DNA of 64,000 bases. Source: Nocardioides luteus. GTDB taxonomy: Bacteria > Actinomycetota > Actinomycetes > Propionibacteriales > Nocardioidaceae. Shown here piece after piece: positions 1 through 64,000 of the stretch. How positions within the stretch are numbered: the stretch's first letter is position 1; each line of letters starts with the position of its first letter. Made by a program: the position numbers and the translations under genes. The notes under the pieces were generated by a model, which was not told where the DNA came from, searched no databases, and worked only from the letters and a program-made list of their open reading frames with translations. The stretch is taken from positions 1,240,001-1,304,000 of the forward strand of contig NZ_JADOVJ010000001.1 in NCBI RefSeq assembly GCF_015752315.1, read 5' to 3'.

Positions 1-708
1 GGCCGCCTGCTTGAGCCGGTCGGCGTTCATGTCGCCGACGATGACGGTGGCGGCACCGAGCAGCTGCGCCGAGTACGCCGCGGCGAGCCCGACCGGGCCC
101 GCGCCCGCCACATAGACCGTCGACCCGGTCGTGACACCGGCGGTGTAGGCGCCGTGGTAGCCGGTCGGGAAGATGTCGGAGAGCATCGTCAGGTCGAGGA
201 TCTTCTCCAGGGCCTGGTCGCGGTCGGGGAACTTGAGCAGGTTGAAGTCGGCGAACGGGACCATCACGTACTCCGCCTGGCCACCGAGCCAGCCGCCCAT
301 GTCCACATAGCCGTACGCCGCACCGGCCCGTGCCGGGTTCACGTTGAGGCAGATGCCGGTCTTGCCCTCGTTGCACATGCGACAACGACCGCACGCGATG
401 TTGAACGGGACCGAGCAGATGTCACCCACCTCGTGGAAGAGGACGTCGTCGCCGATCTCGACGATCTCGCCGGTGATCTCGTGGCCGAGGGTCTGACCGA
501 CCGGGGCGGTCGTCCGGCCGCGGACCATGTGCTGGTCGCTGCCGCAGATGTTGCTGGTCACGAGCTTGAGGATCACTGCATGCGGTGCCGCACGCTTGAT
601 GCCGAGGCCGCTGACGACATCCTGGGGGAGCTCCAGCTTCGGGTAGTCGATGGTCTCGACGGCCACCTCGCCCGGCCCCTTGTAGACGACGACTCTGTTG
701 TCTGCCAT
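1..708 (-). CDS. fdhA: Glutathione-independent formaldehyde dehydrogenase (partial)
   Basis: Zinc-dependent medium-chain dehydrogenase that oxidises formaldehyde to formate with NAD. The first 236 residues are present and the gene runs off the left edge of the window. The fragment shows the catalytic zinc motif NICGSDQHM (Cys55), the GHEITGE motif (His76, Glu77), the four-cysteine structural zinc loop (Cys106, 109, 112, 120) and the start of the Rossmann domain (VYVAGAGPVGLAA). The sequence closely follows the Pseudomonas putida FdhA type as I remember it, including PARAGAAYGYVDMGG. The ATG has an AGGAAGAAGAG Shine-Dalgarno region. Lying divergent from iclR and close to gbcAB, it fits removal of formaldehyde released by betaine demethylation. 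Substrate is inferred from family and context. Confidence 0.93.
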   Translation of the reverse strand, partial: MADNRVVVYKGPGEVAVETIDYPKLELPQDVVSGLGIKRAAPHAVILKLVTSNICGSDQHMVRGRTTAPVGQTLGHEITGEIVEIGDDVLFHEVGDICSVPFNIACGRCRMCNEGKTGICLNVNPARAGAAYGYVDMGGWLGGQAEYVMVPFADFNLLKFPDRDQALEKILDLTMLSDIFPTGYHGAYTAGVTTGSTVYVAGAGPVGLAAAYSAQLLGAATVIVGDMNADRLKQAA

Positions 709-766
709 GGCGTCTCTTCTTCCTGCCCCCGGATGGGGGCGTCCGGCGTTCTCAGGTTGCAGAAGA

Positions 767-803
767 TGTTTCTTATAGCGAAACAGCAGCGCTATATGAA
801 ACA
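767..803. promoter_or_regulatory. Long dyad operator upstream of fdhA
   Basis: Arms TGTTTCTTATAGCG (767-780) and CGCTATATGAAACA (790-803) are inverted repeats with one mismatch in 14 positions. The outer GTTTC/GAAAC boxes are 25 bases apart. A nested GTTTC-N7-GAAAC lies at 768-784. It sits in the fdhA-iclR divergent region and is a plausible site for the neighbouring IclR protein. Confidence 0.6.
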
Positions 804-948
804 AACTAGACCGTCGAACGCGTCGGCATCAAGACCCTCGTTCGACCGATTTCGCGGCTCGCGCGGCGGCGTCTGATCGCTCGCGCCGCGCCTACCCGGC
901 AGTAGGGGGTGACCAGGGCGATCTGGCAAGGAGGCATACTGTTTCAGC

Positions 949-1731
949 ATGAGCAACACGAGCGAAACACGGAGCACGACCGTTCACTCAGTGGACCGAG
1001 CCATCTCCATCCTCCAGGTGCTCGCCCGTCGGGGGGCTGTCGGAGTCACGCCGATCTCCGAGGAGCTGGGGGTGCACAAGTCCACCGTCTTCCGGTTGCT
1101 GGCCACTCTCGAGGCCCGCGGGCTGGTGGAGCAGAGCGCGAGTCGAGGCGACTATCAGCTCGGCTACGGCGTCATCCAGCTGGCCGCCGGCGCCACCCGC
1201 AAGCACGACATCTCGGTCACCAGTCGACCGATCTGCATGGCCCTGGCCGACGCGGTCGGCGAGACCGTCAACATCGTCATCAACGACGGTGAGGAGGCCA
1301 TCACGATCGACCAGGTGATCGGGAGTGCGGAGATCACCTCGGTCAACTGGGTCGGGCAGCGGAGCCCCCTGCACACGACCGCGTCCGGCAAGGTCTTCCT
1401 CGCCGCGATGTCGCCGGAGGACCGCCGGCGGATCATCGAGGGTGGGCTCGAGCGCTACACGGAGCAGACGGTGGTCGACCCGGTGCTCCTGGAGGAGCAG
1501 CTCACCGAGTTCAGGAAGCTCGGCTATGCCTACTCGGCCGACGAGCACGAGATCGGTCTCACCGGGGTGGCTGCGCCGATCCGTTCCCTGGGGGGCGGCG
1601 TGATCGCCGCCGTGGTGGCCTCGGGTCCGTCGTTCCGGATCACGTCCGAGAAGGTGCCCGAGCTGGCCGAGCACGTGCTCGCCGCGGCGGCCGCGATCTC
1701 CGAGCGGAACGGCTTCCCCAAGGCCGAGTGA
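949..1731 (+). CDS. IclR-family transcriptional regulator
   Basis: Regulator of 260 residues, normal for the family. An N-terminal winged helix-turn-helix (about residues 13-75, with LGVHKSTVFRLLATLE as recognition region) is followed by the IclR effector-binding domain to the C-terminus. The ATG at 949 has AAGGAGG at 928-934, a somewhat long spacing of 14 bases. It lies between fdhA (divergent) and gbcA (same strand), so control of betaine demethylation and formaldehyde oxidation is likely. A GTTTC-N18-GAAAC pair spans its own start codon (941-968), which suggests autoregulation. The effector is unknown. Confidence 0.92.
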   Translation: MSNTSETRSTTVHSVDRAISILQVLARRGAVGVTPISEELGVHKSTVFRLLATLEARGLVEQSASRGDYQLGYGVIQLAAGATRKHDISVTSRPICMALADAVGETVNIVINDGEEAITIDQVIGSAEITSVNWVGQRSPLHTTASGKVFLAAMSPEDRRRIIEGGLERYTEQTVVDPVLLEEQLTEFRKLGYAYSADEHEIGLTGVAAPIRSLGGGVIAAVVASGPSFRITSEKVPELAEHVLAAAAAISERNGFPKAE

Positions 1732-1761
1732 CCTGCCCAGGCCGAGGCGAGGATCGGCCCC

Positions 1762-1800
1762 CGAAGTGGCCCGCATGCCTGCTGCATGCGGGCCACTTCG
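1762..1800 (+). terminator. Strong hairpin after iclR
   Basis: A perfect 17-bp stem (CGAAGTGGCCCGCATGC, 1762-1778, with its complement at 1784-1800) closes a 5-base loop 30 bases after the iclR stop. No T-run follows, as is common for actinobacterial terminators. It separates iclR from the gbcAB promoter. Confidence 0.75.
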
Positions 1801-1882
1801 CGTCGGCAGTAAAGCCCGTGTAAATCCTGCTGGCGAATCCAGATCGACCCGTTGACAGCGTCTTCTCACGCGCGGCAGAATC

Positions 1883-1917
1883 GTTTCGCGCTACGCAGTA
1901 GTTGTGCAGAGTGAAAC
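1883..1917. promoter_or_regulatory. GTTTC-N25-GAAAC operator upstream of gbcA
   Basis: GTTTC at 1883-1887 and GAAAC at 1913-1917 have the same 25-base spacing as the fdhA operator. The 13-base arms match at 9 positions. It lies about 70 bases before the chosen gbcA start, a position suited to IclR control. Confidence 0.5.
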
Positions 1918-1987
1918 ACCCGCCGTCTGGCGGACCGCCGTATCTGAACCCGGAAACCTGCCCGGTTTGAGCGTGGGAGACATCAAC

Positions 1988-3247
1988 GTGACGCGAATGA
2001 GCATCGAATCGACGCCTGTGGATCTGGCGTCCTTGGCGGACGAGCGTGCAGCCGGTTTCGGGCTGGAGGCGCCTTTCTACACGAGCCCGGAGGTCTACGA
2101 GCAGGATCTCGATCTCATCTTCGGTCAGCACTGGATCTTCGCTGTCGCCGAGGCGGAGATCCCGGACCCGGGTGACTACGTGACCGTCGACCTGGGACCC
2201 CACTCCGTGATCGTCGTCCGCGACGACGACGAGAACGTCCGCGCCTTCCGCAACGTCTGCCGTCACCGCGGGTCTCGACTGCTCCAGTCGGGCTGCGGCT
2301 CGATCGGCAACATCGTGTGCCCCTATCACCAGTGGACCTACCGCGTCGACGGCAGCCTGATCTTCGCCGAGTCGCAGGCCGGCACCTTCGAGTACGACAA
2401 GTTCGGGCTCAAGCCGGTGAACGTGCGTGCGGTCGGCGGGCTGGTCTTCCTCTGCCTGGCCGACGAGCCGCCGGCCGACTTCGACGACGTCAGCAAGGTC
2501 ATCGAGCCCTACCTGAAGCCCTACGACCTGGCCTCGGCGAAGATCGCCCACCAGACCGACATCGTGGAGGAGGGCAACTGGAAGCTGGTGATGGAGAACA
2601 ACCGCGAGTGCCACCACTGCGACGCCTCCCACCCCGAGCTGCTCACGGCGTACTTTCCGATCAGCCGCTACGAGGCCGAGGACGTGCCGCCGCGTCTGCA
2701 GCAGGTCTTCGAGCGCTACCAGGAGGCGCAGGCCGAGCTGGAGAAGGCCCGCGAGGTAATCGGCTTCCCGAACGGGGATCTGTGCCAGCTGGAAGGCAAA
2801 CCGACGGGGTTCCAGATCTCCCACCTTCCGCTGGACGGCGCCGGTGCCTCCTTCGGCCCCGACGGTCAGCAGCTCTGCGCGAAGCTGATGGGGTCCATCG
2901 AGGACCCGAGGTTCGGCGACCTGTCGCTGCACATGCAGCCCAACTCGTGGTTCCACTTCCTCGCCGACCACGCCGTCGTCTTCTCGGTGATCCCGCTCGC
3001 GGTCGACCGGACGCTGGTCCGCACGACCTGGCTGGTCAACCCGGAGGCCGTCGAGGGCGTCGACTACTCGGTCGAGTCGCTCACCTCCGTCTGGCGTGCC
3101 ACCAACGACCAGGACCGGGTCCTGGTCGAGGGCACCCAGCGAGGCGTGACGGACCCGGGCTACGTACCTGGTCCGTACTCAGAGGTCGAGGGTGAGGTCG
3201 ATGCATTCGTCACCTGGTACGTCCAGCGCATCCAAGCCAACGCCTAG
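1988..3247 (+). CDS. gbcA: Glycine betaine monooxygenase, Rieske oxygenase subunit
   Basis: Terminal oxygenase that demethylates glycine betaine to dimethylglycine with release of formaldehyde. It has 419 residues from the chosen GTG at 1988, which follows GGGAGA (1975-1980) at good spacing; an earlier in-frame GTG at 1904 lies inside the putative operator and was rejected. The Rieske [2Fe-2S] motif is C91-X-H93-X17-C111-X2-H114. The mononuclear iron site shows NNRECHHCDASHPE with His210 and His215. It is followed 19 bases after its stop by the reductase gbcB, matching the two-component GbcAB arrangement. A related quaternary-amine substrate (stachydrine, carnitine) is possible, but the nearby betaine transporter and formaldehyde dehydrogenase favour betaine. 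Confidence 0.9.
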   Translation: MTRMSIESTPVDLASLADERAAGFGLEAPFYTSPEVYEQDLDLIFGQHWIFAVAEAEIPDPGDYVTVDLGPHSVIVVRDDDENVRAFRNVCRHRGSRLLQSGCGSIGNIVCPYHQWTYRVDGSLIFAESQAGTFEYDKFGLKPVNVRAVGGLVFLCLADEPPADFDDVSKVIEPYLKPYDLASAKIAHQTDIVEEGNWKLVMENNRECHHCDASHPELLTAYFPISRYEAEDVPPRLQQVFERYQEAQAELEKAREVIGFPNGDLCQLEGKPTGFQISHLPLDGAGASFGPDGQQLCAKLMGSIEDPRFGDLSLHMQPNSWFHFLADHAVVFSVIPLAVDRTLVRTTWLVNPEAVEGVDYSVESLTSVWRATNDQDRVLVEGTQRGVTDPGYVPGPYSEVEGEVDAFVTWYVQRIQANA

Positions 3248-3266
3248 CCGGAGACCGGGAGGAGAC

Positions 3267-4433
3267 ATGACCATCATGGAGACCGACATCCCCGAGGTGT
3301 CGGAGCCCAACTCGTTCGGTCTGCAGAACGGCCGCCCGGCGGCCGTCCGCAGCCGGCGGAACCTGGAGCCCTGCTGGGCCGAGAGCGACGTGATGGACCT
3401 GGTGTGCAGCCAGGTGCTCGCGGTCACCCATGATGTGAAGACCTTCGTCTTCACGACCCCCGACCGGCGTCCCTTCGACTTCGAGGCGGGCCAGTTCATC
3501 ACCATCCGCGTCGAGATCGACGGCGAGCTGATGACCCGCTGCTACACGATCGCCTCGCCGCCGACCCGGCCCGACCGGTTGGCCATCACGGTCAAGCGGG
3601 TCCCCGACGGTGTGGTGTCGAACTGGCTCCACGACAACCTCGAGCCCGGCAACTGGATCTCGATGCACGCTCCGGCGGGTGCGTTCGTCCTGCCGGAGGA
3701 GGACGCCCCGAAGTACCTCTTCCTCTCGGCCGGCAGCGGCATCACCCCGGTGCTGTCGATGACGAGGACGCTCTACGACCTCGGCTCCGAGGCGGACATC
3801 CTCTTCGTCCACAGCGCGCGTACGCCGGCGGACATCATCTACCGCGGTGAGCTCGAGGCGATGGCTCGTCTGATGCCCAACCTGCGAGTGGCCGAGATCT
3901 GTGAGGGCGACGCCCCCACGGAGCGGTGGATGGGGCTGCAGGGACGCATCTCCAAGCCGGTGCTCGAGATCCTGGCACCCGACCTCGAGGAGCGCGAGAC
4001 CTACATCTGCGGTCCCGCGGGCTACATGGCTGCCGCGAAGTCGCTGCTCGAAGAGCTCGGCTACGACATGGACAAGTACCACGAGGAGAGCTTCGACTTC
4101 GGCGCTCCCGAGGTGCCTGCCCCGACGGCCGCGCCGCCGATGGAGCAGGACGCCGAGGAGGAGGCCGCTGCCGGCTTCTCGATCGAGTTCGCGCGCAGCG
4201 GGAAGATGATCACCTGTGGTCCGGACGAGACCATCCTGGAGGCTGCGATCGCCGCCGGTATGCGTCCGATGTCCGCCTGCGGCCAGGGCATGTGTGGCAC
4301 CTGCAAGGTGTCGATGCTCTCCGGCGAGGTCGACATGAAGCACAACGGCGGCATCCGGCCGAAGGAGGTCGCCAACCAGAAGGTGCTGATCTGCTGCTCC
4401 AAGCCGCTGGGCGACATCCAGCTGGACTGCTGA
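3267..4433 (+). CDS. gbcB: Glycine betaine monooxygenase, reductase subunit
   Basis: Electron-transfer partner of the Rieske oxygenase; it passes electrons from NAD(P)H through FAD and a plant-type [2Fe-2S] cluster. It has 388 residues. An FAD-binding barrel contains RCYT (91-94). A nucleotide-binding domain has AGSGITP (155-161) and the terminal CGPAGYM motif. An acidic/proline linker (about 280-302) leads to a ferredoxin domain with Cys338, Cys343, Cys346 and Cys376/377. The ATG at 3267 follows GGGAGGAG; an upstream extension to 3192 would overlap gbcA and lacks support. It forms a two-gene operon with gbcA. Confidence 0.92.
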   Translation: MTIMETDIPEVSEPNSFGLQNGRPAAVRSRRNLEPCWAESDVMDLVCSQVLAVTHDVKTFVFTTPDRRPFDFEAGQFITIRVEIDGELMTRCYTIASPPTRPDRLAITVKRVPDGVVSNWLHDNLEPGNWISMHAPAGAFVLPEEDAPKYLFLSAGSGITPVLSMTRTLYDLGSEADILFVHSARTPADIIYRGELEAMARLMPNLRVAEICEGDAPTERWMGLQGRISKPVLEILAPDLEERETYICGPAGYMAAAKSLLEELGYDMDKYHEESFDFGAPEVPAPTAAPPMEQDAEEEAAAGFSIEFARSGKMITCGPDETILEAAIAAGMRPMSACGQGMCGTCKVSMLSGEVDMKHNGGIRPKEVANQKVLICCSKPLGDIQLDC

Positions 4434-4465
4434 GACCGGCCTGCTGCGGCAGACGTACGCAGCGA

Positions 4466-4505
4466 CGGTGGCTGTCGGGTCGGTGACCCGGCCTGGCAGC
4501 CACCG
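4466..4505. terminator. Bidirectional hairpin between gbcB and gntR
   Basis: Two nested inverted repeats lie in the 77-base convergent gap: outer CGGTGGCTG (4466-4474) with CAGCCACCG (4497-4505), and inner CGGGTC (4476-4481) with GACCCG (4485-4490). The location between converging genes supports a shared terminator. Confidence 0.65.
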
Positions 4506-4510
4506 CGTGG

Positions 4511-5185
4511 TCAGAGGACCTGGCGGATCTCGCGCTCGAAGTCACCGATGTGCTCGAGGGTGAGCTTCTCGGCCCGGTCGGCGTCGCCGTCGGCCACGAC
4601 GTTGAGGAGCTGAGCCTGCTCGATGACGTGGTGGGCCAGATCGGGGAGTCGGTCGATTACCATCCACCAGATCCTGATGGCGAGGTTGTCGTACCTGATC
4701 AGGATGTCCTCGAGGTGGGGGTTGCCGCTGGACCGGTAGATCAGGCTGTGGGCCGCCTTGTCGACCTGCATCAGCGCGGTGCGGTCGCCGTCGCCCAGCT
4801 TGCCCTTGCCGATCTGGGCCGCGAGGTCGCGCATCTGCTCCCGCTGCTGCGGCGTGGCGCGCTCTGCGGCGGCACGGGACGCGTAGGGCGCGAGCTGACG
4901 CCGGATCTCGGCGATGGCGGTGAGCTCGGTCGCGTCGATGGTCGTCGCGAAGGTGCCGCGGCGGGGGAAGGAGTGGACCAGGTGGTCGGCCTCGAGGCGC
5001 TTGATCGCCTCGCGGACAGGCGTGCGGCCCATGCCGATGGCCGCCGCGATCTGGCCGTCGTTGATCGGCGCCCCCGGACGGATGTCGAGCATCACCAGGC
5101 GATCACGGATGTAGAGATAGGCCTGCTCGGCGAGTGAGGTGGCGGGCGGGTTCGCCGTCGTTGCCAGGATCTCGTCAACCGTCAT
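4511..5185 (-). CDS. GntR-family (FCD) transcriptional regulator
   Basis: Regulator with an N-terminal winged helix (about residues 15-75, including GMGRTPVREAIKRLEADHLV) and a C-terminal FCD domain, giving 224 residues from the ATG at 5185. A GTG 15 bases upstream could add five residues. The FCD domain usually binds a metal and a small carboxylate. It converges on gbcB. An imperfect palindrome of the CTNNTANATCAG type lies 51 bases before its start and recurs in front of pabB/ridA and the BCCT gene, so it probably controls itself and these neighbours. Confidence 0.9.
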   Translation of the reverse strand: MTVDEILATTANPPATSLAEQAYLYIRDRLVMLDIRPGAPINDGQIAAAIGMGRTPVREAIKRLEADHLVHSFPRRGTFATTIDATELTAIAEIRRQLAPYASRAAAERATPQQREQMRDLAAQIGKGKLGDGDRTALMQVDKAAHSLIYRSSGNPHLEDILIRYDNLAIRIWWMVIDRLPDLAHHVIEQAQLLNVVADGDADRAEKLTLEHIGDFEREIRQVL

Positions 5186-5235
5186 TGAGTCGTGCCCCAC
5201 TTGTCCGTTCCGGCCTGCGTCTTAACCATCCTAGT

Positions 5236-5247
5236 CTGATACATCAG
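5236..5247. promoter_or_regulatory. Candidate GntR operator, copy 1
   Basis: CTGATACATCAG reads almost the same on both strands (10 of 12). It lies upstream of gntR and overlaps the pabB stop codon. It matches the copies at 6546 and 7128 at 9 of 12 positions. Confidence 0.5.
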
Positions 5248-6512
5248 TCACCGGGTAGCGGCGTGCCGAACACCCGGAGCAGCCGCTCGGCCTTCCAGCC
5301 GGTCTCGGCGTACTCGTCCTCGGCGGTCGAGTGGATGGTGATCCCGCCTCCGGTACCGAGCTCCCAGGAGCCGTCGCCGGTGGTGGTGAGACTCCGGATC
5401 ACGACGCCGAGATCGGCCCGGCCGTCGGGCGCGATCCAGCCGAAGGCGCCGGAGTACACGCCGCGGGCGGTGGTCTCGACGCGCCCGATGATCTCCATGG
5501 TGCGCAGCTTCGGCGCACCCGTCATCGAGCCGGCCGGGAAGAGGGCGCGCAGCGCTCCGACGCCGGTGACGTCGTCGCGCAGCCGGCCGCGCACGGTCGT
5601 CACGAGCTGGTGGACCGACGCGTACGACTCGACCGCCATCAGCGAGGGGACCGTCACCGAGCCGGGTTCGCATACCATCGCCAGGTCGTTGCGCAGGAGG
5701 TCGACGATCATCAGGTTCTCGGCGCGGAACCGCGGGTTCGAGGCCAGGTCGCGGCGCAGCTCGTCGTCCTCGGCGGCGCTCCTCCCGCGCGGCGTGGTGC
5801 CCTTGATCGGCCGGGTCTCGATCATCCGGTCGCGGTCGATCGTGGCGTAGCGCTCGGGCGAGGAGCTGAGCAGCCGGAAGCCGTGGTGCTGGATGAAGCC
5901 CGCGTACGGGGCGGGGTTGAGGTCGCGGAGCCGCAGGTACGCGACGGCCGGGTCGACATCGTCCTGCACCTCGATCCGGTGGGTCAGGTTCACCTCGTAC
6001 GTGTTGCCGGCCCGCAGCTCCCGCTGCACCTCGTCGAAGGCTCGTGCGTAGGCGTCCGGGGTCTGGCCGGCGGGCCGCGCCGGCCGGTGTCGCGCCGGAC
6101 CGGCGGCGGGCGACGCCGGCGGGTCGACCGGGGTCGCGTGCCGCGTACGCATCCAGATCGCGTCGGGCATCGCGGGCTGTCCGGACCGGTGTGCCCTGGC
6201 CGGGAGGTCCGGGCGACAGGCGTAGCCGAGGTAGCCCACCCAGATCTCGTCCGGTGGCGTGCGAGCGAGCTCGTCCTCGAGGACCGTGAAGATGTCCGTG
6301 CCAACCAGCCCGGCCTCTCCGCCGGCATGTCGGCGCACCTCGCGCCGAGCGGCGTCGTAGGTGAGCGAGACGTCGTCGTCGCGCAGAGCGCCCATGATCG
6401 GCCGGTGGGCGGCCCCGTCCCCGGGGCCGGCGTCCAGCCAGAAGCAGCGCGGACGGGTACTCGCCATCTCGGCGAACAGGTCCGCGGTGGTCGCTGCCAT
6501 CGCCTGGGTCAT
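5244..6512 (-). CDS. pabB: Aminodeoxychorismate synthase component I-like
   Basis: Chorismate-utilising enzyme of 422 residues with a degenerate N-terminal region and a full C-terminal catalytic domain. Visible motifs are LSSSPERY, RPIKGTTPRG and GSMTGAPK. The Lys in PIKGT, which is Ala (PIAGT) in anthranilate synthase, marks the aminodeoxychorismate synthase type; this enzyme makes the p-aminobenzoate precursor of folate. The ATG at 6512 has AGGAAG. No glutamine amidotransferase or lyase gene is adjacent. It is divergent from ridA across a 61-base gap holding a putative GntR operator. A link to C1/folate demand during betaine demethylation is inference. Confidence 0.85.
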   Translation of the reverse strand: MTQAMAATTADLFAEMASTRPRCFWLDAGPGDGAAHRPIMGALRDDDVSLTYDAARREVRRHAGGEAGLVGTDIFTVLEDELARTPPDEIWVGYLGYACRPDLPARAHRSGQPAMPDAIWMRTRHATPVDPPASPAAGPARHRPARPAGQTPDAYARAFDEVQRELRAGNTYEVNLTHRIEVQDDVDPAVAYLRLRDLNPAPYAGFIQHHGFRLLSSSPERYATIDRDRMIETRPIKGTTPRGRSAAEDDELRRDLASNPRFRAENLMIVDLLRNDLAMVCEPGSVTVPSLMAVESYASVHQLVTTVRGRLRDDVTGVGALRALFPAGSMTGAPKLRTMEIIGRVETTARGVYSGAFGWIAPDGRADLGVVIRSLTTTGDGSWELGTGGGITIHSTAEDEYAETGWKAERLLRVFGTPLPGD

Positions 6513-6545
6513 GCGTCCACTTCCTGAAAGTCAACGTATCGACAA

Positions 6546-6557
6546 CTAGTATATCAG
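6546..6557. promoter_or_regulatory. Candidate GntR operator, copy 2
   Basis: CTAGTATATCAG lies in the 61-base divergent gap between pabB and ridA. It is identical to the copy at 7128-7139. Confidence 0.55.
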
Positions 6558-6573
6558 TGTTAGGGTTCCGGCC

Positions 6574-7092
6574 ATGTCGGATCGCGGGAGCAGGGTTCTG
6601 CGGCTGTTCAGCCCCCGGAGGTCGAGTGCTGCGGTGCTCGGCCCGGGCGCCGCGCTGCTCGACCTCGGTCTGACTGTCGCCGAGAACGCGCCGCCCGTCG
6701 TGACCCATGTCCCGGCGGTCCGCGCCGGGGCGCTCGTCTTCACCTCGGGGCAGCTGCCGATCCGCGACGGCGAGCTCATCGCCCGCGGCCGGGTGGGCGA
6801 CACCCTCGGTCTCGCCGACGGCCAGGCGTGTGCGCAATGGTGCGCGCTCAACGCGCTGGCCGCGATCAAGTCCGAGATCGGCGATCTCGGGCAGGTGAAG
6901 CGCATCGTCAAGGTCGTGGCGTACGTCGCCTCCGGCCCGCTCTTCACCGACCAGGCTCTGGTGGCCAACGGCGCCTCGGAGCTTCTCGGCAAGGTGTTCG
7001 GCGACGCCGGGCGACATGCGCGCTCCGCGGTCGGGGTCTCGGTGCTGCCCCTGGATGCGCCGGTCGAGCTCGAGCTCGTCGTCGAGATCTGA
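6574..7092 (+). CDS. RidA/YjgF/UK114-family protein
   Basis: Protein of 172 residues ending in a typical Rid domain (about 45-172). Features include TSGQLPIRDGE, the conserved Arg in GRHARSAVGVSVLPLDAP that contacts the carboxylate of the imine substrate, and the terminal ELELVVEI strand. RidA proteins hydrolyse reactive enamine/imine intermediates. The first 40 residues are an extra, basic N-terminal stretch; a shorter start is possible but no better ribosome site was seen. It is divergent from pabB and is followed by the betaine transporter. Its exact substrate cannot be named. Confidence 0.85.
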   Translation: MSDRGSRVLRLFSPRRSSAAVLGPGAALLDLGLTVAENAPPVVTHVPAVRAGALVFTSGQLPIRDGELIARGRVGDTLGLADGQACAQWCALNALAAIKSEIGDLGQVKRIVKVVAYVASGPLFTDQALVANGASELLGKVFGDAGRHARSAVGVSVLPLDAPVELELVVEI

Positions 7093-7103
7093 CCCTTGCC
7101 CGG

Positions 7104-7117
7104 TGTGATGCATCACA
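7104..7117. promoter_or_regulatory. Perfect palindrome in BCCT promoter region
   Basis: TGTGATGCATCACA is a perfect 14-bp palindrome 11 bases before the CTAGTATATCAG site. It resembles a CRP-type half-site pair but with a 4-base rather than 6-base centre, so the cognate factor is unknown. Confidence 0.45.
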
Positions 7118-7127
7118 TATAAGGTGA

Positions 7128-7139
7128 CTAGTATATCAG
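7128..7139. promoter_or_regulatory. Candidate GntR operator, copy 3
   Basis: CTAGTATATCAG, identical to the copy between pabB and ridA, lies about 100 bases before the BCCT start. Confidence 0.55.
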
Positions 7140-7238
7140 CGTCTGACCGCGTAGCGCCCCACTGAAGTGCCGCCACCCGGAGCCTCGATGGCACCGACAG
7201 ATGCTGCTCATCCCAAGAGCTCTCGATCGGAGTGCGTC

Positions 7239-9068
7239 ATGAGATCATCTGCAGGTAGCGGAGACCTTTCCGCGGTGGCATCCTCGCGCCACAAGGCCCT
7301 CGGCCAGAACGGGGCGACCCATCCGGCCCTCGACTGTCCTCCCGAGGAGGCGGCCAAGAACGCCGGGGGGCTCGACCGCGTCGTCTTCGGCGTGACCGCC
7401 GTCATCGCGGTCGGCTTCCTGGCCTGGGGCTTCGTCAGCACCGATTCGCTGGCCGCGGTGTCGGGGAAGTCGCTGTCCTGGGTGATGGCCAACCTCGGGT
7501 GGCTCTTCGTCACCGCGGCCTCGACCTTCGTCGGGTTCGTGCTGTGGCTGGCGTTCGGCAAGTTCGGCAACATCCCGCTCGGCCGTGACGGCGAGGAGCC
7601 CGAGTTCCGCACGGTCTCGTGGGTCACGATGATGTTCAGCGCCGGCATGGGGATCGGCCTGATCTTCTACGGCGTCAGCGAGCCGATCAGCCACTACGTC
7701 TCGCCTCCGCCGGGCGCCGTCGGCGACGGTCAGTCCGAGAAGATCCAGACGGCCATGGCCACGACCCTCTTCCACTGGGGCATCCACCCCTGGGCGATCT
7801 ACGCCCTGGTCGGGCTCGCGATCGCCTACAGCGTCTTCCGCAAGGGCCGCGGTCTGCTCATCAGCTCGGTGTTCGAGCCGATCCTCGGGCGTCACGCGCA
7901 CGGCGCCGGCGGGAAGGTCATCGACATGCTCGCGATCTTCGCGACCCTCTTCGGGTCGGCCGCGTCGCTGGGCCTGGGCGCGCTCCAGATCCGCAGCGGG
8001 CTCGAGATCGTCGGCGGTCTCGGCAGGACCGGCAACGGCATCCTGGTCGCGATCATCGCCGTGCTCACGGTCGGGTTCGTCTTCTCGGCGGTCTCGGGTG
8101 TGGCCAAGGGGATCCAGTGGCTCTCCAACATCAACATGGTGCTCGCCGTCGGCCTCGCCCTGTTCGTCTTCGTGGCCGGTCCGACCGTGTTCATCCTCAG
8201 CCTGGTGCCGACCACGGTCGGCAGCTACTTCCAGGAGGTGGCGATGATGTCGGCGCGTACGTCGGCCGAAGGTTCCGAGACCGCCTCCTGGCTGTCGAGC
8301 TGGACGGTCTTCTACTGGGCCTGGTGGCTCTCCTGGACGCCGTTCGTCGGCATGTTCATCGCGCGGATCTCGCGGGGCCGGACCATCCGTCAGTTCGTGA
8401 CCGGCGTGCTGCTGGTGCCGTCGCTGGTCAGCCTGGCCTGGTTCGCGATCTTCGGCGGTGCGGCCATCGACCTCCAGCAGGGCGGCGTGGACATCGCCGG
8501 CGCCGGCGGCGTCGAGACCCAGCTGTTCACCACCCTCGAGTCCTTCCCCCTCGCCACGGTGGCCAGCGTGGTGGTCATGATCCTGGTCGCTCTCTTCTTC
8601 GTCTCGGGCGCCGACGCGGCCTCGATCGTCATGGCGACGCTCTCCGAGCGCGGTTCCATCGAGCCGGGGAAGCCGACCGTCATCTTCTGGGGCGTCGCCA
8701 CCGGTGCGGTCGCCGCGGTGATGCTCCTGGTCGGTGGCTCCGACGCGCTGAGCGGGCTGCAGACCATCACGATCGTCGCCGCCGTGCCGTTCGTGCTGGT
8801 CATGATCGCGCTGTGCGTGTCCCTGGTGAAGGACCTGCGGGAGGACCCGCTGGTCGTGCGTGCCGAGTACGCCTCCAGAGCCGTCGAGCAGGCCGTCGTC
8901 TACGGCGTCTCGGAGCACGGTGACGACTTCGTCATCAGGGTCTCCCGCGATCCCGACGCGCCCGCCGACGAATCGGCCGGCGAATCGGCCGGCGAGCCGG
9001 CCGACGAGCTCGACGACGAGCTCGACGAGCTGGTCGAGGAGGCCGAGCTGCCCAGGTCGGCCGGCTAG
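7239..9068 (+). CDS. BCCT-family betaine/choline/carnitine transporter
   Basis: Secondary transporter of 609 residues with the twelve-helix BCCT pattern. It has the GMGIGLIFYGVSEP motif of sodium-coupled betaine carriers and the family signature WAWWLSWTPFVGMFIARIS. The ATG at 7239 follows GGAG at 6-base spacing, and the N-terminus before helix 1 is about 45 residues. The C-terminal tail is strongly acidic and is encoded by short tandem repeats (ESAGESAGEPADELDDELDE). Neighbouring gbcAB and C1 genes make glycine betaine the likeliest substrate, for catabolism rather than only osmoprotection. It is followed by the molybdopterin oxidoreductase after 22 bases. Confidence 0.93.
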   Translation: MRSSAGSGDLSAVASSRHKALGQNGATHPALDCPPEEAAKNAGGLDRVVFGVTAVIAVGFLAWGFVSTDSLAAVSGKSLSWVMANLGWLFVTAASTFVGFVLWLAFGKFGNIPLGRDGEEPEFRTVSWVTMMFSAGMGIGLIFYGVSEPISHYVSPPPGAVGDGQSEKIQTAMATTLFHWGIHPWAIYALVGLAIAYSVFRKGRGLLISSVFEPILGRHAHGAGGKVIDMLAIFATLFGSAASLGLGALQIRSGLEIVGGLGRTGNGILVAIIAVLTVGFVFSAVSGVAKGIQWLSNINMVLAVGLALFVFVAGPTVFILSLVPTTVGSYFQEVAMMSARTSAEGSETASWLSSWTVFYWAWWLSWTPFVGMFIARISRGRTIRQFVTGVLLVPSLVSLAWFAIFGGAAIDLQQGGVDIAGAGGVETQLFTTLESFPLATVASVVVMILVALFFVSGADAASIVMATLSERGSIEPGKPTVIFWGVATGAVAAVMLLVGGSDALSGLQTITIVAAVPFVLVMIALCVSLVKDLREDPLVVRAEYASRAVEQAVVYGVSEHGDDFVIRVSRDPDAPADESAGESAGEPADELDDELDELVEEAELPRSAG

Positions 9069-9090
9069 CACGAGTTCTGAAGGAGCGGTT

Positions 9091-11403
<2,313 letters not shown>

Positions 11404-11493
11404 CGCGCAGCATGGCTGTAGATTCGTACTCGTGAAGAGGCCTCGAAGTTCCTACCGCTCACCTGCGTTCGACACGAGGGGTGAGCGGGCCTG

Positions 11494-12786
11494 ATGGACA
11501 GCCAGACATTCCTCGCGCTCGGGCTGGTGCTGGTCTTCGTGCTGGTCGGCGGCGTCTTCGCCGCGACCGAGCTGGCGCTCGTGTCTCTGCGGGAGAGCCA
11601 GCTGGCGGCCATGGAGAGGCAGGGGTCTCGTGGAGCGCGGGTGGCCGAGGTGGCGCGCAACCCCAACCGCTTCCTGGCCGCGGTGCAGATCGGGGTCACC
11701 GTCGCGGGTTTCCTCTCCGCTGCCTACGGCGGCTCGACGATCGCTCCGGACGTCGCGCCCTACCTCGAGCGCCTCGGCATGGGGGAGGCGCTCGCCGAGA
11801 CCACGGCGCTGATCGTGCTGACCCTGTTCATCGCCTACCTCTCCCTGGTGCTGGGCGAGCTGGTGCCCAAGCGGCTGGCGCTGCAGAAGGCCGCCGGCAT
11901 CTCGCTGGCCGTGGCGCCCGTGCTGGACCGGTTCGCCAGCGTGATGCGGCCGGTGATCTGGCTGCTGTCGGTCTCCACCGACGCCGTCGTACGCCTGCTC
12001 GGGGGTGACCCCAAGGCCTCGGCCGAGGAGGTCTCGGAGGAGGAGCTGCGCGAGATGGTCTCGACCAACCGGGACCTCGAGGAGGACGAGCGCCGGATCC
12101 TCCGCGACGTCTTCGCCACCACCGAGACGACGCTGAAGGAGGTGATGCGCCCGCGCGGCGACGTCACCTTCATGCCGGCCTCGATGCCGCTTCCCGAGGC
12201 GGCCGAGACGGTCCGCGACCTGCCCTACTCCCGCTACCCGGTCACCGGTGAGGGCTTCGACGACATCCTCGGGTTCCTGCACGTACGCGACCTGCTCGGT
12301 GTCGCCGCGACCGACCAGCGCACGATCCGCGACATCTGCCGTCCGGTGCTGGCGCTGCCCGGGAGCAAGCGGGTGATCCCGTCGGTCGCCACGATGCGCG
12401 AGGGCGGCACCCACCTGGCGATGGTCGTGGACGAGTACGGCGGCACCGACGGCATCGTGACCCTGGAGGACCTCGTCGAAGAGATGATCGGCGACATCCA
12501 GGACGAGTACGACCACGGCGAGGCGCGCATCCGTGACTACGGCGACCTGTCCCGGGTCGACGGAGCGATGACCATCGAGGACTTCGCGGACACCACCGGT
12601 ATCGAGCTCGAGGACGGTGGCTACGAGACCGTCGCGGGCTACCTCATCTCGCGGCTGGGCCACATCCCGCAGGTCGGTGAGGTGCTGGCTCTTCCGGGCG
12701 TCACCTTGGAGGTGGCCGCCCGGAACGGCAACCGGGTCACCGAGATCGCGCTGCACCCCGAGGCGACACCTCCGGCACCGGAGTGA
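11494..12786 (+). CDS. CNNM/CorC-type transporter-associated protein (hemolysin-like)
   Basis: Membrane protein of 430 residues. A DUF21 domain (about 1-195) has four hydrophobic segments and the TELALVSLRESQL and LGELVPKRLALQ motifs. Two CBS domains follow (about 205-330, with DEYGGTDGIVTLEDLVEEMIGDI), then a C-terminal CorC/HlyC domain. The family is linked to magnesium/cobalt export. The ATG overlaps the stop of a possible 20-codon GTG-started peptide (11432-11494) whose reality is doubtful. Its 3' end overlaps the converging dehydrogenase gene by 50 bases. Confidence 0.9.
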   Translation: MDSQTFLALGLVLVFVLVGGVFAATELALVSLRESQLAAMERQGSRGARVAEVARNPNRFLAAVQIGVTVAGFLSAAYGGSTIAPDVAPYLERLGMGEALAETTALIVLTLFIAYLSLVLGELVPKRLALQKAAGISLAVAPVLDRFASVMRPVIWLLSVSTDAVVRLLGGDPKASAEEVSEEELREMVSTNRDLEEDERRILRDVFATTETTLKEVMRPRGDVTFMPASMPLPEAAETVRDLPYSRYPVTGEGFDDILGFLHVRDLLGVAATDQRTIRDICRPVLALPGSKRVIPSVATMREGGTHLAMVVDEYGGTDGIVTLEDLVEEMIGDIQDEYDHGEARIRDYGDLSRVDGAMTIEDFADTTGIELEDGGYETVAGYLISRLGHIPQVGEVLALPGVTLEVAARNGNRVTEIALHPEATPPAPE

Positions 12787-13711
12787 GGACGGTCCCGTCG
12801 GCGAGCCACCGGTCGAGGTTGTCCAGGGTCAGCTGCTCCATGGCCGCGCGGGTCTCGACGGTCCCGCTGGCCAGGTGGGGGAGGAGCACCACGTTGTCGA
12901 GGTGCATCAGCTCTTCGGGGACCTCGGGCTCATCGGTGTAGACGTCGAGGCCGGCGCCGGCGAGTCGGCGCTCGAGCAGCAGCTCGACCAGCGCGTCCTG
13001 GTCCACCACGGAGCCGCGCGCGATGTTGACGAGGTAGCCCTCGGGCCCGAGGGCCTCGAGGACCGTGCGGTCGACGAGGTGCTGCGTACCGCTGCCGCCG
13101 GAGGTGGCGAGCACCAGGATGTCGACGTCGGCGGCGAGCTCGGCGGGGGAGGCGGCGTAGGCGTAGCGGGAGCCGGGCACCTCGCGACGGGAGTGGTAGG
13201 AGACCGGGCAGCCGAACGCCTCGAAGCGGGTCGCGATCGCCCGGCCGATCCGGCCCAGGCCGAGGATGCCGACCCGCTTGCCCGAGACCCTGCGGGTCAG
13301 CGGATAGGCGCCGACCCGCGGCCAGTCGCCGCGGCGTACGAACCGGTCGGCGGCGCTGAGCCCGCGCAGGGTGTCGATGGCGAGGCCGATCGCGGTGTCG
13401 GCCACGCAGTCGGTCAGCACGTCGGGGGTGTTGGCGACCAGCACCCCGCGCGCGGCCGCGGCCCCGACGTCGGTGGTGTCGTAGCCGACCCCGAAGTTGA
13501 TGACGGCACCGAGCGCGGGCAGCTGCGCCATCAGGTCGGCCGGTACGCCGGTGCGTCCCGTCGTCACCACGGCACCGATCGAGGCGCCGTGCTCGGCGAG
13601 GAACGCGGCCCGGGTGTCGTCGTCGGGGAGAGCCAGGGCGTCGTACGTCTCGGTGAGGGTCGCGGCCAGCGACGGCTTGAGCGGTCCCACCTGGAGGATG
13701 CGGCGGTTCAC
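12737..13711 (-). CDS. D-2-hydroxyacid dehydrogenase (NAD-dependent)
   Basis: Enzyme of 324 residues that reduces 2-oxoacids or oxidises D-2-hydroxyacids. It has the GLGRIGRAIA nucleotide-binding motif, catalytic Arg in NIARGS, Glu in TDEPEVPEEL and His in LLPHLASGT. Overall it is closest to glyoxylate/hydroxypyruvate reductase-like members, but the sequence alone does not fix the substrate. The GTG at 13711 follows GAGGAGAA; a 24-residue longer start was rejected for lack of a ribosome site. It converges with and overlaps the CorC-like gene. Confidence 0.88.
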   Translation of the reverse strand: MNRRILQVGPLKPSLAATLTETYDALALPDDDTRAAFLAEHGASIGAVVTTGRTGVPADLMAQLPALGAVINFGVGYDTTDVGAAAARGVLVANTPDVLTDCVADTAIGLAIDTLRGLSAADRFVRRGDWPRVGAYPLTRRVSGKRVGILGLGRIGRAIATRFEAFGCPVSYHSRREVPGSRYAYAASPAELAADVDILVLATSGGSGTQHLVDRTVLEALGPEGYLVNIARGSVVDQDALVELLLERRLAGAGLDVYTDEPEVPEELMHLDNVVLLPHLASGTVETRAAMEQLTLDNLDRWLADGTVLTPVPEVSPRGAARSR

Positions 13712-13831
13712 GGATTTCTCCTCGAGGCTTCGACGACATCGGGATCCCGAGGCTAGGTCGGGACCGTGATGCGCGTCCAACATCAGGACGGCATCGACCG
13801 ATGCGGCAGGGGCATGGCGTCGGCCGGCCTG

Positions 13832-14776
13832 CTACTCGCTCACGACCTGGGTGGCGGGGGCATCGGGTTCCGGTCCGGGACCGGTACGCAGCCGCTTCTG
13901 CCATGCCTGCTGGTCCCAGGTCGCGGGCTCGGTGTCGTGGATGAACTGCTCGACGACCTTCGTGAACCGTTCGGGGTCGGACCGGAAGGGGAAGTGGCCC
14001 GCGCCGTGGAACACCTCGAGCGCGGCCAGGGGAAGTGCCGCCTGCGCCTGCGCGGCGTGGCGGTAGGGGATGACACCGTCGCGGTCGCCCCAGATCATCA
14101 GCATCGGGACGTCCGAGGCCAGATAGCTGCGGTCGAGCATCGTGACGACCTGGCCGTGCCAGTCGACGACGGCGCGCAGGGTCCGGGCGAACGCCTGGCG
14201 GGAGGGGCCGTCGGGCAGCGCGTCGACGATCCTGGTCAGGTCCGGGGCGTCGACGCCGAGGTCGTGGTCGACGCGGCGCAGCAGGGCGAGGGCGGTGGAC
14301 ACCGCGGGCCGCGAGATCGGCAGCCGCAGCAGCTTGAGCAGCTCCGGGGCCAACGGCAGGGTCGCGAGTCGCAGCCAGGTCGAGACACTCCGTCCGGAGC
14401 CGCCGTTGGAGACCAGCACGATCCGCTCGACCAGCTGCGGGTACTGGTAGGCGAGCTGCATCGCGATGCCGCCGCCGAGCGAGTGCCCGACCAGGGTGAC
14501 CCGCTCCACGTCCAGCACCGCCAGCAGGTCGCGCATGCCGTTGGCGAACCCGCCGATCGAGTAGTCGGCGCGTGGCTTGTCGGAGTCGCCGTGCCCGAGG
14601 AGGTCCGGAGCGATGACGAGATGGTTCTCGGCGAACAGGGGAAGCACCTCGTCCCACGTGCGCGAGCTGTCGCCGATCCCGTGGATGAACATGATCGCGG
14701 AGCCCTCTCCGCCGATGCGGTACGCACGTCGGTAACCGTGGACCACCCGGGACTGCTGCTCTATCGCCCGCGTCAT
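13832..14776 (-). CDS. Alpha/beta-fold hydrolase
   Basis: Hydrolase of 314 residues with an oxyanion motif (FIHGIGDSSRTW), nucleophile elbow GHSLGG, acid in WGDRDGVIP and catalytic His in GAGHFPF. The order and spacing match the catalytic triad of the family. No signal peptide is visible, so it should be cytoplasmic. The substrate cannot be predicted. It stands alone between the dehydrogenase gene and the secreted protein gene on the same strand. Confidence 0.85.
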   Translation of the reverse strand: MTRAIEQQSRVVHGYRRAYRIGGEGSAIMFIHGIGDSSRTWDEVLPLFAENHLVIAPDLLGHGDSDKPRADYSIGGFANGMRDLLAVLDVERVTLVGHSLGGGIAMQLAYQYPQLVERIVLVSNGGSGRSVSTWLRLATLPLAPELLKLLRLPISRPAVSTALALLRRVDHDLGVDAPDLTRIVDALPDGPSRQAFARTLRAVVDWHGQVVTMLDRSYLASDVPMLMIWGDRDGVIPYRHAAQAQAALPLAALEVFHGAGHFPFRSDPERFTKVVEQFIHDTEPATWDQQAWQKRLRTGPGPEPDAPATQVVSE

Positions 14777-14839
14777 GATCGCACGCTAGTCGCCACGGAT
14801 TTCGAGCATGTTGCAGCCACGCCGGTGGCCGGACGTGAC

Positions 14840-14867
14840 GGGGCCGCCCGGTGAACCGGACGGCCCC
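14840..14867 (-). terminator. GC-rich hairpin after the secreted protein gene
   Basis: GGGGCCGCCCGGT (14840-14852) pairs with ACCGGACGGCCCC (14855-14867) at 12 of 13 positions, just after the stop of the minus-strand secreted protein gene. There is no T-run. It probably ends that transcript. Confidence 0.6.
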
Positions 14868-14889
14868 GCGGTGGGGTGGGAGTGGGGGA

Positions 14890-16605
14890 TCAGGGATCGA
14901 TCACGATGGTGCAGGTGATCGTCCGCGGCGACGGGTCGATCGCGATGCCCTCGTGGGTCACCGTGTCGTCCCAGCCGCTCGCCGTGCCGGTGTCCGGCGT
15001 GGTGCCGGTGTTCTCGCAGGTCAGCGACGTCAGGCTGGTCTCGCCGGAGCCGCCGTCACGGAAGTTGACCTGGATGTCGGCGAGCGGCGCGTTGGTGAAC
15101 GTCGCGACCGCCGCACCGGTCGGCTGGTTGTCGGTGCAGTTGGTGCCGGTGACCACGGTGACGGTCTGTGCACCTCCGGGGGCGTCGGCGTATCCGGGCG
15201 GCGGCGACGTCTCGGTGACGTCGTAGTCGCCCAGCGAGAGGCCGGAGACGCAGACCTCGCCGACGTCGGGATCCTCGTCACCGGTGCCGTTGTCGGTCAC
15301 GCTGGTGCCGTCGTAGGAGAAGACCGCTCCGGCGTTGGCGACCGCTCCGCCCTTGGTGCTGTTCTTCAGGATCTTCAGTGCTCCGAGCTGGAGCTGGTTG
15401 GTGTAGGTGCAGTCGAGCACGTCGGTGTCACTGTCGATCGCGAAGGTCACGGTCGCGCCGTTGATGCTCGGCGTGACCCCCGTGCTGGCATTGCAGTTCA
15501 CACTGACGAACGCCCAGTTCGTCGGGATCACGTCCTCGACGACCGTGTAGCCGCTGCCGAAGAGGACGGTCTTGCCGTAGTCCTTGACCCCGTCGTCCTT
15601 GAGCGTGAACGTGTTCGCCGAGCTGGGGTCGGTGCCGAACGACTTCGTGTAGCCGAAGTCGGTCGAGTTCGGGTCCTCGTCGGGCTGCGTCTGCTTGCGG
15701 ATGATGACCTGGCCGCAGTTCTGCAGGTTGATCCCGACCGGTGCCACGAAGTCCTTCAGCTGCGAGGTGAAGGAGTCCGAGGAACGGCTCTTCAGCATCG
15801 CGCTGCCGAACGAGGTGCACTTGTTGGGCTGGAACAGGAGCCGCAGGTCGATCTGCGCCTCACCGAAGGTCCGTGCCTGCTTCGACCCGGAGGCGATCAG
15901 CCCGTCGGACTCCGCGGCCGGGATGGTCGAGGAGTTGATCGTGCCGGCCGCGCACGGGGCGCCGCCACAGGTGGCGGAGGGGACGTCCAGGTCGGTGGTC
16001 GGACCCCAGGCGGAGCCGGTCCACCGGCGTGCGGTGATGTCGGCGCGGGAGCCACCTTGGTCGATGGCGTACTCGATGAGCAGGTCACCGACGGTGCGGA
16101 CGACGTTGGGGCCGGTGGCGCACTTGGTGCTGGACTGGTTGAACTCGAAGTCCATCAGCGTGGTGCCGCTCGGGTCGCTGACCCGGCTCCAGGCGAGGTT
16201 CAGGAACCCGGGGTGGGACCCGGTGCCGGCCTCCCGGTAGACGTGGAAGCTCAGCAGGTCGCTCTTGTTCGGCGGGATCGAGTCGGTCACCTCGCTCGGA
16301 CAGGAGGTGTCCTCCTTGACGCCGCCGGCGTAGGAGTTGTCGCCGGTGCCGTTGACCTTGTCGGTCGCGCGGATCTCGTTGACGCCCGCCCAGTCGGTGG
16401 ACGGTGATGGGTCGTCGACCTTGAGGTTGGCGTCGACGTCGATCTCGAAGTTGCTGCCGGCGAGGCTGGCCTCGGGGTGGGACGCCGAGGCGCCGGAGGA
16501 GACGAGTGTGGTGACGACGAGGGCGGTGGCGCTGAGCGCCGCCAGCTTCTTGATGAACCTCGGCTTTCGGGCGCGAGGCATGAGTGGGCTCGGTATCGAG
16601 CGCAT
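14890..16605 (-). CDS. Secreted SpaA/prealbumin-fold-like protein
   Basis: Protein of 571 residues with an N-terminal export signal (basic RARKPRFIKK, then a hydrophobic stretch ending near SSGASAS). The middle region (about 45-300) is rich in Ser, Thr and paired Cys. Two prealbumin-like repeats follow, starting near GQVIIRKQTQPDEDPNST and LGALKILKNSTKGG and ending in the typical SLGDYDVTETSPPPGY. No LPXTG sorting signal or C-terminal membrane anchor is present, so it is likely released or loosely attached. Start ATG has AAAGGGG. Function unknown; a surface or adhesion role is a guess from fold. Confidence 0.75.
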   Translation of the reverse strand: MRSIPSPLMPRARKPRFIKKLAALSATALVVTTLVSSGASASHPEASLAGSNFEIDVDANLKVDDPSPSTDWAGVNEIRATDKVNGTGDNSYAGGVKEDTSCPSEVTDSIPPNKSDLLSFHVYREAGTGSHPGFLNLAWSRVSDPSGTTLMDFEFNQSSTKCATGPNVVRTVGDLLIEYAIDQGGSRADITARRWTGSAWGPTTDLDVPSATCGGAPCAAGTINSSTIPAAESDGLIASGSKQARTFGEAQIDLRLLFQPNKCTSFGSAMLKSRSSDSFTSQLKDFVAPVGINLQNCGQVIIRKQTQPDEDPNSTDFGYTKSFGTDPSSANTFTLKDDGVKDYGKTVLFGSGYTVVEDVIPTNWAFVSVNCNASTGVTPSINGATVTFAIDSDTDVLDCTYTNQLQLGALKILKNSTKGGAVANAGAVFSYDGTSVTDNGTGDEDPDVGEVCVSGLSLGDYDVTETSPPPGYADAPGGAQTVTVVTGTNCTDNQPTGAAVATFTNAPLADIQVNFRDGGSGETSLTSLTCENTGTTPDTGTASGWDDTVTHEGIAIDPSPRTITCTIVIDP

Positions 16606-16914
16606 GGCGTGTCCCCTTTCAGAGACCTCGCGGTCGCTGTCTACGTGGGATGGTGGGTCCGCTCCCAGATGCGGGCTCCCGTCGGCGCGTGCGGCTGCGG
16701 CCTGGACGGATCGATTTCTTCAGAGGCTCAGGGCATCGGCTGGGGGCTCGATGCTCGGTCCTCGTGATTCGATCGTTATCCCGCCCGGGGTATCAGCGCA
16801 TGCCGAAGATCGGGTAACTGCTGTAGGCGCCCGGGCTGAGGCCCACCGTCGCGTGGTCGGCCGGTTCGCCGACATACTCGTCCTACGCCCCGACCCCCGC
16901 ACGAAGGAGCACCC
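16606..16914. other. Gene-free divergent region
   Basis: This 309-base gap separates the secreted protein gene (minus) from the acyl-CoA dehydrogenase gene (plus). It must hold both promoters. I see GC-rich dyads around 16788-16850 (for example CGCCCGGG) but no RNA element or conserved protein. Confidence 0.5.
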
Positions 16915-18063
16915 ATGGAGCCCGACGAGTTCGACGCGATCCTCGACGCCGTCCGCGCGTTCGTCCGCAAGGAGGTCGTCACGGCCGAGGACGAGATCGA
17001 GGAGACCGATCAGATCCCCGACCGGCTCCGGCAGCAGGCCGCGGCGATGGGGCTGTTCGGCTACGCCATCCCGGAGGAGTACGGCGGTCTCGGCTTCACC
17101 ATGTCGGAGGAGGTGCGGCTGGCGATGGAGCTCGGCTGGACGACGCCGGCGTTCCGGTCGATGTTCGGCACCAACAACGGCATCGCCGGCCAGGTGCTGG
17201 TCAACTGCGGCACCGAGCGGCAGAAGCAGCAGTACCTGCCGGGGCTGGCCAGCGGCGAGCTGGTGGCCTCGTTCGCGCTGACCGAGCCGGAGGCCGGCTC
17301 CGACCCGAGCGGGCTGCGCACGCGCGCGGTGCGTGCGGGTGATGCGTACGTCATCAACGGGCAGAAGCGCTTCATCACCAATGCGATCTGGGCCGATCTG
17401 CTGATGGTCTTCGCCCGCACGGGCGACCTCGCCGAGGGCGCGAAGAACATCTCGGTGTTCGTGGTGCCGACCGACACCCCGGGCGTCACCATCGGCCCGC
17501 GCGACCACAAGATGGGCCAGCGCGGCTCGGTGACCTCGGAGATCTTCCTCGACGGCGTCCGGGTGCCCGCCGAGAACCTGGTCGGCGAGGTCGAGGGCGA
17601 GGGCTTCTCCGCGGCGATGCGGTCGCTGGCCAAGGGCCGGCTGCACATCGCCGCGCTCACCGTCGGCCTGGCCGACCGGCTGATCGAGGAGAGCCTGCGC
17701 CACGCCACGACCAACAGCCAGGGCGGCCAGAAGCTCGCGGAGTTCCAGCTGATCCAGGCCATGCTCGCGGAGAGCCGGACCGAGGCGTACGCCGGTCGCG
17801 CGATGGTGCTCGAGGCCGCCCGCAGCTGGGACGACGGCAGCGACCGCCGCACGGCGCCGTCGCTGTGCAAGCTGTTCTGTACCGAGGCGGTCGACCGGAT
17901 CGCCGACCGTGCGGTCCAGATCCACGGCGGCCTGGGCTACATGCGAGAGGTGCCGGTCGAGCGGTTCTACCGCGACGCGCGGCTGTTCCGGCTCTACGAG
18001 GGCACCAGCGAGATCCAGAAGCTGATCATCGCCAAGCAGATGGTCAAGGAGTTCCAGGGGTGA
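16915..18063 (+). CDS. Acyl-CoA dehydrogenase
   Basis: FAD enzyme of 382 residues, normal for the family, which introduces the alpha-beta double bond in acyl-CoA thioesters. It shows the FAD/substrate motif FALTEPEAGSDPSG, the second signature (QIHGGLGYMREVPVERFYRD) and the catalytic Glu362 in YEGTSEIQ. The ATG at 16915 has AAGGAG. It is monocistronic or weakly linked to the next gene 105 bases on. Acyl-chain preference cannot be read from the sequence. Confidence 0.93.
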   Translation: MEPDEFDAILDAVRAFVRKEVVTAEDEIEETDQIPDRLRQQAAAMGLFGYAIPEEYGGLGFTMSEEVRLAMELGWTTPAFRSMFGTNNGIAGQVLVNCGTERQKQQYLPGLASGELVASFALTEPEAGSDPSGLRTRAVRAGDAYVINGQKRFITNAIWADLLMVFARTGDLAEGAKNISVFVVPTDTPGVTIGPRDHKMGQRGSVTSEIFLDGVRVPAENLVGEVEGEGFSAAMRSLAKGRLHIAALTVGLADRLIEESLRHATTNSQGGQKLAEFQLIQAMLAESRTEAYAGRAMVLEAARSWDDGSDRRTAPSLCKLFCTEAVDRIADRAVQIHGGLGYMREVPVERFYRDARLFRLYEGTSEIQKLIIAKQMVKEFQG

Positions 18064-18168
18064 CCTCTGGGCGCTCCGGGCTGCCTCCCCGGAGCGCCGG
18101 CGCCACGACTTCACCGACACCTGACCAGGGAGGTTGTCCGGCGGCCCCATCCGCGCAAGGCTTCAGGC

Positions 18169-19488
18169 ATGACGTCGCCGCTGGTCCGGGTCCACTCGCT
18201 GACGACACGTGTCGAGGCGCCGCTCGAGGAGGTTTTCGAGTGGCATCGGCGTCCGGGAGCGATCCACCGGCTGATGCCGCCGTGGACGCCCGGGAAGGTG
18301 CGGGTCGAGGCGACCGACCTGGCCGACGGCACCGCGGTGCTCTCGCTCGGCCGCGGCGTCGACTGGGTGGCTCGCCACGACCCCGATTCCTATGACCCGC
18401 CGCTGCTGTTCACCGACCGGCTCGCCTCGCTGCGCCCGCTGTCGTGGACCCATCGGCACGAGTTCGCCGCCTCCGGCGACGCCACGCTGGTCACCGACCG
18501 GATCGAGACCAACGTGCTCGGGAAGATGGTGGACCGGATGCTCGGCTACCGCCACGCCCAGCTGACCGCCGACCTGGCCGCCCACCACCGGACGTACGCA
18601 GCGGGCAAGAGCCTCACCGTCGCGGTCACCGGATCGAGCGGGACCGTCGGGCGCGCCCTGGTCCCGTTTCTCACCACCGGCGGGCATCGGGTGATCAGGC
18701 TGGTCCGGCATGCGCCGGAAGGTGAGGACGAGCGTCGCTGGGACCCGTCCGCGCCCGCACCGGATCTCCTCGACGGCGTCGACGCGGTCGTCCATCTGGC
18801 GGGGGCGTCCATCGCCGGCCGCTTCACCCAGGCGCACAAGGCGGCCATCCGCGACTCCCGGATCGAGCCGACCCGACGGCTGGCGGAGGTGGCGGCCCGC
18901 AGCGGCGTACCGACCTTCGTGAGCGCCTCCGCGATCGGGATCTACGGCGCCGACCGGGGTGACGAGGTCCTCACCGAGACCTCGGCGCCGGGCGCGGGAT
19001 TCCTCGCCGACGTGGTCGCCGACTGGGAGGACGCGAGCCGGGTCGACGGGCCGCGGGTGGTGAACGTGCGGACCGGGATCGTGCAGACGCCCGCCGGCGG
19101 AGCGCTGCGGCTGCAGCGACCGCTCTTCGCGGCCGGTCTGGGCGGGCGGCTCGGGAGCGGCGAGCAGTGGCTGAGCTGGATCGGCATCGACGACCTGGTC
19201 GACATCTACCACCGCGCGCTCCTCGACGAGACGCTGGACGGTCCGGTCAACGCGGTCGCGCCCGAGCCGGTCACCGGCCGGGTCTACGCGCAGACCCTCG
19301 CGCACGTCCTCCACCGGCCCGCGCTCCTGCCCACGCCGGCCCTCGGTCCGCGGCTCCTGCTCGGCAAGGAGGGGGCCGAGGAGATGGCGCTGGCCAGCCA
19401 GCGGGTCGAGCCGGCCGCGCTCGGGAGCGACCACGAGTTCCGCCACCCCACGCTGGAGGCGGCGCTGCGTCACGTGCTCGGGCGATGA
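18169..19488 (+). CDS. TIGR01777-type epimerase with N-terminal SRPBCC domain
   Basis: Two-domain protein of 439 residues. Residues 1 to about 145 form a SRPBCC/polyketide-cyclase-like domain. Residues from about 148 form a Rossmann domain with TGSSGTVG, VHLAGASIAGRF and a C-terminal DUF1731-like region (LGSGEQWLSWIGIDDL). The fusion is common in actinobacteria. The biochemical role is unknown; the family is an atypical short-chain dehydrogenase. It converges with the short-chain dehydrogenase gene downstream. Confidence 0.88.
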   Translation: MTSPLVRVHSLTTRVEAPLEEVFEWHRRPGAIHRLMPPWTPGKVRVEATDLADGTAVLSLGRGVDWVARHDPDSYDPPLLFTDRLASLRPLSWTHRHEFAASGDATLVTDRIETNVLGKMVDRMLGYRHAQLTADLAAHHRTYAAGKSLTVAVTGSSGTVGRALVPFLTTGGHRVIRLVRHAPEGEDERRWDPSAPAPDLLDGVDAVVHLAGASIAGRFTQAHKAAIRDSRIEPTRRLAEVAARSGVPTFVSASAIGIYGADRGDEVLTETSAPGAGFLADVVADWEDASRVDGPRVVNVRTGIVQTPAGGALRLQRPLFAAGLGGRLGSGEQWLSWIGIDDLVDIYHRALLDETLDGPVNAVAPEPVTGRVYAQTLAHVLHRPALLPTPALGPRLLLGKEGAEEMALASQRVEPAALGSDHEFRHPTLEAALRHVLGR

Positions 19489-19551
19489 GGCGCGGGCCCC
19501 GCCGTCGAGCAGCAGCCCCGCCCGATGGCCCGCATGCAGCTCCGGGGCCGC

Positions 19552-20496
19552 TCAGGGCGTCGGCAGCGCAACCCGGGTGAGGCGCTCGGAGACCTCCCAC
19601 AGCCGTGCGGCGTCCTCGGCGCTGACCATCGGCCGGTAGAGCGTCTGCTCAGCGGGCGCGCCGCCGAGGTTCCCCGGCCCGCTCGGGCCGTACATCCGGC
19701 CGCCAGTGGCCTCGGGCGACGTCGCGGCCAGCAGCGCGGGAAGGGCGGCGGTCTCGGGGGTGCCCAGCAGGATCCCGCGGGCCGAGAGCCAGCGGATCAT
19801 GCGTACGGAGAAGGTGTCGGTCGTACGTCCGATCTCGGGTCGCGCGGCCAGCAGGTTGGTCGGGGCGACGCCGGGGTGGGAGAGATTGCTGGTGATGCCC
19901 CAGCCGCCCGCCCGGCTGCGCCGGTCCAGCTCCAGGCCGAAGAGGCCGACGGCGACCTTGGACTGGCTGTAGGCCCTCATGACGTTGTAGCTCTGCTCCC
20001 AGTTGGGGTCGTCCCAGTTGATCGCGCCCCGCCTCGCGGCGATGCTGACCTGGGACGTCACCCGAGCCTGCCCGGCCCGCAGCAGGGGCAGGATCTTGGC
20101 GACGAGGGCGAAGTGGCCGAGGTGGTTGGTGCCGAGCTGGAGCTCGAACCCGTCGGCGGTCGTCTGCCGCTCCGGCGGGGTCATCACGCCGGCGTTGTTG
20201 ATCATCACGTGGAACGGCTGGTCCTCGCCCAGCAGCATCTCGGAGAGCGCCGCCACCGACGCCAGCGAGGACAGGTCGAGGTCGCGCAGCGATACGCTCG
20301 CCTCCGGGACCTGCTCGCGGATCGTGGCCAGCGCCTTCTTGCCCTTGGCGGCGTTGCGTACGGGCATGACGACCTCGGCCCCGGCTGCCGCCAGCCGGGT
20401 GGCCATCACCAGCCCCATGCCGTCACTGGCTCCGGTGACCAGGGCTCGTCGGCCGGACAGGTCCGGGATCGTGATGTCGATGGGTCGGCGTGGCAT
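19552..20496 (-). CDS. Short-chain dehydrogenase/reductase
   Basis: NAD(P)-dependent oxidoreductase of 314 residues. It shows the cofactor motif TGASDGMG, the structural NNAGVM motif, a central LGTNHLGHF helix and the catalytic YSQSK (Tyr-X3-Lys). The Ser of the triad lies in [10 protein letters not shown]. The extended form resembles the retinol dehydrogenase-like group, but the substrate is unknown. The ATG at 20496 has AAGGAG at 8-base spacing. Confidence 0.9.
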
Positions 20497-20595
20497 CGGG
20501 CTGCTCCTTCAGAAGGGCTCTGGGGTCGAATCCATCCTCGGTCGCCCCTCGGCATCTATCCAGGGTCTGCCGATCCCAGCCTCCGGAGACCGCGC

Positions 20596-21264
20596 ATGGG
20601 ACCGGCGCCGGGCGGGTACGTCGGCAGGGTGAGCAGACGGGAGCTCGACCTGGTGCGGCGGCTGCTGGACGCCGCCGGCACCACGTACTCCGAGGAGGCC
20701 GGCATCCGGCTCCGGGACAAGCCGTCGCCGCTCTACCGGCTGCTCGTCCTGGCGATGCTCTCCTCGACCCGGATCACGGCCGACATCGCGGTCGCCGCGG
20801 CGCGCGAGCTCTCGGCCGCCGGTTGGCGTACGCCGCACCGGCTGCTCGACTCCACCTGGCAGCAGCGCGTGGACGCCCTCGGGCGGGCGCACTACCGCCG
20901 TTACGACGAGAGCACCGCGACCAAGCTCGAGGAGCAGGCGCAGTGGCTGCTCGACACCCACCGCGGTGACCTCCGCCGGCTCCGTCCCACGTCCCGCGAC
21001 GACGCCGACGCGTTGATCGACGCGCTCACCTCGTCACCCCGCATCGGCCCGGTCGGAGCCCGGATCTTCTGTCGCGAGGTGCAGGACGTGTGGCCCGCGC
21101 TGTCACCCTTCCTCGACGGTCCGCTCCTGGAGCAGGCCGGGGAGCTCGGCCTGCCCGAGGACCCGGACGAGCTCGCCTCGCTGGTCCCCGACGGGCGCTG
21201 CGCCCCGCTCGCGGCAGCGCTCACCCGAGCGCGTCACGGGCTTCCCGATCTCGAGGTGAGCTGA
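20596..21264 (+). CDS. Endonuclease III-like HhH protein, probably without glycosylase activity
   Basis: Protein of 222 residues with the all-helical fold signs of the HhH-GPD superfamily: LLVLAMLSSTRI at the usual LLSAQ position and a helix-hairpin-helix PRIGPVGARIF at the LPGVGRKTA position. The catalytic Lys is replaced (GPVGAR) and the VDTH Asp region reads SPFLDGP. The C-terminal iron-sulfur cysteines are absent. It therefore may bind DNA without classical base excision. ATG at 20596 follows GGAG at 7-base spacing; GTG at 20629 is an alternative. Homologues are annotated endonuclease by similarity only. Confidence 0.7.
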   Translation: MGPAPGGYVGRVSRRELDLVRRLLDAAGTTYSEEAGIRLRDKPSPLYRLLVLAMLSSTRITADIAVAAARELSAAGWRTPHRLLDSTWQQRVDALGRAHYRRYDESTATKLEEQAQWLLDTHRGDLRRLRPTSRDDADALIDALTSSPRIGPVGARIFCREVQDVWPALSPFLDGPLLEQAGELGLPEDPDELASLVPDGRCAPLAAALTRARHGLPDLEVS

Positions 21265-21283
21265 GGGCCTCCCACCCGTCCTG

Positions 21284-21305
21284 GGTGATCCCGCTTAGGA
21301 TCACC
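21284..21305. promoter_or_regulatory. Dyad before the LacI-type regulator
   Basis: GGTGATCC (21284-21291) and GGATCACC (21298-21305) form a perfect 8-bp inverted repeat with a 6-base centre, ending 2 bases before the regulator ATG. It is a candidate autoregulatory operator. Confidence 0.45.
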
Positions 21306-21307
21306 GC

Positions 21308-22324
21308 ATGGTTCACGGGGAGTCGAAGAACGCGCCGAGCATGGCGGATGTGGCGGCCCGGGCAGGGGTCTCGCACCAGACCGTGTCCCGGGTGGTCAAC
21401 GGCTCCGATGCCGTACGCGGCGACACCCGCGACCGGGTGCTGGCGGCGATCGAGGAGCTGGGCTACCGGCGCAACAAGTCGGCGCGGGCTCTGGTGACGC
21501 GGCGGTCCGGTCGACTGGGCCTGCTCTACTCCCAGCCGCACCTGTACGGGCCGGGCACGTTGGCCGCCTCGGTGCACCAGGCCGGCCAGCGGGCCGGCTA
21601 CGACATCATCCTGAGCCCGGTGCCGCACCTGGACGCCACCTCGGCGGAGGGGGCGATCGAGGCGCTGCTCGACGACGCGGTCGAGGCCGTGCTCCTCGGC
21701 GTCTCCCACCAGTCGCTGGAGGACCTGGTCGCCCAGATCGCGTCCACCGTCGAGGTCGTGATGATCCACAGCGACCCGCCGGAGGGGGTGCGCTCGGTGG
21801 GGATCGACCAGCGCGCCGGAGCCGTGCTGGCCACGCAGTATCTGCTGGACCTCGGCCACCGCACCATCGCCCACGTGGCCGGTCCGGTCGGCTGGATCGA
21901 CGCAGGACAGCGCCGGGAGGGCTGGCTGGCCGCGCTCCGCGACGCCGACGCCCGACCGGGCCCGGAGATCTTCGGTGACTGGTCGAGCCGCAGCGGCTAC
22001 GAGGCCGGTGCCGCGATCGCCCGGGATCCGTCGGTCACCGCGGTCTTCGCGGCCAACGACTCGATGGCGCTCGGGGTGATCCGGGCGCTCCACGAGGCCG
22101 GCCGCCGGGTCCCGCAGGACGTGAGCGTCGTCGGCTTCGACGACGTCCCGGACGCGGCGTACCTGTGGCCGCCGCTGACCACCGTCCGGCAGGACTTCGC
22201 GTCGCTGGGCGAGCTCGCCGTCGAGGTGGCCACGAAGGCCATCGCCGAGGGCACCGTCGAGGTGCCGCCGCTGTTGCAGCCCGAGCTGGTCGTGCGGTCC
22301 TCGGCTGCCCACAGGCCGAGCTGA
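21308..22324 (+). CDS. LacI-family regulator of the arabinose operon
   Basis: Regulator of 338 residues. The N-terminal LacI helix-turn-helix (MADVAARAGVSHQTVSRVVNG, about 12-32) and hinge helix are followed by a periplasmic-binding-protein-like sugar domain. It lies directly upstream of the FGGY kinase-araD-araA operon on the same strand, so it is probably the L-arabinose-responsive repressor. No ribosome site is obvious before the ATG; the transcript may be short-leadered. Confidence 0.9.
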   Translation: MVHGESKNAPSMADVAARAGVSHQTVSRVVNGSDAVRGDTRDRVLAAIEELGYRRNKSARALVTRRSGRLGLLYSQPHLYGPGTLAASVHQAGQRAGYDIILSPVPHLDATSAEGAIEALLDDAVEAVLLGVSHQSLEDLVAQIASTVEVVMIHSDPPEGVRSVGIDQRAGAVLATQYLLDLGHRTIAHVAGPVGWIDAGQRREGWLAALRDADARPGPEIFGDWSSRSGYEAGAAIARDPSVTAVFAANDSMALGVIRALHEAGRRVPQDVSVVGFDDVPDAAYLWPPLTTVRQDFASLGELAVEVATKAIAEGTVEVPPLLQPELVVRSSAAHRPS

Positions 22325-22340
22325 TCGATACCGCCGAGGC

Positions 22341-22466
22341 GTCACGAACGTCGGCCGAGACGTCACCCAGGTCGGGCGAGGAGTCACTCAGGTCGGGCGA
22401 GGTGGCACTGCGACGCCAACTCGGCCGACGGCGCTGACGTCTCGGCCGACGGGGCTGACGTCTCGG
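22341..22466. repeat. 21-bp repeat array, direct then inverted
   Basis: Three tandem 21-bp units starting GTCAC (22341, 22362, 22383) are followed by two 21-bp units (22420-22440 and 22441-22461, 20 of 21 identical). The last two are the same motif in the opposite orientation (about 16 of 21 match after reverse complement). The whole forms a large potential stem in the gap between the regulator and the kinase genes. Confidence 0.7.
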
Positions 22467-22505
22467 CAGGCTCTTCGGGGAACCACGAGGTAACTCCCGC
22501 GTAAT

Positions 22506-22521
22506 ATGTTAGCGTTCACAT
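22506..22521. promoter_or_regulatory. Candidate LacI-type operator before the ara operon
   Basis: ATGTTAGCGTTCACAT is an imperfect 16-base palindrome with a central CG, as LacI-family proteins prefer. It lies 61 bases before the kinase ATG. Confidence 0.5.
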
Positions 22522-22566
22522 CGCCTCGAACCCCACCCCGAGCCGTCGGGCAGAAACGGAGCCGTG

Positions 22567-24201
22567 ATGACGCAGCGAGCTGGCCAGCTGCCTGACCCCG
22601 AAGAGACCGCGCTCGGCATCGAGCTGGGCTCCACCAACATCAAGGCGTGCCTGATCGGGCCCGACCACGCGCCCCTCGCGACCGGGTCCCACCTGTGGGA
22701 GAACGAGCTCGCCGACGGCCTGTGGACCTACTCGCTCGAGGCGGTCTGGGCGGGCGTCCAGGGTGCGGTCGCCGCCCTCGGGGACGAGGTCGAGCGCCGC
22801 TACGGCTCCCGGCCGACGACCTTCGGGGCGATCGGGGTCTCGGCGATGATGCACGGCTACCTCGCCTTCGACGAGGCCGGCGAGCTGCTGGTGCCGTTCC
22901 GCACCTGGCGCAACACCAACACCGCCGTCGCCGCCGCCGAGCTGTCGCAGACCTTCGGCACCAACATCCCGCTGCGCTGGTCGGTCGCCCATCTCTACCA
23001 GGCGGTCCTCGACAACGAGCCCCACCTGTCCCGGATCGCCTCGCTGACCACCCTCGCGGGCTACGTCCACCGGACGCTGACCGGCGAGCACGTGCTCGGC
23101 GTCGGCGACGCGTCCGGGATGTTCCCCATCGACCCTGCGACCGGGACCTACGACCAGCGGATGCTCGAGCAGGCCGGTCACCTGGCCGCCGCCAAGCACC
23201 CGGGCCTACGCCTCGAGGGGCTGCTCCCGCGGGTCCTCCCGGCAGGCGCCGAGGCCGGCCGGCTCACCCCCGAGGGCGCGGCGCTGCTCGACCCCACCGG
23301 CACGCTCCGGCCGGGCATCCCGCTGTGCCCGCCCGAGGGCGATGCCGGCACCGGGATGGTCGCCACCAACTCGGTGGCCCAGCGCACCGGCAACGTCAGC
23401 GCCGGCACCTCGATCTTCGCGATGGTCGTCCTCGAGGAGCCGCTCGCCACCGTCCACCACGCCATCGACATCGTCACCACCCCGGCCGGTGACCCGGTCG
23501 CGATGGTGCACTGCAACAACGGCGCCAGCGAGCTCGACGCCTGGGCCGGCGTCTTCGGCGAGTTCGCCGCCGCGCTCGGCCACCCCTGCGAGCCCGACGC
23601 CGTCTTCGGCGCCCTGCTCACCGCCGCCCTGAAGGGCTCGCCCGACGGCGGCGGGCTGCTGGCCTACAACTACCTGGCCGGCGAGCCGATCACCGGTCTC
23701 GACGAGGGCCGCCCGCTGTTCGTACGCACCCCCGGCAGCCGTCTCGACCTCGCCGGGTTCGCCCGTGCCCAGGTCTACGGCGTCTTCGGCACCCTCGCCC
23801 TCGGCATGCGCGTGCTCGCCGACCAGGGCGTCGAGATCGACGCGATGTTCGCCCACGGCGGCCTGTTCCGCACCGCGGGCGTCGCCCAGCGGCTGCTCGC
23901 TGCGGCCACCGGCGCCCCGGTCGCCGTCGGCCGCACCGCCGGCGAGGGCGGTGCCTGGGGGATCGCGGTCCTGGCGGCGTACGCCCGGGCGGCCTCGGCC
24001 GGCAGCGACCTCGCCCTGAGCGCCTACCTCGCCGAGCGCGTCTTCGGCGACATCGACCTCGAGGTCGTCGAGCCGGACGCCGCCGACCTCGTCGGGTTCC
24101 GGGCCTACCTCGAGCGCTACGAGACCGGCCTGGACATCGAGCGTGCCGCCGTGGCCGCGCTCGCCGCCAAGCCAGAGAACACAGAAGAAGGAGACCAGTG
24201 A
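22567..24201 (+). CDS. FGGY-family carbohydrate kinase, probable ribulokinase
   Basis: Sugar kinase of 544 residues. The N-terminal ATPase fold begins LGIELGSTNIKACLIG; the substrate region has GVSAMMHGYLAFD and FRTWRNTNT; the C-terminal domain has NVSAGTSIFAM and AHGGLFRTAGVAQRL. It is not a close match to classical AraB but occupies the araB position before araD and araA, so it should phosphorylate L-ribulose. ATG at 22567 is preferred over GTG at 22564 because GGAG (22558-22561) is then better spaced. Its stop overlaps the araD start (TGATG). Confidence 0.88.
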   Translation: MTQRAGQLPDPEETALGIELGSTNIKACLIGPDHAPLATGSHLWENELADGLWTYSLEAVWAGVQGAVAALGDEVERRYGSRPTTFGAIGVSAMMHGYLAFDEAGELLVPFRTWRNTNTAVAAAELSQTFGTNIPLRWSVAHLYQAVLDNEPHLSRIASLTTLAGYVHRTLTGEHVLGVGDASGMFPIDPATGTYDQRMLEQAGHLAAAKHPGLRLEGLLPRVLPAGAEAGRLTPEGAALLDPTGTLRPGIPLCPPEGDAGTGMVATNSVAQRTGNVSAGTSIFAMVVLEEPLATVHHAIDIVTTPAGDPVAMVHCNNGASELDAWAGVFGEFAAALGHPCEPDAVFGALLTAALKGSPDGGGLLAYNYLAGEPITGLDEGRPLFVRTPGSRLDLAGFARAQVYGVFGTLALGMRVLADQGVEIDAMFAHGGLFRTAGVAQRLLAAATGAPVAVGRTAGEGGAWGIAVLAAYARAASAGSDLALSAYLAERVFGDIDLEVVEPDAADLVGFRAYLERYETGLDIERAAVAALAAKPENTEEGDQ

Positions 24202-24890
24202 TGACGGGCGTCCCCACCGCTCTTCGCGCCGCCGTCGACGAAGCCAAGGAGCGCGTCGCCGCGCTGCACGCCGAGCTGCCCCGCTGGGAGCTGGTCGTGT
24301 GGACCGCCGGGAACGTCTCCGAGCGGGTGCCGAACCCCGACGGCGAGGACCTGCTGGTCATCAAGCCCTCGGGAGTCGCCTACGACGACATCACCGCCGA
24401 GGCGATGGTCGTGTGCGACCTGGCCGGCGACCTCGTCGAGGGCGACCGGTCGCCGTCCTCGGACACCGCCGCCCATGCGTACGTCTATGCCAACATGCCC
24501 GAGGTCGGGGGCGTGGTCCACACCCACTCCACCTATGCCACCGCCTGGGCGGCCCGCGGGGAGGAGATCCCCTGCGTGCTCACGATGATGGCCGACGAGT
24601 TCGGCGGGCCGATCCCGGTCGGCCCGTTCGCGATCATCGGCGACGACTCGATCGGCCGCGGCATCGTGGAGACCCTGCGCGAGTCGCGGAGCCCGGCGGT
24701 GCTGATGCGCAACCACGGCCCGTTCACGATCGGCAAGGACGCCCGCGCCGCCGTCAAGGCCGCGGTGATGTGCGAGGAGGTCGCCCGCACGGTGCACATC
24801 GCGCGCCAGCTCGGCCAGCCGCTGCCGATCGACCAGCGCCACGTCGACTCCCTCTACGACCGCTACCAGAACGTCTACGGCCAGCACTGA
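24201..24890 (+). CDS. araD: L-ribulose-5-phosphate 4-epimerase
   Basis: Class II aldolase-fold epimerase of 229 residues that converts L-ribulose 5-phosphate to D-xylulose 5-phosphate. It shows GNVSERV, the phosphate-binding IKPSGV, SSDTAAH, the zinc-binding HTHSTYATAWAARG and a second metal His in MRNHGPF. The ATG overlaps the kinase stop by one base and has GAAGGAGA. It is the middle gene of the arabinose operon. Confidence 0.95.
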   Translation: MTGVPTALRAAVDEAKERVAALHAELPRWELVVWTAGNVSERVPNPDGEDLLVIKPSGVAYDDITAEAMVVCDLAGDLVEGDRSPSSDTAAHAYVYANMPEVGGVVHTHSTYATAWAARGEEIPCVLTMMADEFGGPIPVGPFAIIGDDSIGRGIVETLRESRSPAVLMRNHGPFTIGKDARAAVKAAVMCEEVARTVHIARQLGQPLPIDQRHVDSLYDRYQNVYGQH

Positions 24891-24935
24891 GCTGCGCCGT
24901 CCTCGAACCACACCCAGCACTGGAAGGACCCCCAC

Positions 24936-26462
24936 ATGAGCATGCCCACAGCGCCGAAACCCTATGGCGACCGCGAGGTCTGGTTCTTCACCGGCAGCCA
25001 GGACCTCTACGGCGAGGAGACCCTTCGCCAGGTGGCCGAGCAGTCCCAGGAGGTCGCCCGCGCACTGGACGCCTCCTCGGACGTACCGGCGAAGGTCGTG
25101 TGGAAGCCCGTCCTGAAGGACTCCGCGGCCATCCGCCGCGCGATGCTCGAGGCCAACTCCGACGACAACGTCCTCGGCGTCATCACCTGGATGCACACCT
25201 TCAGCCCGGCCAAGATGTGGATCGCCGGTCTCGACACCCTGCAGAAGCCGCTGCTGCACCTGCACACCCAGGCCAACGTCGAGCTCCCCTGGTCGGAGAT
25301 CGACATGGACTTCATGAACCTCAACCAGGCCGCCCACGGCGACCGCGAGTACGCCTACATCGCCACCCGCCTCGGCGTCGCCCGCACCACCGTCGTCGGC
25401 CACGTCTCCAACCCGGCGGTCACCCGCCGCGTCGGCACCTGGGTCCGCGGCGCCGCCGGCTGGGACGCCACCCATGGGCTCAACCTGGTCCGCTTCGGCG
25501 ACAACATGCGCAACGTCGCGGTCACCGAGGGTGACAAGACCGAGGCAGAGCTGCGCTTCGGCGTCTCGGTCAACACCTGGGGCGTCAACGACCTGGTGGC
25601 CGCCGTCGAGGCCGTCGACGAGGCCGCCGTGGACGCGCTCGTCGCCGAGTACGAGGACCTCTACGACGTGGTCCCCGAGCTCCGCAAGGGCGGCGAACGC
25701 CACGAGTCCTTGAGGTATGCCGCCCGTCAGGAGATCGCCATGGAGGCGTTCCTGGTGGAGCGGGACGCGAAGGCGTTCACCACCAACTTCGAGGACCTCG
25801 GCGGCCTGCGCCAGCTCCCCGGCATCGCCGTGCAGCGGTTGATGAGCAAGGGCTACGGCTTCGGCGCCGAGGGTGACTGGAAGACCGCGGTGCTGGTGCG
25901 TGCCGCCAAGGTGATGGGGGAGGGGCTGCCCGGCGGCGCCTCCCTGATGGAGGACTACACCTACGACCTCACGCCCGGCGCGGAGGTCATCCTGGGCGCC
26001 CACATGCTCGAGATCTGCCCCTCGCTGACCACCTCCACCCCGCGGGTCGAGATCCACCCGCTCGGGATCGGCGACCGCGAGGACCCGGTCCGGATGGTCT
26101 TCGACGCCGACTCGGTCGAGGGTGCCGTGGTGGTGTCCCTGGCCGACATGCGCGACCGCTTCCGGTTGACCGCCAACGTCGTCGACGTCGTTCCGCCGAC
26201 CGAGGCCCTGCCGAACCTCCCGGTCGCCCGGGCCGTGTGGACCCCGCGCCCCGACTTCGCGACCTCGGCCGAGGCCTGGCTGACCGCCGGCGGCGCACAC
26301 CACACGGTGATGTCGACCGCCGCCGGGATCGAGGCCTTCGAGGTCTTCGCGAACATCGCCCGCACCGAGCTGCTGGTCATCGACGAGTCCACCACCCGGC
26401 GCGGCTTCGCCGACCAGGTGCGCTGGAACCAGGTGTTCTACCGGGTCGCCCAGGGGCTCTGA
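24936..26462 (+). CDS. araA: L-arabinose isomerase
   Basis: Enzyme of 508 residues, normal length, that converts L-arabinose to L-ribulose. Conserved stretches include [12 protein letters not shown] at the N-terminus, [37 protein letters not shown] and the terminal [16 protein letters not shown]. It follows araD by 45 bases. Its last 25 bases overlap the converging epimerase-like gene. Confidence 0.96.
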
Positions 26463-27430
26463 CGCCATCCGTCGAGGAGCTCGGCCTCGCGGGTCGGCGA
26501 GATGCCGGTGACGTACGCATCGGGGGTGGCCTGCAGCCAGGCGAGGGCGTCGCGGGCGGTCTCGGCGATCGGGCGGGTGGTGAGGCCGGCTGCCATGGCC
26601 GAGGTGGTGTCGTGGGCGAGCATCCCGTCGTACTCGGGGCGAGGGAGCCACAGCGGGATCGAGCCGGGGCCTGACCAGGGGTCGACGTCGTTCGCCTGGA
26701 GGAAGTCCTGGGGGAGCCAGCTCCAGGTCGGGGCGGTGCCGACGCCGCTCGCGGTCTCGGTGAGCAGGGTGCTGATCGGCATCGACGGACCGGTGGCGTC
26801 AAAGGTGCCGTCCACCCGGTTGGTGGCGCAGCGGAGGATCCAGTCCGCCAGGTCGCGTACGTCGATGACCTGGGTGCTGTCGTCGGGCGAGCCGGGAGCG
26901 AGGATCTCGCCGCCGGCTTCCAGGCGCCGCGGCCAGTAGGAGTACCGGCCGCTGGGGTCTCCTGGGCCCACGATCAGGCCGGGGCGGACGATGGTGGCTG
27001 AGGCCGCACCGGCGCGGACGAGCTCCTCGCAGGCGACCTTCATCGAGCCGTACGCATCGGGGTCGTCATCCTCGATGTCGTCCGTCGCCGGAGCGAGGAC
27101 AGGGAGCGAGTCCGGAGTGCCGCCGGGGGTGCTGTGGTCGGCGTACACGCTGATGGTCGAGACGAAGACCCAGTGGGCCTCGCTGAAGGCGCCGACGGCA
27201 GAGCGAACCCACGAGGGAATCCGGGCCACGTCGACGACCGCGTCGAACTTCGCAGTCGTCAGGGTGGAGGGAGGTGTCTCGGTGCGGTCCCACGGCACCA
27301 GCTCCGCGCCCTCGGGCACGGTCCCCGACCGGCCGCGCGCTGCGCAGACCACCTCGTGACCGCTGCGTACCGCCGACTCCGCCACTGCGCGGGAGAGGAA
27401 GACCGTGCCGCCGAGCACCAGGATTCGCAT
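26438..27430 (-). CDS. NAD-dependent epimerase/dehydratase-family protein
   Basis: Extended short-chain dehydrogenase-like protein of 330 residues starting [18 protein letters not shown], the usual nucleotide-binding motif in its degenerate GGTxFLG form. The active region has VSTISVYAD and [10 protein letters not shown] (Tyr-X3-Lys). The C-terminal half has PGLIVGPGD and DLADWIL. The chosen ATG lacks a good ribosome site; a TTG 12 bases upstream would extend it. Similar proteins are annotated reductases of unknown substrate. It converges with araA. Confidence 0.8.
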
Positions 27431-27532
27431 GAGGACACGCAATCACCGCGAACACCACGCGGCAAGCGGTTCTGCTGCAGGCAGATCCTCGAGACCGGAA
27501 GACCGATCACAGCCCGCACCGCGCTGTCCGAC

Positions 27533-28930
27533 TCACAGCATCTTGCGAGGGTTCATCACCCCGTCGGGGTCGATCGCCTGCTTCACGGCGCGCAGGAGGT
27601 CGACCTCGACACCCGTCTTGTACGCAGCCGCCGCATCTCGCTTGAGCGCGCCGATGCCGTGCTCGGCGGAGATGCTGCCACCGAGCGCGGTGACGGCGTC
27701 GTAGACGATCCGGGTCAGGGCGGCGGCCTCCCGCCTCAGCGCCGGGTCGTCGCCGACGGGCGCGGAGATGTTGTAGTGCAGGTTGCCGTCCCCGATGTGG
27801 CCGTACGTCACCAGCCGCAGCCCCGGCAGCGCGGCGAGGAGCGCGGGGCCGGCCTCGGCGACGAACCGGGGCAGGGCCGTGATCGGGACGGTGACGTCGT
27901 GCTTGAGGGTCGCCCCCTCGCTCTTCTGGGCCTCCGAGACCCCTTCGCGCAGCGCCCACAGCGACTCGCGCTGGGCGGGACTGCCGGCGACGACCGCATC
28001 GAGAAGAAGCCCGTGCGAGGCTGCTGCCTCGAGCGCCGACTCGAGGCGCTCGTCGACGTCGGCGGAGGTGCCGGCGAGCTCGACGAGGCCGTACCACTCG
28101 TGCCGGTCCGCGAACGGGTCACGGGCTCCGGGCAGGTGGGCCAGGACCAGGTCGAGCGCCTGGCGCCCGAGCAGCTCCCAGGTGGACAGCTGGCCACCGC
28201 CGTGCTCGCGGAGCAGCGGAAGCAGTGCGGTGGCGGCCTCGACCGACTCGAGCGCCACGAACGCGGTCGCCCGGCGCGGTGTCGCGGGCAACAGTCGCAG
28301 CACCGCCGCCGTGACCACGCCGAGGGTGCCCTCGGAGCCGATGAAGAGCTGCTTGAGGTCGTAGCCGGTGTTGTCCTTGCGCAGCGGGCGCAGCCCGTCC
28401 CAGACCCGGCCGTCGGGGAGCACGACCTCGAGGCCGAGCACCAGGTCGCGCATCATCCCGTAGCGCAGCACGGCGGTGCCGCCGGCGTTGGTGGCGATCG
28501 TGCCACCGATGGTGCACGAGCCCTCCGAGCCGAGCGAGAGCGGGAAGAGCCGCCCGGCGGCCGCGGCCGCCTCCTGCACGGTCGCCAGCGGGGTGCCGGC
28601 CTCGACGGTTAGCGTGTCGGCGACGGGATCGACCTCCCGGACGCGCCGCATCCGGCCGAGCGAGAGCACGACCTGGTCGCCGGCGGAGTCGGGCACGCCG
28701 CCGCCGACGAGGCCGGTGTTGCCACCCTGCGGGACGACCCCGACCCCTGCCGCGCCGCACAGCCGGACGACCGTCGCCACCTCCGCGGTCGAGGCCGGGC
28801 GCACCACCGCGAGGGCGGTGCCGGTGAAGACGCCGGTCCAGTCGGTGACGTACGCCGCCATGTCGGCCGGGTCGGTCAGCACGGCGCTCTCGCCCAGGGC
28901 GGTGCGCAGGTCGTGGACGAGGTCGGTCAT
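27533..28930 (-). CDS. FAD-binding 2-hydroxyacid oxidase (D-lactate/glycolate dehydrogenase type)
   Basis: Protein of 465 residues with a PCMH FAD-binding domain (VVPQGGNTGLVGGGVP, GSEGSCTIGGTIATNAGG) and the C-terminal FAD-oxidase domain ending GGSISAEHGIGALKRD, the GlcD/Dld hallmark. It oxidises D-2-hydroxyacids such as D-lactate, glycolate or 2-hydroxyglutarate. ATG at 28930 has GAGGAG. It is 32 bases downstream of the FMN oxidase gene and probably in the same operon, giving enzymes for both D- and L-hydroxyacids. Confidence 0.9.
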   Translation of the reverse strand: MTDLVHDLRTALGESAVLTDPADMAAYVTDWTGVFTGTALAVVRPASTAEVATVVRLCGAAGVGVVPQGGNTGLVGGGVPDSAGDQVVLSLGRMRRVREVDPVADTLTVEAGTPLATVQEAAAAAGRLFPLSLGSEGSCTIGGTIATNAGGTAVLRYGMMRDLVLGLEVVLPDGRVWDGLRPLRKDNTGYDLKQLFIGSEGTLGVVTAAVLRLLPATPRRATAFVALESVEAATALLPLLREHGGGQLSTWELLGRQALDLVLAHLPGARDPFADRHEWYGLVELAGTSADVDERLESALEAAASHGLLLDAVVAGSPAQRESLWALREGVSEAQKSEGATLKHDVTVPITALPRFVAEAGPALLAALPGLRLVTYGHIGDGNLHYNISAPVGDDPALRREAAALTRIVYDAVTALGGSISAEHGIGALKRDAAAAYKTGVEVDLLRAVKQAIDPDGVMNPRKML

Positions 28931-28962
28931 CGGGTGCTCCTCGGGTCGGGTGGGGGAGACGG

Positions 28963-30210
28963 TCATGCCGACCGCAGACGTACGTGCTCGGGGCCGATCG
29001 CGGCGATGTCGGGGGTGCCGAGCAGGCACATCGCCCGCCGCAGCTCCTCGACCAGCAGCGTCAGAGTGGCGTCGACCCCCTGCCGGCCACCGACCATCAG
29101 GCCGTAGAGATAGGGGCGGCCGATCAGCACGCCGCGGGCGCCGAGCCCGAGTGCCGCCGCGATGTCGCCGCCGGAGCGGACGCCGGAGTCGAGGTACACC
29201 TCGGTCCGGTCGCCGACCGCGTCGACCACCGCCGGCAGCAGCTCGAGCGGCACCGGCGCCCGGTCGAGCTGGCGGCCGCCGTGGTTGGAGAGCACCAGTG
29301 CATCGGCCCCGGCCTCGACGCAGGCGACCGCGTCGGCGACCGAGAGCACGCCCTTGACCACCACCGGGCCGCCCCAGTGCTCCTTGAGCCAGCCGATGTC
29401 GGAGGGCCGGATCGCCTGCTCGCGCAGCTCGTTGGACATCCCCCACCGGCCGTAGTGGGACCCCTCGGGGAAGGTCGCGAACCGCAGCGGCTCGGTGGTC
29501 AGGATGTTCGCGACCCAGCCGGGGTGGCGGGCCATGCCCGCGAACGTACGCAGGCTCAGCTGCGGCGGGATCGCGAACCCGTTGAGCTTGTCCTTGCGCT
29601 TCATCCCGGTCACGGTCGTGTCGATGGTCAGCATCAGCGCCTCATAGTCCTGCTCGGCCGCCTCGGCAAGGTGCTCGAGCGTCACCGAGCGGTCCTTCAT
29701 CAGGTACACCTGGAACCAGTTGCGTCCCTGCGGGGCGGCGCGGGCGACGTCGGTGATCGAGGTCGTGGCGTACGTCGAGAGCGTGTAGGGCAGCCCGGCT
29801 GCGGCCGCCGCCGCGGCGACCGTCCGCTCGCCGGTGTGGTGGCTGAGCCGGGTGTAGCCGGTCGGCGCCAGCACGATGGGTGCCGCCGCGGGCCGTCCGA
29901 GGATCGTCGTACGCACCTCAGGCTCACCCACCTGGCCGAAGGCGGTGGGCCGCAGCTCCACGCGGTCGAAGGCCTCCCGGTTGCGGCGCATCGCGTGCTC
30001 GGCGTCCGAGCCGCCGTAGACGTAGTCCCAGACCGCCGCCGGCACCCGCCGGCGGGCGGCCCGCTCCACGTCGTCGACGCCGAGGCAGCGGGCCAGCCGG
30101 CGGTCGGCCGCGCGCCAGCGGAACGGACGCGGGCGCAGGAAGGGCGCGAGGTCGCGCCATCGGGGGACCTGCCGGACGACTTGCCGGACAACGTGGGGAT
30201 CGGCGGCCAC
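28963..30210 (-). CDS. FMN-dependent alpha-hydroxyacid oxidase/dehydrogenase (LldD-like)
   Basis: TIM-barrel flavoenzyme of 415 residues. It shows the N-terminal PAAVWDYVYGGSDAE motif, LAPTGYTRLSHH, the FMN-binding FQVYLMKD, catalytic His in SNHGGRQLDRAP and the phosphate-binding YLDSGVRSGGDIAAALGLGA. It is likely an L-lactate dehydrogenase or a related mycofactocin- or 2-hydroxyacid-type enzyme. GTG at 30210 follows GAGGAG. It is divergent from the talarate/galactarate dehydratase operon across a 76-base gap. Confidence 0.9.
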   Translation of the reverse strand: MAADPHVVRQVVRQVPRWRDLAPFLRPRPFRWRAADRRLARCLGVDDVERAARRRVPAAVWDYVYGGSDAEHAMRRNREAFDRVELRPTAFGQVGEPEVRTTILGRPAAAPIVLAPTGYTRLSHHTGERTVAAAAAAAGLPYTLSTYATTSITDVARAAPQGRNWFQVYLMKDRSVTLEHLAEAAEQDYEALMLTIDTTVTGMKRKDKLNGFAIPPQLSLRTFAGMARHPGWVANILTTEPLRFATFPEGSHYGRWGMSNELREQAIRPSDIGWLKEHWGGPVVVKGVLSVADAVACVEAGADALVLSNHGGRQLDRAPVPLELLPAVVDAVGDRTEVYLDSGVRSGGDIAAALGLGARGVLIGRPYLYGLMVGGRQGVDATLTLLVEELRRAMCLLGTPDIAAIGPEHVRLRSA

Positions 30211-30249
30211 GCTCTGGACTCCTCATCACTCATCGGATAAGTTCTTCAC

Positions 30250-30260
30250 TTGTCATACAA
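30250..30260. promoter_or_regulatory. Candidate FadR-type GntR operator
   Basis: TTGTCATACAA matches the TTGTnnnACAA pattern common for FCD-type GntR regulators. It sits in the divergent promoter between the FMN oxidase gene and the dehydratase-gntR operon, about 27 bases before the dehydratase ATG. Confidence 0.5.
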
Positions 30261-30286
30261 CTTAGCCCATCGAGGAGCATCCCGCC

Positions 30287-31408
30287 ATGGCCGCCGACCG
30301 CATCACGTCACTGACGCTCTCCCACGTCGTCCTCCCGCTCGAGAACCCGGTCAGCGACGCCAAGGTGCTCACCGGGCGGCAGAAGCCGCTCACCGAGACC
30401 GTCCTGCTCTTCGTCGAGGTGAGGACCGAGCAGGGGTTCGAGGGCATGGGCTTCAGCTACTCCAAGCGGGCCGGTGGCCCGGCGCAGTACGCCCACCTCA
30501 AGGAGATCGCCGAGGTCGCCATCGGTCAGGACCCCTCCGACATCGCCAAGATCTACGAGTCGCTGATGTGGGCCGGCGCCTCGGTCGGCCGCAGCGGCGT
30601 GGCGACCCAGGCCGTGGCCGCTCTCGACGTGGCGCTCTACGACCTCAAGGCACGTCGCGCGGGCCTGCCGCTGGCCAAGCTCCTCGGCGCCCACCGCGAC
30701 TCCTGCCGCGTCTACAACACCTCCGGCGGCTTCCTCCAGGCGAGCGTCGAGGAGATCAAGGAGAAGGCCACCGCCTCGCTCGAGGCCGGCATCGGCGGCA
30801 TCAAGATCAAGGTCGGCCAGCCCGACTGGGCCGAGGACCTGCGTCGCGTCGCCGCGCTGCGCGAGCACCTCGGCGACACCCCGTTCATGGTCGACGCCAA
30901 CCAGCAGTGGGACCGTGCCCGCGCCCGCCGGATGTGCCGTGAGCTCGAGCAGTTCGACCTGATCTGGATCGAGGAGCCGCTCGACGCCTGGGACGCGGTC
31001 GGCCACGCCGACCTGTCGCGTACGTTCGACACCCCGATCGCCACCGGCGAGATGCTGACCTCGGTGCCGGAGCATATGGCGCTGATCGACGCCGGCTACC
31101 GCGGCATCGTGCAGCCCGACGCGCCGCGCATCGGCGGCATCACCCCGTTCCTGAAGTTCGCCACGCTCGCCGCCCACGCCGGCCTCGCGCTCGCGCCGCA
31201 CTACGCGATGGAGATCCACCTGCACCTCGCCGCGGCCTACCCGACCGAGCCGTGGGTCGAGCACTTCGAGTGGCTCAACCCGCTCTTCGAGGAGCGCATC
31301 GACATCCACGACGGCCGGATGTGGGTCCCGGACCGCCCGGGACTCGGCTTCACGCTCAGCGACCAGATGCGCAAGCTCACCGTGGAGATGGCTAAGTTCT
31401 CGGCATGA
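30287..31408 (+). CDS. L-talarate/galactarate dehydratase (enolase superfamily)
   Basis: Enzyme of 373 residues of the mandelate racemase subgroup. It dehydrates galactarate (and L-talarate) to 5-keto-4-deoxyglucarate. Metal ligands and catalytic residues are visible: K173-I-K175, D203 and N205, E229, E255 and H305 in LAPHYAMEIHLHL. Long stretches (PVSDAKVLTGRQKPLTE, LGAHRDS, EHFEWLNPLFEE) match the Salmonella enzyme from memory. The stop overlaps the start of the GntR gene (ATGA), so regulator and enzyme are coupled. Confidence 0.92.
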   Translation: MAADRITSLTLSHVVLPLENPVSDAKVLTGRQKPLTETVLLFVEVRTEQGFEGMGFSYSKRAGGPAQYAHLKEIAEVAIGQDPSDIAKIYESLMWAGASVGRSGVATQAVAALDVALYDLKARRAGLPLAKLLGAHRDSCRVYNTSGGFLQASVEEIKEKATASLEAGIGGIKIKVGQPDWAEDLRRVAALREHLGDTPFMVDANQQWDRARARRMCRELEQFDLIWIEEPLDAWDAVGHADLSRTFDTPIATGEMLTSVPEHMALIDAGYRGIVQPDAPRIGGITPFLKFATLAAHAGLALAPHYAMEIHLHLAAAYPTEPWVEHFEWLNPLFEERIDIHDGRMWVPDRPGLGFTLSDQMRKLTVEMAKFSA

Positions 31409-32091
31409 CTCTCAGCGCCGGGCTCGCCGACCGCGTCGTCTCCGGGATCAAGGACCAGATCCTCGCCGGGGACCTCGCCCCGGGGGCGAAGCTGCCCTCG
31501 GAGTCCGACCTGGTCGCGACGTACGGGGTGTCGCGGACCGTGGCGCGCGAGGCGGTGACCCGCCTGCGTGCCGAGGGCCTGGTCGAGACCTTCCAGGGCC
31601 GCGGGTCGTTCGTCCTGGCGGTCCCGGCGCCCTCGCCGTTCGCGCTGGAGTCCTCCGCGATCCGTACGCAGCACGACGTGCTCGACATGGTCGACTTCCG
31701 GCTCGGCGTGGAGTGCGAGGCGGCGGCCCTGGCGGCCGCCCACCTCGACGAGCAGGGCTCGCGCACCATCGAGGAGGCGCTCGCCGCGCTGGCCACCGCG
31801 CATCCCGACGGCGCGGTGGAGGCCGACTTCGCCTTCCACCGCGCCGTCGCGGCCGCCACCGGAAACCGCTTCTACCTCGACCTGATGGACTCGCTGGGCC
31901 CGATGATGATCATGCTGCCGCGCACCCGGCTCGGCGACGCCTACTCGCCCAGCGACGCGCTCCACGTCGAGCGGGTGCAGCGCGAGCACGACAACATCGC
32001 CACCGCCATCCTCGCCGGTGACGCCGACACCGCCCGGGCAGCGATGCGGGTGCATCTGGGCAGCACCCGCCGGCGGCTGCTGAGCAGCTGA
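31405..32091 (+). CDS. GntR-family (FCD) regulator of aldarate genes
   Basis: Regulator of 228 residues with an N-terminal winged helix (KLPSESDLVATYGVSRTVAREAVTRLRAEGLVE, about 30-62) and a C-terminal FCD domain (DFAFHRAVAAATGNRFY). Translationally coupled to the talarate/galactarate dehydratase gene, it is the likely aldarate-responsive repressor of this region. It converges with the uronate dehydrogenase gene. Confidence 0.92.
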   Translation: MTLSAGLADRVVSGIKDQILAGDLAPGAKLPSESDLVATYGVSRTVAREAVTRLRAEGLVETFQGRGSFVLAVPAPSPFALESSAIRTQHDVLDMVDFRLGVECEAAALAAAHLDEQGSRTIEEALAALATAHPDGAVEADFAFHRAVAAATGNRFYLDLMDSLGPMMIMLPRTRLGDAYSPSDALHVERVQREHDNIATAILAGDADTARAAMRVHLGSTRRRLLSS

Positions 32092-32095
32092 GCCG

Positions 32096-32914
32096 CTACA
32101 TGTGCTCCCCGAGTGGGGTGAAGCAGAACTTCCCGCCCGCCAGACGCTCCTCGGGCCCCTGCGGGCCGTCGTCGACCGCGTCGCCGAGCAGCTCCGCGGC
32201 GTACATCTCGGAGTCGTCCTGCGGGTGGTAGCCGATCGCCTCGCCCTCGGCCAGCGACCACCAGCGCCGGGTGTTGCGGGAGATGCCCCACACCACCCGG
32301 AAGCCGGGTTCGGGAGTGGCCAGGCACGCCTCGAGGAGCCGGGCACCGTCGTCGGGCGACATCCACGTCCACAGCGAGCGGCGGTCCCACGGCTTCTCGA
32401 AGCACGAGCCGATCCGCAGCGCGGTCACGTCGATGCCGTAGCGGTCGTGGAAGAGGCTGCCGAGCGCCTCCATCGCGACTTTGCTGACCCCGTAGTAGGT
32501 GTCGGGTCGGGGGAAGGCGTCCGCGGGGAGCCCACCCTCGGGGGCGTTGTCGAGGTCGTAGAAGCCGGCCGCGTGGTTGCTGGAGGCGAGCACGACCCGC
32601 GCCACCCCGGCGTCCCGGGCGGCCTCCAGGACCACCCGGGTGCCGTCGATGTTGGCCGAGAGGATGCCGTCCCAGGGCGCCTCGACGCTGATGCCACCCA
32701 GATGGATGACCGCCTCGACGCCCTCGCACGCGGCGCGCATCGCGGCCGCGTCGGTCACCGACGCCTCGATGATCTCGACGGCCTCGCCCTCGGCGGGGTC
32801 CTCGGGACGTACGACGTCGAGGAGGCGCAGCACCCGGCCCTCACGGGCGAGCCGGGTGCGCATCATCCGACCCACGCCACCGCTGGCCCCGGTGATCAGT
32901 ACGACCTGGCTCAT
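32096..32914 (-). CDS. udh: Uronate dehydrogenase
   Basis: Short-chain dehydrogenase-fold enzyme of 272 residues that oxidises D-galacturonate and D-glucuronate to the aldarate lactones with NAD. It shows the GASGGVGR cofactor motif, HLGGISVE, the SSNHAAGFY segment, catalytic YGVSK (Tyr141, Lys145) and the WTWMSPDDGARLLEACL region typical of Udh. It is the last gene of a minus-strand operon after the TRAP transporter genes; its ATG overlaps the dctP stop (ATGA). It feeds the dehydratases in this window. Confidence 0.9.
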   Translation of the reverse strand: MSQVVLITGASGGVGRMMRTRLAREGRVLRLLDVVRPEDPAEGEAVEIIEASVTDAAAMRAACEGVEAVIHLGGISVEAPWDGILSANIDGTRVVLEAARDAGVARVVLASSNHAAGFYDLDNAPEGGLPADAFPRPDTYYGVSKVAMEALGSLFHDRYGIDVTALRIGSCFEKPWDRRSLWTWMSPDDGARLLEACLATPEPGFRVVWGISRNTRRWWSLAEGEAIGYHPQDDSEMYAAELLGDAVDDGPQGPEERLAGGKFCFTPLGEHM

Positions 32915-33960
32915 GCGCTGCGCAGCTCCTCGACGGCGTCGATGTAGGTGCCGAGGTCGGCGCCGTGCTTCTCGATGACCGACCTGGTCGCCTCGCGCCA
33001 GGGGGCGAGGTCGGTGATCTCGTTGATCGTGACACCCTCGCCGCGCAGCTTCTCCAGGTCGGCCTCGACCTGGGCGTCCCACTTCTCGCGCTGGAACGGT
33101 GCGGCCTCGTCGGCGGCCTTCTGGAGGGCCTCCTGGTCCGCGGGGTCGAGCCCGTCCCACACGTCCTTGTTGATGAGCAGCACCTCGGCGACGCGCATGT
33201 GCCGGTCGAGGGTGTAGTTCTTCGCGACCTCGTAGTGGGAGGCGGAGTAGTAGGACGGCTCGTTGTTCTCGGCACCGTCGAGCAGGCCGCTCTGCAGCGA
33301 GCTGTAGACCTCGCCGTAGTCCATCGGGGTCGGGGAGCCGCCCAGGGCCTTGACGAAGTCGATCTGCACCTGCGACTCCTGCACCCGGATCTTGAGCCCC
33401 TTGACGTCGGCCGGTGCCTTGATGGCCTTCTGGGAGGTGTAGAAGCTGCGGGCGCCGGGGTCGAAGTAGCCCAGGCCCTTGAAGCCGGCGCCCTCGGCCT
33501 CGCCGAGCAGCTTCTTGCCGTTCTCGCTGTCCAGGAAGCGCCACAGGTGGTCGGCGTCGTCGAAGAGGTACGGCAGGCTGAACAGCCCCATCGCGGGCAC
33601 GAACTCGCCCATCGGGGCCGAGCTGATCCGGGTCATCTCGATCGAGCCCATCTGCACCTGCTCGATCGCGTCGGACTCCTCGCCGAGCTGGGCGTTGGGG
33701 TAGACCTGGATCTTGATCCGGCCGTCGCTGTACTTCTCGGCCAGCTCGGCGAACTTCTTGTCGCCCAGCGTGGTCGGGTAGTCGTCGGGGTGGGTCTCGG
33801 CCAGCTTGAAGGTCGTCGAGCCGCCGCCTCCGCCGGTGCCGCGCAGCGACCCGCCGCCACAGGCGCTGAGCGCGAGGCCGCCGGCGACCGCCGCGGCACC
33901 GAAGGCGCCGGCCTTGAACAGGGACCGCCGGGCGACCGGCGTGGGGGATGAGGTGTTCAT
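32911..33960 (-). CDS. dctP: TRAP transporter substrate-binding lipoprotein (DctP family)
   Basis: Extracytoplasmic receptor of 349 residues. The N-terminus combines a twin-arginine-like RRSLFKAG with a lipobox LSAC, so it is probably a membrane-anchored lipoprotein. The mature part has the DctP fold, with the carboxylate-binding Arg region KGLKIRVQES. It delivers substrate to DctQM. The neighbouring udh and gudD genes suggest a hexuronate or aldarate ligand. Confidence 0.92.
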   Translation of the reverse strand: MNTSSPTPVARRSLFKAGAFGAAAVAGGLALSACGGGSLRGTGGGGGSTTFKLAETHPDDYPTTLGDKKFAELAEKYSDGRIKIQVYPNAQLGEESDAIEQVQMGSIEMTRISSAPMGEFVPAMGLFSLPYLFDDADHLWRFLDSENGKKLLGEAEGAGFKGLGYFDPGARSFYTSQKAIKAPADVKGLKIRVQESQVQIDFVKALGGSPTPMDYGEVYSSLQSGLLDGAENNEPSYYSASHYEVAKNYTLDRHMRVAEVLLINKDVWDGLDPADQEALQKAADEAAPFQREKWDAQVEADLEKLRGEGVTINEITDLAPWREATRSVIEKHGADLGTYIDAVEELRSA

Positions 33961-34008
33961 GGTTGGTTCCTTTCGATGGTGACTACTTGGCCGAGCTCAC
34001 AGCCGGGC

Positions 34009-35304
34009 TCATTGGCCCAGCGCATCGGGAAGGGCGAGGGAGAAGAACGGGACGTACGTGATCAGCAGCAGGACCACGAGCATCGGGATGAGGAAGAGGC
34101 CGACGGTCTTGATGACCTTCTCGATGGACGTACGTCCGATGGCGCAGCCGACGAAGAGGACGTTGCCGACCGGCGGGGTGATCAGGCCGATGGCCAGGTT
34201 GAAGACGAGCATGATCCCGAACTGGACGGGGTCCATGCCGAGACCGGTGGCCACCGGCAGCAGGATCGGCGTCATGATCACGATCAGCGGGGCCATGTCC
34301 ATGATCGCGCCGAGCACGAGCAGCAGCAGGTTGATCAGCAGCAGGACCACGACGATGTTGTCGGAGATGCCGAGCAGGGCGTCGGTGGCCAGCGCCGGCA
34401 CCTGCAGGAACGCCAGGAAGTAGCCGAAGGCTCCCGCCGCCGCGATGATGAACAGCACCACGCCCAGGGTGCGTAGAGCGCTCTGCAGGATCGGGATCAT
34501 CGCCTTGAGCGGCAGGTCGCGGTAGACGAAGAAGGTCAGCACGAAGGCGTACAGGCAGGCGATCGCCGCCGACTCGGTCGCGGTGAAGATGCCGCTGAGG
34601 ATGCCGCCCAGGATGATCACCGGCATCAGCAGGCTGAGCAGCCCCTCGCCGATGATCTTCGGTACGTCCGCGAGCGGGACCAGCTCCTCCTTCGGGTAGC
34701 CGCGCCTGACCGCCAGGATGTAGGCCATCACCATCAGCGAGGCACCGAGCAGGAGCCCTGGGACGACGCCTGCGGTGAACAGCGCGCCGATGGAGACGCC
34801 GCCGGCGGCCATCGAGTAGATGATCAGGTTGTGGCTCGGCGGGATCATGACCGCCTGGGTGGCGCCGGAGACGGTGACCGCGACCGCGTAGTCGGTGTCG
34901 TAGCCGCGCCGCTTCATCATCGGGATGGTCACCGACCCGATCGCGGAGACGTCCGCGACCGAGGAGCCGGACAGGGCGCCGAAGAAGGTGCTGGCGCCGA
35001 TGTTGACCATCCCGAGACCGCCGCGGACCCAGCCGACGAGCAGTCCGGCGAGGGCGATCAGGCGGCGGGAGATGCCGCCGGCGCCCATGATCTCGCCGCC
35101 GAGGATGAAGAACGGGATGGCCAGCAGGGCGAAGGTGTCGAGACCGGCGACCATCCGCTGGCCCACGACGGTCAGCGGGAGGCCGATGTAGAGGGCCTCG
35201 AAGAGGGCGGCCAGGGCGAGGGCCAGGGCGACGGGGATGCGGAGCAGGATCAGGACGACGAAGCTGCCCAGCAGGATGGCGATGGCGAGGGGATCGATAG
35301 GCAT
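34009..35304 (-). CDS. dctM: TRAP transporter large permease (DctM)
   Basis: Integral membrane protein of 431 residues with many hydrophobic helices, the ion-coupled transport subunit of a TRAP system. Typical signatures include RMVAGLDTFALLAIPFFILGGEIM, MIPPSHNLIIY and GLITPPVGNVLFVGCAI. The ATG has GGAGGAG. It lies between dctQ (26 bases upstream) and dctP (48 bases downstream). Confidence 0.95.
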   Translation of the reverse strand: MPIDPLAIAILLGSFVVLILLRIPVALALALAALFEALYIGLPLTVVGQRMVAGLDTFALLAIPFFILGGEIMGAGGISRRLIALAGLLVGWVRGGLGMVNIGASTFFGALSGSSVADVSAIGSVTIPMMKRRGYDTDYAVAVTVSGATQAVMIPPSHNLIIYSMAAGGVSIGALFTAGVVPGLLLGASLMVMAYILAVRRGYPKEELVPLADVPKIIGEGLLSLLMPVIILGGILSGIFTATESAAIACLYAFVLTFFVYRDLPLKAMIPILQSALRTLGVVLFIIAAAGAFGYFLAFLQVPALATDALLGISDNIVVVLLLINLLLLVLGAIMDMAPLIVIMTPILLPVATGLGMDPVQFGIMLVFNLAIGLITPPVGNVLFVGCAIGRTSIEKVIKTVGLFLIPMLVVLLLITYVPFFSLALPDALGQ

Positions 35305-35330
35305 GGGGGACTCCTCCGGCTCTCGGCGGC

Positions 35331-35855
35331 TCAGTCGATCGCGGCTGTGTCGTCAGGTTCGGCGTAGCGCTGGGTGCTGATGCCGAAGGCCTGGAGGACG
35401 GTGTAGAGGACGAGCATGGCGCCGGCGACCGGCATCGCGAGGTAGAGGACGCTGCGCGGGAGCCCGGTCCCGGGCAGCGTCGCGGCCCGGGCGTCGACGA
35501 CGAACTGGCTGCCCTGGACGATCAGGAAGAGCCCGAAGCCGAGCAGCAGCACCTGGACGACGCGGTCGATCACCGACCGGAGCGCCGCGGGGAACCTGTC
35601 CACCAGGAAGGTCACCGCGATGTGGGCGCCCTCGCGGAAGCCGATCGTGGCGCCGAGGAACCCGACCCAGACCAGCAGGATCCGGGCGCTCTCCTCGCTC
35701 CAGCTGGGGGAGCTGCTCAGCACCTCGCGGCTGAACACCTGCCACAGCACGATCAGCAGCGTGGCGACGAGGCAGAGGATGCAGAGGGCCTCGAAGACCG
35801 TGTCGACCGCGCGCCAGGCGCGCCTGAGCGTTCGGGTCTCAGGGGATGTGTTCAT
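35331..35855 (-). CDS. dctQ: TRAP transporter small permease (DctQ)
   Basis: Membrane protein of 174 residues with four hydrophobic helices and the DctQ motif SWSEESARILLVWVGFLGA. It partners DctM. The ATG overlaps the stop of the upstream uncharacterised gene (ATGA), so it is translationally coupled to it. Confidence 0.93.
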   Translation of the reverse strand: MNTSPETRTLRRAWRAVDTVFEALCILCLVATLLIVLWQVFSREVLSSSPSWSEESARILLVWVGFLGATIGFREGAHIAVTFLVDRFPAALRSVIDRVVQVLLLGFGLFLIVQGSQFVVDARAATLPGTGLPRSVLYLAMPVAGAMLVLYTVLQAFGISTQRYAEPDDTAAID

Positions 35856-37048
35856 GCCTTCGCTCCGTCCTCGTCTCGGCGGTGGGGCACCTCGGTCGCC
35901 GCGGCGAGCAGGTGTTGCCTGTCCGCACCCGCGAGCCCGAGGTGGTAGAGGTGGATCTGGTCGATCCCGGTGTCGACCAGCGCCCGCAGGTGGTCACCGA
36001 AGGCGTCCTCGGTCGTGGGCGGGAGCACGGTGACGTACGCAGCGGCCGCTGCCCTGCCGTCGACCGCCTCGACCAGCCGGCGCCCGGTCTCCACCGACGC
36101 CTCGGTCGTCGGCCAGCAGAAGGAGACGACCAGGTCGACGTCGTCGGCCGTGGTCGGAGTGAGCCCAGGGCTGGCGCCGGTGGCCCAGGGGTCGGGCTGG
36201 GCGTGCAGGGCGATCTCGGCGATGCCGGGGGCGGCCTCGCGGACGGCCGCGATCACCCGGTGGCGGAGCGCGTCGGCCGCGGCGTGGCGGGACTCGAGGA
36301 TGACCTCCAGTGCTCTCGGGTCCACGGGCTCGCCGGAGGGGCTCGCGCCGGTCGCGGCGCGCAGGCCCGCGACCGTGGCCTCGGCGTCCAGCCCGCGGCC
36401 GGTCCAGTCCGCGCGGCAGGCCGGGCAGCAGCAGATGGAGAGCAGCTCCTGGGTGGCGTCGTCGTAGGCCCCGTCGGTCTTCTCATGGTGGCCGCCGTGG
36501 CCGAACCCGAGCTGGCCGCACGCCTCCAGGACGGCCGTGGTGGTGGGGGTGTCGCGGACGGCCTCGGCGGCGAGGGTCTCCGCGTAGCGGCGGACCTCCT
36601 CGTGGCGGGGGCACAGGGCGTAGGGGTAGGGCTCGTCCCAGCAGTTGACGACCGCGAGGTCCGGGTGGGCCTCACCGAGCCGCGTCGAGTGGGTCAGCAC
36701 GATCCAGGCGGCGACCTCGAACCCGGCCTCGGTCAGGAGCGCGGCGGCCTCCCCGAACGGGTCCTCCGCGGCCACCCAGGTCGCCGCCGGCGGCACCAGC
36801 CGGGCGCCGTCCCAGGCCTCGGGGCGGACCGGGCGGTAGAGCGCCGCGCTGTGGGCCTCGACGATCCGGTGCTCCGGGTGGAGCGGGGTCGCGGCGCGGG
36901 TGGTGTGGTACGCCGCCGCGAGGGCGACCTTCGTGACCCCGAGGCCCCGGGCGCGATCGGCGAACGAAGGATCGCCGATCACGTCCCAGGGGTAGGCATA
37001 GCCGACGACCGGAACGGTGCCGGTCCTTCCCGAGTCGGTCTCTGTCAC
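35852..37048 (-). CDS. Uncharacterised protein coupled to the TRAP operon
   Basis: Protein of 398 residues that I do not recognise. It begins with a strand-like VVGYAYPWDVIGDP and alternates predicted strands and helices, as in a TIM-barrel glycosidase-like fold. A cysteine/histidine-rich centre is notable: NCWDEPYPYALCPRHEEV, GFGHGGHHEKTDG and SICCCPACRADW could bind metal. No signal peptide or membrane segment is visible, so it should be cytoplasmic. The GTG start follows AGGAG. It is the first gene of the segment and overlaps dctQ by four bases, which ties it to uptake or processing of uronates or oligouronates. Enzymatic function is not assigned. Confidence 0.75.
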   Translation of the reverse strand: MTETDSGRTGTVPVVGYAYPWDVIGDPSFADRARGLGVTKVALAAAYHTTRAATPLHPEHRIVEAHSAALYRPVRPEAWDGARLVPPAATWVAAEDPFGEAAALLTEAGFEVAAWIVLTHSTRLGEAHPDLAVVNCWDEPYPYALCPRHEEVRRYAETLAAEAVRDTPTTTAVLEACGQLGFGHGGHHEKTDGAYDDATQELLSICCCPACRADWTGRGLDAEATVAGLRAATGASPSGEPVDPRALEVILESRHAAADALRHRVIAAVREAAPGIAEIALHAQPDPWATGASPGLTPTTADDVDLVVSFCWPTTEASVETGRRLVEAVDGRAAAAAYVTVLPPTTEDAFGDHLRALVDTGIDQIHLYHLGLAGADRQHLLAAATEVPHRRDEDGAKA

Positions 37049-37146
37049 CGGTGTCTGCTCCTGCCAGGCGATGTTCCGTGGGCGGAGCCGAGTGTGGCCC
37101 CGGTCACAGGAGACTGTCAGGATGTGCGATTCGTGTCCAAGCCACT

Positions 37147-37163
37147 TATCGCATCAGGCGATA
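37147..37163. promoter_or_regulatory. Palindrome in the gap before the TRAP operon
   Basis: TATCGC-N5-GCGATA is a perfect 6-bp inverted repeat between gudD and the uncharacterised TRAP-operon gene, about 100 bases before the latter. It could be an operator or a short hairpin. Confidence 0.4.
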
Positions 37164-37186
37164 CCCCGAAGGCATCGACCGATCGG

Positions 37187-38464
37187 TCACCAGCGCGAGG
37201 TGTTCGGCGTGAAGTCCGGCTCGAACGACCGCATGTAGACCGTGTCCTCACGGCGGCGCACCCCGCAGGTGAGGTACTGCTCGTGCAGCACGCCCAGCAG
37301 GTCACGGTCGAGCTCCACGCCCAGGCCAGGACCCGTCGGCACCGCGATGGAGCCGTCGGTGAAGTCGAGCACCCCGGGACGTACGACGTCCTGGGTCTTC
37401 CACGGGTAGTGGGTGTCGCAGGCGTAGGTCAGGTTCGGGGTCGCGGCGGCCAGGTGGACCATCGCGGCCAGCGAGACGCCGAGGTGGGAGTTGCTGTGCA
37501 TCGACAGGCCCATCCCGAAGGTGTCGGTGATGCCGCCCAGCAGCGCCGACCGGCGCAGCCCGCCCCACAGGTGGTGGTCGGAGAGCACGATCTGGACCGC
37601 GTCCACCGCGATCGCGGGTTTGAGGTGCTCGAAGGCGATGACGCACATGTTCGTGGCCAGGGGTACGTCGGTGCGGGCTGCGACCTGGGCCATCCCCTCG
37701 ATCCCGGGGGTGGGGTCCTCGAGATACTCCACGACACCGGCGAGCCGCTCGGCGACCTTGACGGAGGTCTCCGGCGTCCAGGCGCCGTTCGGGTCGAGCC
37801 GGAGCGGCAGGTCGGGGAAGGCGTCGCGGAGCGCCTCGATCGCGGCGCACTCCTCGTCGGGATGGAACACCCCGCCCTTCAGCTTGAGCGAGCCGAAGCC
37901 CCAGCCGTCGACCATCCGCCTCGCCTGCGCGACGATCTGGTCGGGGTTCAGCGCCTCGCCCCACGCGTCGCCGGGCTGCCCCGGGTGGCCGGCCCACTTG
38001 TAGAACAGGTAGCCGCTGAACGGCACCCGGTCGCGTACCGCGCCACCGAGCAGGTCGCTGACCGGTCTGCCCGCCTCGCGGGCGACCAGGTCGAGGCAGG
38101 CGACCTCGAAGGGGGAGTAGACCGTGTCGACCGCCGAGGAGACGTCGAGCATGCCGCCGAAGGAGGCACCCGCCCCGCCGGTCTCCTTGCCGAGCACGCC
38201 GACGACGAGCCGGCGCAGGCCGTGGGTGTCGTAGGGGTCGTGCCCGGGCAGGGCGGCGGCGACGGCGTCGAGGCGAGCGAGGTGGGTCTCGTCGGCGTAC
38301 GTCTCGCCGAGGCCGACCAGGCCGGTGTCGGTGTGGAGCTCGACGATCGCGCGCAGCGCCCAGGGCTGGTGGACGCCGACCACGTTGAGCAGCGGCGGGT
38401 CGGCGAACGCGACCGGTGTGACGACGACCTTCGAGACCCGGCTTCCGTTGGGCCCCGCGCTCAT
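37187..38464 (-). CDS. gudD: Glucarate dehydratase-family protein (short actinobacterial type)
   Basis: Enolase-superfamily dehydratase of 425 residues. It has K194-L-K196, D224/N226, E249-D250, N272 and H323 in MHSNSHLG, the pattern of glucarate dehydratases. The N-terminus (VVVTPVAFADPPLLNVVGVHQPW) differs from the classical GudD at 47751, so the two are paralogues rather than a recent duplication. The ATG overlaps the stop of the upstream stress-protein gene (ATGA). It converts D-glucarate to 5-keto-4-deoxyglucarate; idarate or a related acid is possible. Confidence 0.88.
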   Translation of the reverse strand: MSAGPNGSRVSKVVVTPVAFADPPLLNVVGVHQPWALRAIVELHTDTGLVGLGETYADETHLARLDAVAAALPGHDPYDTHGLRRLVVGVLGKETGGAGASFGGMLDVSSAVDTVYSPFEVACLDLVAREAGRPVSDLLGGAVRDRVPFSGYLFYKWAGHPGQPGDAWGEALNPDQIVAQARRMVDGWGFGSLKLKGGVFHPDEECAAIEALRDAFPDLPLRLDPNGAWTPETSVKVAERLAGVVEYLEDPTPGIEGMAQVAARTDVPLATNMCVIAFEHLKPAIAVDAVQIVLSDHHLWGGLRRSALLGGITDTFGMGLSMHSNSHLGVSLAAMVHLAAATPNLTYACDTHYPWKTQDVVRPGVLDFTDGSIAVPTGPGLGVELDRDLLGVLHEQYLTCGVRRREDTVYMRSFEPDFTPNTSRW

Positions 38465-38856
38465 GCGGTCGGCTTCACGGCGAGGACGGGCACGGCGGCG
38501 TCGAGCAGGATGCGCTGGGCGTCGCTGCCCAGCAGGGCCTTGCCGACCGGGGAGCGCCGGCGCAGCCCGATCACGATCAGCCGGGCACCGGTCTCGGCGG
38601 CCAGCGCGTCGAAGGTCTCCACGACGTCGGCTCCGTGCGTGGTGTGGTCGACGCGGGCGCTCACCCCGGCCTCGGTGGCCCGGGCGACCAGCTTCGCCGC
38701 CGTCTCCTCGTCCACCAGGTCGGCGTCCACGGTGGCCCCGCGGCGCGGGCTGTTGACGATGACGACGTCGTCGCCGCGCGCCGCCGCCTCGGCCAGGCCG
38801 GCCTCGAGGGCCGCCTCACCTACCGGTGTGGGTACGTAGCCGATCAGGATGGTCAT
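38461..38856 (-). CDS. Universal stress protein (UspA-like)
   Basis: Small cytoplasmic protein of 131 residues starting MTILIGYVPTPVGEAAL and ending in the nucleotide-binding motif GSDAQRILLDAAVPVLAVK. It resembles ATP-binding Usp domains. It is located between tctA and gudD with a four-base overlap to gudD, so it belongs to the aldarate operon. A regulatory role on the transporter or dehydratase is possible but unproven. Confidence 0.88.
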   Translation of the reverse strand: MTILIGYVPTPVGEAALEAGLAEAAARGDDVVIVNSPRRGATVDADLVDEETAAKLVARATEAGVSARVDHTTHGADVVETFDALAAETGARLIVIGLRRRSPVGKALLGSDAQRILLDAAVPVLAVKPTA

Positions 38857-38886
38857 GGTGTGCCTCTCTCAGCGGGCCCAGCGGGC

Positions 38887-40422
38887 TCAGCGGGACGGGG
38901 TGTCGACGTGGTCGCGGTCGGCCGGGGCGGCGACGGTGGCGGCCTTGCGCCGGGCCAGGATCGCCTTGGCCGCGGGCCAGAGGGCGACCAGGACGAAGGC
39001 GGCCAGGATGGTTCCGGAGATCGGCCGGGTGAAGAACCCGGTCGGGTCGCCGTCGAAGATCAGCATCGAGCGGCGTACGCCGTCCTCGACGATCGAGCCC
39101 AGGACGAAGGCGAGCACCATCGGGCCGGGCTCGAAGCCGACCTTCTTCATCAGGTAGCCGATCAGGCCGAAGACGATCATCACGAAGATGTCGAAGGTGG
39201 AGTTGTTGATCGTGTAGACGCCCAGGATCGTGATCAGCGCGGTGATCGGGGCCAGGATCGCCGGGCGCACCCGCAGGATGCGCACGAAGATGCCGACCAG
39301 CGGGATGCTCAGGACCAGCAGGATCAGGTTGCCGATGTACATCGAGTTGATGACGCCCCAGAACAGGTCGGGGCGCTCCTCGACCAGCTGCGGCCCGGGG
39401 GAGATGCCGAGGATGAGCAGGGCGCCGAAGAGCATCGCCATCGACGCGTTGGCCGGGATGCCGAGGGTCAGCAGCGGGATGAACGAGGAGGTCGCGGCGG
39501 CGTTGTTGGCGGTCTCGGGGGCCGCGACGCCCTCGATGGCACCGCGCCCGAAGCGCTCGGGGTTCTTCGAGATCCGCTTCTCCGTGGCGTACGCGGCCAG
39601 GGAGGACATCACCGCGCCACCACCGGGCAGGACGCCCAGGACGAAGCCGATCAGCGAGCCGCGGCCGATCGCGCCGGAGGACTGCTTGAGGTCCTTGCGG
39701 GAGGGCCAGATGTTGGCGACGGCGGCGGGGACGTGGGGCTTCCCGTGGCGCTCCTCGAGGTTGTAGAGGATCTCGCCGACGCCGAAGAGGCCCATCGCGA
39801 CGACCACGAAGTCGATGCCCTCGGTCAGCTGCAGGCTGCCGAAGGTGAAGCGCTCGGCGCCGCTGAAGCTGTCGCGGCCGATCGTGGCCAGCAGCAGGCC
39901 GAAGGCGGCGGCGAGCATGGCCTTGAGCTTGTTGCCGTTGCCGATGGTGGCGACCAGCAGGACGCCCAGCAGGGCCAGGGCGGCGTACTCCGGGTCACCG
40001 AAGCTGAGGGCCCATCCGGCGATCAGCGGGGCCACCAGCGTCAGGCCGAGGATGGAGACTGTGGCGCCGATGAAGGAGCCGATCGCGGCGATGCCGAGGG
40101 CGGTGCCGGCCTTCCCCTCCTTGGCCAGGGCGAAACCGTCGAAGACGGTGACGACCGAGGAGGCCTCACCCGGCAGCCGGAGCAGCACCGAGGTGATCGT
40201 GCCGCCGTACTGGGCGCCGTAGTAGATGCCGGCCAGCATGATGATCGCGGAGACCGGGTCGATGCTGTAGGTGATCGGCAGCAGGATGGCGATCGTGGCC
40301 GCCGGCCCGAGGCCGGGGAGTACGCCGATCAGCATGCCGATGAGCACGCCGATCAGGCAGTAGAGCAGGTTCTGCGGCTCGGTGACGAGCCCGAAGCCGT
40401 CCAGGAAGGCGTTGACGTCCAT
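38887..40422 (-). CDS. tctA: Tripartite tricarboxylate transporter permease TctA (set 1)
   Basis: Membrane protein of 511 residues with about twelve hydrophobic helices, the large permease of a TTT carrier. Signatures include GVLPGLGPAATIAILLPITY, GIYYGAQYGGTITSVLL and [27 protein letters not shown]. It follows tctB after 14 bases and is followed by the stress-protein gene. The substrate is probably an aldarate or related carboxylate given the gudD neighbour. Confidence 0.95.
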   Translation of the reverse strand: MDVNAFLDGFGLVTEPQNLLYCLIGVLIGMLIGVLPGLGPAATIAILLPITYSIDPVSAIIMLAGIYYGAQYGGTITSVLLRLPGEASSVVTVFDGFALAKEGKAGTALGIAAIGSFIGATVSILGLTLVAPLIAGWALSFGDPEYAALALLGVLLVATIGNGNKLKAMLAAAFGLLLATIGRDSFSGAERFTFGSLQLTEGIDFVVVAMGLFGVGEILYNLEERHGKPHVPAAVANIWPSRKDLKQSSGAIGRGSLIGFVLGVLPGGGAVMSSLAAYATEKRISKNPERFGRGAIEGVAAPETANNAAATSSFIPLLTLGIPANASMAMLFGALLILGISPGPQLVEERPDLFWGVINSMYIGNLILLVLSIPLVGIFVRILRVRPAILAPITALITILGVYTINNSTFDIFVMIVFGLIGYLMKKVGFEPGPMVLAFVLGSIVEDGVRRSMLIFDGDPTGFFTRPISGTILAAFVLVALWPAAKAILARRKAATVAAPADRDHVDTPSR

Positions 40423-40436
40423 GGTGGGGGCTCCGC

Positions 40437-40973
40437 TCAGAACAGGTGGGGCAGCGGGATGCGCAGCCCGTAGAGGAACAGGAAGTAGAACGCGGCGACC
40501 GTCGCGACCGAGGTGATGACCGTGCTGCGCCAGGACTCGCCGCCGAGGAACCTCAACCAGACGACGCACAGCAGCAGCGAGGGGATCTCGAAGCCGATCA
40601 CCGGCATCAGCAGGGCCAGGACGATGAAGGTGACCAGGCCGACCGCGGGGAGCACGCTGGAGCGGGTGAACTTCTCGCTGTCGGTCAGCCGGCGACCGAC
40701 GACGAGCAGCGCCGCGGCCATCAGGGCGATGGCGATGCTGACCACGAAGGGCCACAGACCCGGCCCGGGCTGGCGCAGCGACCCCAGGCCGTAGCCGTAG
40801 GAGAGGACCGCGCCGCCGATGCCGACGACGAGGGCGACGAGCGCACCCACCACCTGATAGACCGGTCCGCCCGCCGGAGGCCGTTCCTCCTCCAGGTCGT
40901 GGGCCACCTCGGCCTGGATCTCGGCCAGGATGTCCTGCTCAGGAGAGGGGGTACGTTCGTCGCTCATCGGCAT
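40437..40973 (-). CDS. tctB: Tripartite tricarboxylate transporter small subunit TctB (set 1)
   Basis: Protein of 178 residues with four hydrophobic helices and a charged N-terminal tail of about 40 residues. Size, helix number and position between tctC and tctA identify TctB, which has little sequence conservation. An ATG six bases downstream is an alternative start. Confidence 0.85.
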   Translation of the reverse strand: MPMSDERTPSPEQDILAEIQAEVAHDLEEERPPAGGPVYQVVGALVALVVGIGGAVLSYGYGLGSLRQPGPGLWPFVVSIAIALMAAALLVVGRRLTDSEKFTRSSVLPAVGLVTFIVLALLMPVIGFEIPSLLLCVVWLRFLGGESWRSTVITSVATVAAFYFLFLYGLRIPLPHLF

Positions 40974-40995
40974 GCTTTCGTCGTGTGGGGCGGGG

Positions 40996-41991
40996 TCAGC
41001 TCGCGCCGAGGTTGAGACCGTACTGCTCGACCAGGTCGGCGAACCGCTTCTTGTCCTCCTCGAGCTGGGTCACCACCTCGTCGCCGGAGATCTCCATCGG
41101 CGTGAGGCTGTTCTGCTTGTTGAAGGCCTGGTACTCCTCGGTCTTGAACGTCGCCTGCATCGCCTCGGCGATGGCGTCCTTGACGTCGTCCGGGGTGCCC
41201 TTCGGGACGGTCATGAAGCGGTACTGCGCGACCTCGACGTCGAGACCCTGCTCCTTCGCGGTCGGGACGTCCGGCAGGTAGTCGACCCGCTCGGGGCCGA
41301 AGACGCTCAGCGGGGTCAGCTTGCCGGACTCGATGTTCTCGATCGCCTCGCCGACCTGGATGCACGCGGTGTCGACCTGGTTGCCGAGCACGGCGGTCAG
41401 GGCAGGCGCGCCGCCGTCGAACGGCACCGCCTCGGCGTCGACGCCGGCCGAGGCGTACGTCAGGCCGCAGGAGAGCTGGGCACCGGTGCCGACGCCGGTG
41501 GTGCCGTAGGTGACCTTCTTCTTCGCCGCCTTGATGTCGTCGAGGGTCTTGAAGCCGCTCTTCGGCCCGGTGACCATGACGTAGTCGTCGCGGGAGACGC
41601 CCTGGACGACGTCGAAGTCGTCGAGGCTGGTGGCCTCGTCCTCGCTGACGGCCAGGGGAGTGATCGCGAACAGGGAGGCGTTCTGGATGGCGATGGTCTG
41701 ACCGTCGGCCTTGGCCTTGGCGACCTTGTTCGCGGCGAGCGCACCGTTGGCGCCCTCCTGGTTGATCACCGGGAAGGAGGTGCCGAGCTCGTCGGAGAGG
41801 CCCTTGGAGACCGCCCGGCTGATCAGGTCGCTGGAGCCACCGGCCGAGGCACCGACGTACATCTCGACGTTGCCGGAGGGGTACTCCTCGCCGCCGCTGC
41901 CGCCGCCGGTGGTGTTGGAGACACCGCAGGCGGAGAGGGCCAGTGCCGCGACGCCGGCGGTCGCGGCGAGAAGGTGGGTGGTCGTACGCAT
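40996..41991 (-). CDS. tctC: Tripartite tricarboxylate transporter substrate-binding lipoprotein TctC (set 1)
   Basis: Extracytoplasmic receptor of 331 residues with a lipoprotein signal (LALSAC, Cys near 23). The mature domain shows the TctC/Bug pattern with GASAGGSSDLISRAVSKGL, TYGTTGVGTGAQLS and PTAKEQGLDVEVAQYR. The ATG at 41991 follows TAGGAG; a longer upstream start was rejected because it would place the signal peptide internally. First gene of the minus-strand tctCBA-usp-gudD operon, divergent from lysR. Confidence 0.93.
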   Translation of the reverse strand: MRTTTHLLAATAGVAALALSACGVSNTTGGGSGGEEYPSGNVEMYVGASAGGSSDLISRAVSKGLSDELGTSFPVINQEGANGALAANKVAKAKADGQTIAIQNASLFAITPLAVSEDEATSLDDFDVVQGVSRDDYVMVTGPKSGFKTLDDIKAAKKKVTYGTTGVGTGAQLSCGLTYASAGVDAEAVPFDGGAPALTAVLGNQVDTACIQVGEAIENIESGKLTPLSVFGPERVDYLPDVPTAKEQGLDVEVAQYRFMTVPKGTPDDVKDAIAEAMQATFKTEEYQAFNKQNSLTPMEISGDEVVTQLEEDKKRFADLVEQYGLNLGAS

Positions 41992-42106
41992 CGTTGCTCC
42001 TAGTTCCGTCGTGTGACCACCGACACTAAGAGTCTTGGCGATACCGGTCCAAGCCCGTTTCAGCATGGAGTGTTCCACCTGGTGCATCGTGGTCTACGCT
42101 GACCGA

Positions 42107-43018
42107 ATGATCACGCTCGACCAGGTGCGTTCGTTCGTGGCGGTTGCCGAGGAGCTCCACTTCGGCCGGGCGGCGGAACGCCTGCGGATGACCCAGCCTC
42201 CGCTGTCGCGACAGATCCAGAAGCTGGAGAAGGCCGTCGGCGCGCGGCTGCTCGAGCGCGACAACCGCCGGGTCGCGCTCACCGGTGCCGGAGCCGCCTT
42301 CCTCGACGAGGCCTACCGGATGCTCAACCTGGTCGAGAGCGCCGGTGACCTCGCCCGTCGCGTCGACGCCGGTGCCGCCGGTGTCGTCCGTCTCGGCTTC
42401 ACCGCCGTCTCGGCCATCTCGATCCTCGGGCCGCTGCTGCGCCGGCTCACCGTCGAGCTCCCCGACGTCGAGGTGCGGCTCTCCGAGCGGGTCACCCTGG
42501 CCCAGGTCGACGGCATCCGCCACGGCGAGATCGACATCGGCCTCGCCCGCCCACCCTTCGACACCGAGCTGCTCTCCTCCCGGGTGATCTCCCGCGAGCC
42601 GCTGATGGCCGTGCTCCCGAAGGGCCATCCCCTGGCGGACGTCGACCGTCCGCTGACGCCCCAGGACTTCGAGGGCCAGCCCGTCATCGGCTACCACCCG
42701 CAGCAGTCGCGCTACTTCCACGAGCTCTCCGTACGCTTCCTCGCCAACGCCCACCCCCGCATCGAGCAGCGCGTACACCAGGTCCTCACCGCCATGCTCC
42801 TCGTCTCCGCCGAGCGTGGCGTCGGCTTCGTCCCCGTCTCCGCCAGCTCCCTGCACGTCGAAGGCGTCGTCTTCCACCCCATCGAGCACGGCGGCGGAGA
42901 CACCCGCCTCGACAAGGACCCCGAGCGGCCGGTCGAGCTGCATGCGATCTGGGCAAGGGGGTCTGTCAGTCCGGTCGTACGCCGGGTTCTCGACGTGATC
43001 GTCGAGGTGAGTCGGTAG
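42107..43018 (+). CDS. LysR-family transcriptional regulator
   Basis: Regulator of 303 residues. The N-terminal helix-turn-helix (HFGRAAERLRMTQPPLSRQIQKLE, about 18-42) is followed by a LysR substrate-binding domain. ATG at 42107 gives the canonical MITLDQVRSFVAVAEELHFGRAA start. It is divergent from tctC over 115 bases, the usual arrangement for a LysR activator of the tctCBA-gudD operon with an aldarate-type inducer. Confidence 0.93.
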   Translation: MITLDQVRSFVAVAEELHFGRAAERLRMTQPPLSRQIQKLEKAVGARLLERDNRRVALTGAGAAFLDEAYRMLNLVESAGDLARRVDAGAAGVVRLGFTAVSAISILGPLLRRLTVELPDVEVRLSERVTLAQVDGIRHGEIDIGLARPPFDTELLSSRVISREPLMAVLPKGHPLADVDRPLTPQDFEGQPVIGYHPQQSRYFHELSVRFLANAHPRIEQRVHQVLTAMLLVSAERGVGFVPVSASSLHVEGVVFHPIEHGGGDTRLDKDPERPVELHAIWARGSVSPVVRRVLDVIVEVSR

Positions 43019-43070
43019 GCGGGTTTGCCCCGGCGGGCGGTTGGGCGCTGGAGTGTCTCGAGAGGCTGAT

Positions 43071-43211
43071 GGCCGCCGACCCGTTACGGAGGGTGTTCTC
43101 GCCGGTTCCCGGAGTCAAGGACGGCCTGCGGCCGCCGGCTTCGCCGGTCGCCTTCGGCGATCCTTGACACCGGGCTCCGCCGAGAATTTGGCTGGCTATC
43201 GGGTCGGCGGC
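43071..43211 (+). repeat. Left arm of inverted repeat flanking the DUF222/HNH element
   Basis: About 141 bases starting GGCCGCCGACCCG and ending GGCTGGCTATCGGGTCGGCGGC form an imperfect inverted repeat with 44820-44964. Shared landmarks are GTCAAGGACG, CGCCTTCGGCG and GATTTGGCTGGCTATCGG or its left-arm variant. It falls in the 331-base gap between lysR and the HNH pseudogene. Confidence 0.75.
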
Positions 43212-43294
43212 GGGGTTTGGCGCGGATTCCATTGGTTGCGTACGTGCTCGGCGATCCGGGCTGGGGAATTCTGTCGGGCGAGGGGCTGCTCGCG

Positions 43295-43323
43295 CTTTTA
43301 CTAGACGATGACGCCTTGCGAAG
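43295..43323 (+). repeat. IS30-end-like sequence
   Basis: The first 18 bases (CTTTTACTAGACGATGAC) are identical to the ends of the IS30-family element at 60630-62019, and 26 of 29 positions match overall. No transposase is here. It may be a scar of an old insertion or the natural target-like sequence. The changed part forms a small hairpin GCCTT-GCG-AAGGC that could also end transcription. Confidence 0.7.
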
Positions 43324-43349
43324 GCTTCACAAGGACGAGCAGGACTCAT

Positions 43350-44613
43350 TCAGGTGCGTCGGGTGAATCGGATGCGTCGGTCCGGGAGTCGCTCGTAGGT
43401 GTAGTTGGGGTCGTGGATGCGGCGATGGTCACTGGCACACAACAAGACCAGGTTGGCCATGTCGGTCTTGCCGCCTTGGGACCAGGGTTTGAGGTGGTGG
43501 GCTTCGGTCCACGCGGCGGGTGCGTCGCAGTCTTCGGCTTGGCAGCACTTGTCGCGTAGGCGGAGTGCCCGGTGTTGGACGGGGTGGGCTAGGCGGGTGG
43601 TGCGGCCCAGGTCGAGGATTTCGGAGTCGGTGCCTAGGACGACGGGGATGAGGTCGGCGTTGCAGGCCATCCGGCGGGCTTCGGCGGCGGTGATCTGGTC
43701 GCCGTGGAACCCGAGGGCCGCGGTGCCGAGGTCCTTGCGGAGGTCCTCCACGCGCATGGTGATGAACACCGTGGTCGCATGCCCACCGTGGCGGGGCAGA
43801 TTCTCCACGTCGTAGGTCTCGATCACGCGGGCGAAGGCCTGGCCGAGCAGCCGGTCGTAGGGCATCTTGATGCCCTTGTCCTGGGCCGAGAGCTTTCGGG
43901 GCTGGGCCAGCGAGTCCAGGATCGTGCGCAACCGGGCCCCGATGGCGCGGGTGACCCGGGCGTGGATGTCGATGGTGCCGTCGCCGTTGTCGCGGGAGGA
44001 GAAGAAGGTGCGTCGCTGGGCGTGCTCCTCTTCTCGCTGCAGTGCTTTGGCTTCCGCGGCCTCGAACCGGTCTGGGTTGATCTCGGCGAGGATCCGTTTG
44101 CCGACGATCCTCAGCTCGTTGGCGGTCAGCCGGGTGGCGTGGTCGACCAGGAGCTTCTCGGCCGAGGATCAGGTCCTCGGCACTCGCGGCCGGGTCGGCC
44201 TCGATCGCGTCGAGGGCCTTGGTGATGACGCGGGCCTTGTCCTGCGACACGATGCCCTGGGCCAGGCCCGCACTCACCAAGTCGTACTTCGCGACACTCG
44301 CGGCGAGTTTCACCTGGGCTCGCGCGACGGCCTTGTCGACGAGCAGCTCGGTCCGCAACCACCCCGAGGCGTCCTTGGCACCGGTCTCCTCGGCGATGTC
44401 ACCAGCCGACGCGAGCACCCGGAGCTTCAATGCGGCCTGCTGGGCCTGGAGCTTCTCGAGTCGCTTGAGTAAGTCCTTCTTCTGCCCGGTCTGCCAATAC
44501 GCCGGATCGGACGCCAGCAGTTCAAGGAGAGAGGTTTCGATGGCGGTCAGGGCGGCGTCGATCGCGTTGCTGGGGTTGGTGCCCCAGTGGTCGATCTCGT
44601 GGCCGAGACTCAT
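43350..44613 (-). pseudogene. DUF222/HNH endonuclease-domain protein, frameshifted
   Basis: A protein of about 420 residues of the 13E12-repeat type. The N-terminal DUF222 part reads MSLGHEIDHWGTNPSNAIDA onward; the C-terminal part keeps an HNH nuclease motif (WTEAHHLKPWSQGGKTDMANL, then DHRRIH). One extra C in the GGCC run near 44160-44163 breaks the frame: AEDLIL continues as AEKLLVDH only after removing it. Both halves are otherwise open. The start ATG has AAGGGAGGG. It could be a real decayed mobile gene or a sequencing error. Related families are multi-copy and considered mobile in actinobacteria. Confidence 0.85.
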
Positions 44614-44819
44614 CGCGTCCCTCCCTTCAGAGGTGTGCTGTGATGGGTCTGATTCTACTCGCAAAGCACCCACTTGAACACCTATTTGTCCAGGTCAGGC
44701 TGCTTTTTCGCGGTCAGCGAACGGTCTCGTTCCTGTGGATGGTAAGTGGCCCGGAGGGCCACCATCCCTCCCCCAAAGCAGTCCGGTCCAGTACAAGAAT
44801 CTCGCTGCGCCACACCCGG

Positions 44820-44964
44820 GCCGCCGCCCCGATAGCCAGCCAAATCTTTTCTCGATCTGGTCCGGAGTCCAGGACCGCCGAAGGCGGCCGGCGTAGCCGG
44901 CGCCCGAAGGGCGTCCTTGACGCCGGAGCAGATCGAGAAGACCCTCAAGAACGGGTCGGCGGCC
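44820..44964 (-). repeat. Right arm of inverted repeat flanking the DUF222/HNH element
   Basis: This 145-base segment is the inverted counterpart of 43071-43211, including CCGATAGCCAGCCAAAT at its left end and GAACGGGTCGGCGGCC at its right end. Together they delimit a 1.9-kb composite element. The rest of the 683-base gene-free stretch 44614-45296 holds the two direct repeats below and the kdgD promoter. Confidence 0.75.
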
Positions 44965-45021
44965 CACGCCAGCCCTGGGGAACGGTTACGCACCCGGTGG
45001 TCTCGACAAGCTCGACCACCG
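44934..45021 (+). repeat. 88-bp direct repeat, copy A, with REP-like palindrome
   Basis: The unit starts CGAGAAGACC, passes through AACGGGTCGGCGGCC and GGGGAACGGTTACGCAC and ends in the palindromic GGTGGTCTCGACAAGC/TCGACCACC element. Copy B at 45061 is nearly identical. The first part overlaps the right inverted-repeat arm. Confidence 0.7.
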
Positions 45022-45060
45022 GGTCATCACTGGTCCGTGACACACAAAGTCGCGGCCCAT

Positions 45061-45147
45061 CGAGAAGACCCGCGAGAACGGGTCGGCGGCCACGCCAGCC
45101 CCGGGGAACGGTTACGCACGGGGTGGTCTCGACAAGCTCGACCACCG
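45061..45147 (+). repeat. 88-bp direct repeat, copy B, with REP-like palindrome
   Basis: Second copy of the unit at 44934-45021, with a few substitutions (CGCGAG for CTCAAG, one fewer base in the GGCC run) and the same GGTGGTCTCGACAAGC/TCGACCACC end. Confidence 0.7.
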
Positions 45148-45296
45148 AGGGCGTCGCGGTGCTCCGGCATCACCCTGCAATGCCCCCAAGGCATCAAGAG
45201 ATTCAAATTCGGGCTTGGACAGGCATCACCGAACGTTCCTAACGTGATGGTCACCACCTTCCCCCTCAGCAACCCAACATCTGAAGGACGTGACTC

Positions 45297-46211
45297 GTGA
45301 CCGAGTACAGCCCGACCGACCTGGCCGCCCAGCTCAAGAGCGGGCTCCTCTCGTTCCCGGTCACCCATTTCACCGAGGATCTGCAGTTCGACGAGGAGGG
45401 CTACCGCAAGCACCTGAGCTGGCTGGCCGAGTACCCGGTGGCAGGGCTCTTTGCGGCCGGCGGCACGGGGGAGGGCTTCTCGCTGAACCCGGAGGAGACC
45501 GACCAGGTCGTACGTGCCGCCGTGGACGAGGTCGCGGGGGCCGTTCCGGTGCTGGCGCCGGCGACGGGCAGCACGGCCACCGCGGTGGCGCAGGCGAAGG
45601 CGGCGGAGGCCGCGGGGGCGGACGGGATCCTGCTGATGCCGCCCTACCTCACCGAGGCCGGGCAGGCCGGGCTGGTCGAGCATGCCAGCCGGGTCTGCGA
45701 GGCGACCGGTCTCGGCGTGATCGTCTACAGCCGTGCCAACGCGGTGCTGCGCGACGAGGCCGTCGCGCAGCTCGCCGACCGCAACCCCACGCTGATCGGC
45801 TTCAAGGACGGTGTCGGCAACATCGAGCAGATGACCCGCACCTACGCCCGGGTCGGTGACCGGCTCACCTACATCGGCGGCCTGCCGACGGCGGAGACCT
45901 TCGCGCTGCCGCTGCTGCAGCTCGGCGTGAGCACCTACTCCTCGGCGCTGTTCAACTTCGCGCCGAGGTGGGCGATCGAGTTCTACGATGCCGTACGTGC
46001 CCAGGACCGCGACGAGGTCTACCGTCGTCTCAACGAGTTCGTGATCCCCTACCTCGACATCCGGGACCGTACGGCCGGCTACGCCGTGTCGATCGTCAAG
46101 GGCGGTCTGGCCGCGATCGGCCGGCCCGCGGGCCCGGTCCGGCCGCCGCTGACCGACCTGCGCGAGGACGAGATCGCCGAGCTGCGCGACCTGATCGCCC
46201 GCATCTCCTGA
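45297..46211 (+). CDS. kdgD: 5-dehydro-4-deoxyglucarate dehydratase (decarboxylating)
   Basis: DapA-family aldolase-fold enzyme of 304 residues that converts 5-keto-4-deoxyglucarate to 2-oxoglutarate semialdehyde, water and CO2. The Schiff-base Lys170 lies in [10 protein letters not shown] and the conserved Tyr144 in [23 protein letters not shown] is the pyruvoyl-binding region. The GTG at 45297 follows GAAGGA at 8-base spacing. It is the first of four tightly packed genes (kdgD, KGSA dehydrogenase, gudD, exporter) and joins all three dehydratases to central metabolism. Confidence 0.94.
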
Positions 46212-46260
46212 CGCCGACCGCCCCGAGACTGCACCGAGACAGACCCGATAGGAAGGGACC

Positions 46261-47754
46261 ATGAGCCACCGCTCGATCATCGCCGGAGCCGACTCCGAGC
46301 AGCCCGACGTCACCGCCGCCACCAGCGCCGCGGCGGAGGCCTTCGCCGGCTACCGTGCCACGTCCCCCGAGGCCCGGGCGGACTTCCTCGACGCCGTCGC
46401 CGCCGAGATCGAGGCGGCCCGCGCCGAGATCGTCGAGGCCGCCGTCGCCGAGTCGCACCTGCCCGAGGGGCGGATCAGCGGCGAGGTCGGCCGCACCACC
46501 GGCCAGCTCCGGATGTTCGCCGGCGTCGTACGTCGCGGCGACCACCTCGGCGTACGCATCGACCCGGCTCTCCCCGACCGGACCCCGCTCCCGCGCGCCG
46601 ACATCCGGCAGCGCCAGATCCCGCTGGGGCCGGTCGCGGTCTTCGGCGCCAGCAACTTCCCGCTCGCCTTCTCCACCGCCGGCGGCGACACCGCCTCGGC
46701 GCTCGCGGCCGGCTGCCCGGTGATCGTCAAGGGTCACCCGGCGCACCCGCTCACCGGCTACCTGGTCGCCCAGGCGATCACCCGCGCGGTCGAGAAGGCC
46801 GGCCTGCCCGCCGGCACCTTCTCCTTCCTCCTCGACACCGACTTCAAGGGCGGCATCGAGCTCGGCCAGGCCCTGGTCGTCGACCCGCGGATCAAGGCCG
46901 TCGGGTTCACCGGCTCCCGCGGCGGCGGGCTCGCAATCGCCGCGGCAGCGGCCGCCCGGCCCGAGCCGATCCCGGTCTACGCCGAGATGTCCTCGATCAA
47001 CCCGGTCGTCGTCCTCCCGGGCGCCCTCGATGGTGACGTCGACGCGCTCGCCACGGCGTACGTCGGCTCCCTGACCCTCGGCTCCGGCCAGTTCTGCACC
47101 AACCCCGGCCTGCTCTTCCTTCCGAGGGGCGAGGCGGGCGACGCCTTCCTCGCCGCCGCCGGCCGAGCCACCGCCGAGGCCGTCGGCGCCACCATGCTGA
47201 CCCCCGGGATCGCCCAGGCCTACGAGGCAGGCATCGAGAAGCTCCGTGCCACCGACGGCGTCACCGTCGTCGGCGAGGGCACCGCGGGCGACACCGACGC
47301 CCCCGCGCCCCAGATCGTCGAGGCCGCCCGCCTGGCCGGCGTGACCGACGAGGTCTTCGGCGCCTCCGGCGTCGTGGTCCGCTTCGACACCGTCGAGGAC
47401 CTCCTGCCCAGCCTGGACTCCCTCGAGGGCCAGCTCACCGCGACCGTCCACGCCACCGACGCCGACCACGAGGCCGCCGCCCGGGTCGTCGAGGCCCTCG
47501 AACTCAAGGCCGGCCGGATCCTCTTCAACGGCTGGCCCACCGGCGTCGAGGTCGGCCACGCGATGGTCCACGGCGGCCCGTTCCCGGCCACCTCCGACTC
47601 CCGCACCACCTCGGTCGGCAGCCTCGCGATCGAGCGCTTCCAGCGCCCAGTCGCCTACCAGGACGTCCCCGCGGCGCTCCTCCCGGAAGCCGTACGCGAC
47701 GACAACCCGTGGCACCTCGCCCGCCGCATCGACGGGGAGCTGCAGCTGCCATGA
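46261..47754 (+). CDS. 2-oxoglutarate semialdehyde dehydrogenase (aldehyde dehydrogenase family)
   Basis: Aldehyde dehydrogenase of 497 residues of the bacterial KGSA group. Cofactor motif [10 protein letters not shown] (128-137), general base Glu242 in [10 protein letters not shown] and nucleophile Cys279 in [10 protein letters not shown] are present. With kdgD upstream and gudD downstream it should oxidise 2-oxoglutarate semialdehyde to 2-oxoglutarate, the final step of the aldarate route. Its stop overlaps the gudD start (ATGA). Confidence 0.93.
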
Positions 47755-49079
47755 GCACCAACCCGACCATCGCGAAGGTCGAGGTCGTCTCGGTCGCCGG
47801 CCACGACTCGATGCTGCTCAACCTCAGCGGCGCGCACGCGCCCTTCTTCACCCGCAACATCGCGATCCTCACCGACTCCGAGGGACGCGAGGGCGTCGGC
47901 GAGGTGCCGGGCGGCGAGCCGATCCGCCGCACCATCGAGGAGGCCGCCGAGCTGCTCGTGGGGCAGCCGGTCACCCGCTACCGTAGCCTCTTGCGCCAGG
48001 TCTCGGACACCTTCGCCGACCGCGACGCCGGCGGCCGCGGAGCCCAGACCTTCGACCTGCGTACGACCGTCCACGCCGTCACCGCACTGGAGTCCGCGCT
48101 CCTCGATCTCGCAGGTCAGGCCCAGGGTGTGCCGGTCGCCGAGCTGCTCGGCGACGGCCAGCAGCGCGACTCCGTACCGATGCTCGGCTACCTCTTCTAC
48201 GTCGGCGACCCCGACCGGACCGACCTGCCCTACCTGCGCGAGAAAGACGCCGCCGACGACTGGGACCGCCTCCGCCGAGAGGTCGCGCTGACCCCCGAGG
48301 CGGTCGTACGTCTCGCCGAGGCCGCCCAGGCCCGCTACGGCTTCGCCGACTTCAAGCTCAAGGGCGGCGTCCTCGCCGGTGAGGAGGAGGTCGCCGCGGT
48401 GACCGCCCTCCACGAGCGCTTCCCCGACGCCCGGATCACGCTCGACCCCAACGGCGGCTGGCTGCTCGCCGACGCGGTCCGGCTGCTGAAGCGCAAGGAC
48501 GACGTGCTCGCGTACGCCGAGGACCCCTGCGGCGCCGAGGGCGGCTACTCCGGGCGCGAGATCATGGCCGAGTTCAAGCGCGCCACCGGGCTGCGTACGG
48601 CGACCAACATGATCGCCACCGACTGGCGCCAGATGTCCCACGCGATCCGCACCAACGCCGTCGACATCCCGCTCGCGGACCCGCACTTCTGGACCATGTC
48701 GGGCTCCGTCCGCGTCGCGCAGCTGTGCCACGAGTTCGGGCTGACCTGGGGCTCCCACTCCAACAACCACTTCGACGTCTCGCTGGCCATGTTCACCCAC
48801 GTCGGTGCCGCCGCGCCGGGGGAGATCACCGCCCTGGACACCCACTGGATCTGGCAGGACGGCCAGGGGCTGACCGAGTCGCCGCTGGAGATCCGCGACG
48901 GCGCGATCGCGGTGCCGACCGCGCCGGGGCTCGGGATCCGGCTCGACCGCGACCGGGTCGCGGCCGCGCACGAGCTCTACCTCGAGCACGGGCTCGGCGT
49001 ACGCAACGACGGCGTCGCCATGCAGTACCTGGTGCCGGGGTGGACCTTCGACCCCAAGCGCCCGTGCCTTGTCCGCTGA
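47751..49079 (+). CDS. gudD: Glucarate dehydratase (classical type)
   Basis: Enolase-superfamily enzyme of 442 residues, close to the 446 of the E. coli protein. It dehydrates D-glucarate (and L-idarate) to 5-keto-4-deoxyglucarate. Residues K202-L-K204, D232/N234, E257-D258, N286, D310 and H336 (GSHSNNH) match the known active site. The N-terminal [14 protein letters not shown] and GVGEVPGGE are GudD hallmarks. It is coupled to the upstream dehydrogenase. It is the second glucarate dehydratase in the window. Confidence 0.95.
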
Positions 49080-49860
49080 GCTCGCCTGGCTCCTGCTCGC
49101 CGGCATCGGAGCGGGACTGACCGGCTCCGTGGCCGGTCTGGCCTCGCTGGTCAGCTACCCCTCCCTGCTGGCCGCGGGGCTGCCGCCGGTCGTCGCCAAC
49201 GTCACCAACACGGTGGCCATGTTCGGCGTCACCGGCGGCACCGTCGCCGGGTCACGGCGCGAGCTCCGCGGCCAGGGCCGGAGGATCGCCTGGCTGGCCC
49301 TGGCCTCCTTCCTCGGCGGCGCGGTCGGCGCGGCCCTGCTGCTCACCACACCCGCCGAGGCGTTCGAGGCGGTCGTGCCCTGGCTCGTCGGCGGCGGCGC
49401 GATCCTGCTGCTGCTCCGCGACCGGATCCGCCTCTGGACCGCGGCGCTCGCCACCAGGAGAAGGCCACGGCAGGATCCGGTCGACCACGAGGGGCGGCAT
49501 ACCGTCGCCCGCGGCCTCGCGTGGGGAGCGGCCGTGTTCGTGCTCGGCATCTACGGCGGCTACTTCGGCGCGGGCGTCGGCATCATCGCGCTCGCGGTCC
49601 TCGTCCTCGAGCGCACCGAGGCCCTGGCCGTCACCAACGCGGTCAAGAACGTCGCGACCGGCGTCGCCAACGGCACCGCCGCGGTCGCGTACGTCTTCTT
49701 CGCCCCCGTCGACTGGCCCGCCGCGGTCGCGCTCGGCGTGGGTGCCGTGCTCGGCGGCTTCCTGGGGCCCGCGATCGTCCGGGTCGCCCCCGAGCGACCG
49801 CTGCGCTGGCTGGTCGGCCTTGCCGGCCTGGGCCTGGCCGTGCACCTCGCCACCAGCTGA
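49069..49860 (+). CDS. TSUP (TauE/SafE-like) membrane exporter
   Basis: Membrane protein of 263 residues with about eight hydrophobic helices and the TauE/SafE pattern in two halves ([32 protein letters not shown] and [14 protein letters not shown]). The only in-frame start is TTG at 49069 overlapping the gudD end; no better upstream codon is available. The family exports small anions such as sulfonates. The location suggests export or uptake of a pathway carboxylate, but that is inference. Confidence 0.88.
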
Positions 49861-49911
49861 CCCCGGTAGGCTCCGGCCGTTGTCACGGGTCGACAGAAGG
49901 ACGAAGCGAAC

Positions 49912-50736
49912 ATGGGTTCGAGCATCACCGCAGCGCGCGGCCGGGCGCGTGCGCTGGTAGACAACGACACGTTCCAGAAGGTCATCATCGGCGTGATCAT
50001 CCTCAACGCGGTGGTCCTCGGTGTCGAGACGATGGTGCCCGAGCACCTCGCCCACGAGCTGGCGATGCTCGACAGCGTGCTGCTCGGCGTCTTCGTCGTC
50101 GAGCTGGTGCTGCGGCTGGTGGCGTACGGCCCGAGGTTCTTCCTCGACCCGTGGAACATCTTCGACACCGCGATCGTGGCGATCGCCCTGGTGCCCGCCA
50201 CCGGCCCGATGTCGGTGCTGCGGGCGCTGCGGATCCTGCGGGTGCTGCGCCTGGTCAACTCGGTCCCGTCGATGCGCCGCGTCGTCGACGGCCTGATCAA
50301 CGCGGTGCCGGGGATGGGCGCGGTCGCGGGGCTGCTGGGGCTGATGATGTACGTCGCGGTGGTCATCTCGACCAACCTCTACGGGGAGATCGCGCCGGAG
50401 TACTTCGGCGACCTCGGCACCAGCGCGTTCACGCTCTTCCAGACCATGACCGGTGAGGCCTGGCCCGACATCGCCCGCGAGGTGATGGCCGAGGACCCCT
50501 CGGCGTGGATCTTCTTCGTCGTCTTCATCCTGGTGATGACCTTCGCGGTCCTCAACCTCTTCCTCGCCGTCGTCGTCTCCGGCATGGAGAGCGTCGAGAG
50601 CCTCGCCCGGCACGAGGAGGAGTCCGACGCCGAGATGATGGCCGTGCTGACCTCGCTGCGTGAGGACCTCACCGCTGTACGCGAGGAGCTGGCCTCCACC
50701 CGCGCCGAGCTGCAGAGCAGCCGCTCGGAGGTCTGA
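49912..50736 (+). CDS. Bacterial voltage-gated ion channel (NaChBac-like)
   Basis: Six-helix channel subunit of 274 residues. The S4 segment has Arg at every third position (RALRILRVLRLVNSVPSMRR). The pore loop reads LFQTMTGEAWPDI where NaChBac has TLESW, so the selectivity glutamate is kept but flanking residues change. S6 is followed by NLFLAVVVSGMESVES and a coiled-coil tail of about 40 residues (LREDLTAVREELASTRAEL) expected to hold the tetramer. A sodium-selective channel is likely; calcium permeation cannot be excluded. No functional link to its neighbours is obvious. Confidence 0.88.
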   Translation: MGSSITAARGRARALVDNDTFQKVIIGVIILNAVVLGVETMVPEHLAHELAMLDSVLLGVFVVELVLRLVAYGPRFFLDPWNIFDTAIVAIALVPATGPMSVLRALRILRVLRLVNSVPSMRRVVDGLINAVPGMGAVAGLLGLMMYVAVVISTNLYGEIAPEYFGDLGTSAFTLFQTMTGEAWPDIAREVMAEDPSAWIFFVVFILVMTFAVLNLFLAVVVSGMESVESLARHEEESDAEMMAVLTSLREDLTAVREELASTRAELQSSRSEV

Positions 50737-50874
50737 GCCGCGGTCGGTCACCGGCCCATCCCCGTGACCACAACGACCACAAGATCCAATACGTCCAGAT
50801 GCTTCCTGGCATCTCCTCGCCGCCCATAACTTCGCGGCCATGAAGTGACGAGCGTCACTTTCGAAGGAGATCCC

Positions 50875-51882
50875 ATGAACCCCCTCATCCGTACCGCCGC
50901 GATCGCCGTCGCCACAGCCCTGGCCGGCACCTCGCTCGCCGCCTGCAGCTCGGTCAACAGCTCCGACTCGTCCGCCGGCGAAGCGCCGACGAAGGTGAAC
51001 ATCGTCGCCCCCGCCGACCCGGGTGGTGGCTGGGACCAGACCGCGCGCGCTCTCTCCGAGGTGATGACCGGCGAGAAGATCGTCGAGAGCGCCTCGGTGT
51101 CCAACGTCCCGGGGGCCGGCGGCACCGTCGGTCTGGCGCAGCTCGCCAACGAGACCGACCCCAACACCCTGATGGTGATGGGCCTGGTCATGGTCGGTGC
51201 GATCGAGACGAACAAGTCGGCCACCAAGCTCTCCGACACCACCCCGATCGCGAAGCTGACCGAGGAGCAGGAGGTCGTCGTCGTACCGGCCGACTCGAAG
51301 TACCAGACCATCAACGACCTGGTCGACGACATCAAGGCCAACGGGCAGGACGTCGCGATCGCCGGCGGCTCCGCGGGCGGCACCGACCAGATCCTCGCCG
51401 GCCAGCTGCTCAAGGCCAGCGGTGTGCCCTCGGGTGACATCGCGAAGAGCCTCAACTACGTGCCCTTCGACGGCGGCGCCGAGTCGGTGACCGCGCTGCT
51501 CGGCGGCAAGGTCGACGCCGGCATCTCCGGTGTCGGTGAGTACGCCGAGCAGATCAAGGCCGGCAAGCTCCGGGCGCTGGCCGTCTCCGGCGAGGAGCCC
51601 TCCGGCCTGCTCCCGGACGTGCCCACCCTCACCGACGCGGGCATCGACCTGGTGCTCACCAACTGGCGTGGCATCGTCGCCCCGGGCGACCTCGACGACG
51701 CCGAGCGCGAGGCCCTGACCGACCTGGTCACCGAGGCGGCCGAGTCCGACGCCTGGGCCGAGGTCCTCGAGACCAACGACTGGGACGACGCGTTCATGGC
51801 GGGCGAGGAGTTCGAGACGTACGTCGACGAGGAGGTCACCTCCGCACAGACCACGCTCGAGGAGATCGGTCTCGTCCAGTGA
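50875..51882 (+). CDS. tctC: Tripartite tricarboxylate transporter substrate-binding lipoprotein TctC (set 2)
   Basis: Receptor of 335 residues with a lipoprotein signal (SLAAC) and the TctC pattern [31 protein letters not shown] and [20 protein letters not shown] has GAAGGAGA. First gene of a second complete tctCBA operon, clearly divergent in sequence from set 1. No catabolic gene is adjacent, so the substrate is unknown. Confidence 0.93.
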
Positions 51883-52406
51883 CCACTCAGACCCCCACCC
51901 AGCCTGGCCGGCTCTCCTTCGGGGAGCCGGCCATGGCCGGGGGCATCCTCGCCCTCGGTGTGTTCGCGCTGGTCCGTGCGGGAAGCATCGCCGAGCCGGT
52001 GACGGCCGCCGGCGCGATCGGACCGCGGACGATGCCCTACCTGGTCGGCGGCCTGCTGGTCGTGACCGGTGGCATCACCATGGCGCGTGTCCTGCGCGGT
52101 GAGCGCGGCGAGGCCGAGGGCGGCGAGGACGTCGACCTCTCCGGCAGCACCGACTGGCTCACCGCCGGCCTGCTCGCCGTGGCCGTCCTGGGCCACGCCC
52201 TCCTGATCGGCCTGGTCGGCTGGCCGCTGGCCGGCGCCGCGCTGTTCACCGCGGGCGCGGTCATCCTCGGCGCCCGCCCCTGGTGGCGATCGCTGCTGAT
52301 CGGTCTGGTCATGGCGTTCGCGATCCAGATCGTCTTCGCCGGCGGTCTCGGTGTCTCGCTGCCGCCGGGTCCGTTCCTGGAAGGGGTGGCGTTCCTCCAT
52401 GGATAA
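51879..52406 (+). CDS. tctB: Tripartite tricarboxylate transporter small subunit TctB (set 2)
   Basis: Protein of 175 residues with four hydrophobic helices. The GTG start overlaps the tctC stop (GTGA) and the 3' end overlaps tctA by 8 bases. Position and topology identify TctB. Confidence 0.88.
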
Positions 52407-53925
52407 CCTGACGCTGCTCCTGGAGGGGTTCGCCACCGCCGCGCACCCCGAGTACCTCGTCTTCGCCTTCATCGGCGTCATCCTCGGCACCGCGGTCGGC
52501 GTCCTGCCGGGCATCGGGCCCTCGATGACCGTCGCGCTGCTGCTGCCCCTGACGTACGCCCTGGACCCGACGGCCGCGCTGATCACCTTCGCCGGGATCT
52601 ACTACGGCGGCATGTACGGCGGGTCGACGACCTCGATCCTGCTCAACACGCCCGGCGAGGCGTCCTCGATGATCACCGCCCTCGAGGGCAACAAGATGGC
52701 CAAGCGCGGCAAGGGCGCCGCGGCGCTCGCCACCGCCGCCATCGGGTCGTTCGTCGCCGGCACGCTCGCCACGGTCGCGCTCACCTTCCTGGCGCCCCTG
52801 GCCGCGGACCTCGCGGTCAAGCTCGGTCCGGTCGAGAAGGTGGCCCTGATGGTGCTCGCCTTCACCACGGTCGGGGCGCTGCTGGGCCGCTCGGTCTCGC
52901 GCGGGCTGGCCGCCCTCGGTGTCGGCATGTTCATCGGGCTCATGGGCGTCGACGGCATGTCGGGCCAGATGCGGTTCACCTTCGGCGTACCCGTGCTCAA
53001 CGACGGCATCGACGTCGTGGTCGTCGCGGTCGCGCTCTTCGCCGTCGGCGAGGCGCTGTACGTCGGCGCGCAGCTGCGCCGCGGGCCGCAGCAGCTCGTC
53101 CCGGTCACCCGGGGTTGGCGCACCTGGATGACGCGTGAGGACTGGCGCCGCTCCTGGAAGCCGTGGCTGCGCGGCACCGCGATCGGCTTCCCGATCGGGA
53201 CGCTGCCGGCCGGTGGGGCCGAGGTCGGCACGTTCCTGTCGTACTCCGCCGAGCGCAAGCTCGCTCGGGGCAAGGCGAAGGAGGAGTTCGGCCACGGTGC
53301 CATCGAGGGCGTCGCCGGGCCCGAGGCGGCGAACAACGCATCGGCGGCCGGTGTGCTCGTGCCGCTGCTGACCCTCGGCATCCCGACCTCGGCCACGGCC
53401 GCGGTGATCCTGGTGGCGCTGCAGCACTACAACATCCAGCCCGGGCCGCTGCTGTTCAAGGACCACGGCGACCTGGTCTGGCCGCTGGTGGCGAGCCTCT
53501 ACATCGGCAACGTGCTGCTGCTGGTGCTCAACCTCCCGCTGGTCGGGCTGTGGGTGAAGGTGCTCCAGATCCCGCGGCACTATCTCTACGCCGGCATCCT
53601 GCTGTTCGCGGCCCTGGGCGCCTTCGCGGTGCACTTCAGCCCGCAGGACGTCATGGTGCTCCTCGTGCTCGGCATCCTCGGCTTCTTCATGCGCCGCTAC
53701 GGCTACCCGGTGGCGCCGATGGTGGTCGGGCTGATCCTCGGGCCGATCTTCGAGCGGCAGCTGCGCTCGGCGCTGCAGATCGCCCAGGGGGACTGGCTGA
53801 CGCTGGTGCAGTCGCCGTTCGCGATCGTCGTCTACGTCGCCCTGCTGCTCGCGCTCGCCGGGTCGATCGTGCTCCGCCGCAAGGAGGAGGACCTGGAGCA
53901 CGAGCTGATCGAGGCCGATCGCTGA
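52399..53925 (+). CDS. tctA: Tripartite tricarboxylate transporter permease TctA (set 2)
   Basis: Permease of 508 residues with TctA signatures [45 protein letters not shown] and [30 protein letters not shown] at 52399 overlaps tctB. It converges with the solute-binding protein gene 16 bases downstream. Confidence 0.95.
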
Positions 53926-53928
53926 GGT

Positions 53929-53969
53929 GCAGCAGATCGCCTCAGCTTCCGGCTGGGGCGATCTTCTGC
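53929..53969. terminator. Bidirectional hairpin between converging genes
   Basis: GCAGCAGATCGCC (53929-53941) pairs with GGCGATCTTCTGC (53957-53969) at 12 of 13 positions, with a 15-base loop. It lies between tctA set 2 and the solute-binding gene, overlapping the latter's stop. Confidence 0.55.
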
Positions 53970-55120
53970 AGCACGACGTTGCGGGGGCCGTCGGCGGTGC
54001 CCTTGACCACACGCAGGAAGTAGGGCTGGTCGGGGTTGTGGTTGGGGTCGAAGGTCCAGTTCCCGCGGGGACTGACGATCGTGCCGACGGACCCCAGGGA
54101 GTCCGCGATCTCGTTGCGGTTGACGTCGTCGGAGAGCTCGAGCGCCTTGTCGAGCGCGGCCGCGGCGTCGTAGGCCTGCACCGAGTAGGCCGTCGGGGTG
54201 GCGTCGTACTTCTCGCGGTAGTCCTTCACGAAGGCGGCGTTCGTCAGCGAGTCCATCGCGTCGCTGTAGTGCAGCACCGTCCGCACCCCGGTCGCGTCGC
54301 CGCCCAGGGTGGACAGCACGTCGCCCTCGGTGAGGAAGCCGGGACCGTAGAGCGGGGTGCTCCGGGCCAGGCCGGAGTCGCGGTACTGCTTCACGAACGC
54401 CTCGGCCTCCTTCCCGGCGTAGGCGGCATAGATCGCGTCCGCGCCCGACTTCTTCACCTTGGCGAAGAGGCCCGACCAGTCCTCGGTCGCGTCGGCCGGC
54501 GTGTAGCCCTGTCCCGCGATGCCGCCGCCCTCGGCCTCCAAGGCGATCATGAAGCCGTCGGAGGACTCGTGGCCGGCGGCGTCGTCGGAGGCGATGACGT
54601 ACGCCGCGCCCCGCTCGGTCTCCTGAGCGACCGCCTCCCCGAGCGCGCCGCCCAGGTCTGCGTTGGTCACGGACGTACGCCACAGGTAGTCGGAGCCGTC
54701 GGCGAACTGGTCGGCCCCGGCGCCGGTGACGATCAGCGGTGTCTCGCCGCCCTCCGCGACGTCCTTGGCCGCGAGCGCCGTCTCCGAGCCCACCAGCCCG
54801 ACGACCGCCTGGACCTCCTCGTCCTCGATCAGCCTGGTCACCGCGGCGACCCCGGTCTTCACCCGCTCGCCCTCGTCGGCCTCGATGACGTCGACCAGCC
54901 GGCCACCGAGCTTGCCGCCGTGCTGGTCGAGGTAGAGGTGGAAGCCGCGGGACATGTCGGTGCCGATCGACTTGTGGGCGCCGGAGATGGGGACCACGAG
55001 ACCGATCGCGACCTTCGACTCCGACGTCGTGGCGCATGCGGTGAGACCGAGCGCGAGCGCGGAGACGGGCGCGAGAACGAACAGCTTCCGACGAGCCGAT
55101 CCGGTCACGGGGGACTCCAT
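53942..55120 (-). CDS. ABC transporter substrate-binding lipoprotein (branched-chain amino acid type)
   Basis: Protein of 392 residues with a lipoprotein signal (LGLTACATT) and a type I periplasmic binding fold of the LivJ kind (IGLVVPISGAHKSIGTDMSRGF, AVVGLVGSETALAAKDVAEGG, VQAYDAAAALDKALELS). No permease or ATPase genes are adjacent, so it may serve a remote transporter or act as a sensor. The ribosome site is weak. It is divergent from the cobalamin riboswitch, sharing a 351-base gap with it. Confidence 0.88.
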   Translation of the reverse strand: MESPVTGSARRKLFVLAPVSALALGLTACATTSESKVAIGLVVPISGAHKSIGTDMSRGFHLYLDQHGGKLGGRLVDVIEADEGERVKTGVAAVTRLIEDEEVQAVVGLVGSETALAAKDVAEGGETPLIVTGAGADQFADGSDYLWRTSVTNADLGGALGEAVAQETERGAAYVIASDDAAGHESSDGFMIALEAEGGGIAGQGYTPADATEDWSGLFAKVKKSGADAIYAAYAGKEAEAFVKQYRDSGLARSTPLYGPGFLTEGDVLSTLGGDATGVRTVLHYSDAMDSLTNAAFVKDYREKYDATPTAYSVQAYDAAAALDKALELSDDVNRNEIADSLGSVGTIVSPRGNWTFDPNHNPDQPYFLRVVKGTADGPRNVVLQKIAPAGS

Positions 55121-55226
55121 CTGTGCGAAGACGAGTGGAAGGTTCCGAGTAGCCGAACACTGGCACAGACCACCGCCGCAGGGCGAGCAATTCGGCGCCG
55201 TGTCCGCAAGTGGGTAGTCTCGCCCT

Positions 55227-55402
55227 GCCAGTCGTACTCCATGCCTGATGGGGTCAGGGAACCCGGTGAGAGTCCGGGACTGACGCGCAGCGGTGAGGAT
55301 GACGGGCGGTACACGCACCTCCTCCGGGAGGGGCAGCCACTGGAGCCTGGCTCCGGGAAGGCGTCCCGCACCGATCGATTCCGAGTCCGAAGACCTGCTG
55401 GC
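55227..55402 (+). ncRNA. Cobalamin riboswitch 1
   Basis: All core elements are visible: CCCGGTGAGAGTCCGGG (P3-like arm), CGCAGCGGTGAGGATGA, the B12-box GCAGCCACTGGAGCC (55334-55348), GGGAAGGCG (about 55355-55363) and AGTCCGAAGACCTGC (55384-55398). The ends pair as P1, GCCAG (55227-55231) with CTGGC (55398-55402). It precedes the cobG-cobH fusion by about 70 bases and should repress the cob operon when adenosylcobalamin is plentiful. Confidence 0.93.
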
Positions 55403-55471
55403 TCTGGCGGCGCCCGCCGCCAGGTCACCACGTGCCCCGCGGAAGGGCACCTGACCAGAGCAGGTGTGGCG

Positions 55472-56959
55472 ATGTCCCGAGTCCGATCCGACCGGTGCCC
55501 AGGAGTCGGCCGTCCGTGGCCGGCCGACGACGGCCTGCTGGTGCGGCTGCGCCTGATCGGCGGCTCCGTCTCGTCGGCCTCGCTGCTCTCCTTGGTCTCC
55601 GTCGCCGAGACCTACGGCGACGGCCGTGTCTACCTGACCGGCCGTGCCAACCTGCAGGTACGCGGCCTGCCCGCCGTCGACGGTGCGCTGCCCAGCGAGG
55701 TGCTCACCGCGCTGAAGGCGACCGGTCTGGTGCCGGCGCAGACCCACGAGCTCGTACGCAACGTGATGGTCTCCCCGCAGACCGGGCTCGCCGGCGGCCG
55801 GGCCGACCTGCGTGGCGTGGCCGCCTCGCTGGACCGGCTGCTGTGCGCCTCGCCCCGGCTGGCGGCGCTGCCCGGGCGGTTCCTCTTCGTGCTCGACGAC
55901 GGTCGCGGCGACCTGGTCGCGCGGGAGTGCGACCTCGGTCTGGTGGCGCTCTCGGACGCTGAGGGTCAGCTGCGGGTCGGCGACTCGTGGGGGCCGGTCG
56001 TGCCGCTCGCCGAGGCCGCGTCCCGGCTGGTCGCGCTCGCCTCGCGCTTCCTGGACGTACGCGGCGAGGGGCCGTCGGCTGCCTGGCACGTCTCCGAACT
56101 GGGCGGCCCGCTCGTCGAGCCGGTCGAGGCCGACGACCGGGTGCCGGCGCCAGCCGCTGAGCTCGGGTTCGGCGAGGTGCCCGGCGGCGAGCATGTCGCC
56201 GCCACCGACGGAGCCCTGGACCGGGCCGCCGTCGAGGCGCTGGTGGAGCGGGCGCCGGCGGTCGTGGTGACGCCGTGGCGCGGCGTACTCGTGCCGGCGC
56301 CGCAGGTGCGCCCGACCCGGCGCTACGACTACATCGACCAGGGGCCGGCGATCTACGTCGACTCCTTCGCGACCATCCGCCGCGAGGCCGACCTCTCCGC
56401 GGTGCCCGCCGACGCCGAGCGGCTCGCGGTGCGGATGATCCACGGCAGCGGACAGGTCGACCTCGCCTCCGACCTGGTCATCCACCCCGGTCTGGTGAAG
56501 GCCGCGCGTGGTGCCCTCGAGGCCGGGGCACCGATCCTGTGCGACGCGACGATGGTCGCCACCGGAGTCACCCGCAGCCGGCTGCCGCGCGACAACGAGG
56601 TGCTCTGCATGCTCGGCGACGACCGCGTCCCGGCGCTGGCCCGTGCCTGGGGCACGACCCGCACCGCGGCCGCGCTGTCGCTGTGGGAGCCCTACCTCGA
56701 GGGCGCCGTGGTCGCCATCGGCAACGCTCCGACGGCGCTCTTCCACCTGCTCGAGATGATCCTCGACGGCGGTCCGCGGCCGGCCGCGATCGTCGGCTGC
56801 CCGGTCGGCTTCATCGGTGCCGCCGAGTCCAAGGAGGCGCTCGCCTCCTTCGCCGACGACCACGGGATCGACATCCCCTACGTCACCGTCCGTGGCCGCC
56901 GTGGCGGCTCCGCGATGACCTCGTCCGCACTCAACGCACTCGCCCAGGAGCAGGAATGA
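55472..56959 (+). CDS. cobH: Truncated CobG fused to precorrin-8X methylmutase CobH
   Basis: Fusion of 495 residues. Residues 1 to about 275 match the N-terminal part of precorrin-3B synthase CobG (CPGVGRPWPADDGLLVRLRL, LTGRANLQVRG, RNVMVSPQTG, VVVTPWRGVLV). The CobG C-terminus with its four cysteines (CTGxPGC and GCERxCG in mycobacterial CobG) is absent. Right after TPWRGVLVPAP the chain enters CobH (RRYDYIDQGPAIYVDSFATIR), with catalytic-region His in RMIHGSGQVD and the GRRGGSAM end. CobH moves the C11 methyl to C12 giving hydrogenobyrinate. The CobG part is likely inactive or needs help. The start is uncertain: ATG at 55472 or GTG at 55466. Confidence 0.88.
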   Translation: MSRVRSDRCPGVGRPWPADDGLLVRLRLIGGSVSSASLLSLVSVAETYGDGRVYLTGRANLQVRGLPAVDGALPSEVLTALKATGLVPAQTHELVRNVMVSPQTGLAGGRADLRGVAASLDRLLCASPRLAALPGRFLFVLDDGRGDLVARECDLGLVALSDAEGQLRVGDSWGPVVPLAEAASRLVALASRFLDVRGEGPSAAWHVSELGGPLVEPVEADDRVPAPAAELGFGEVPGGEHVAATDGALDRAAVEALVERAPAVVVTPWRGVLVPAPQVRPTRRYDYIDQGPAIYVDSFATIRREADLSAVPADAERLAVRMIHGSGQVDLASDLVIHPGLVKAARGALEAGAPILCDATMVATGVTRSRLPRDNEVLCMLGDDRVPALARAWGTTRTAAALSLWEPYLEGAVVAIGNAPTALFHLLEMILDGGPRPAAIVGCPVGFIGAAESKEALASFADDHGIDIPYVTVRGRRGGSAMTSSALNALAQEQE

Positions 56960-58557
56960 GCAGCACTCAGCAGGCTCTGGGACGGTTCACCGTCGTCGGC
57001 ATCGGCCCGGGCGACCCCGAGCTGATCACCCTCAAGGCCGCCCGGCTGATCGGCGCGGCACCGGTGATCGCCTACCACGCCGGGGTGCGCAAGCAGTCCC
57101 ACGCCCGCCGGATCGCCTCCTCGCTGATCCCGGCCGGTGCGGTGGAGGAGGAGCTGCGCTACCCGGTCACCACCGGAACCACCTCGCACCCGGGTGGCTA
57201 CGTCGGGGCGATGGCCGAGTTCTACGAGTCCTGCGCGGTCCGGCTCTCCGCCCACCTCGACGCCGGCCGCGACGTGGTCCTGCTCGCCGAGGGCGACCCG
57301 CTCTTCTACGGCTCCTCGATGTATCTCCACGACCGGTTCAAGGAGGTCTACGAGACTTCTGTGGTTCCGGGCGTCCCGGCCTTCGCGGCCGCCACCGCCG
57401 CCGTCTCGACACCGCTGGTGCGCCAGACCGACGTCCTCACCGTGCTGCCCGGGACCCTGCCCGAGCCCGAGCTCGCCCGGCGTCTCGCCGACACCGAGGC
57501 CGCGATCATCATGAAGCTCGGCCGGACCTTCCCGGCGGTCCGCTCCGCGCTTGCCGCGGCCGGGCGGCTCGAAGGTGCCTGGTACGTCGAGCGTGCCTCG
57601 CAGCCGGAGGAGCGCTGGCTGCCGGTTGCCGATGTGGACCCGTCGTCCGTGCCGTACTTCTCGCTCATCGTCGTCCCCGGCGACTCTCAGCCCTCCGCTG
57701 GTCGAGCCGGAGTCGTGAGGGACGAACGACTCCGTGTCGAGACCAACACGGTCGACTCGAGCGCGTCAGGGGACTGTGTTGGTCTCGACACGCCTCCGCC
57801 TAGCGGCTCCGGCGGCTCGACCAGCGACGGGGAGGTGCTGGTCGTCGGGCTGGGGCCGGGGCCCGATGGGTGGCTGACGCCCGAGGTGAGCACGGCGCTC
57901 GCCGAGGTCGGCCACGTCGTCGGCTATGCGCCGTACGTCAACCGGGTGCCGCAGCGTGAGGGGCTGCGGCGGCACGCGTCGGGCAACACCGTCGAGGTCG
58001 ACCGAGCCCGGCACGCCCTGGACCTGGCGCTCGCAGGGGAGCGGGTCGCCGTGGTCTCCGGCGGCGACGCCGGCGTCTTCGGGATGGCCTCGGCCGTGTT
58101 CGAGGCGGCTTCTGACCCGGCCTATGCCGGCGTACGTGTCCGGGTGCTGCCCGGCGTCAGCGCCGTCCAGGCGGTGGCCGCGCGTGCGGGCGCTCCCGTC
58201 GGCGCCGACTTCGCGGTGATGTCGCTCTCCGACCGGCTCAAGCCGTGGTCCGTCATCGAGGAGCGGCTGCGTGCGGTCGCCGCCGCCGACCTGGTGCTGG
58301 CGATCTACAACCCAGCGTCGCGCTCGCGCACCGAGCAGATCGGCCTGGCTCGTGACGTACTCCTCGAGCAGCGCAAGCCGGACACCGTCGTCATCGTCGG
58401 GCGCGACGTGGGTCGGGCCGAGGAGTCGTTGACGGTGACCACCCTCGGTGAGCTGGACCCGGGGTCGATCGACATGAAGTGCCTGGTCATCGTGGGGGCG
58501 AGCTCGACCCGGGTGACCCCGGCGGGGCAGGTCTGGACGCCGAGGTTCGTCCAGTGA
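56956..58557 (+). CDS. cobIJ: CobI-CobJ fusion (precorrin-2 C20- and precorrin-3B C17-methyltransferases)
   Basis: Two tetrapyrrole methylases in one chain of 533 residues. CobI (about 1-245) has VVGIGPGDPELITLKAARLI and LLAEGDPLFYGSSMYL. CobJ (about 292-533) has VVGLGPGPDGWLTPEV, VVSGGDAGVFGMAS and AIYNPASRSRTEQI. Both use S-adenosylmethionine. The linker (about 246-290) is encoded by a 129-bp nested palindrome. ATG overlaps the cobGH stop (ATGA), and the stop overlaps the cobM GTG. CobI-CobJ fusions are known in actinobacteria; the palindromic linker is the oddity. Confidence 0.94.
   Translation: MSSTQQALGRFTVVGIGPGDPELITLKAARLIGAAPVIAYHAGVRKQSHARRIASSLIPAGAVEEELRYPVTTGTTSHPGGYVGAMAEFYESCAVRLSAHLDAGRDVVLLAEGDPLFYGSSMYLHDRFKEVYETSVVPGVPAFAAATAAVSTPLVRQTDVLTVLPGTLPEPELARRLADTEAAIIMKLGRTFPAVRSALAAAGRLEGAWYVERASQPEERWLPVADVDPSSVPYFSLIVVPGDSQPSAGRAGVVRDERLRVETNTVDSSASGDCVGLDTPPPSGSGGSTSDGEVLVVGLGPGPDGWLTPEVSTALAEVGHVVGYAPYVNRVPQREGLRRHASGNTVEVDRARHALDLALAGERVAVVSGGDAGVFGMASAVFEAASDPAYAGVRVRVLPGVSAVQAVAARAGAPVGADFAVMSLSDRLKPWSVIEERLRAVAAADLVLAIYNPASRSRTEQIGLARDVLLEQRKPDTVVIVGRDVGRAEESLTVTTLGELDPGSIDMKCLVIVGASSTRVTPAGQVWTPRFVQ
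57697..57825 (+). repeat. REP-like nested palindrome inside cobIJ
   Basis: Outer arms GCTGGTCGAGCCG (57697-57709) and CGGCTCGACCAGC (57813-57825) are perfect complements. Inner arms GTGTCGAGACCAACAC (57734-57749) and GTGTTGGTCTCGACAC (57776-57791) are also perfect. The total of 129 bases is exactly 43 codons and stays open. Related TCGAGACCAAC/GTCGAGC text recurs at the ends of the repeats near 45.0 kb and at the cobM end. Confidence 0.85.
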
Positions 58558-59351
58558 CCGGCCAGCAGGTGCCCGGTCGGACGGTCCACTTCGTCGGTGC
58601 CGGGCCCGGCGCGGCCGACCTGCTGACCGTGCGTGCGACGCGGTTGCTCGAGGCCGCCGACGTGGTGCTCTACCCGGGCACCTATCTGGATCCCGAGGTG
58701 CTGGCCCACTGCAGCCCCGAGGCCGAGCTGGTCGACACCCAGAAGCTCGATCTGGACCAGATCGTCGGTGCGATCGTCGCCGCTCAACGTGCCGGCAGGC
58801 AGGTCGTGCGCCTCGTCTCCGGCGACCCGTCCGTCTACTCGGCGGTCGCGGAGCAGACCCGGCGGCTCGACGTCGCCGAGGTGCCCTGGGACGTGACTCC
58901 CGGCGTGCCCGCCTACGCTGCCGCGGCCGCGCTGGTCGGCCGCGAGCTCACCGTGCCGCTGGTGGCCCAGTCGGTCGTCCTCACCCGCACCCAGGCCCGG
59001 TCGACGGCCATGCCGGAGGGGGAGTCGCTGGCTGCGTACGCCGCCACCGGGGCCACCCTGGTGCTCCACCTGGCGATCCGGCGCACCCGCGAGCTGATGG
59101 CCGAGCTGCTGCCGTACTACGGCCCTGAGTGTCCGGTCGTGGTGGTCTATCGCGCCAGCCAGCCCGACGAGCTGGTGCTGCGCGGGACGGTCGCGACGAT
59201 CGCCGACGCGGTCGAAGAGGCCGGGCTCCGCCAGGCCGCCGTGATCCTCGCCGGGCCCGCGCTGGCCCGCGACGGCGGAGAGTCGTTCCTCTACGACGCG
59301 GCTCGCCCGCGTGTCTCGACGAGCTCGACCACCGGGTCGGGAGGTTCCTGA
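58554..59351 (+). CDS. cobM: Precorrin-4 C11-methyltransferase
   Basis: Tetrapyrrole methylase of 265 residues converting precorrin-4 to precorrin-5. It has VHFVGAGPGAADLLTVRA, VVLYPGTYLDPEVL, RLVSGDPSVYSAVAEQ and the CPVVVVYRASQPDE motif. GTG overlaps the cobIJ stop. The last 14 or so residues (RVSTSSTTGSGGS) are low-complexity and encoded by a copy of the same TCTCGACGAGCTCGACCACC repeat family. Its stop overlaps bluB (TGATG). Confidence 0.95.
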   Translation: MTGQQVPGRTVHFVGAGPGAADLLTVRATRLLEAADVVLYPGTYLDPEVLAHCSPEAELVDTQKLDLDQIVGAIVAAQRAGRQVVRLVSGDPSVYSAVAEQTRRLDVAEVPWDVTPGVPAYAAAAALVGRELTVPLVAQSVVLTRTQARSTAMPEGESLAAYAATGATLVLHLAIRRTRELMAELLPYYGPECPVVVVYRASQPDELVLRGTVATIADAVEEAGLRQAAVILAGPALARDGGESFLYDAARPRVSTSSTTGSGGS

Positions 59352-59968
59352 TGGACCTCTACGACGCCATCAACCGTCGCCGCGACACTCGCGCGGAGTT
59401 CACCGGCGAGCCGGTAGCGCCCGAGGTCCTGGATCGGCTCCTCTCCGCCGCCCACGCCGCCCCGAGCGTGGGGATGTCGCAGCCGTGGGACTTCGTGCTC
59501 GTACGCGACGCCGACCGCCTCGAGCGCTTCCACACCCACGTCGCGACCGAGCGGGAGACCTTCGCCGCCACCCTGTCCGGCGAGCGGGCCGAGACCTTCT
59601 CCCGGATCAAGATCGAGGGCATCCGCGAGTCCGGCCTGGGCATCGTGGTCGGCTACGACCCGAGCCGCGGCGGCCCCAACGTCCTCGGCCGCCACGCCAT
59701 CGCCGACGCCGGCCTCTACTCGGTCGTCTGCGCCATCCAGAACCTCTGGCTCGCCGCCACCGCCGAGGGCCTCGGCGTCGGCTGGGTCAGCTTCTACCGC
59801 GAGGAGTTCCTGCGCGACCTGGTCGGGATGCCCGAGGGCGTACGCCCCGTCGCCTGGCTCTGCGTCGGACACGTCGCCGACCTCCCCGACGTCCCCGACC
59901 TGGAGCGCTTCGGCTGGCGCCACCGCTCACCGCTCTCGACCGTGGTCCACGAGGAGAAGTTCGGGTAG
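59351..59968 (+). CDS. bluB: 5,6-dimethylbenzimidazole synthase
   Basis: Flavin-destroying nitroreductase-fold enzyme of 205 residues that makes the lower ligand of cobalamin from FMNH2 and oxygen. It has the N-terminal YDAINRRRDTRAEFTGEPV, the flavin region HAAPSVGMSQPWDFV and the BluB stretch EGLGVGWVSFYREEFLRDLV. It overlaps cobM by one base. Its presence shows that oxygen-dependent lower-ligand synthesis goes with this aerobic pathway. Confidence 0.94.
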   Translation: MDLYDAINRRRDTRAEFTGEPVAPEVLDRLLSAAHAAPSVGMSQPWDFVLVRDADRLERFHTHVATERETFAATLSGERAETFSRIKIEGIRESGLGIVVGYDPSRGGPNVLGRHAIADAGLYSVVCAIQNLWLAATAEGLGVGWVSFYREEFLRDLVGMPEGVRPVAWLCVGHVADLPDVPDLERFGWRHRSPLSTVVHEEKFG

Positions 59969-59985
59969 TCCGTCAGAATCGGCGG

Positions 59986-60621
59986 GTGAAGAAGTACATC
60001 CTCTTCGACCATGACGGTGTCCTGGTGGACACCGAGCCCTGGTATTTCAGGGCCGGGGCGCGAGCCTTGGCCGCGATCGGTGTGACGTTGGACCAGGAGC
60101 GGTATCTCCGGGACATGAGCCTGGGTCTGGGGACCTGGGAGCAGGCGCGAGCGGCCGGCGTCGACGAGCGGGTCATCGACAGGCTGCGGGAGGTTCGCGA
60201 CGCCTACTACCAGGAGTATCTGCGGACCGAGGCGATCGAGATCGAGGGTGTCGTCGAGGTGCTGGCGGAGCTGTCGAAGCACGTTCGGATGGCCGTCGTG
60301 ACGACGGCGAAGCGCGCTGATTTCGAGGTGATCCACGAACACCGTCAGCTCAGGGGGTTCATGGACTTCGTCCTCGTCCGCGAGGACTACGAGCACTCCA
60401 AACCGCACCCGGAGCCCTATCTGACCGCGTTGAGGCGGTTCGGGGCGGCCAAGGAGGAGGCGCTCGTCGTCGAGGACTCGTCCCGAGGTCTCAGCTCGGC
60501 CGTCGCGGCCGGGATCGACTGCGTGGTCGTACACAACGACTTCACCGGCACTCAGGACTTCTCCCAAGCTACTTACCGCATCGACACCTTGGGAGAGCTG
60601 AAGCGCATCGCGCTCGGATGA
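59986..60621 (+). CDS. HAD-family hydrolase
   Basis: Phosphatase-like protein of 211 residues with HAD motif I (FDHDGVLVDTE), motif II (VVTTAKR), the Lys of motif III (HSKPHPEPYL) and motif IV (VVEDSSRGL). It resembles the beta-phosphoglucomutase/phosphoglycolate phosphatase subgroup. It starts with GTG 17 bases after bluB and ends 9 bases before the IS30 element. A role in cobalamin synthesis, for example ribazole phosphate dephosphorylation, is possible but speculative. Confidence 0.88.
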   Translation: MKKYILFDHDGVLVDTEPWYFRAGARALAAIGVTLDQERYLRDMSLGLGTWEQARAAGVDERVIDRLREVRDAYYQEYLRTEAIEIEGVVEVLAELSKHVRMAVVTTAKRADFEVIHEHRQLRGFMDFVLVREDYEHSKPHPEPYLTALRRFGAAKEEALVVEDSSRGLSSAVAAGIDCVVVHNDFTGTQDFSQATYRIDTLGELKRIALG

Positions 60622-60629
60622 GATGCCGA

Positions 60630-62019
60630 CCTTTTACTAGACGATGACACTTTGTGAAGCCGGTGGACTCAACCGGTCGAAGCAACGCTGAGTTGAAGGA
60701 GCGTTGTGATGCCGACGGGGAAGCCCTTTTCACAGGAGTGTCGTTCTCGAGTCGTGGATCTGATCTGTGCGGGTATGTCGGCACGGCGGGCTGCTGATGT
60801 GGTCGGCGTGGCGAAACCGACCGCGGTGCTGTGGTGGCATCAGGCTTGCCCAGTGCCGATTCCACTTGAGCCGGGTGCGTTACGGGGTGGGCTGGGCACA
60901 GTGCTACAGAGTGACCCGAGTGTCCCCGGTACCGACCGTGCAGGCCGTCAGCGTCGTTGTTTGACCGCCCAGGATCGTGCGGTGATCGCTGCAGGACTGG
61001 CTGATCGGTGGTCGCAGGCCAAGATCGCTGCGGTGATCGGGCGGGATAGGTCGGTGGTGTGCCGCGAGGTCGCCCGCAACACCGGCCACGATGGTGTCTA
61101 TCGCGGTGAGGTGGCTCATCGGGCAGCCCACCAGCGCCGCCGGCGTCCCAAGGAGTTCAAGCTGGCCGCGAACCCACGACTGTCTCGGCTGATCGAGACC
61201 TGGATGGACCAGGGCTGGTCACCCGGGTTGATCGCGGCGGTGCTGCGCACCGATCACCCCGGTGCCGATCCGGCTGCGAGGATGGGACGGGTGAGTCACG
61301 AGACGATCTACCGGGCCCTCTATGTTCAAACCCGCGGTCAGCTCCGAGCCGATCTACATCGATGCCTCTCTACTCGGCGCAAGGCCCGCAAACCTCGTGG
61401 CCGTTCCAGCCATGACCCCAGCAAGAACGCCTATGCCGAGGCATTCAAGATCAGTCAACGACCTGCCGAGGTCGCTGACCGAGCCGTTCCGGGGCACTGG
61501 GAGGGCGACTTGATCCTCGGGAGCGGGAACGGCTCAGCGATCGGCACCTTGGTCGAACGCACCACCCGGTTCGTGATCCTGCTCCACCTGCCCGGTCGCC
61601 ACGACGCCGAGACCGTTGCTGAAGCGATGATCCGCGAGATGGGCACGCTGCCCGATCACCTACGACGCTCGATCACCTGGGACCGTGGCCTTGAACTTGC
61701 CCGCTACCAGCACATCCAGGTCGAGCTCGGCACCACCATCTACTTCGCCGATCCACACTCCCCCTGGCAGCGAGGATCCAACGAGAACACCAACCGGCTC
61801 CTCAGACACTGGTTCGAGAAGAGCAGCGACCTCTCACGCCACACTCCCCAAGACCTCCAACGCATCGCCGACACCCTCAACCAACGCCCACGCCCTACCC
61901 TTGACCTACAGACGCCGGCCCAACGGCTGGCCCAGCTGCTGAACCCAGCAGCCTGACCAACCGTTGCTTCGACCGGTTGAGTCCACCGCCTTCACAAAGT
62001 GTCATCGTCTAGTAAAAGG
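60630..62019 (+). mobile_element. IS30-family insertion sequence
   Basis: Element of 1390 bp with 58-bp terminal inverted repeats (60630-60687 and 61962-62019), identical but for one position and starting CCTTTTACTAGACGATGAC. It carries one transposase gene. No target-site duplication is clear (flanks CGA and GGC). The right end overlaps the last 28 bases of cobL on the minus strand. The intact ends and open transposase suggest a recent, perhaps active, copy. Confidence 0.92.
60709..61956 (+). CDS. IS30-family transposase
   Basis: Transposase of 415 residues. N-terminal helix-turn-helix regions (CAGMSARRAADVVGVAKPT and the IS30-type LTAQDRAVIAAGLADRWSQAKIAAVIGRD) are followed by an RNase H-like domain with D267 (GHWEGDLI), D325 (ITWDRG) and E359 (RGSNENTN), the IS30 DDE triad. 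ATG at 60709 has AAGGAG; a GTG three bases upstream is less well spaced. Full length, no frameshift. Confidence 0.95.
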   Translation: MPTGKPFSQECRSRVVDLICAGMSARRAADVVGVAKPTAVLWWHQACPVPIPLEPGALRGGLGTVLQSDPSVPGTDRAGRQRRCLTAQDRAVIAAGLADRWSQAKIAAVIGRDRSVVCREVARNTGHDGVYRGEVAHRAAHQRRRRPKEFKLAANPRLSRLIETWMDQGWSPGLIAAVLRTDHPGADPAARMGRVSHETIYRALYVQTRGQLRADLHRCLSTRRKARKPRGRSSHDPSKNAYAEAFKISQRPAEVADRAVPGHWEGDLILGSGNGSAIGTLVERTTRFVILLHLPGRHDAETVAEAMIREMGTLPDHLRRSITWDRGLELARYQHIQVELGTTIYFADPHSPWQRGSNENTNRLLRHWFEKSSDLSRHTPQDLQRIADTLNQRPRPTLDLQTPAQRLAQLLNPAA

Positions 62020-63209
62020 GGCGCGCGGTAGGCCCACTGCACGACGGTGCGCTGAGGCGCCCAGCCGCGGAAGGTGCCGATCGTGTCGACGGACTCCACA
62101 GAGATCCGGGTCAGCTCGCCGCCCAGCTCGGCATGCTGTCGCGTCAGGAGCTGCTCGGTCTCCAGGGTGACGCCGTGGACGACCAGACGACCGCCGGGGC
62201 GGAGGGCGGCGAGGCAGGTGTCGAGGACGCCGGGGCGGGTTGCGCCGCCGCCGATGAAGATCGCGTCGGGGGAGCGGAGGCCGGGCAGGGCGTCGGGGGC
62301 GCGGCCCTCGACGACGGCGAGGCCGGGTACGCCGAGGCGGGTCGCGTTGCGGGCGATCCGGGCGGCCCGCTCGGGGCTGGCCTCGATGGCCGTCGTGGTG
62401 CAGGAGGGGTGCGCCCGCATCCACTCGATCCCGACCGAGCCGGCGCCGGCGCCGACGTCCCACAGGTGCGCCCCAGGAGTGGGTGCCAGTCGGGCCAGGG
62501 CCGAGGCGCGCAGGTCGCGCTTGGTCAGCTGGCCGTCGTTCTCGAAGACGTCATCGGGCAGGCCCGCAGCCCAGCCGAGAGAGGGCGCGCCGACGCACTC
62601 GATCGCGACGATGTTGAGCCGTGGTGACTCGCCCGCCCAGGTCGAGGCCGTCCCCGTCCGGGCGCTCTCGGTCTCTGCGCCCAGCTCGCCGAGGACGGTC
62701 ATCGTCGACGCGCCGAACCCGCTCGTGATCAGCAGGTTCGCGAGCTCGGCCGGGGTCGACCCGTCGGAGGAGAGGGCCAGGATCCGGCGGCCGGGGGCGA
62801 GCTCGCGGGCGACCAGCGACACGTCGCGGCCGACCAGACTGACTGCCACGCACGACTCGGCCGGCCAGCCCATCCGGGCGCGGGCGAGGGCGACGGAGGA
62901 GACGGCCGGCTCGATGCGTACGTTGGCTGCTCCGAGCAGGTCGATCAGGGTCGTACCGATGCCGGAGACCAGCGGGTCGCCCGAGGCCAGCGCGACGACA
63001 GGGGCGTCCGTCGGCAGCGACTCGAGCAGGGCCGGGAGCCCCTCGCGCAGCGGCGAGGGCCAGGGCTCGCGCCGCTGGCCGGGAACGTCGGGGACGAGGT
63101 CGAGATGACGCTTGCCGCCGAGGAGGGTCGCGGCGTCCTGGATCAGCTGCTGGTGACGTACGGGGATCTCGTCCCAACCTCCGGCACCGATGCCCACCAC
63201 GACGATCAT
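61992..63209 (-). CDS. cobL: Precorrin-6Y C5,15-methyltransferase (decarboxylating)
   Basis: Two-domain methylase of 405 residues. The N-terminal CbiE-like part (VVVGIGAGGWDEIP, VVALASGDPLVSGIG) methylates C5; the C-terminal CbiT-like part (LWDVGAGAGSVGIEWMRAHP, AIEASPERAARIARN, IFIGGGATRPGVLD) methylates C15 and decarboxylates. The terminal residues LLLDDDTL are read from the IS30 inverted repeat, so the native stop was displaced by the insertion, with the fold apparently spared. It lies opposite to the other cob genes and is divergent from the second riboswitch. Confidence 0.93.
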   Translation of the reverse strand: MIVVVGIGAGGWDEIPVRHQQLIQDAATLLGGKRHLDLVPDVPGQRREPWPSPLREGLPALLESLPTDAPVVALASGDPLVSGIGTTLIDLLGAANVRIEPAVSSVALARARMGWPAESCVAVSLVGRDVSLVARELAPGRRILALSSDGSTPAELANLLITSGFGASTMTVLGELGAETESARTGTASTWAGESPRLNIVAIECVGAPSLGWAAGLPDDVFENDGQLTKRDLRASALARLAPTPGAHLWDVGAGAGSVGIEWMRAHPSCTTTAIEASPERAARIARNATRLGVPGLAVVEGRAPDALPGLRSPDAIFIGGGATRPGVLDTCLAALRPGGRLVVHGVTLETEQLLTRQHAELGGELTRISVESVDTIGTFRGWAPQRTVVQWAYRAPLLLDDDTL

Positions 63210-63280
63210 GAGGCCAGACGCTACAGTGACCGCACAGGCGCGAGGTGCCCCGACTGCCCAGTCATCGGCTCGAGAGGAGA

Positions 63281-63392
63281 GCTGGTGAGGACGGTGGGAC
63301 GGGAGAATCTGGGAAGCCGGTGAGATTCCGGCACAGGCCCGCTGCGGTGAACCGAGCCCCACACGGGGGACTCGGCAAGTCCGAAGACCGGC
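63281..63392 (+). ncRNA. Cobalamin riboswitch 2 (compact)
   Basis: Core text GGGAAGCCGGTGAGATTCC, GGCCCGCTGCGGTGAACC and AAGTCCGAAGACCGGCC is clear, and the ends pair as P1 (GCTGGT 63281-63286 with ACCGGC 63387-63392). The segment between GCGGTGA and AGTCCGAAGACC is short and lacks the GCCACTG...GGGAAGG block seen in riboswitch 1. It lies 43 bases before the chelatase gene and 72 after the divergent cobL start. Confidence 0.88.
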
Positions 63393-63435
63393 CCCGCGTC
63401 CATCCATCCAACGCGATAGGGAGCGGGAGCCTCTC

Positions 63436-64000
63436 ATGCCGGTGCACTATCCATTTTCTGCCGTCCTCGGCTGTCAGGCGGACGACCTCGACGACATGGG
63501 CCTCGCGCTCGTGCTCACCACGATCTCCCCGGAGATCGGCGGGGTCCTGGTCCGCGGCGAGAAGGGGACCGCGAAGTCGACGGCCGTACGCGGCCTGGCG
63601 GCCGTGCTGCCCTCGATCTCGGTCTATGCGGGGGACCGGTTCTCGATCGACCCCGCCGACCCGTCCGCGGAGTCGCCGGACGGGCCGTTCGGGTCCGCTG
63701 CCGTCGTGGAGAGCCGGCCGGTGCGGCTGGTCGAGCTCCCGGTCGGTGCGACCGAGGACCGGGTCGTGGGCTCGCTCCATCTGGAGAGCGCGCTGTCGCG
63801 CGGTGCGGTCGAGTTCGAGCCGGGGCTGCTCGCCCGGGCCCACCGCGGACTGCTCTACGTCGACGAGGTCAACCTGCTCCACGACCACCTGGTCGACCTG
63901 CTCCTGGACGCGGCCGCGATGGGCCGGGTCTCGGTCGAGCGCGACGGGGTCTCGGTCGAGCACGCCGCCCGGTTCGTGCTGATCGGCACCATGAACCCCG
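63436..64000 (+). CDS. Mg-chelatase-type AAA ATPase subunit for cobalt insertion (partial)
   Basis: The first 188 codons are present and the gene continues past the window end. [25 protein letters not shown] is the usual start of ChlI/BchI-like subunits. Walker A is GEKGTAKST (about residues 40-48) and Walker [11 protein letters not shown] (about 144-153). Together with the cobalamin riboswitch, this points to the ATPase that partners CobN in cobaltochelatase, often a ChlI-ChlD fusion in actinobacteria. ATG follows GGGAG. Confidence 0.9.

Follow-up and report, generated by a model that had tools for sequence, protein, structure and literature searches.

An in-frame insert in the CobI-CobJ linker of Nocardioides luteus is one copy of a palindromic element dispersed in a Nocardioides clade

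Palindromic repeats that are read as parts of proteins have already been described in Rickettsia (PMC10969869) and in several REP-rich bacteria (PMC3733652). As presented in the consulted text of the former source, Rickettsia palindromic elements are palindromes of about 150 bp which lie in-frame in unrelated metabolic genes and encode a conserved peptide. REP sequences of the GTAG and CGTC superfamilies, as presented in the latter, are hairpin units of 20-40 bp found in inverted pairs (BIMEs) near the 3' ends of convergent or unidirectional open reading frames (ORFs); in two species, most of the convergent ones lie within 20 bp of both ORFs, and some REPs are located within ORFs, including UvrD/REP helicase and recBCD genes (PMC3733652). 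The words Actinobacteria and Nocardioides are absent from the main text of that paper, and in the consulted text of a Nocardioides genome paper the word "palindromic" is used for CRISPR only (PMC5526307). No description of the palindrome family presented here was found for Nocardioides in the literature that we searched. Its closest known counterparts are Rickettsia palindromic elements and REP dimers (BIMEs) located within genes, and we conclude that it works like these. The family presented here is a high-GC actinobacterial one, which has many hosts and an almost constant frame, occupies orthologous sites in several species, and shows exchange of hairpins.

The window analysed is a stretch of 64,000 nucleotides of N. 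luteus (contig NZ_JADOVJ010000001.1, positions 1,240,001 to 1,304,000 of the forward strand). Within the CobIJ protein that it encodes, CobI corresponds to residues 6-243 and CobJ to residues 291-531 according to domain models (with 6-243 and 295-531 as the best stretches in the top models). The first-pass annotation of this DNA had reported a 129-bp palindrome making up 43 stop-free codons between the two enzymes and, indeed, positions 57697-57825 are codon-aligned and form cobIJ codons 248-290, with zero stops. The outer and inner arms, announced as perfect over 13 and 16 bp, are both perfect, but their true lengths are 14 bp (57696-57709 / 57813-57826, within a 19-nt pair at 89%) and 17 bp (inside a 21-nt pair, 95% complementary, at 57733-57753 / 57772-57792). 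Comparison with other copies set the ends of the element, and RNA folding added two hairpins which were absent from that annotation (Table 1). The predicted fold of this copy thus comprises three hairpins on one outer stem. In line with the strong mRNA hairpin that had been anticipated, the fold of 57685-57837 reached a predicted -100.3 kcal/mol (z = -7.65), and 0 of 200 shuffles were as good. The cobIJ palindrome is confirmed as real, and as one copy of a dispersed element of about 130 bp. A chance palindrome was ruled out by the genomic copies, by the RNA-fold shuffles and by the inverted-repeat controls in cobIJ linkers reported below.

Table 1. Window coordinates of cobIJ and of the parts of the palindromic element copy that it contains.
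Feature	Position	Strand	Basis or remark
cobIJ, fused precorrin-2 C20-methyltransferase (CobI) and precorrin-3B C17-methyltransferase (CobJ)	56956..58557	+	one ORF, 533 aa
Complete palindromic element, 131 bp	57696..57826	+	alignment of 30 genomic copies, element boundaries
Outer stem, left arm (CGCTGGTCGAGCC end motif)	57696..57708	+	
Half-unit 1 hairpin, type 1, variant stem GGAGTC/GACTCC	57709..57733	+	RNA fold, hairpin typing
Central stem, left arm, VETNTV in frame 0	57734..57753	+	
Central stem, right arm, VGLDT in frame of left arm	57772..57791	+	
Half-unit 2 hairpin, type 4, reads PPPSGSG	57792..57813	+	RNA fold, hairpin typing
Outer stem, right arm (end motif inverted)	57814..57826	+	

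A search of the 5.82-Mb genome of the same strain with a 161-base query gave 96 matching pieces, which by our reading correspond to at least 40 distinct element places; 40 of 122 first-look candidates were scored. Alignment of 30 copies indicated that the element consists of two inverted half-units around a short variable spacer, each half-unit presenting in order the end motif GGTCGAGCC, a hairpin of one among few types, and then GTGTCGAGACCAAC. The ends (CGCTGGTCGAGCC ... GGCTCGACCAGCG) and the central stem were constant across these 30 copies, while the two hairpin positions were filled from a small set. Some of the ten other places hold partial elements. Whole elements mostly measure 105-131 bp, which corresponds to half-units of about 50-65 nt. 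Among 196 genomes of the genus, the exact core was present in eight, namely the genome studied (28 matches) and seven relatives (2 to 45 each), and a reversed-pattern control gave 0 matches in the same 196 genomes. The half-unit pattern was found in 19 of the 196, with 6 to 178 matches in each of these eight genomes and at most 12 in each of the other eleven. In a CobIJ tree calculated without the linker, the eight core-bearing genomes and N. luteus JCM 3358 formed one branch (support 100/100), within which the branching order was for the most part not resolved. The element is present in the CobIJ linker of named relatives including N. turkmenicus, N. luteus JCM 3358 and N. albus, and absent from that of N. 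luteus BAFB. The cobIJ insert is one copy of this palindromic element, which is dispersed in a clade of Nocardioides.

Convergent genes were the preferred surroundings of intergenic copies. The family had been said to occur outside genes, and this agrees with the 40 places of the genome studied, where genes were assigned with a home-made codon-score gene caller: 30 are intergenic (21 between convergent genes, 9 between genes on the same strand and 0 between divergent genes), 6 lie inside genes and 4 at gene ends. In the seven relatives, 64 places were present among the listed exact-core matches and 60 were retained, three at contig ends and one in G015 being left out. Of these 60, 13 fell within genes and 2 at gene ends; the other 45 were intergenic, with 29 in convergent, 15 in same-strand and 0 in divergent position, and 1 for which one neighbour was unseen. 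Taken together, the 74 intergenic copies with both neighbours called comprised 50 in convergent, 24 in same-strand and 0 in divergent position, vs 8 convergent and 9 divergent among the 54 gene adjacencies of the window (Fisher p = 1.6e-9 and 2.8e-4, respectively). In the 20-kb cob loci of relatives, 133 of 1007 adjacencies were convergent and 140 of 1007 divergent. Both stop codons were located at most 20 bases from the element in 19 of the 21 convergent copies of the genome studied. In intergenic position, copies follow stop codons closely and are mostly flanked by convergent genes.

This placement is one of the features shared with REP/BIME sequences, together with the organisation as an inverted dimer of palindromic units (the two half-units) and the occurrence of some copies in ORFs, including a UvrD-type gene. 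By contrast, the half-units are longer than the 20-40 bp given for REPs (PMC3733652), and the two half hairpins of the element are almost never alike. Its ends read CGCT in 46 of 64 cases, CGTC in 9 and GTAG in 0, with a search pattern that favoured ends beginning with CG. Moreover, the Y1 transposase/RAYT family PF01797 had 0 matches in the genome studied, whereas the control search found it in 5 of 14 known genomes, and mobilisation by a RAYT was discarded on this ground. Because unit size, end tag and, in the genome studied, RAYT content all depart from the GTAG and CGTC REP families, we did not file the element in them.

Copies read inside proteins were found in 15 different host genes (identified by Pfam), in the genome studied and in relatives, all of them reading through the element in one frame. 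The eight hosts of the genome studied are CobIJ, a CobB-CobC-like fusion, a ChlI/ChlD-like protein, a Fer2/FAD/FCD/short-chain-dehydrogenase fusion, a UvrD/PD-(D/E)XK protein, an Lhr-type helicase, a CobQ-like protein (C-terminus) and a pyridine-nucleotide oxidoreductase (N-terminus), the coding status of the last copy hinging on the start codon chosen. Four of these genes (CobIJ, ChlI/ChlD-like, CobB-CobC-like and CobQ-like) cluster within about 20 kb. The relatives added CoxG-like, radical-SAM/CofH, hexapeptide, phosphomethylpyrimidine kinase, DUF4194, ABC-transporter and GlcNAc-epimerase proteins. An intact-core copy lies within the coding sequence in 11 of the 15 hosts; the core is rearranged or lengthened in two others (L076 and L078) and the copy is C-terminal in two (L235 and L236). 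The left arm was read as V-E-T-N, in frame 0, in 19 of 19 intact-core coding copies, of which 15 were also open in frame 1 and 8 in frame 2. Both arms shared one frame in 18 of these 19 vs 28 of 73 other copies (p = 1.2e-5); as these 19 are drawn from 11 host genes, and copies are related to one another, p-values overstate independence. The exception was the CobIJ copy of G113, in which the second arm is in another frame; G110 and G039 look like G113 in this respect. Both arms were likewise in frame 0 in L076 and L078. Of the four gene-end copies of the genome studied, two depart from this frame: L083, a half copy over which some 18 codons are read in a different frame, and L022, where the gene enters the element out of frame and terminates within it. 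In the genes that contain a copy in their coding sequence, it sits in a domain linker, a terminus or a loop, and is read in one constant frame. Such in-frame palindromes in unrelated protein genes, here 15 hosts, recall Rickettsia palindromic elements; the differences are the high-GC Nocardioides host and the exchange of hairpins at orthologous sites.

As for the CobI-CobJ junction, the first-pass annotation had proposed a palindrome that either fused two genes or lodged in a linker. The latter holds, the element being lodged in-frame in the linker, and the former does not. Indeed, a single stop-free match spans both CobI and CobJ in about 96 of 130 matching genus genomes (hand count), and named loci of Mycobacterium, Streptomyces, Gordonia and Aeromicrobium likewise encode a fused CobIJ, in which 40-46 residues separate the anchors vs 69 here (linker measurable in 47 of 59 named cobIJ loci, our own value being trimmed to their anchors). 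Relatives of the same clade differ in this respect, as the element is kept in the CobIJ linker of G015 and G001, and is absent from that of G011 and G052, which contains a different short repeat. Because CobIJ is fused without the element in congeners and in other genera, the fusion is older than the element, and the palindrome was ruled out as its cause. The creation of the CobI-CobJ fusion by the palindrome from adjacent genes would find some echo in neighbouring cob genes (CobB-CobC-like), which are fused or split within the genus and for which some fused linkers contain repeats, but in view of the element-free fusions its probability is negligible.

The linker itself varied in both length and content. 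Between common anchors it measured 38 to 124 residues in 41 genus loci, with no peptide common to all; these 41 remained from 43 cobIJ loci, 13 of them (L061-L073) chosen for a long or split match, after setting aside two which had no anchor motif. A perfect inverted repeat of at least 12 bp was present in 15 of the 41 linkers, vs 0 of 164 windows of equal length taken from these loci and 3 of 820 linkers after shuffling; among the 30 loci picked by listed id, this was the case for 10 (hand count). No perfect inverted repeat of 10 bp was found in 20 of the 41. When searched in their own genomes, the linkers of G091 and G063 gave 55 and 31 matching pieces, both being many-copy, while that of G080 gave 5, with no high-copy family. 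Of the three other congeners tested, two therefore have linkers that are genomic repeats as well, and the view that every cobIJ linker is a high-copy repeat was ruled out by G080. A linker conserved at the protein level, with no related DNA copies elsewhere, had been named as the opposite case; no such peptide was seen in the 41 loci, and copies do exist elsewhere. Structure prediction from a shallow alignment (23 rows) gave pLDDT below 50 at residues 244-289, i.e., the insert, in a model with a pTM of 0.43 and other low stretches such as 140-161. A disordered insert would fit this low pLDDT, which is not proof of it, and the insert is probably a tolerated, flexible linker.

From a mechanistic point of view, we thus favour with good confidence an in-frame passenger, that is, a dispersed inverted pair of hairpins, selfish or neutral, which is tolerated in the linker of an older fusion. 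The copy would have spread as a selfish or neutral repeat, would be tolerated between CobI and CobJ because this linker accepts changes in length, and would be kept open only by selection to preserve the reading frame. Alternatively, the insert may be a selected functional linker, repeats being recruited since flexible length helps CobI and CobJ as well as other fused enzymes. The recurrence of repeats of different kinds at the CobIJ linker, the retention of the insert in G015 and G001, and the resemblance of five host genes to multidomain fusions are in line with such a role, but the range of lengths without any shared peptide, the element-free linkers of G011 and G052 and the low model confidence over the insert make it improbable. 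Extra linker length in a B12 enzyme need not imply function. The very stable predicted fold could also suggest that the mRNA hairpin regulates expression, by slowing ribosomes or lowering synthesis of the CobJ part. However, CobI and CobJ form one chain, in which a shift in ratio would need abortive or internal initiation; a simple consensus scan of 57600-57950 found no promoter-like or terminator-like site, no Rfam match exceeded the threshold, and the element is also present in unrelated genes and behind stop codons. Such tuning of CobJ synthesis is unlikely, and we give it very little credit. It should be noted that the RNA family RF02928 (Actinomyces-1) appeared below threshold over the cobIJ copy (20.7 bits vs a cutoff of 39.1, E 0.61). 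It was not listed for two intergenic copies searched as stretches of the same size, which gave other families, sub-threshold only, and the match was taken as chance; a whole-locus Rfam search of 20 of the 30 intergenic loci was too coarse to list a match as weak as this one.

How such a passenger copy changes with time was approached at orthologous sites. In the UvrD-like gene, the element occupies one site in 8 of 8 clade genomes, and the match to this protein breaks in two at that site in 7 of 7 outsider genomes. The second hairpin there reads DS(F/L)VPHES in six clade genomes and PPPSGSG in G015 and G113. The CobB-CobC-like gene contains a shortened remnant of the element in G015 and another linker in G113. 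At two intergenic sites compared across seven relatives, the slot holds the element, a reduced form or a different palindrome, and none of the relatives had a cleanly empty slot at which target duplications could be recognised. Hairpin types, assigned in all but 8 of 92 core-bearing copies, were unlike in the two halves of 83 of 84 typed copies, vs a mean of 22.5 like pairs, and a minimum of 9, in 10,000 shuffles of these types. Among 15 distinct type-1 hairpins, three varying stem positions keep pairing in 15, 13 and 15, through double changes; this covariation shows for the type-1 hairpin taken alone, and amounts to 1 of 39 pairs in 16 copies with mixed hairpin types. Hairpin length per half-unit left a remainder of 1 modulo 3 in 36 of 37 halves from coding copies and in 122 of the 138 others, and hairpins could therefore mostly be swapped without a frameshift.

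Taken together, these data suggest an exchange of hairpins from copy to copy, in which long and perfect palindromes are lost or avoided. Such palindromes are unstable, which is plausibly why two like hairpins are almost never combined. Under the passenger reading, hairpins, or even the whole palindrome family, may later be replaced at a given slot. The process would probably be recombination between dispersed palindromes, or template switching from one to another, and not fresh transposition. As regards movement, and compatibly with that reading, the element could be a MITE moved in trans by an insertion-sequence transposase. Its short size, terminal inverted repeats, copy number and mostly intergenic location speak for this, but no target duplication was seen at two sites, which were plainly empty in none of the seven relatives, the Y1 transposase PF01797, the only transposase family sought, had no match in the genome studied, and hairpin exchange at fixed sites would be unexpected; we regard a MITE as rather unlikely. 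More broadly, and tentatively, Nocardioides might keep persistent palindrome slots, in convergent gaps and protein linkers, where unrelated families replace each other and hairpins swap as frame-compatible cassettes. We hold this to be possible, though doubtful; if true, the exchange of palindromes at the DNA level would shape protein linkers as much as point mutation does. The family makes it directly possible to test whether coding repeats of this sort are carried along neutrally or provide new linkers, and how a palindrome is copied from one site to another.

Other repeats were observed in and around the window. Positions 22333-22467 carry a different palindromic repeat, and related-looking sequence (by eye) is present in G039 and G113 in the orthologous convergent slot that holds the GGTCGAG element in the genome studied. 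A 44-nt inverted repeat lies at 44849-45143, with two nearby copies of GGTCGAGCTTGTCGAGACC. The CobM-like protein (58553-59351) bears an extra repeat-derived tail (PRVSTSSTTGSGGS) near 59312-59330, the protein of named clade relatives terminating instead in AARVRA or a like sequence, and an ORF at 60706-61956, near the cob genes, is presumably an IS30-type transposase. The AAA-VWA linker of the ChlI/ChlD-like protein (63436-63999, L076) contains rearranged element pieces in several clade species. In G003, the CobIJ and CobB-CobC-like linkers (L065 and L154) share the repeat peptide VVEEGEERARLET. Finally, for the CobB-CobC-like junction (L143-L172), 15 of 26 genomes have the fused form, 10 have a stop that splits it and 1 was unreadable, and some of the fused linkers hold repeats; any role of palindromes in gene fusion is better studied at this junction than in CobIJ.
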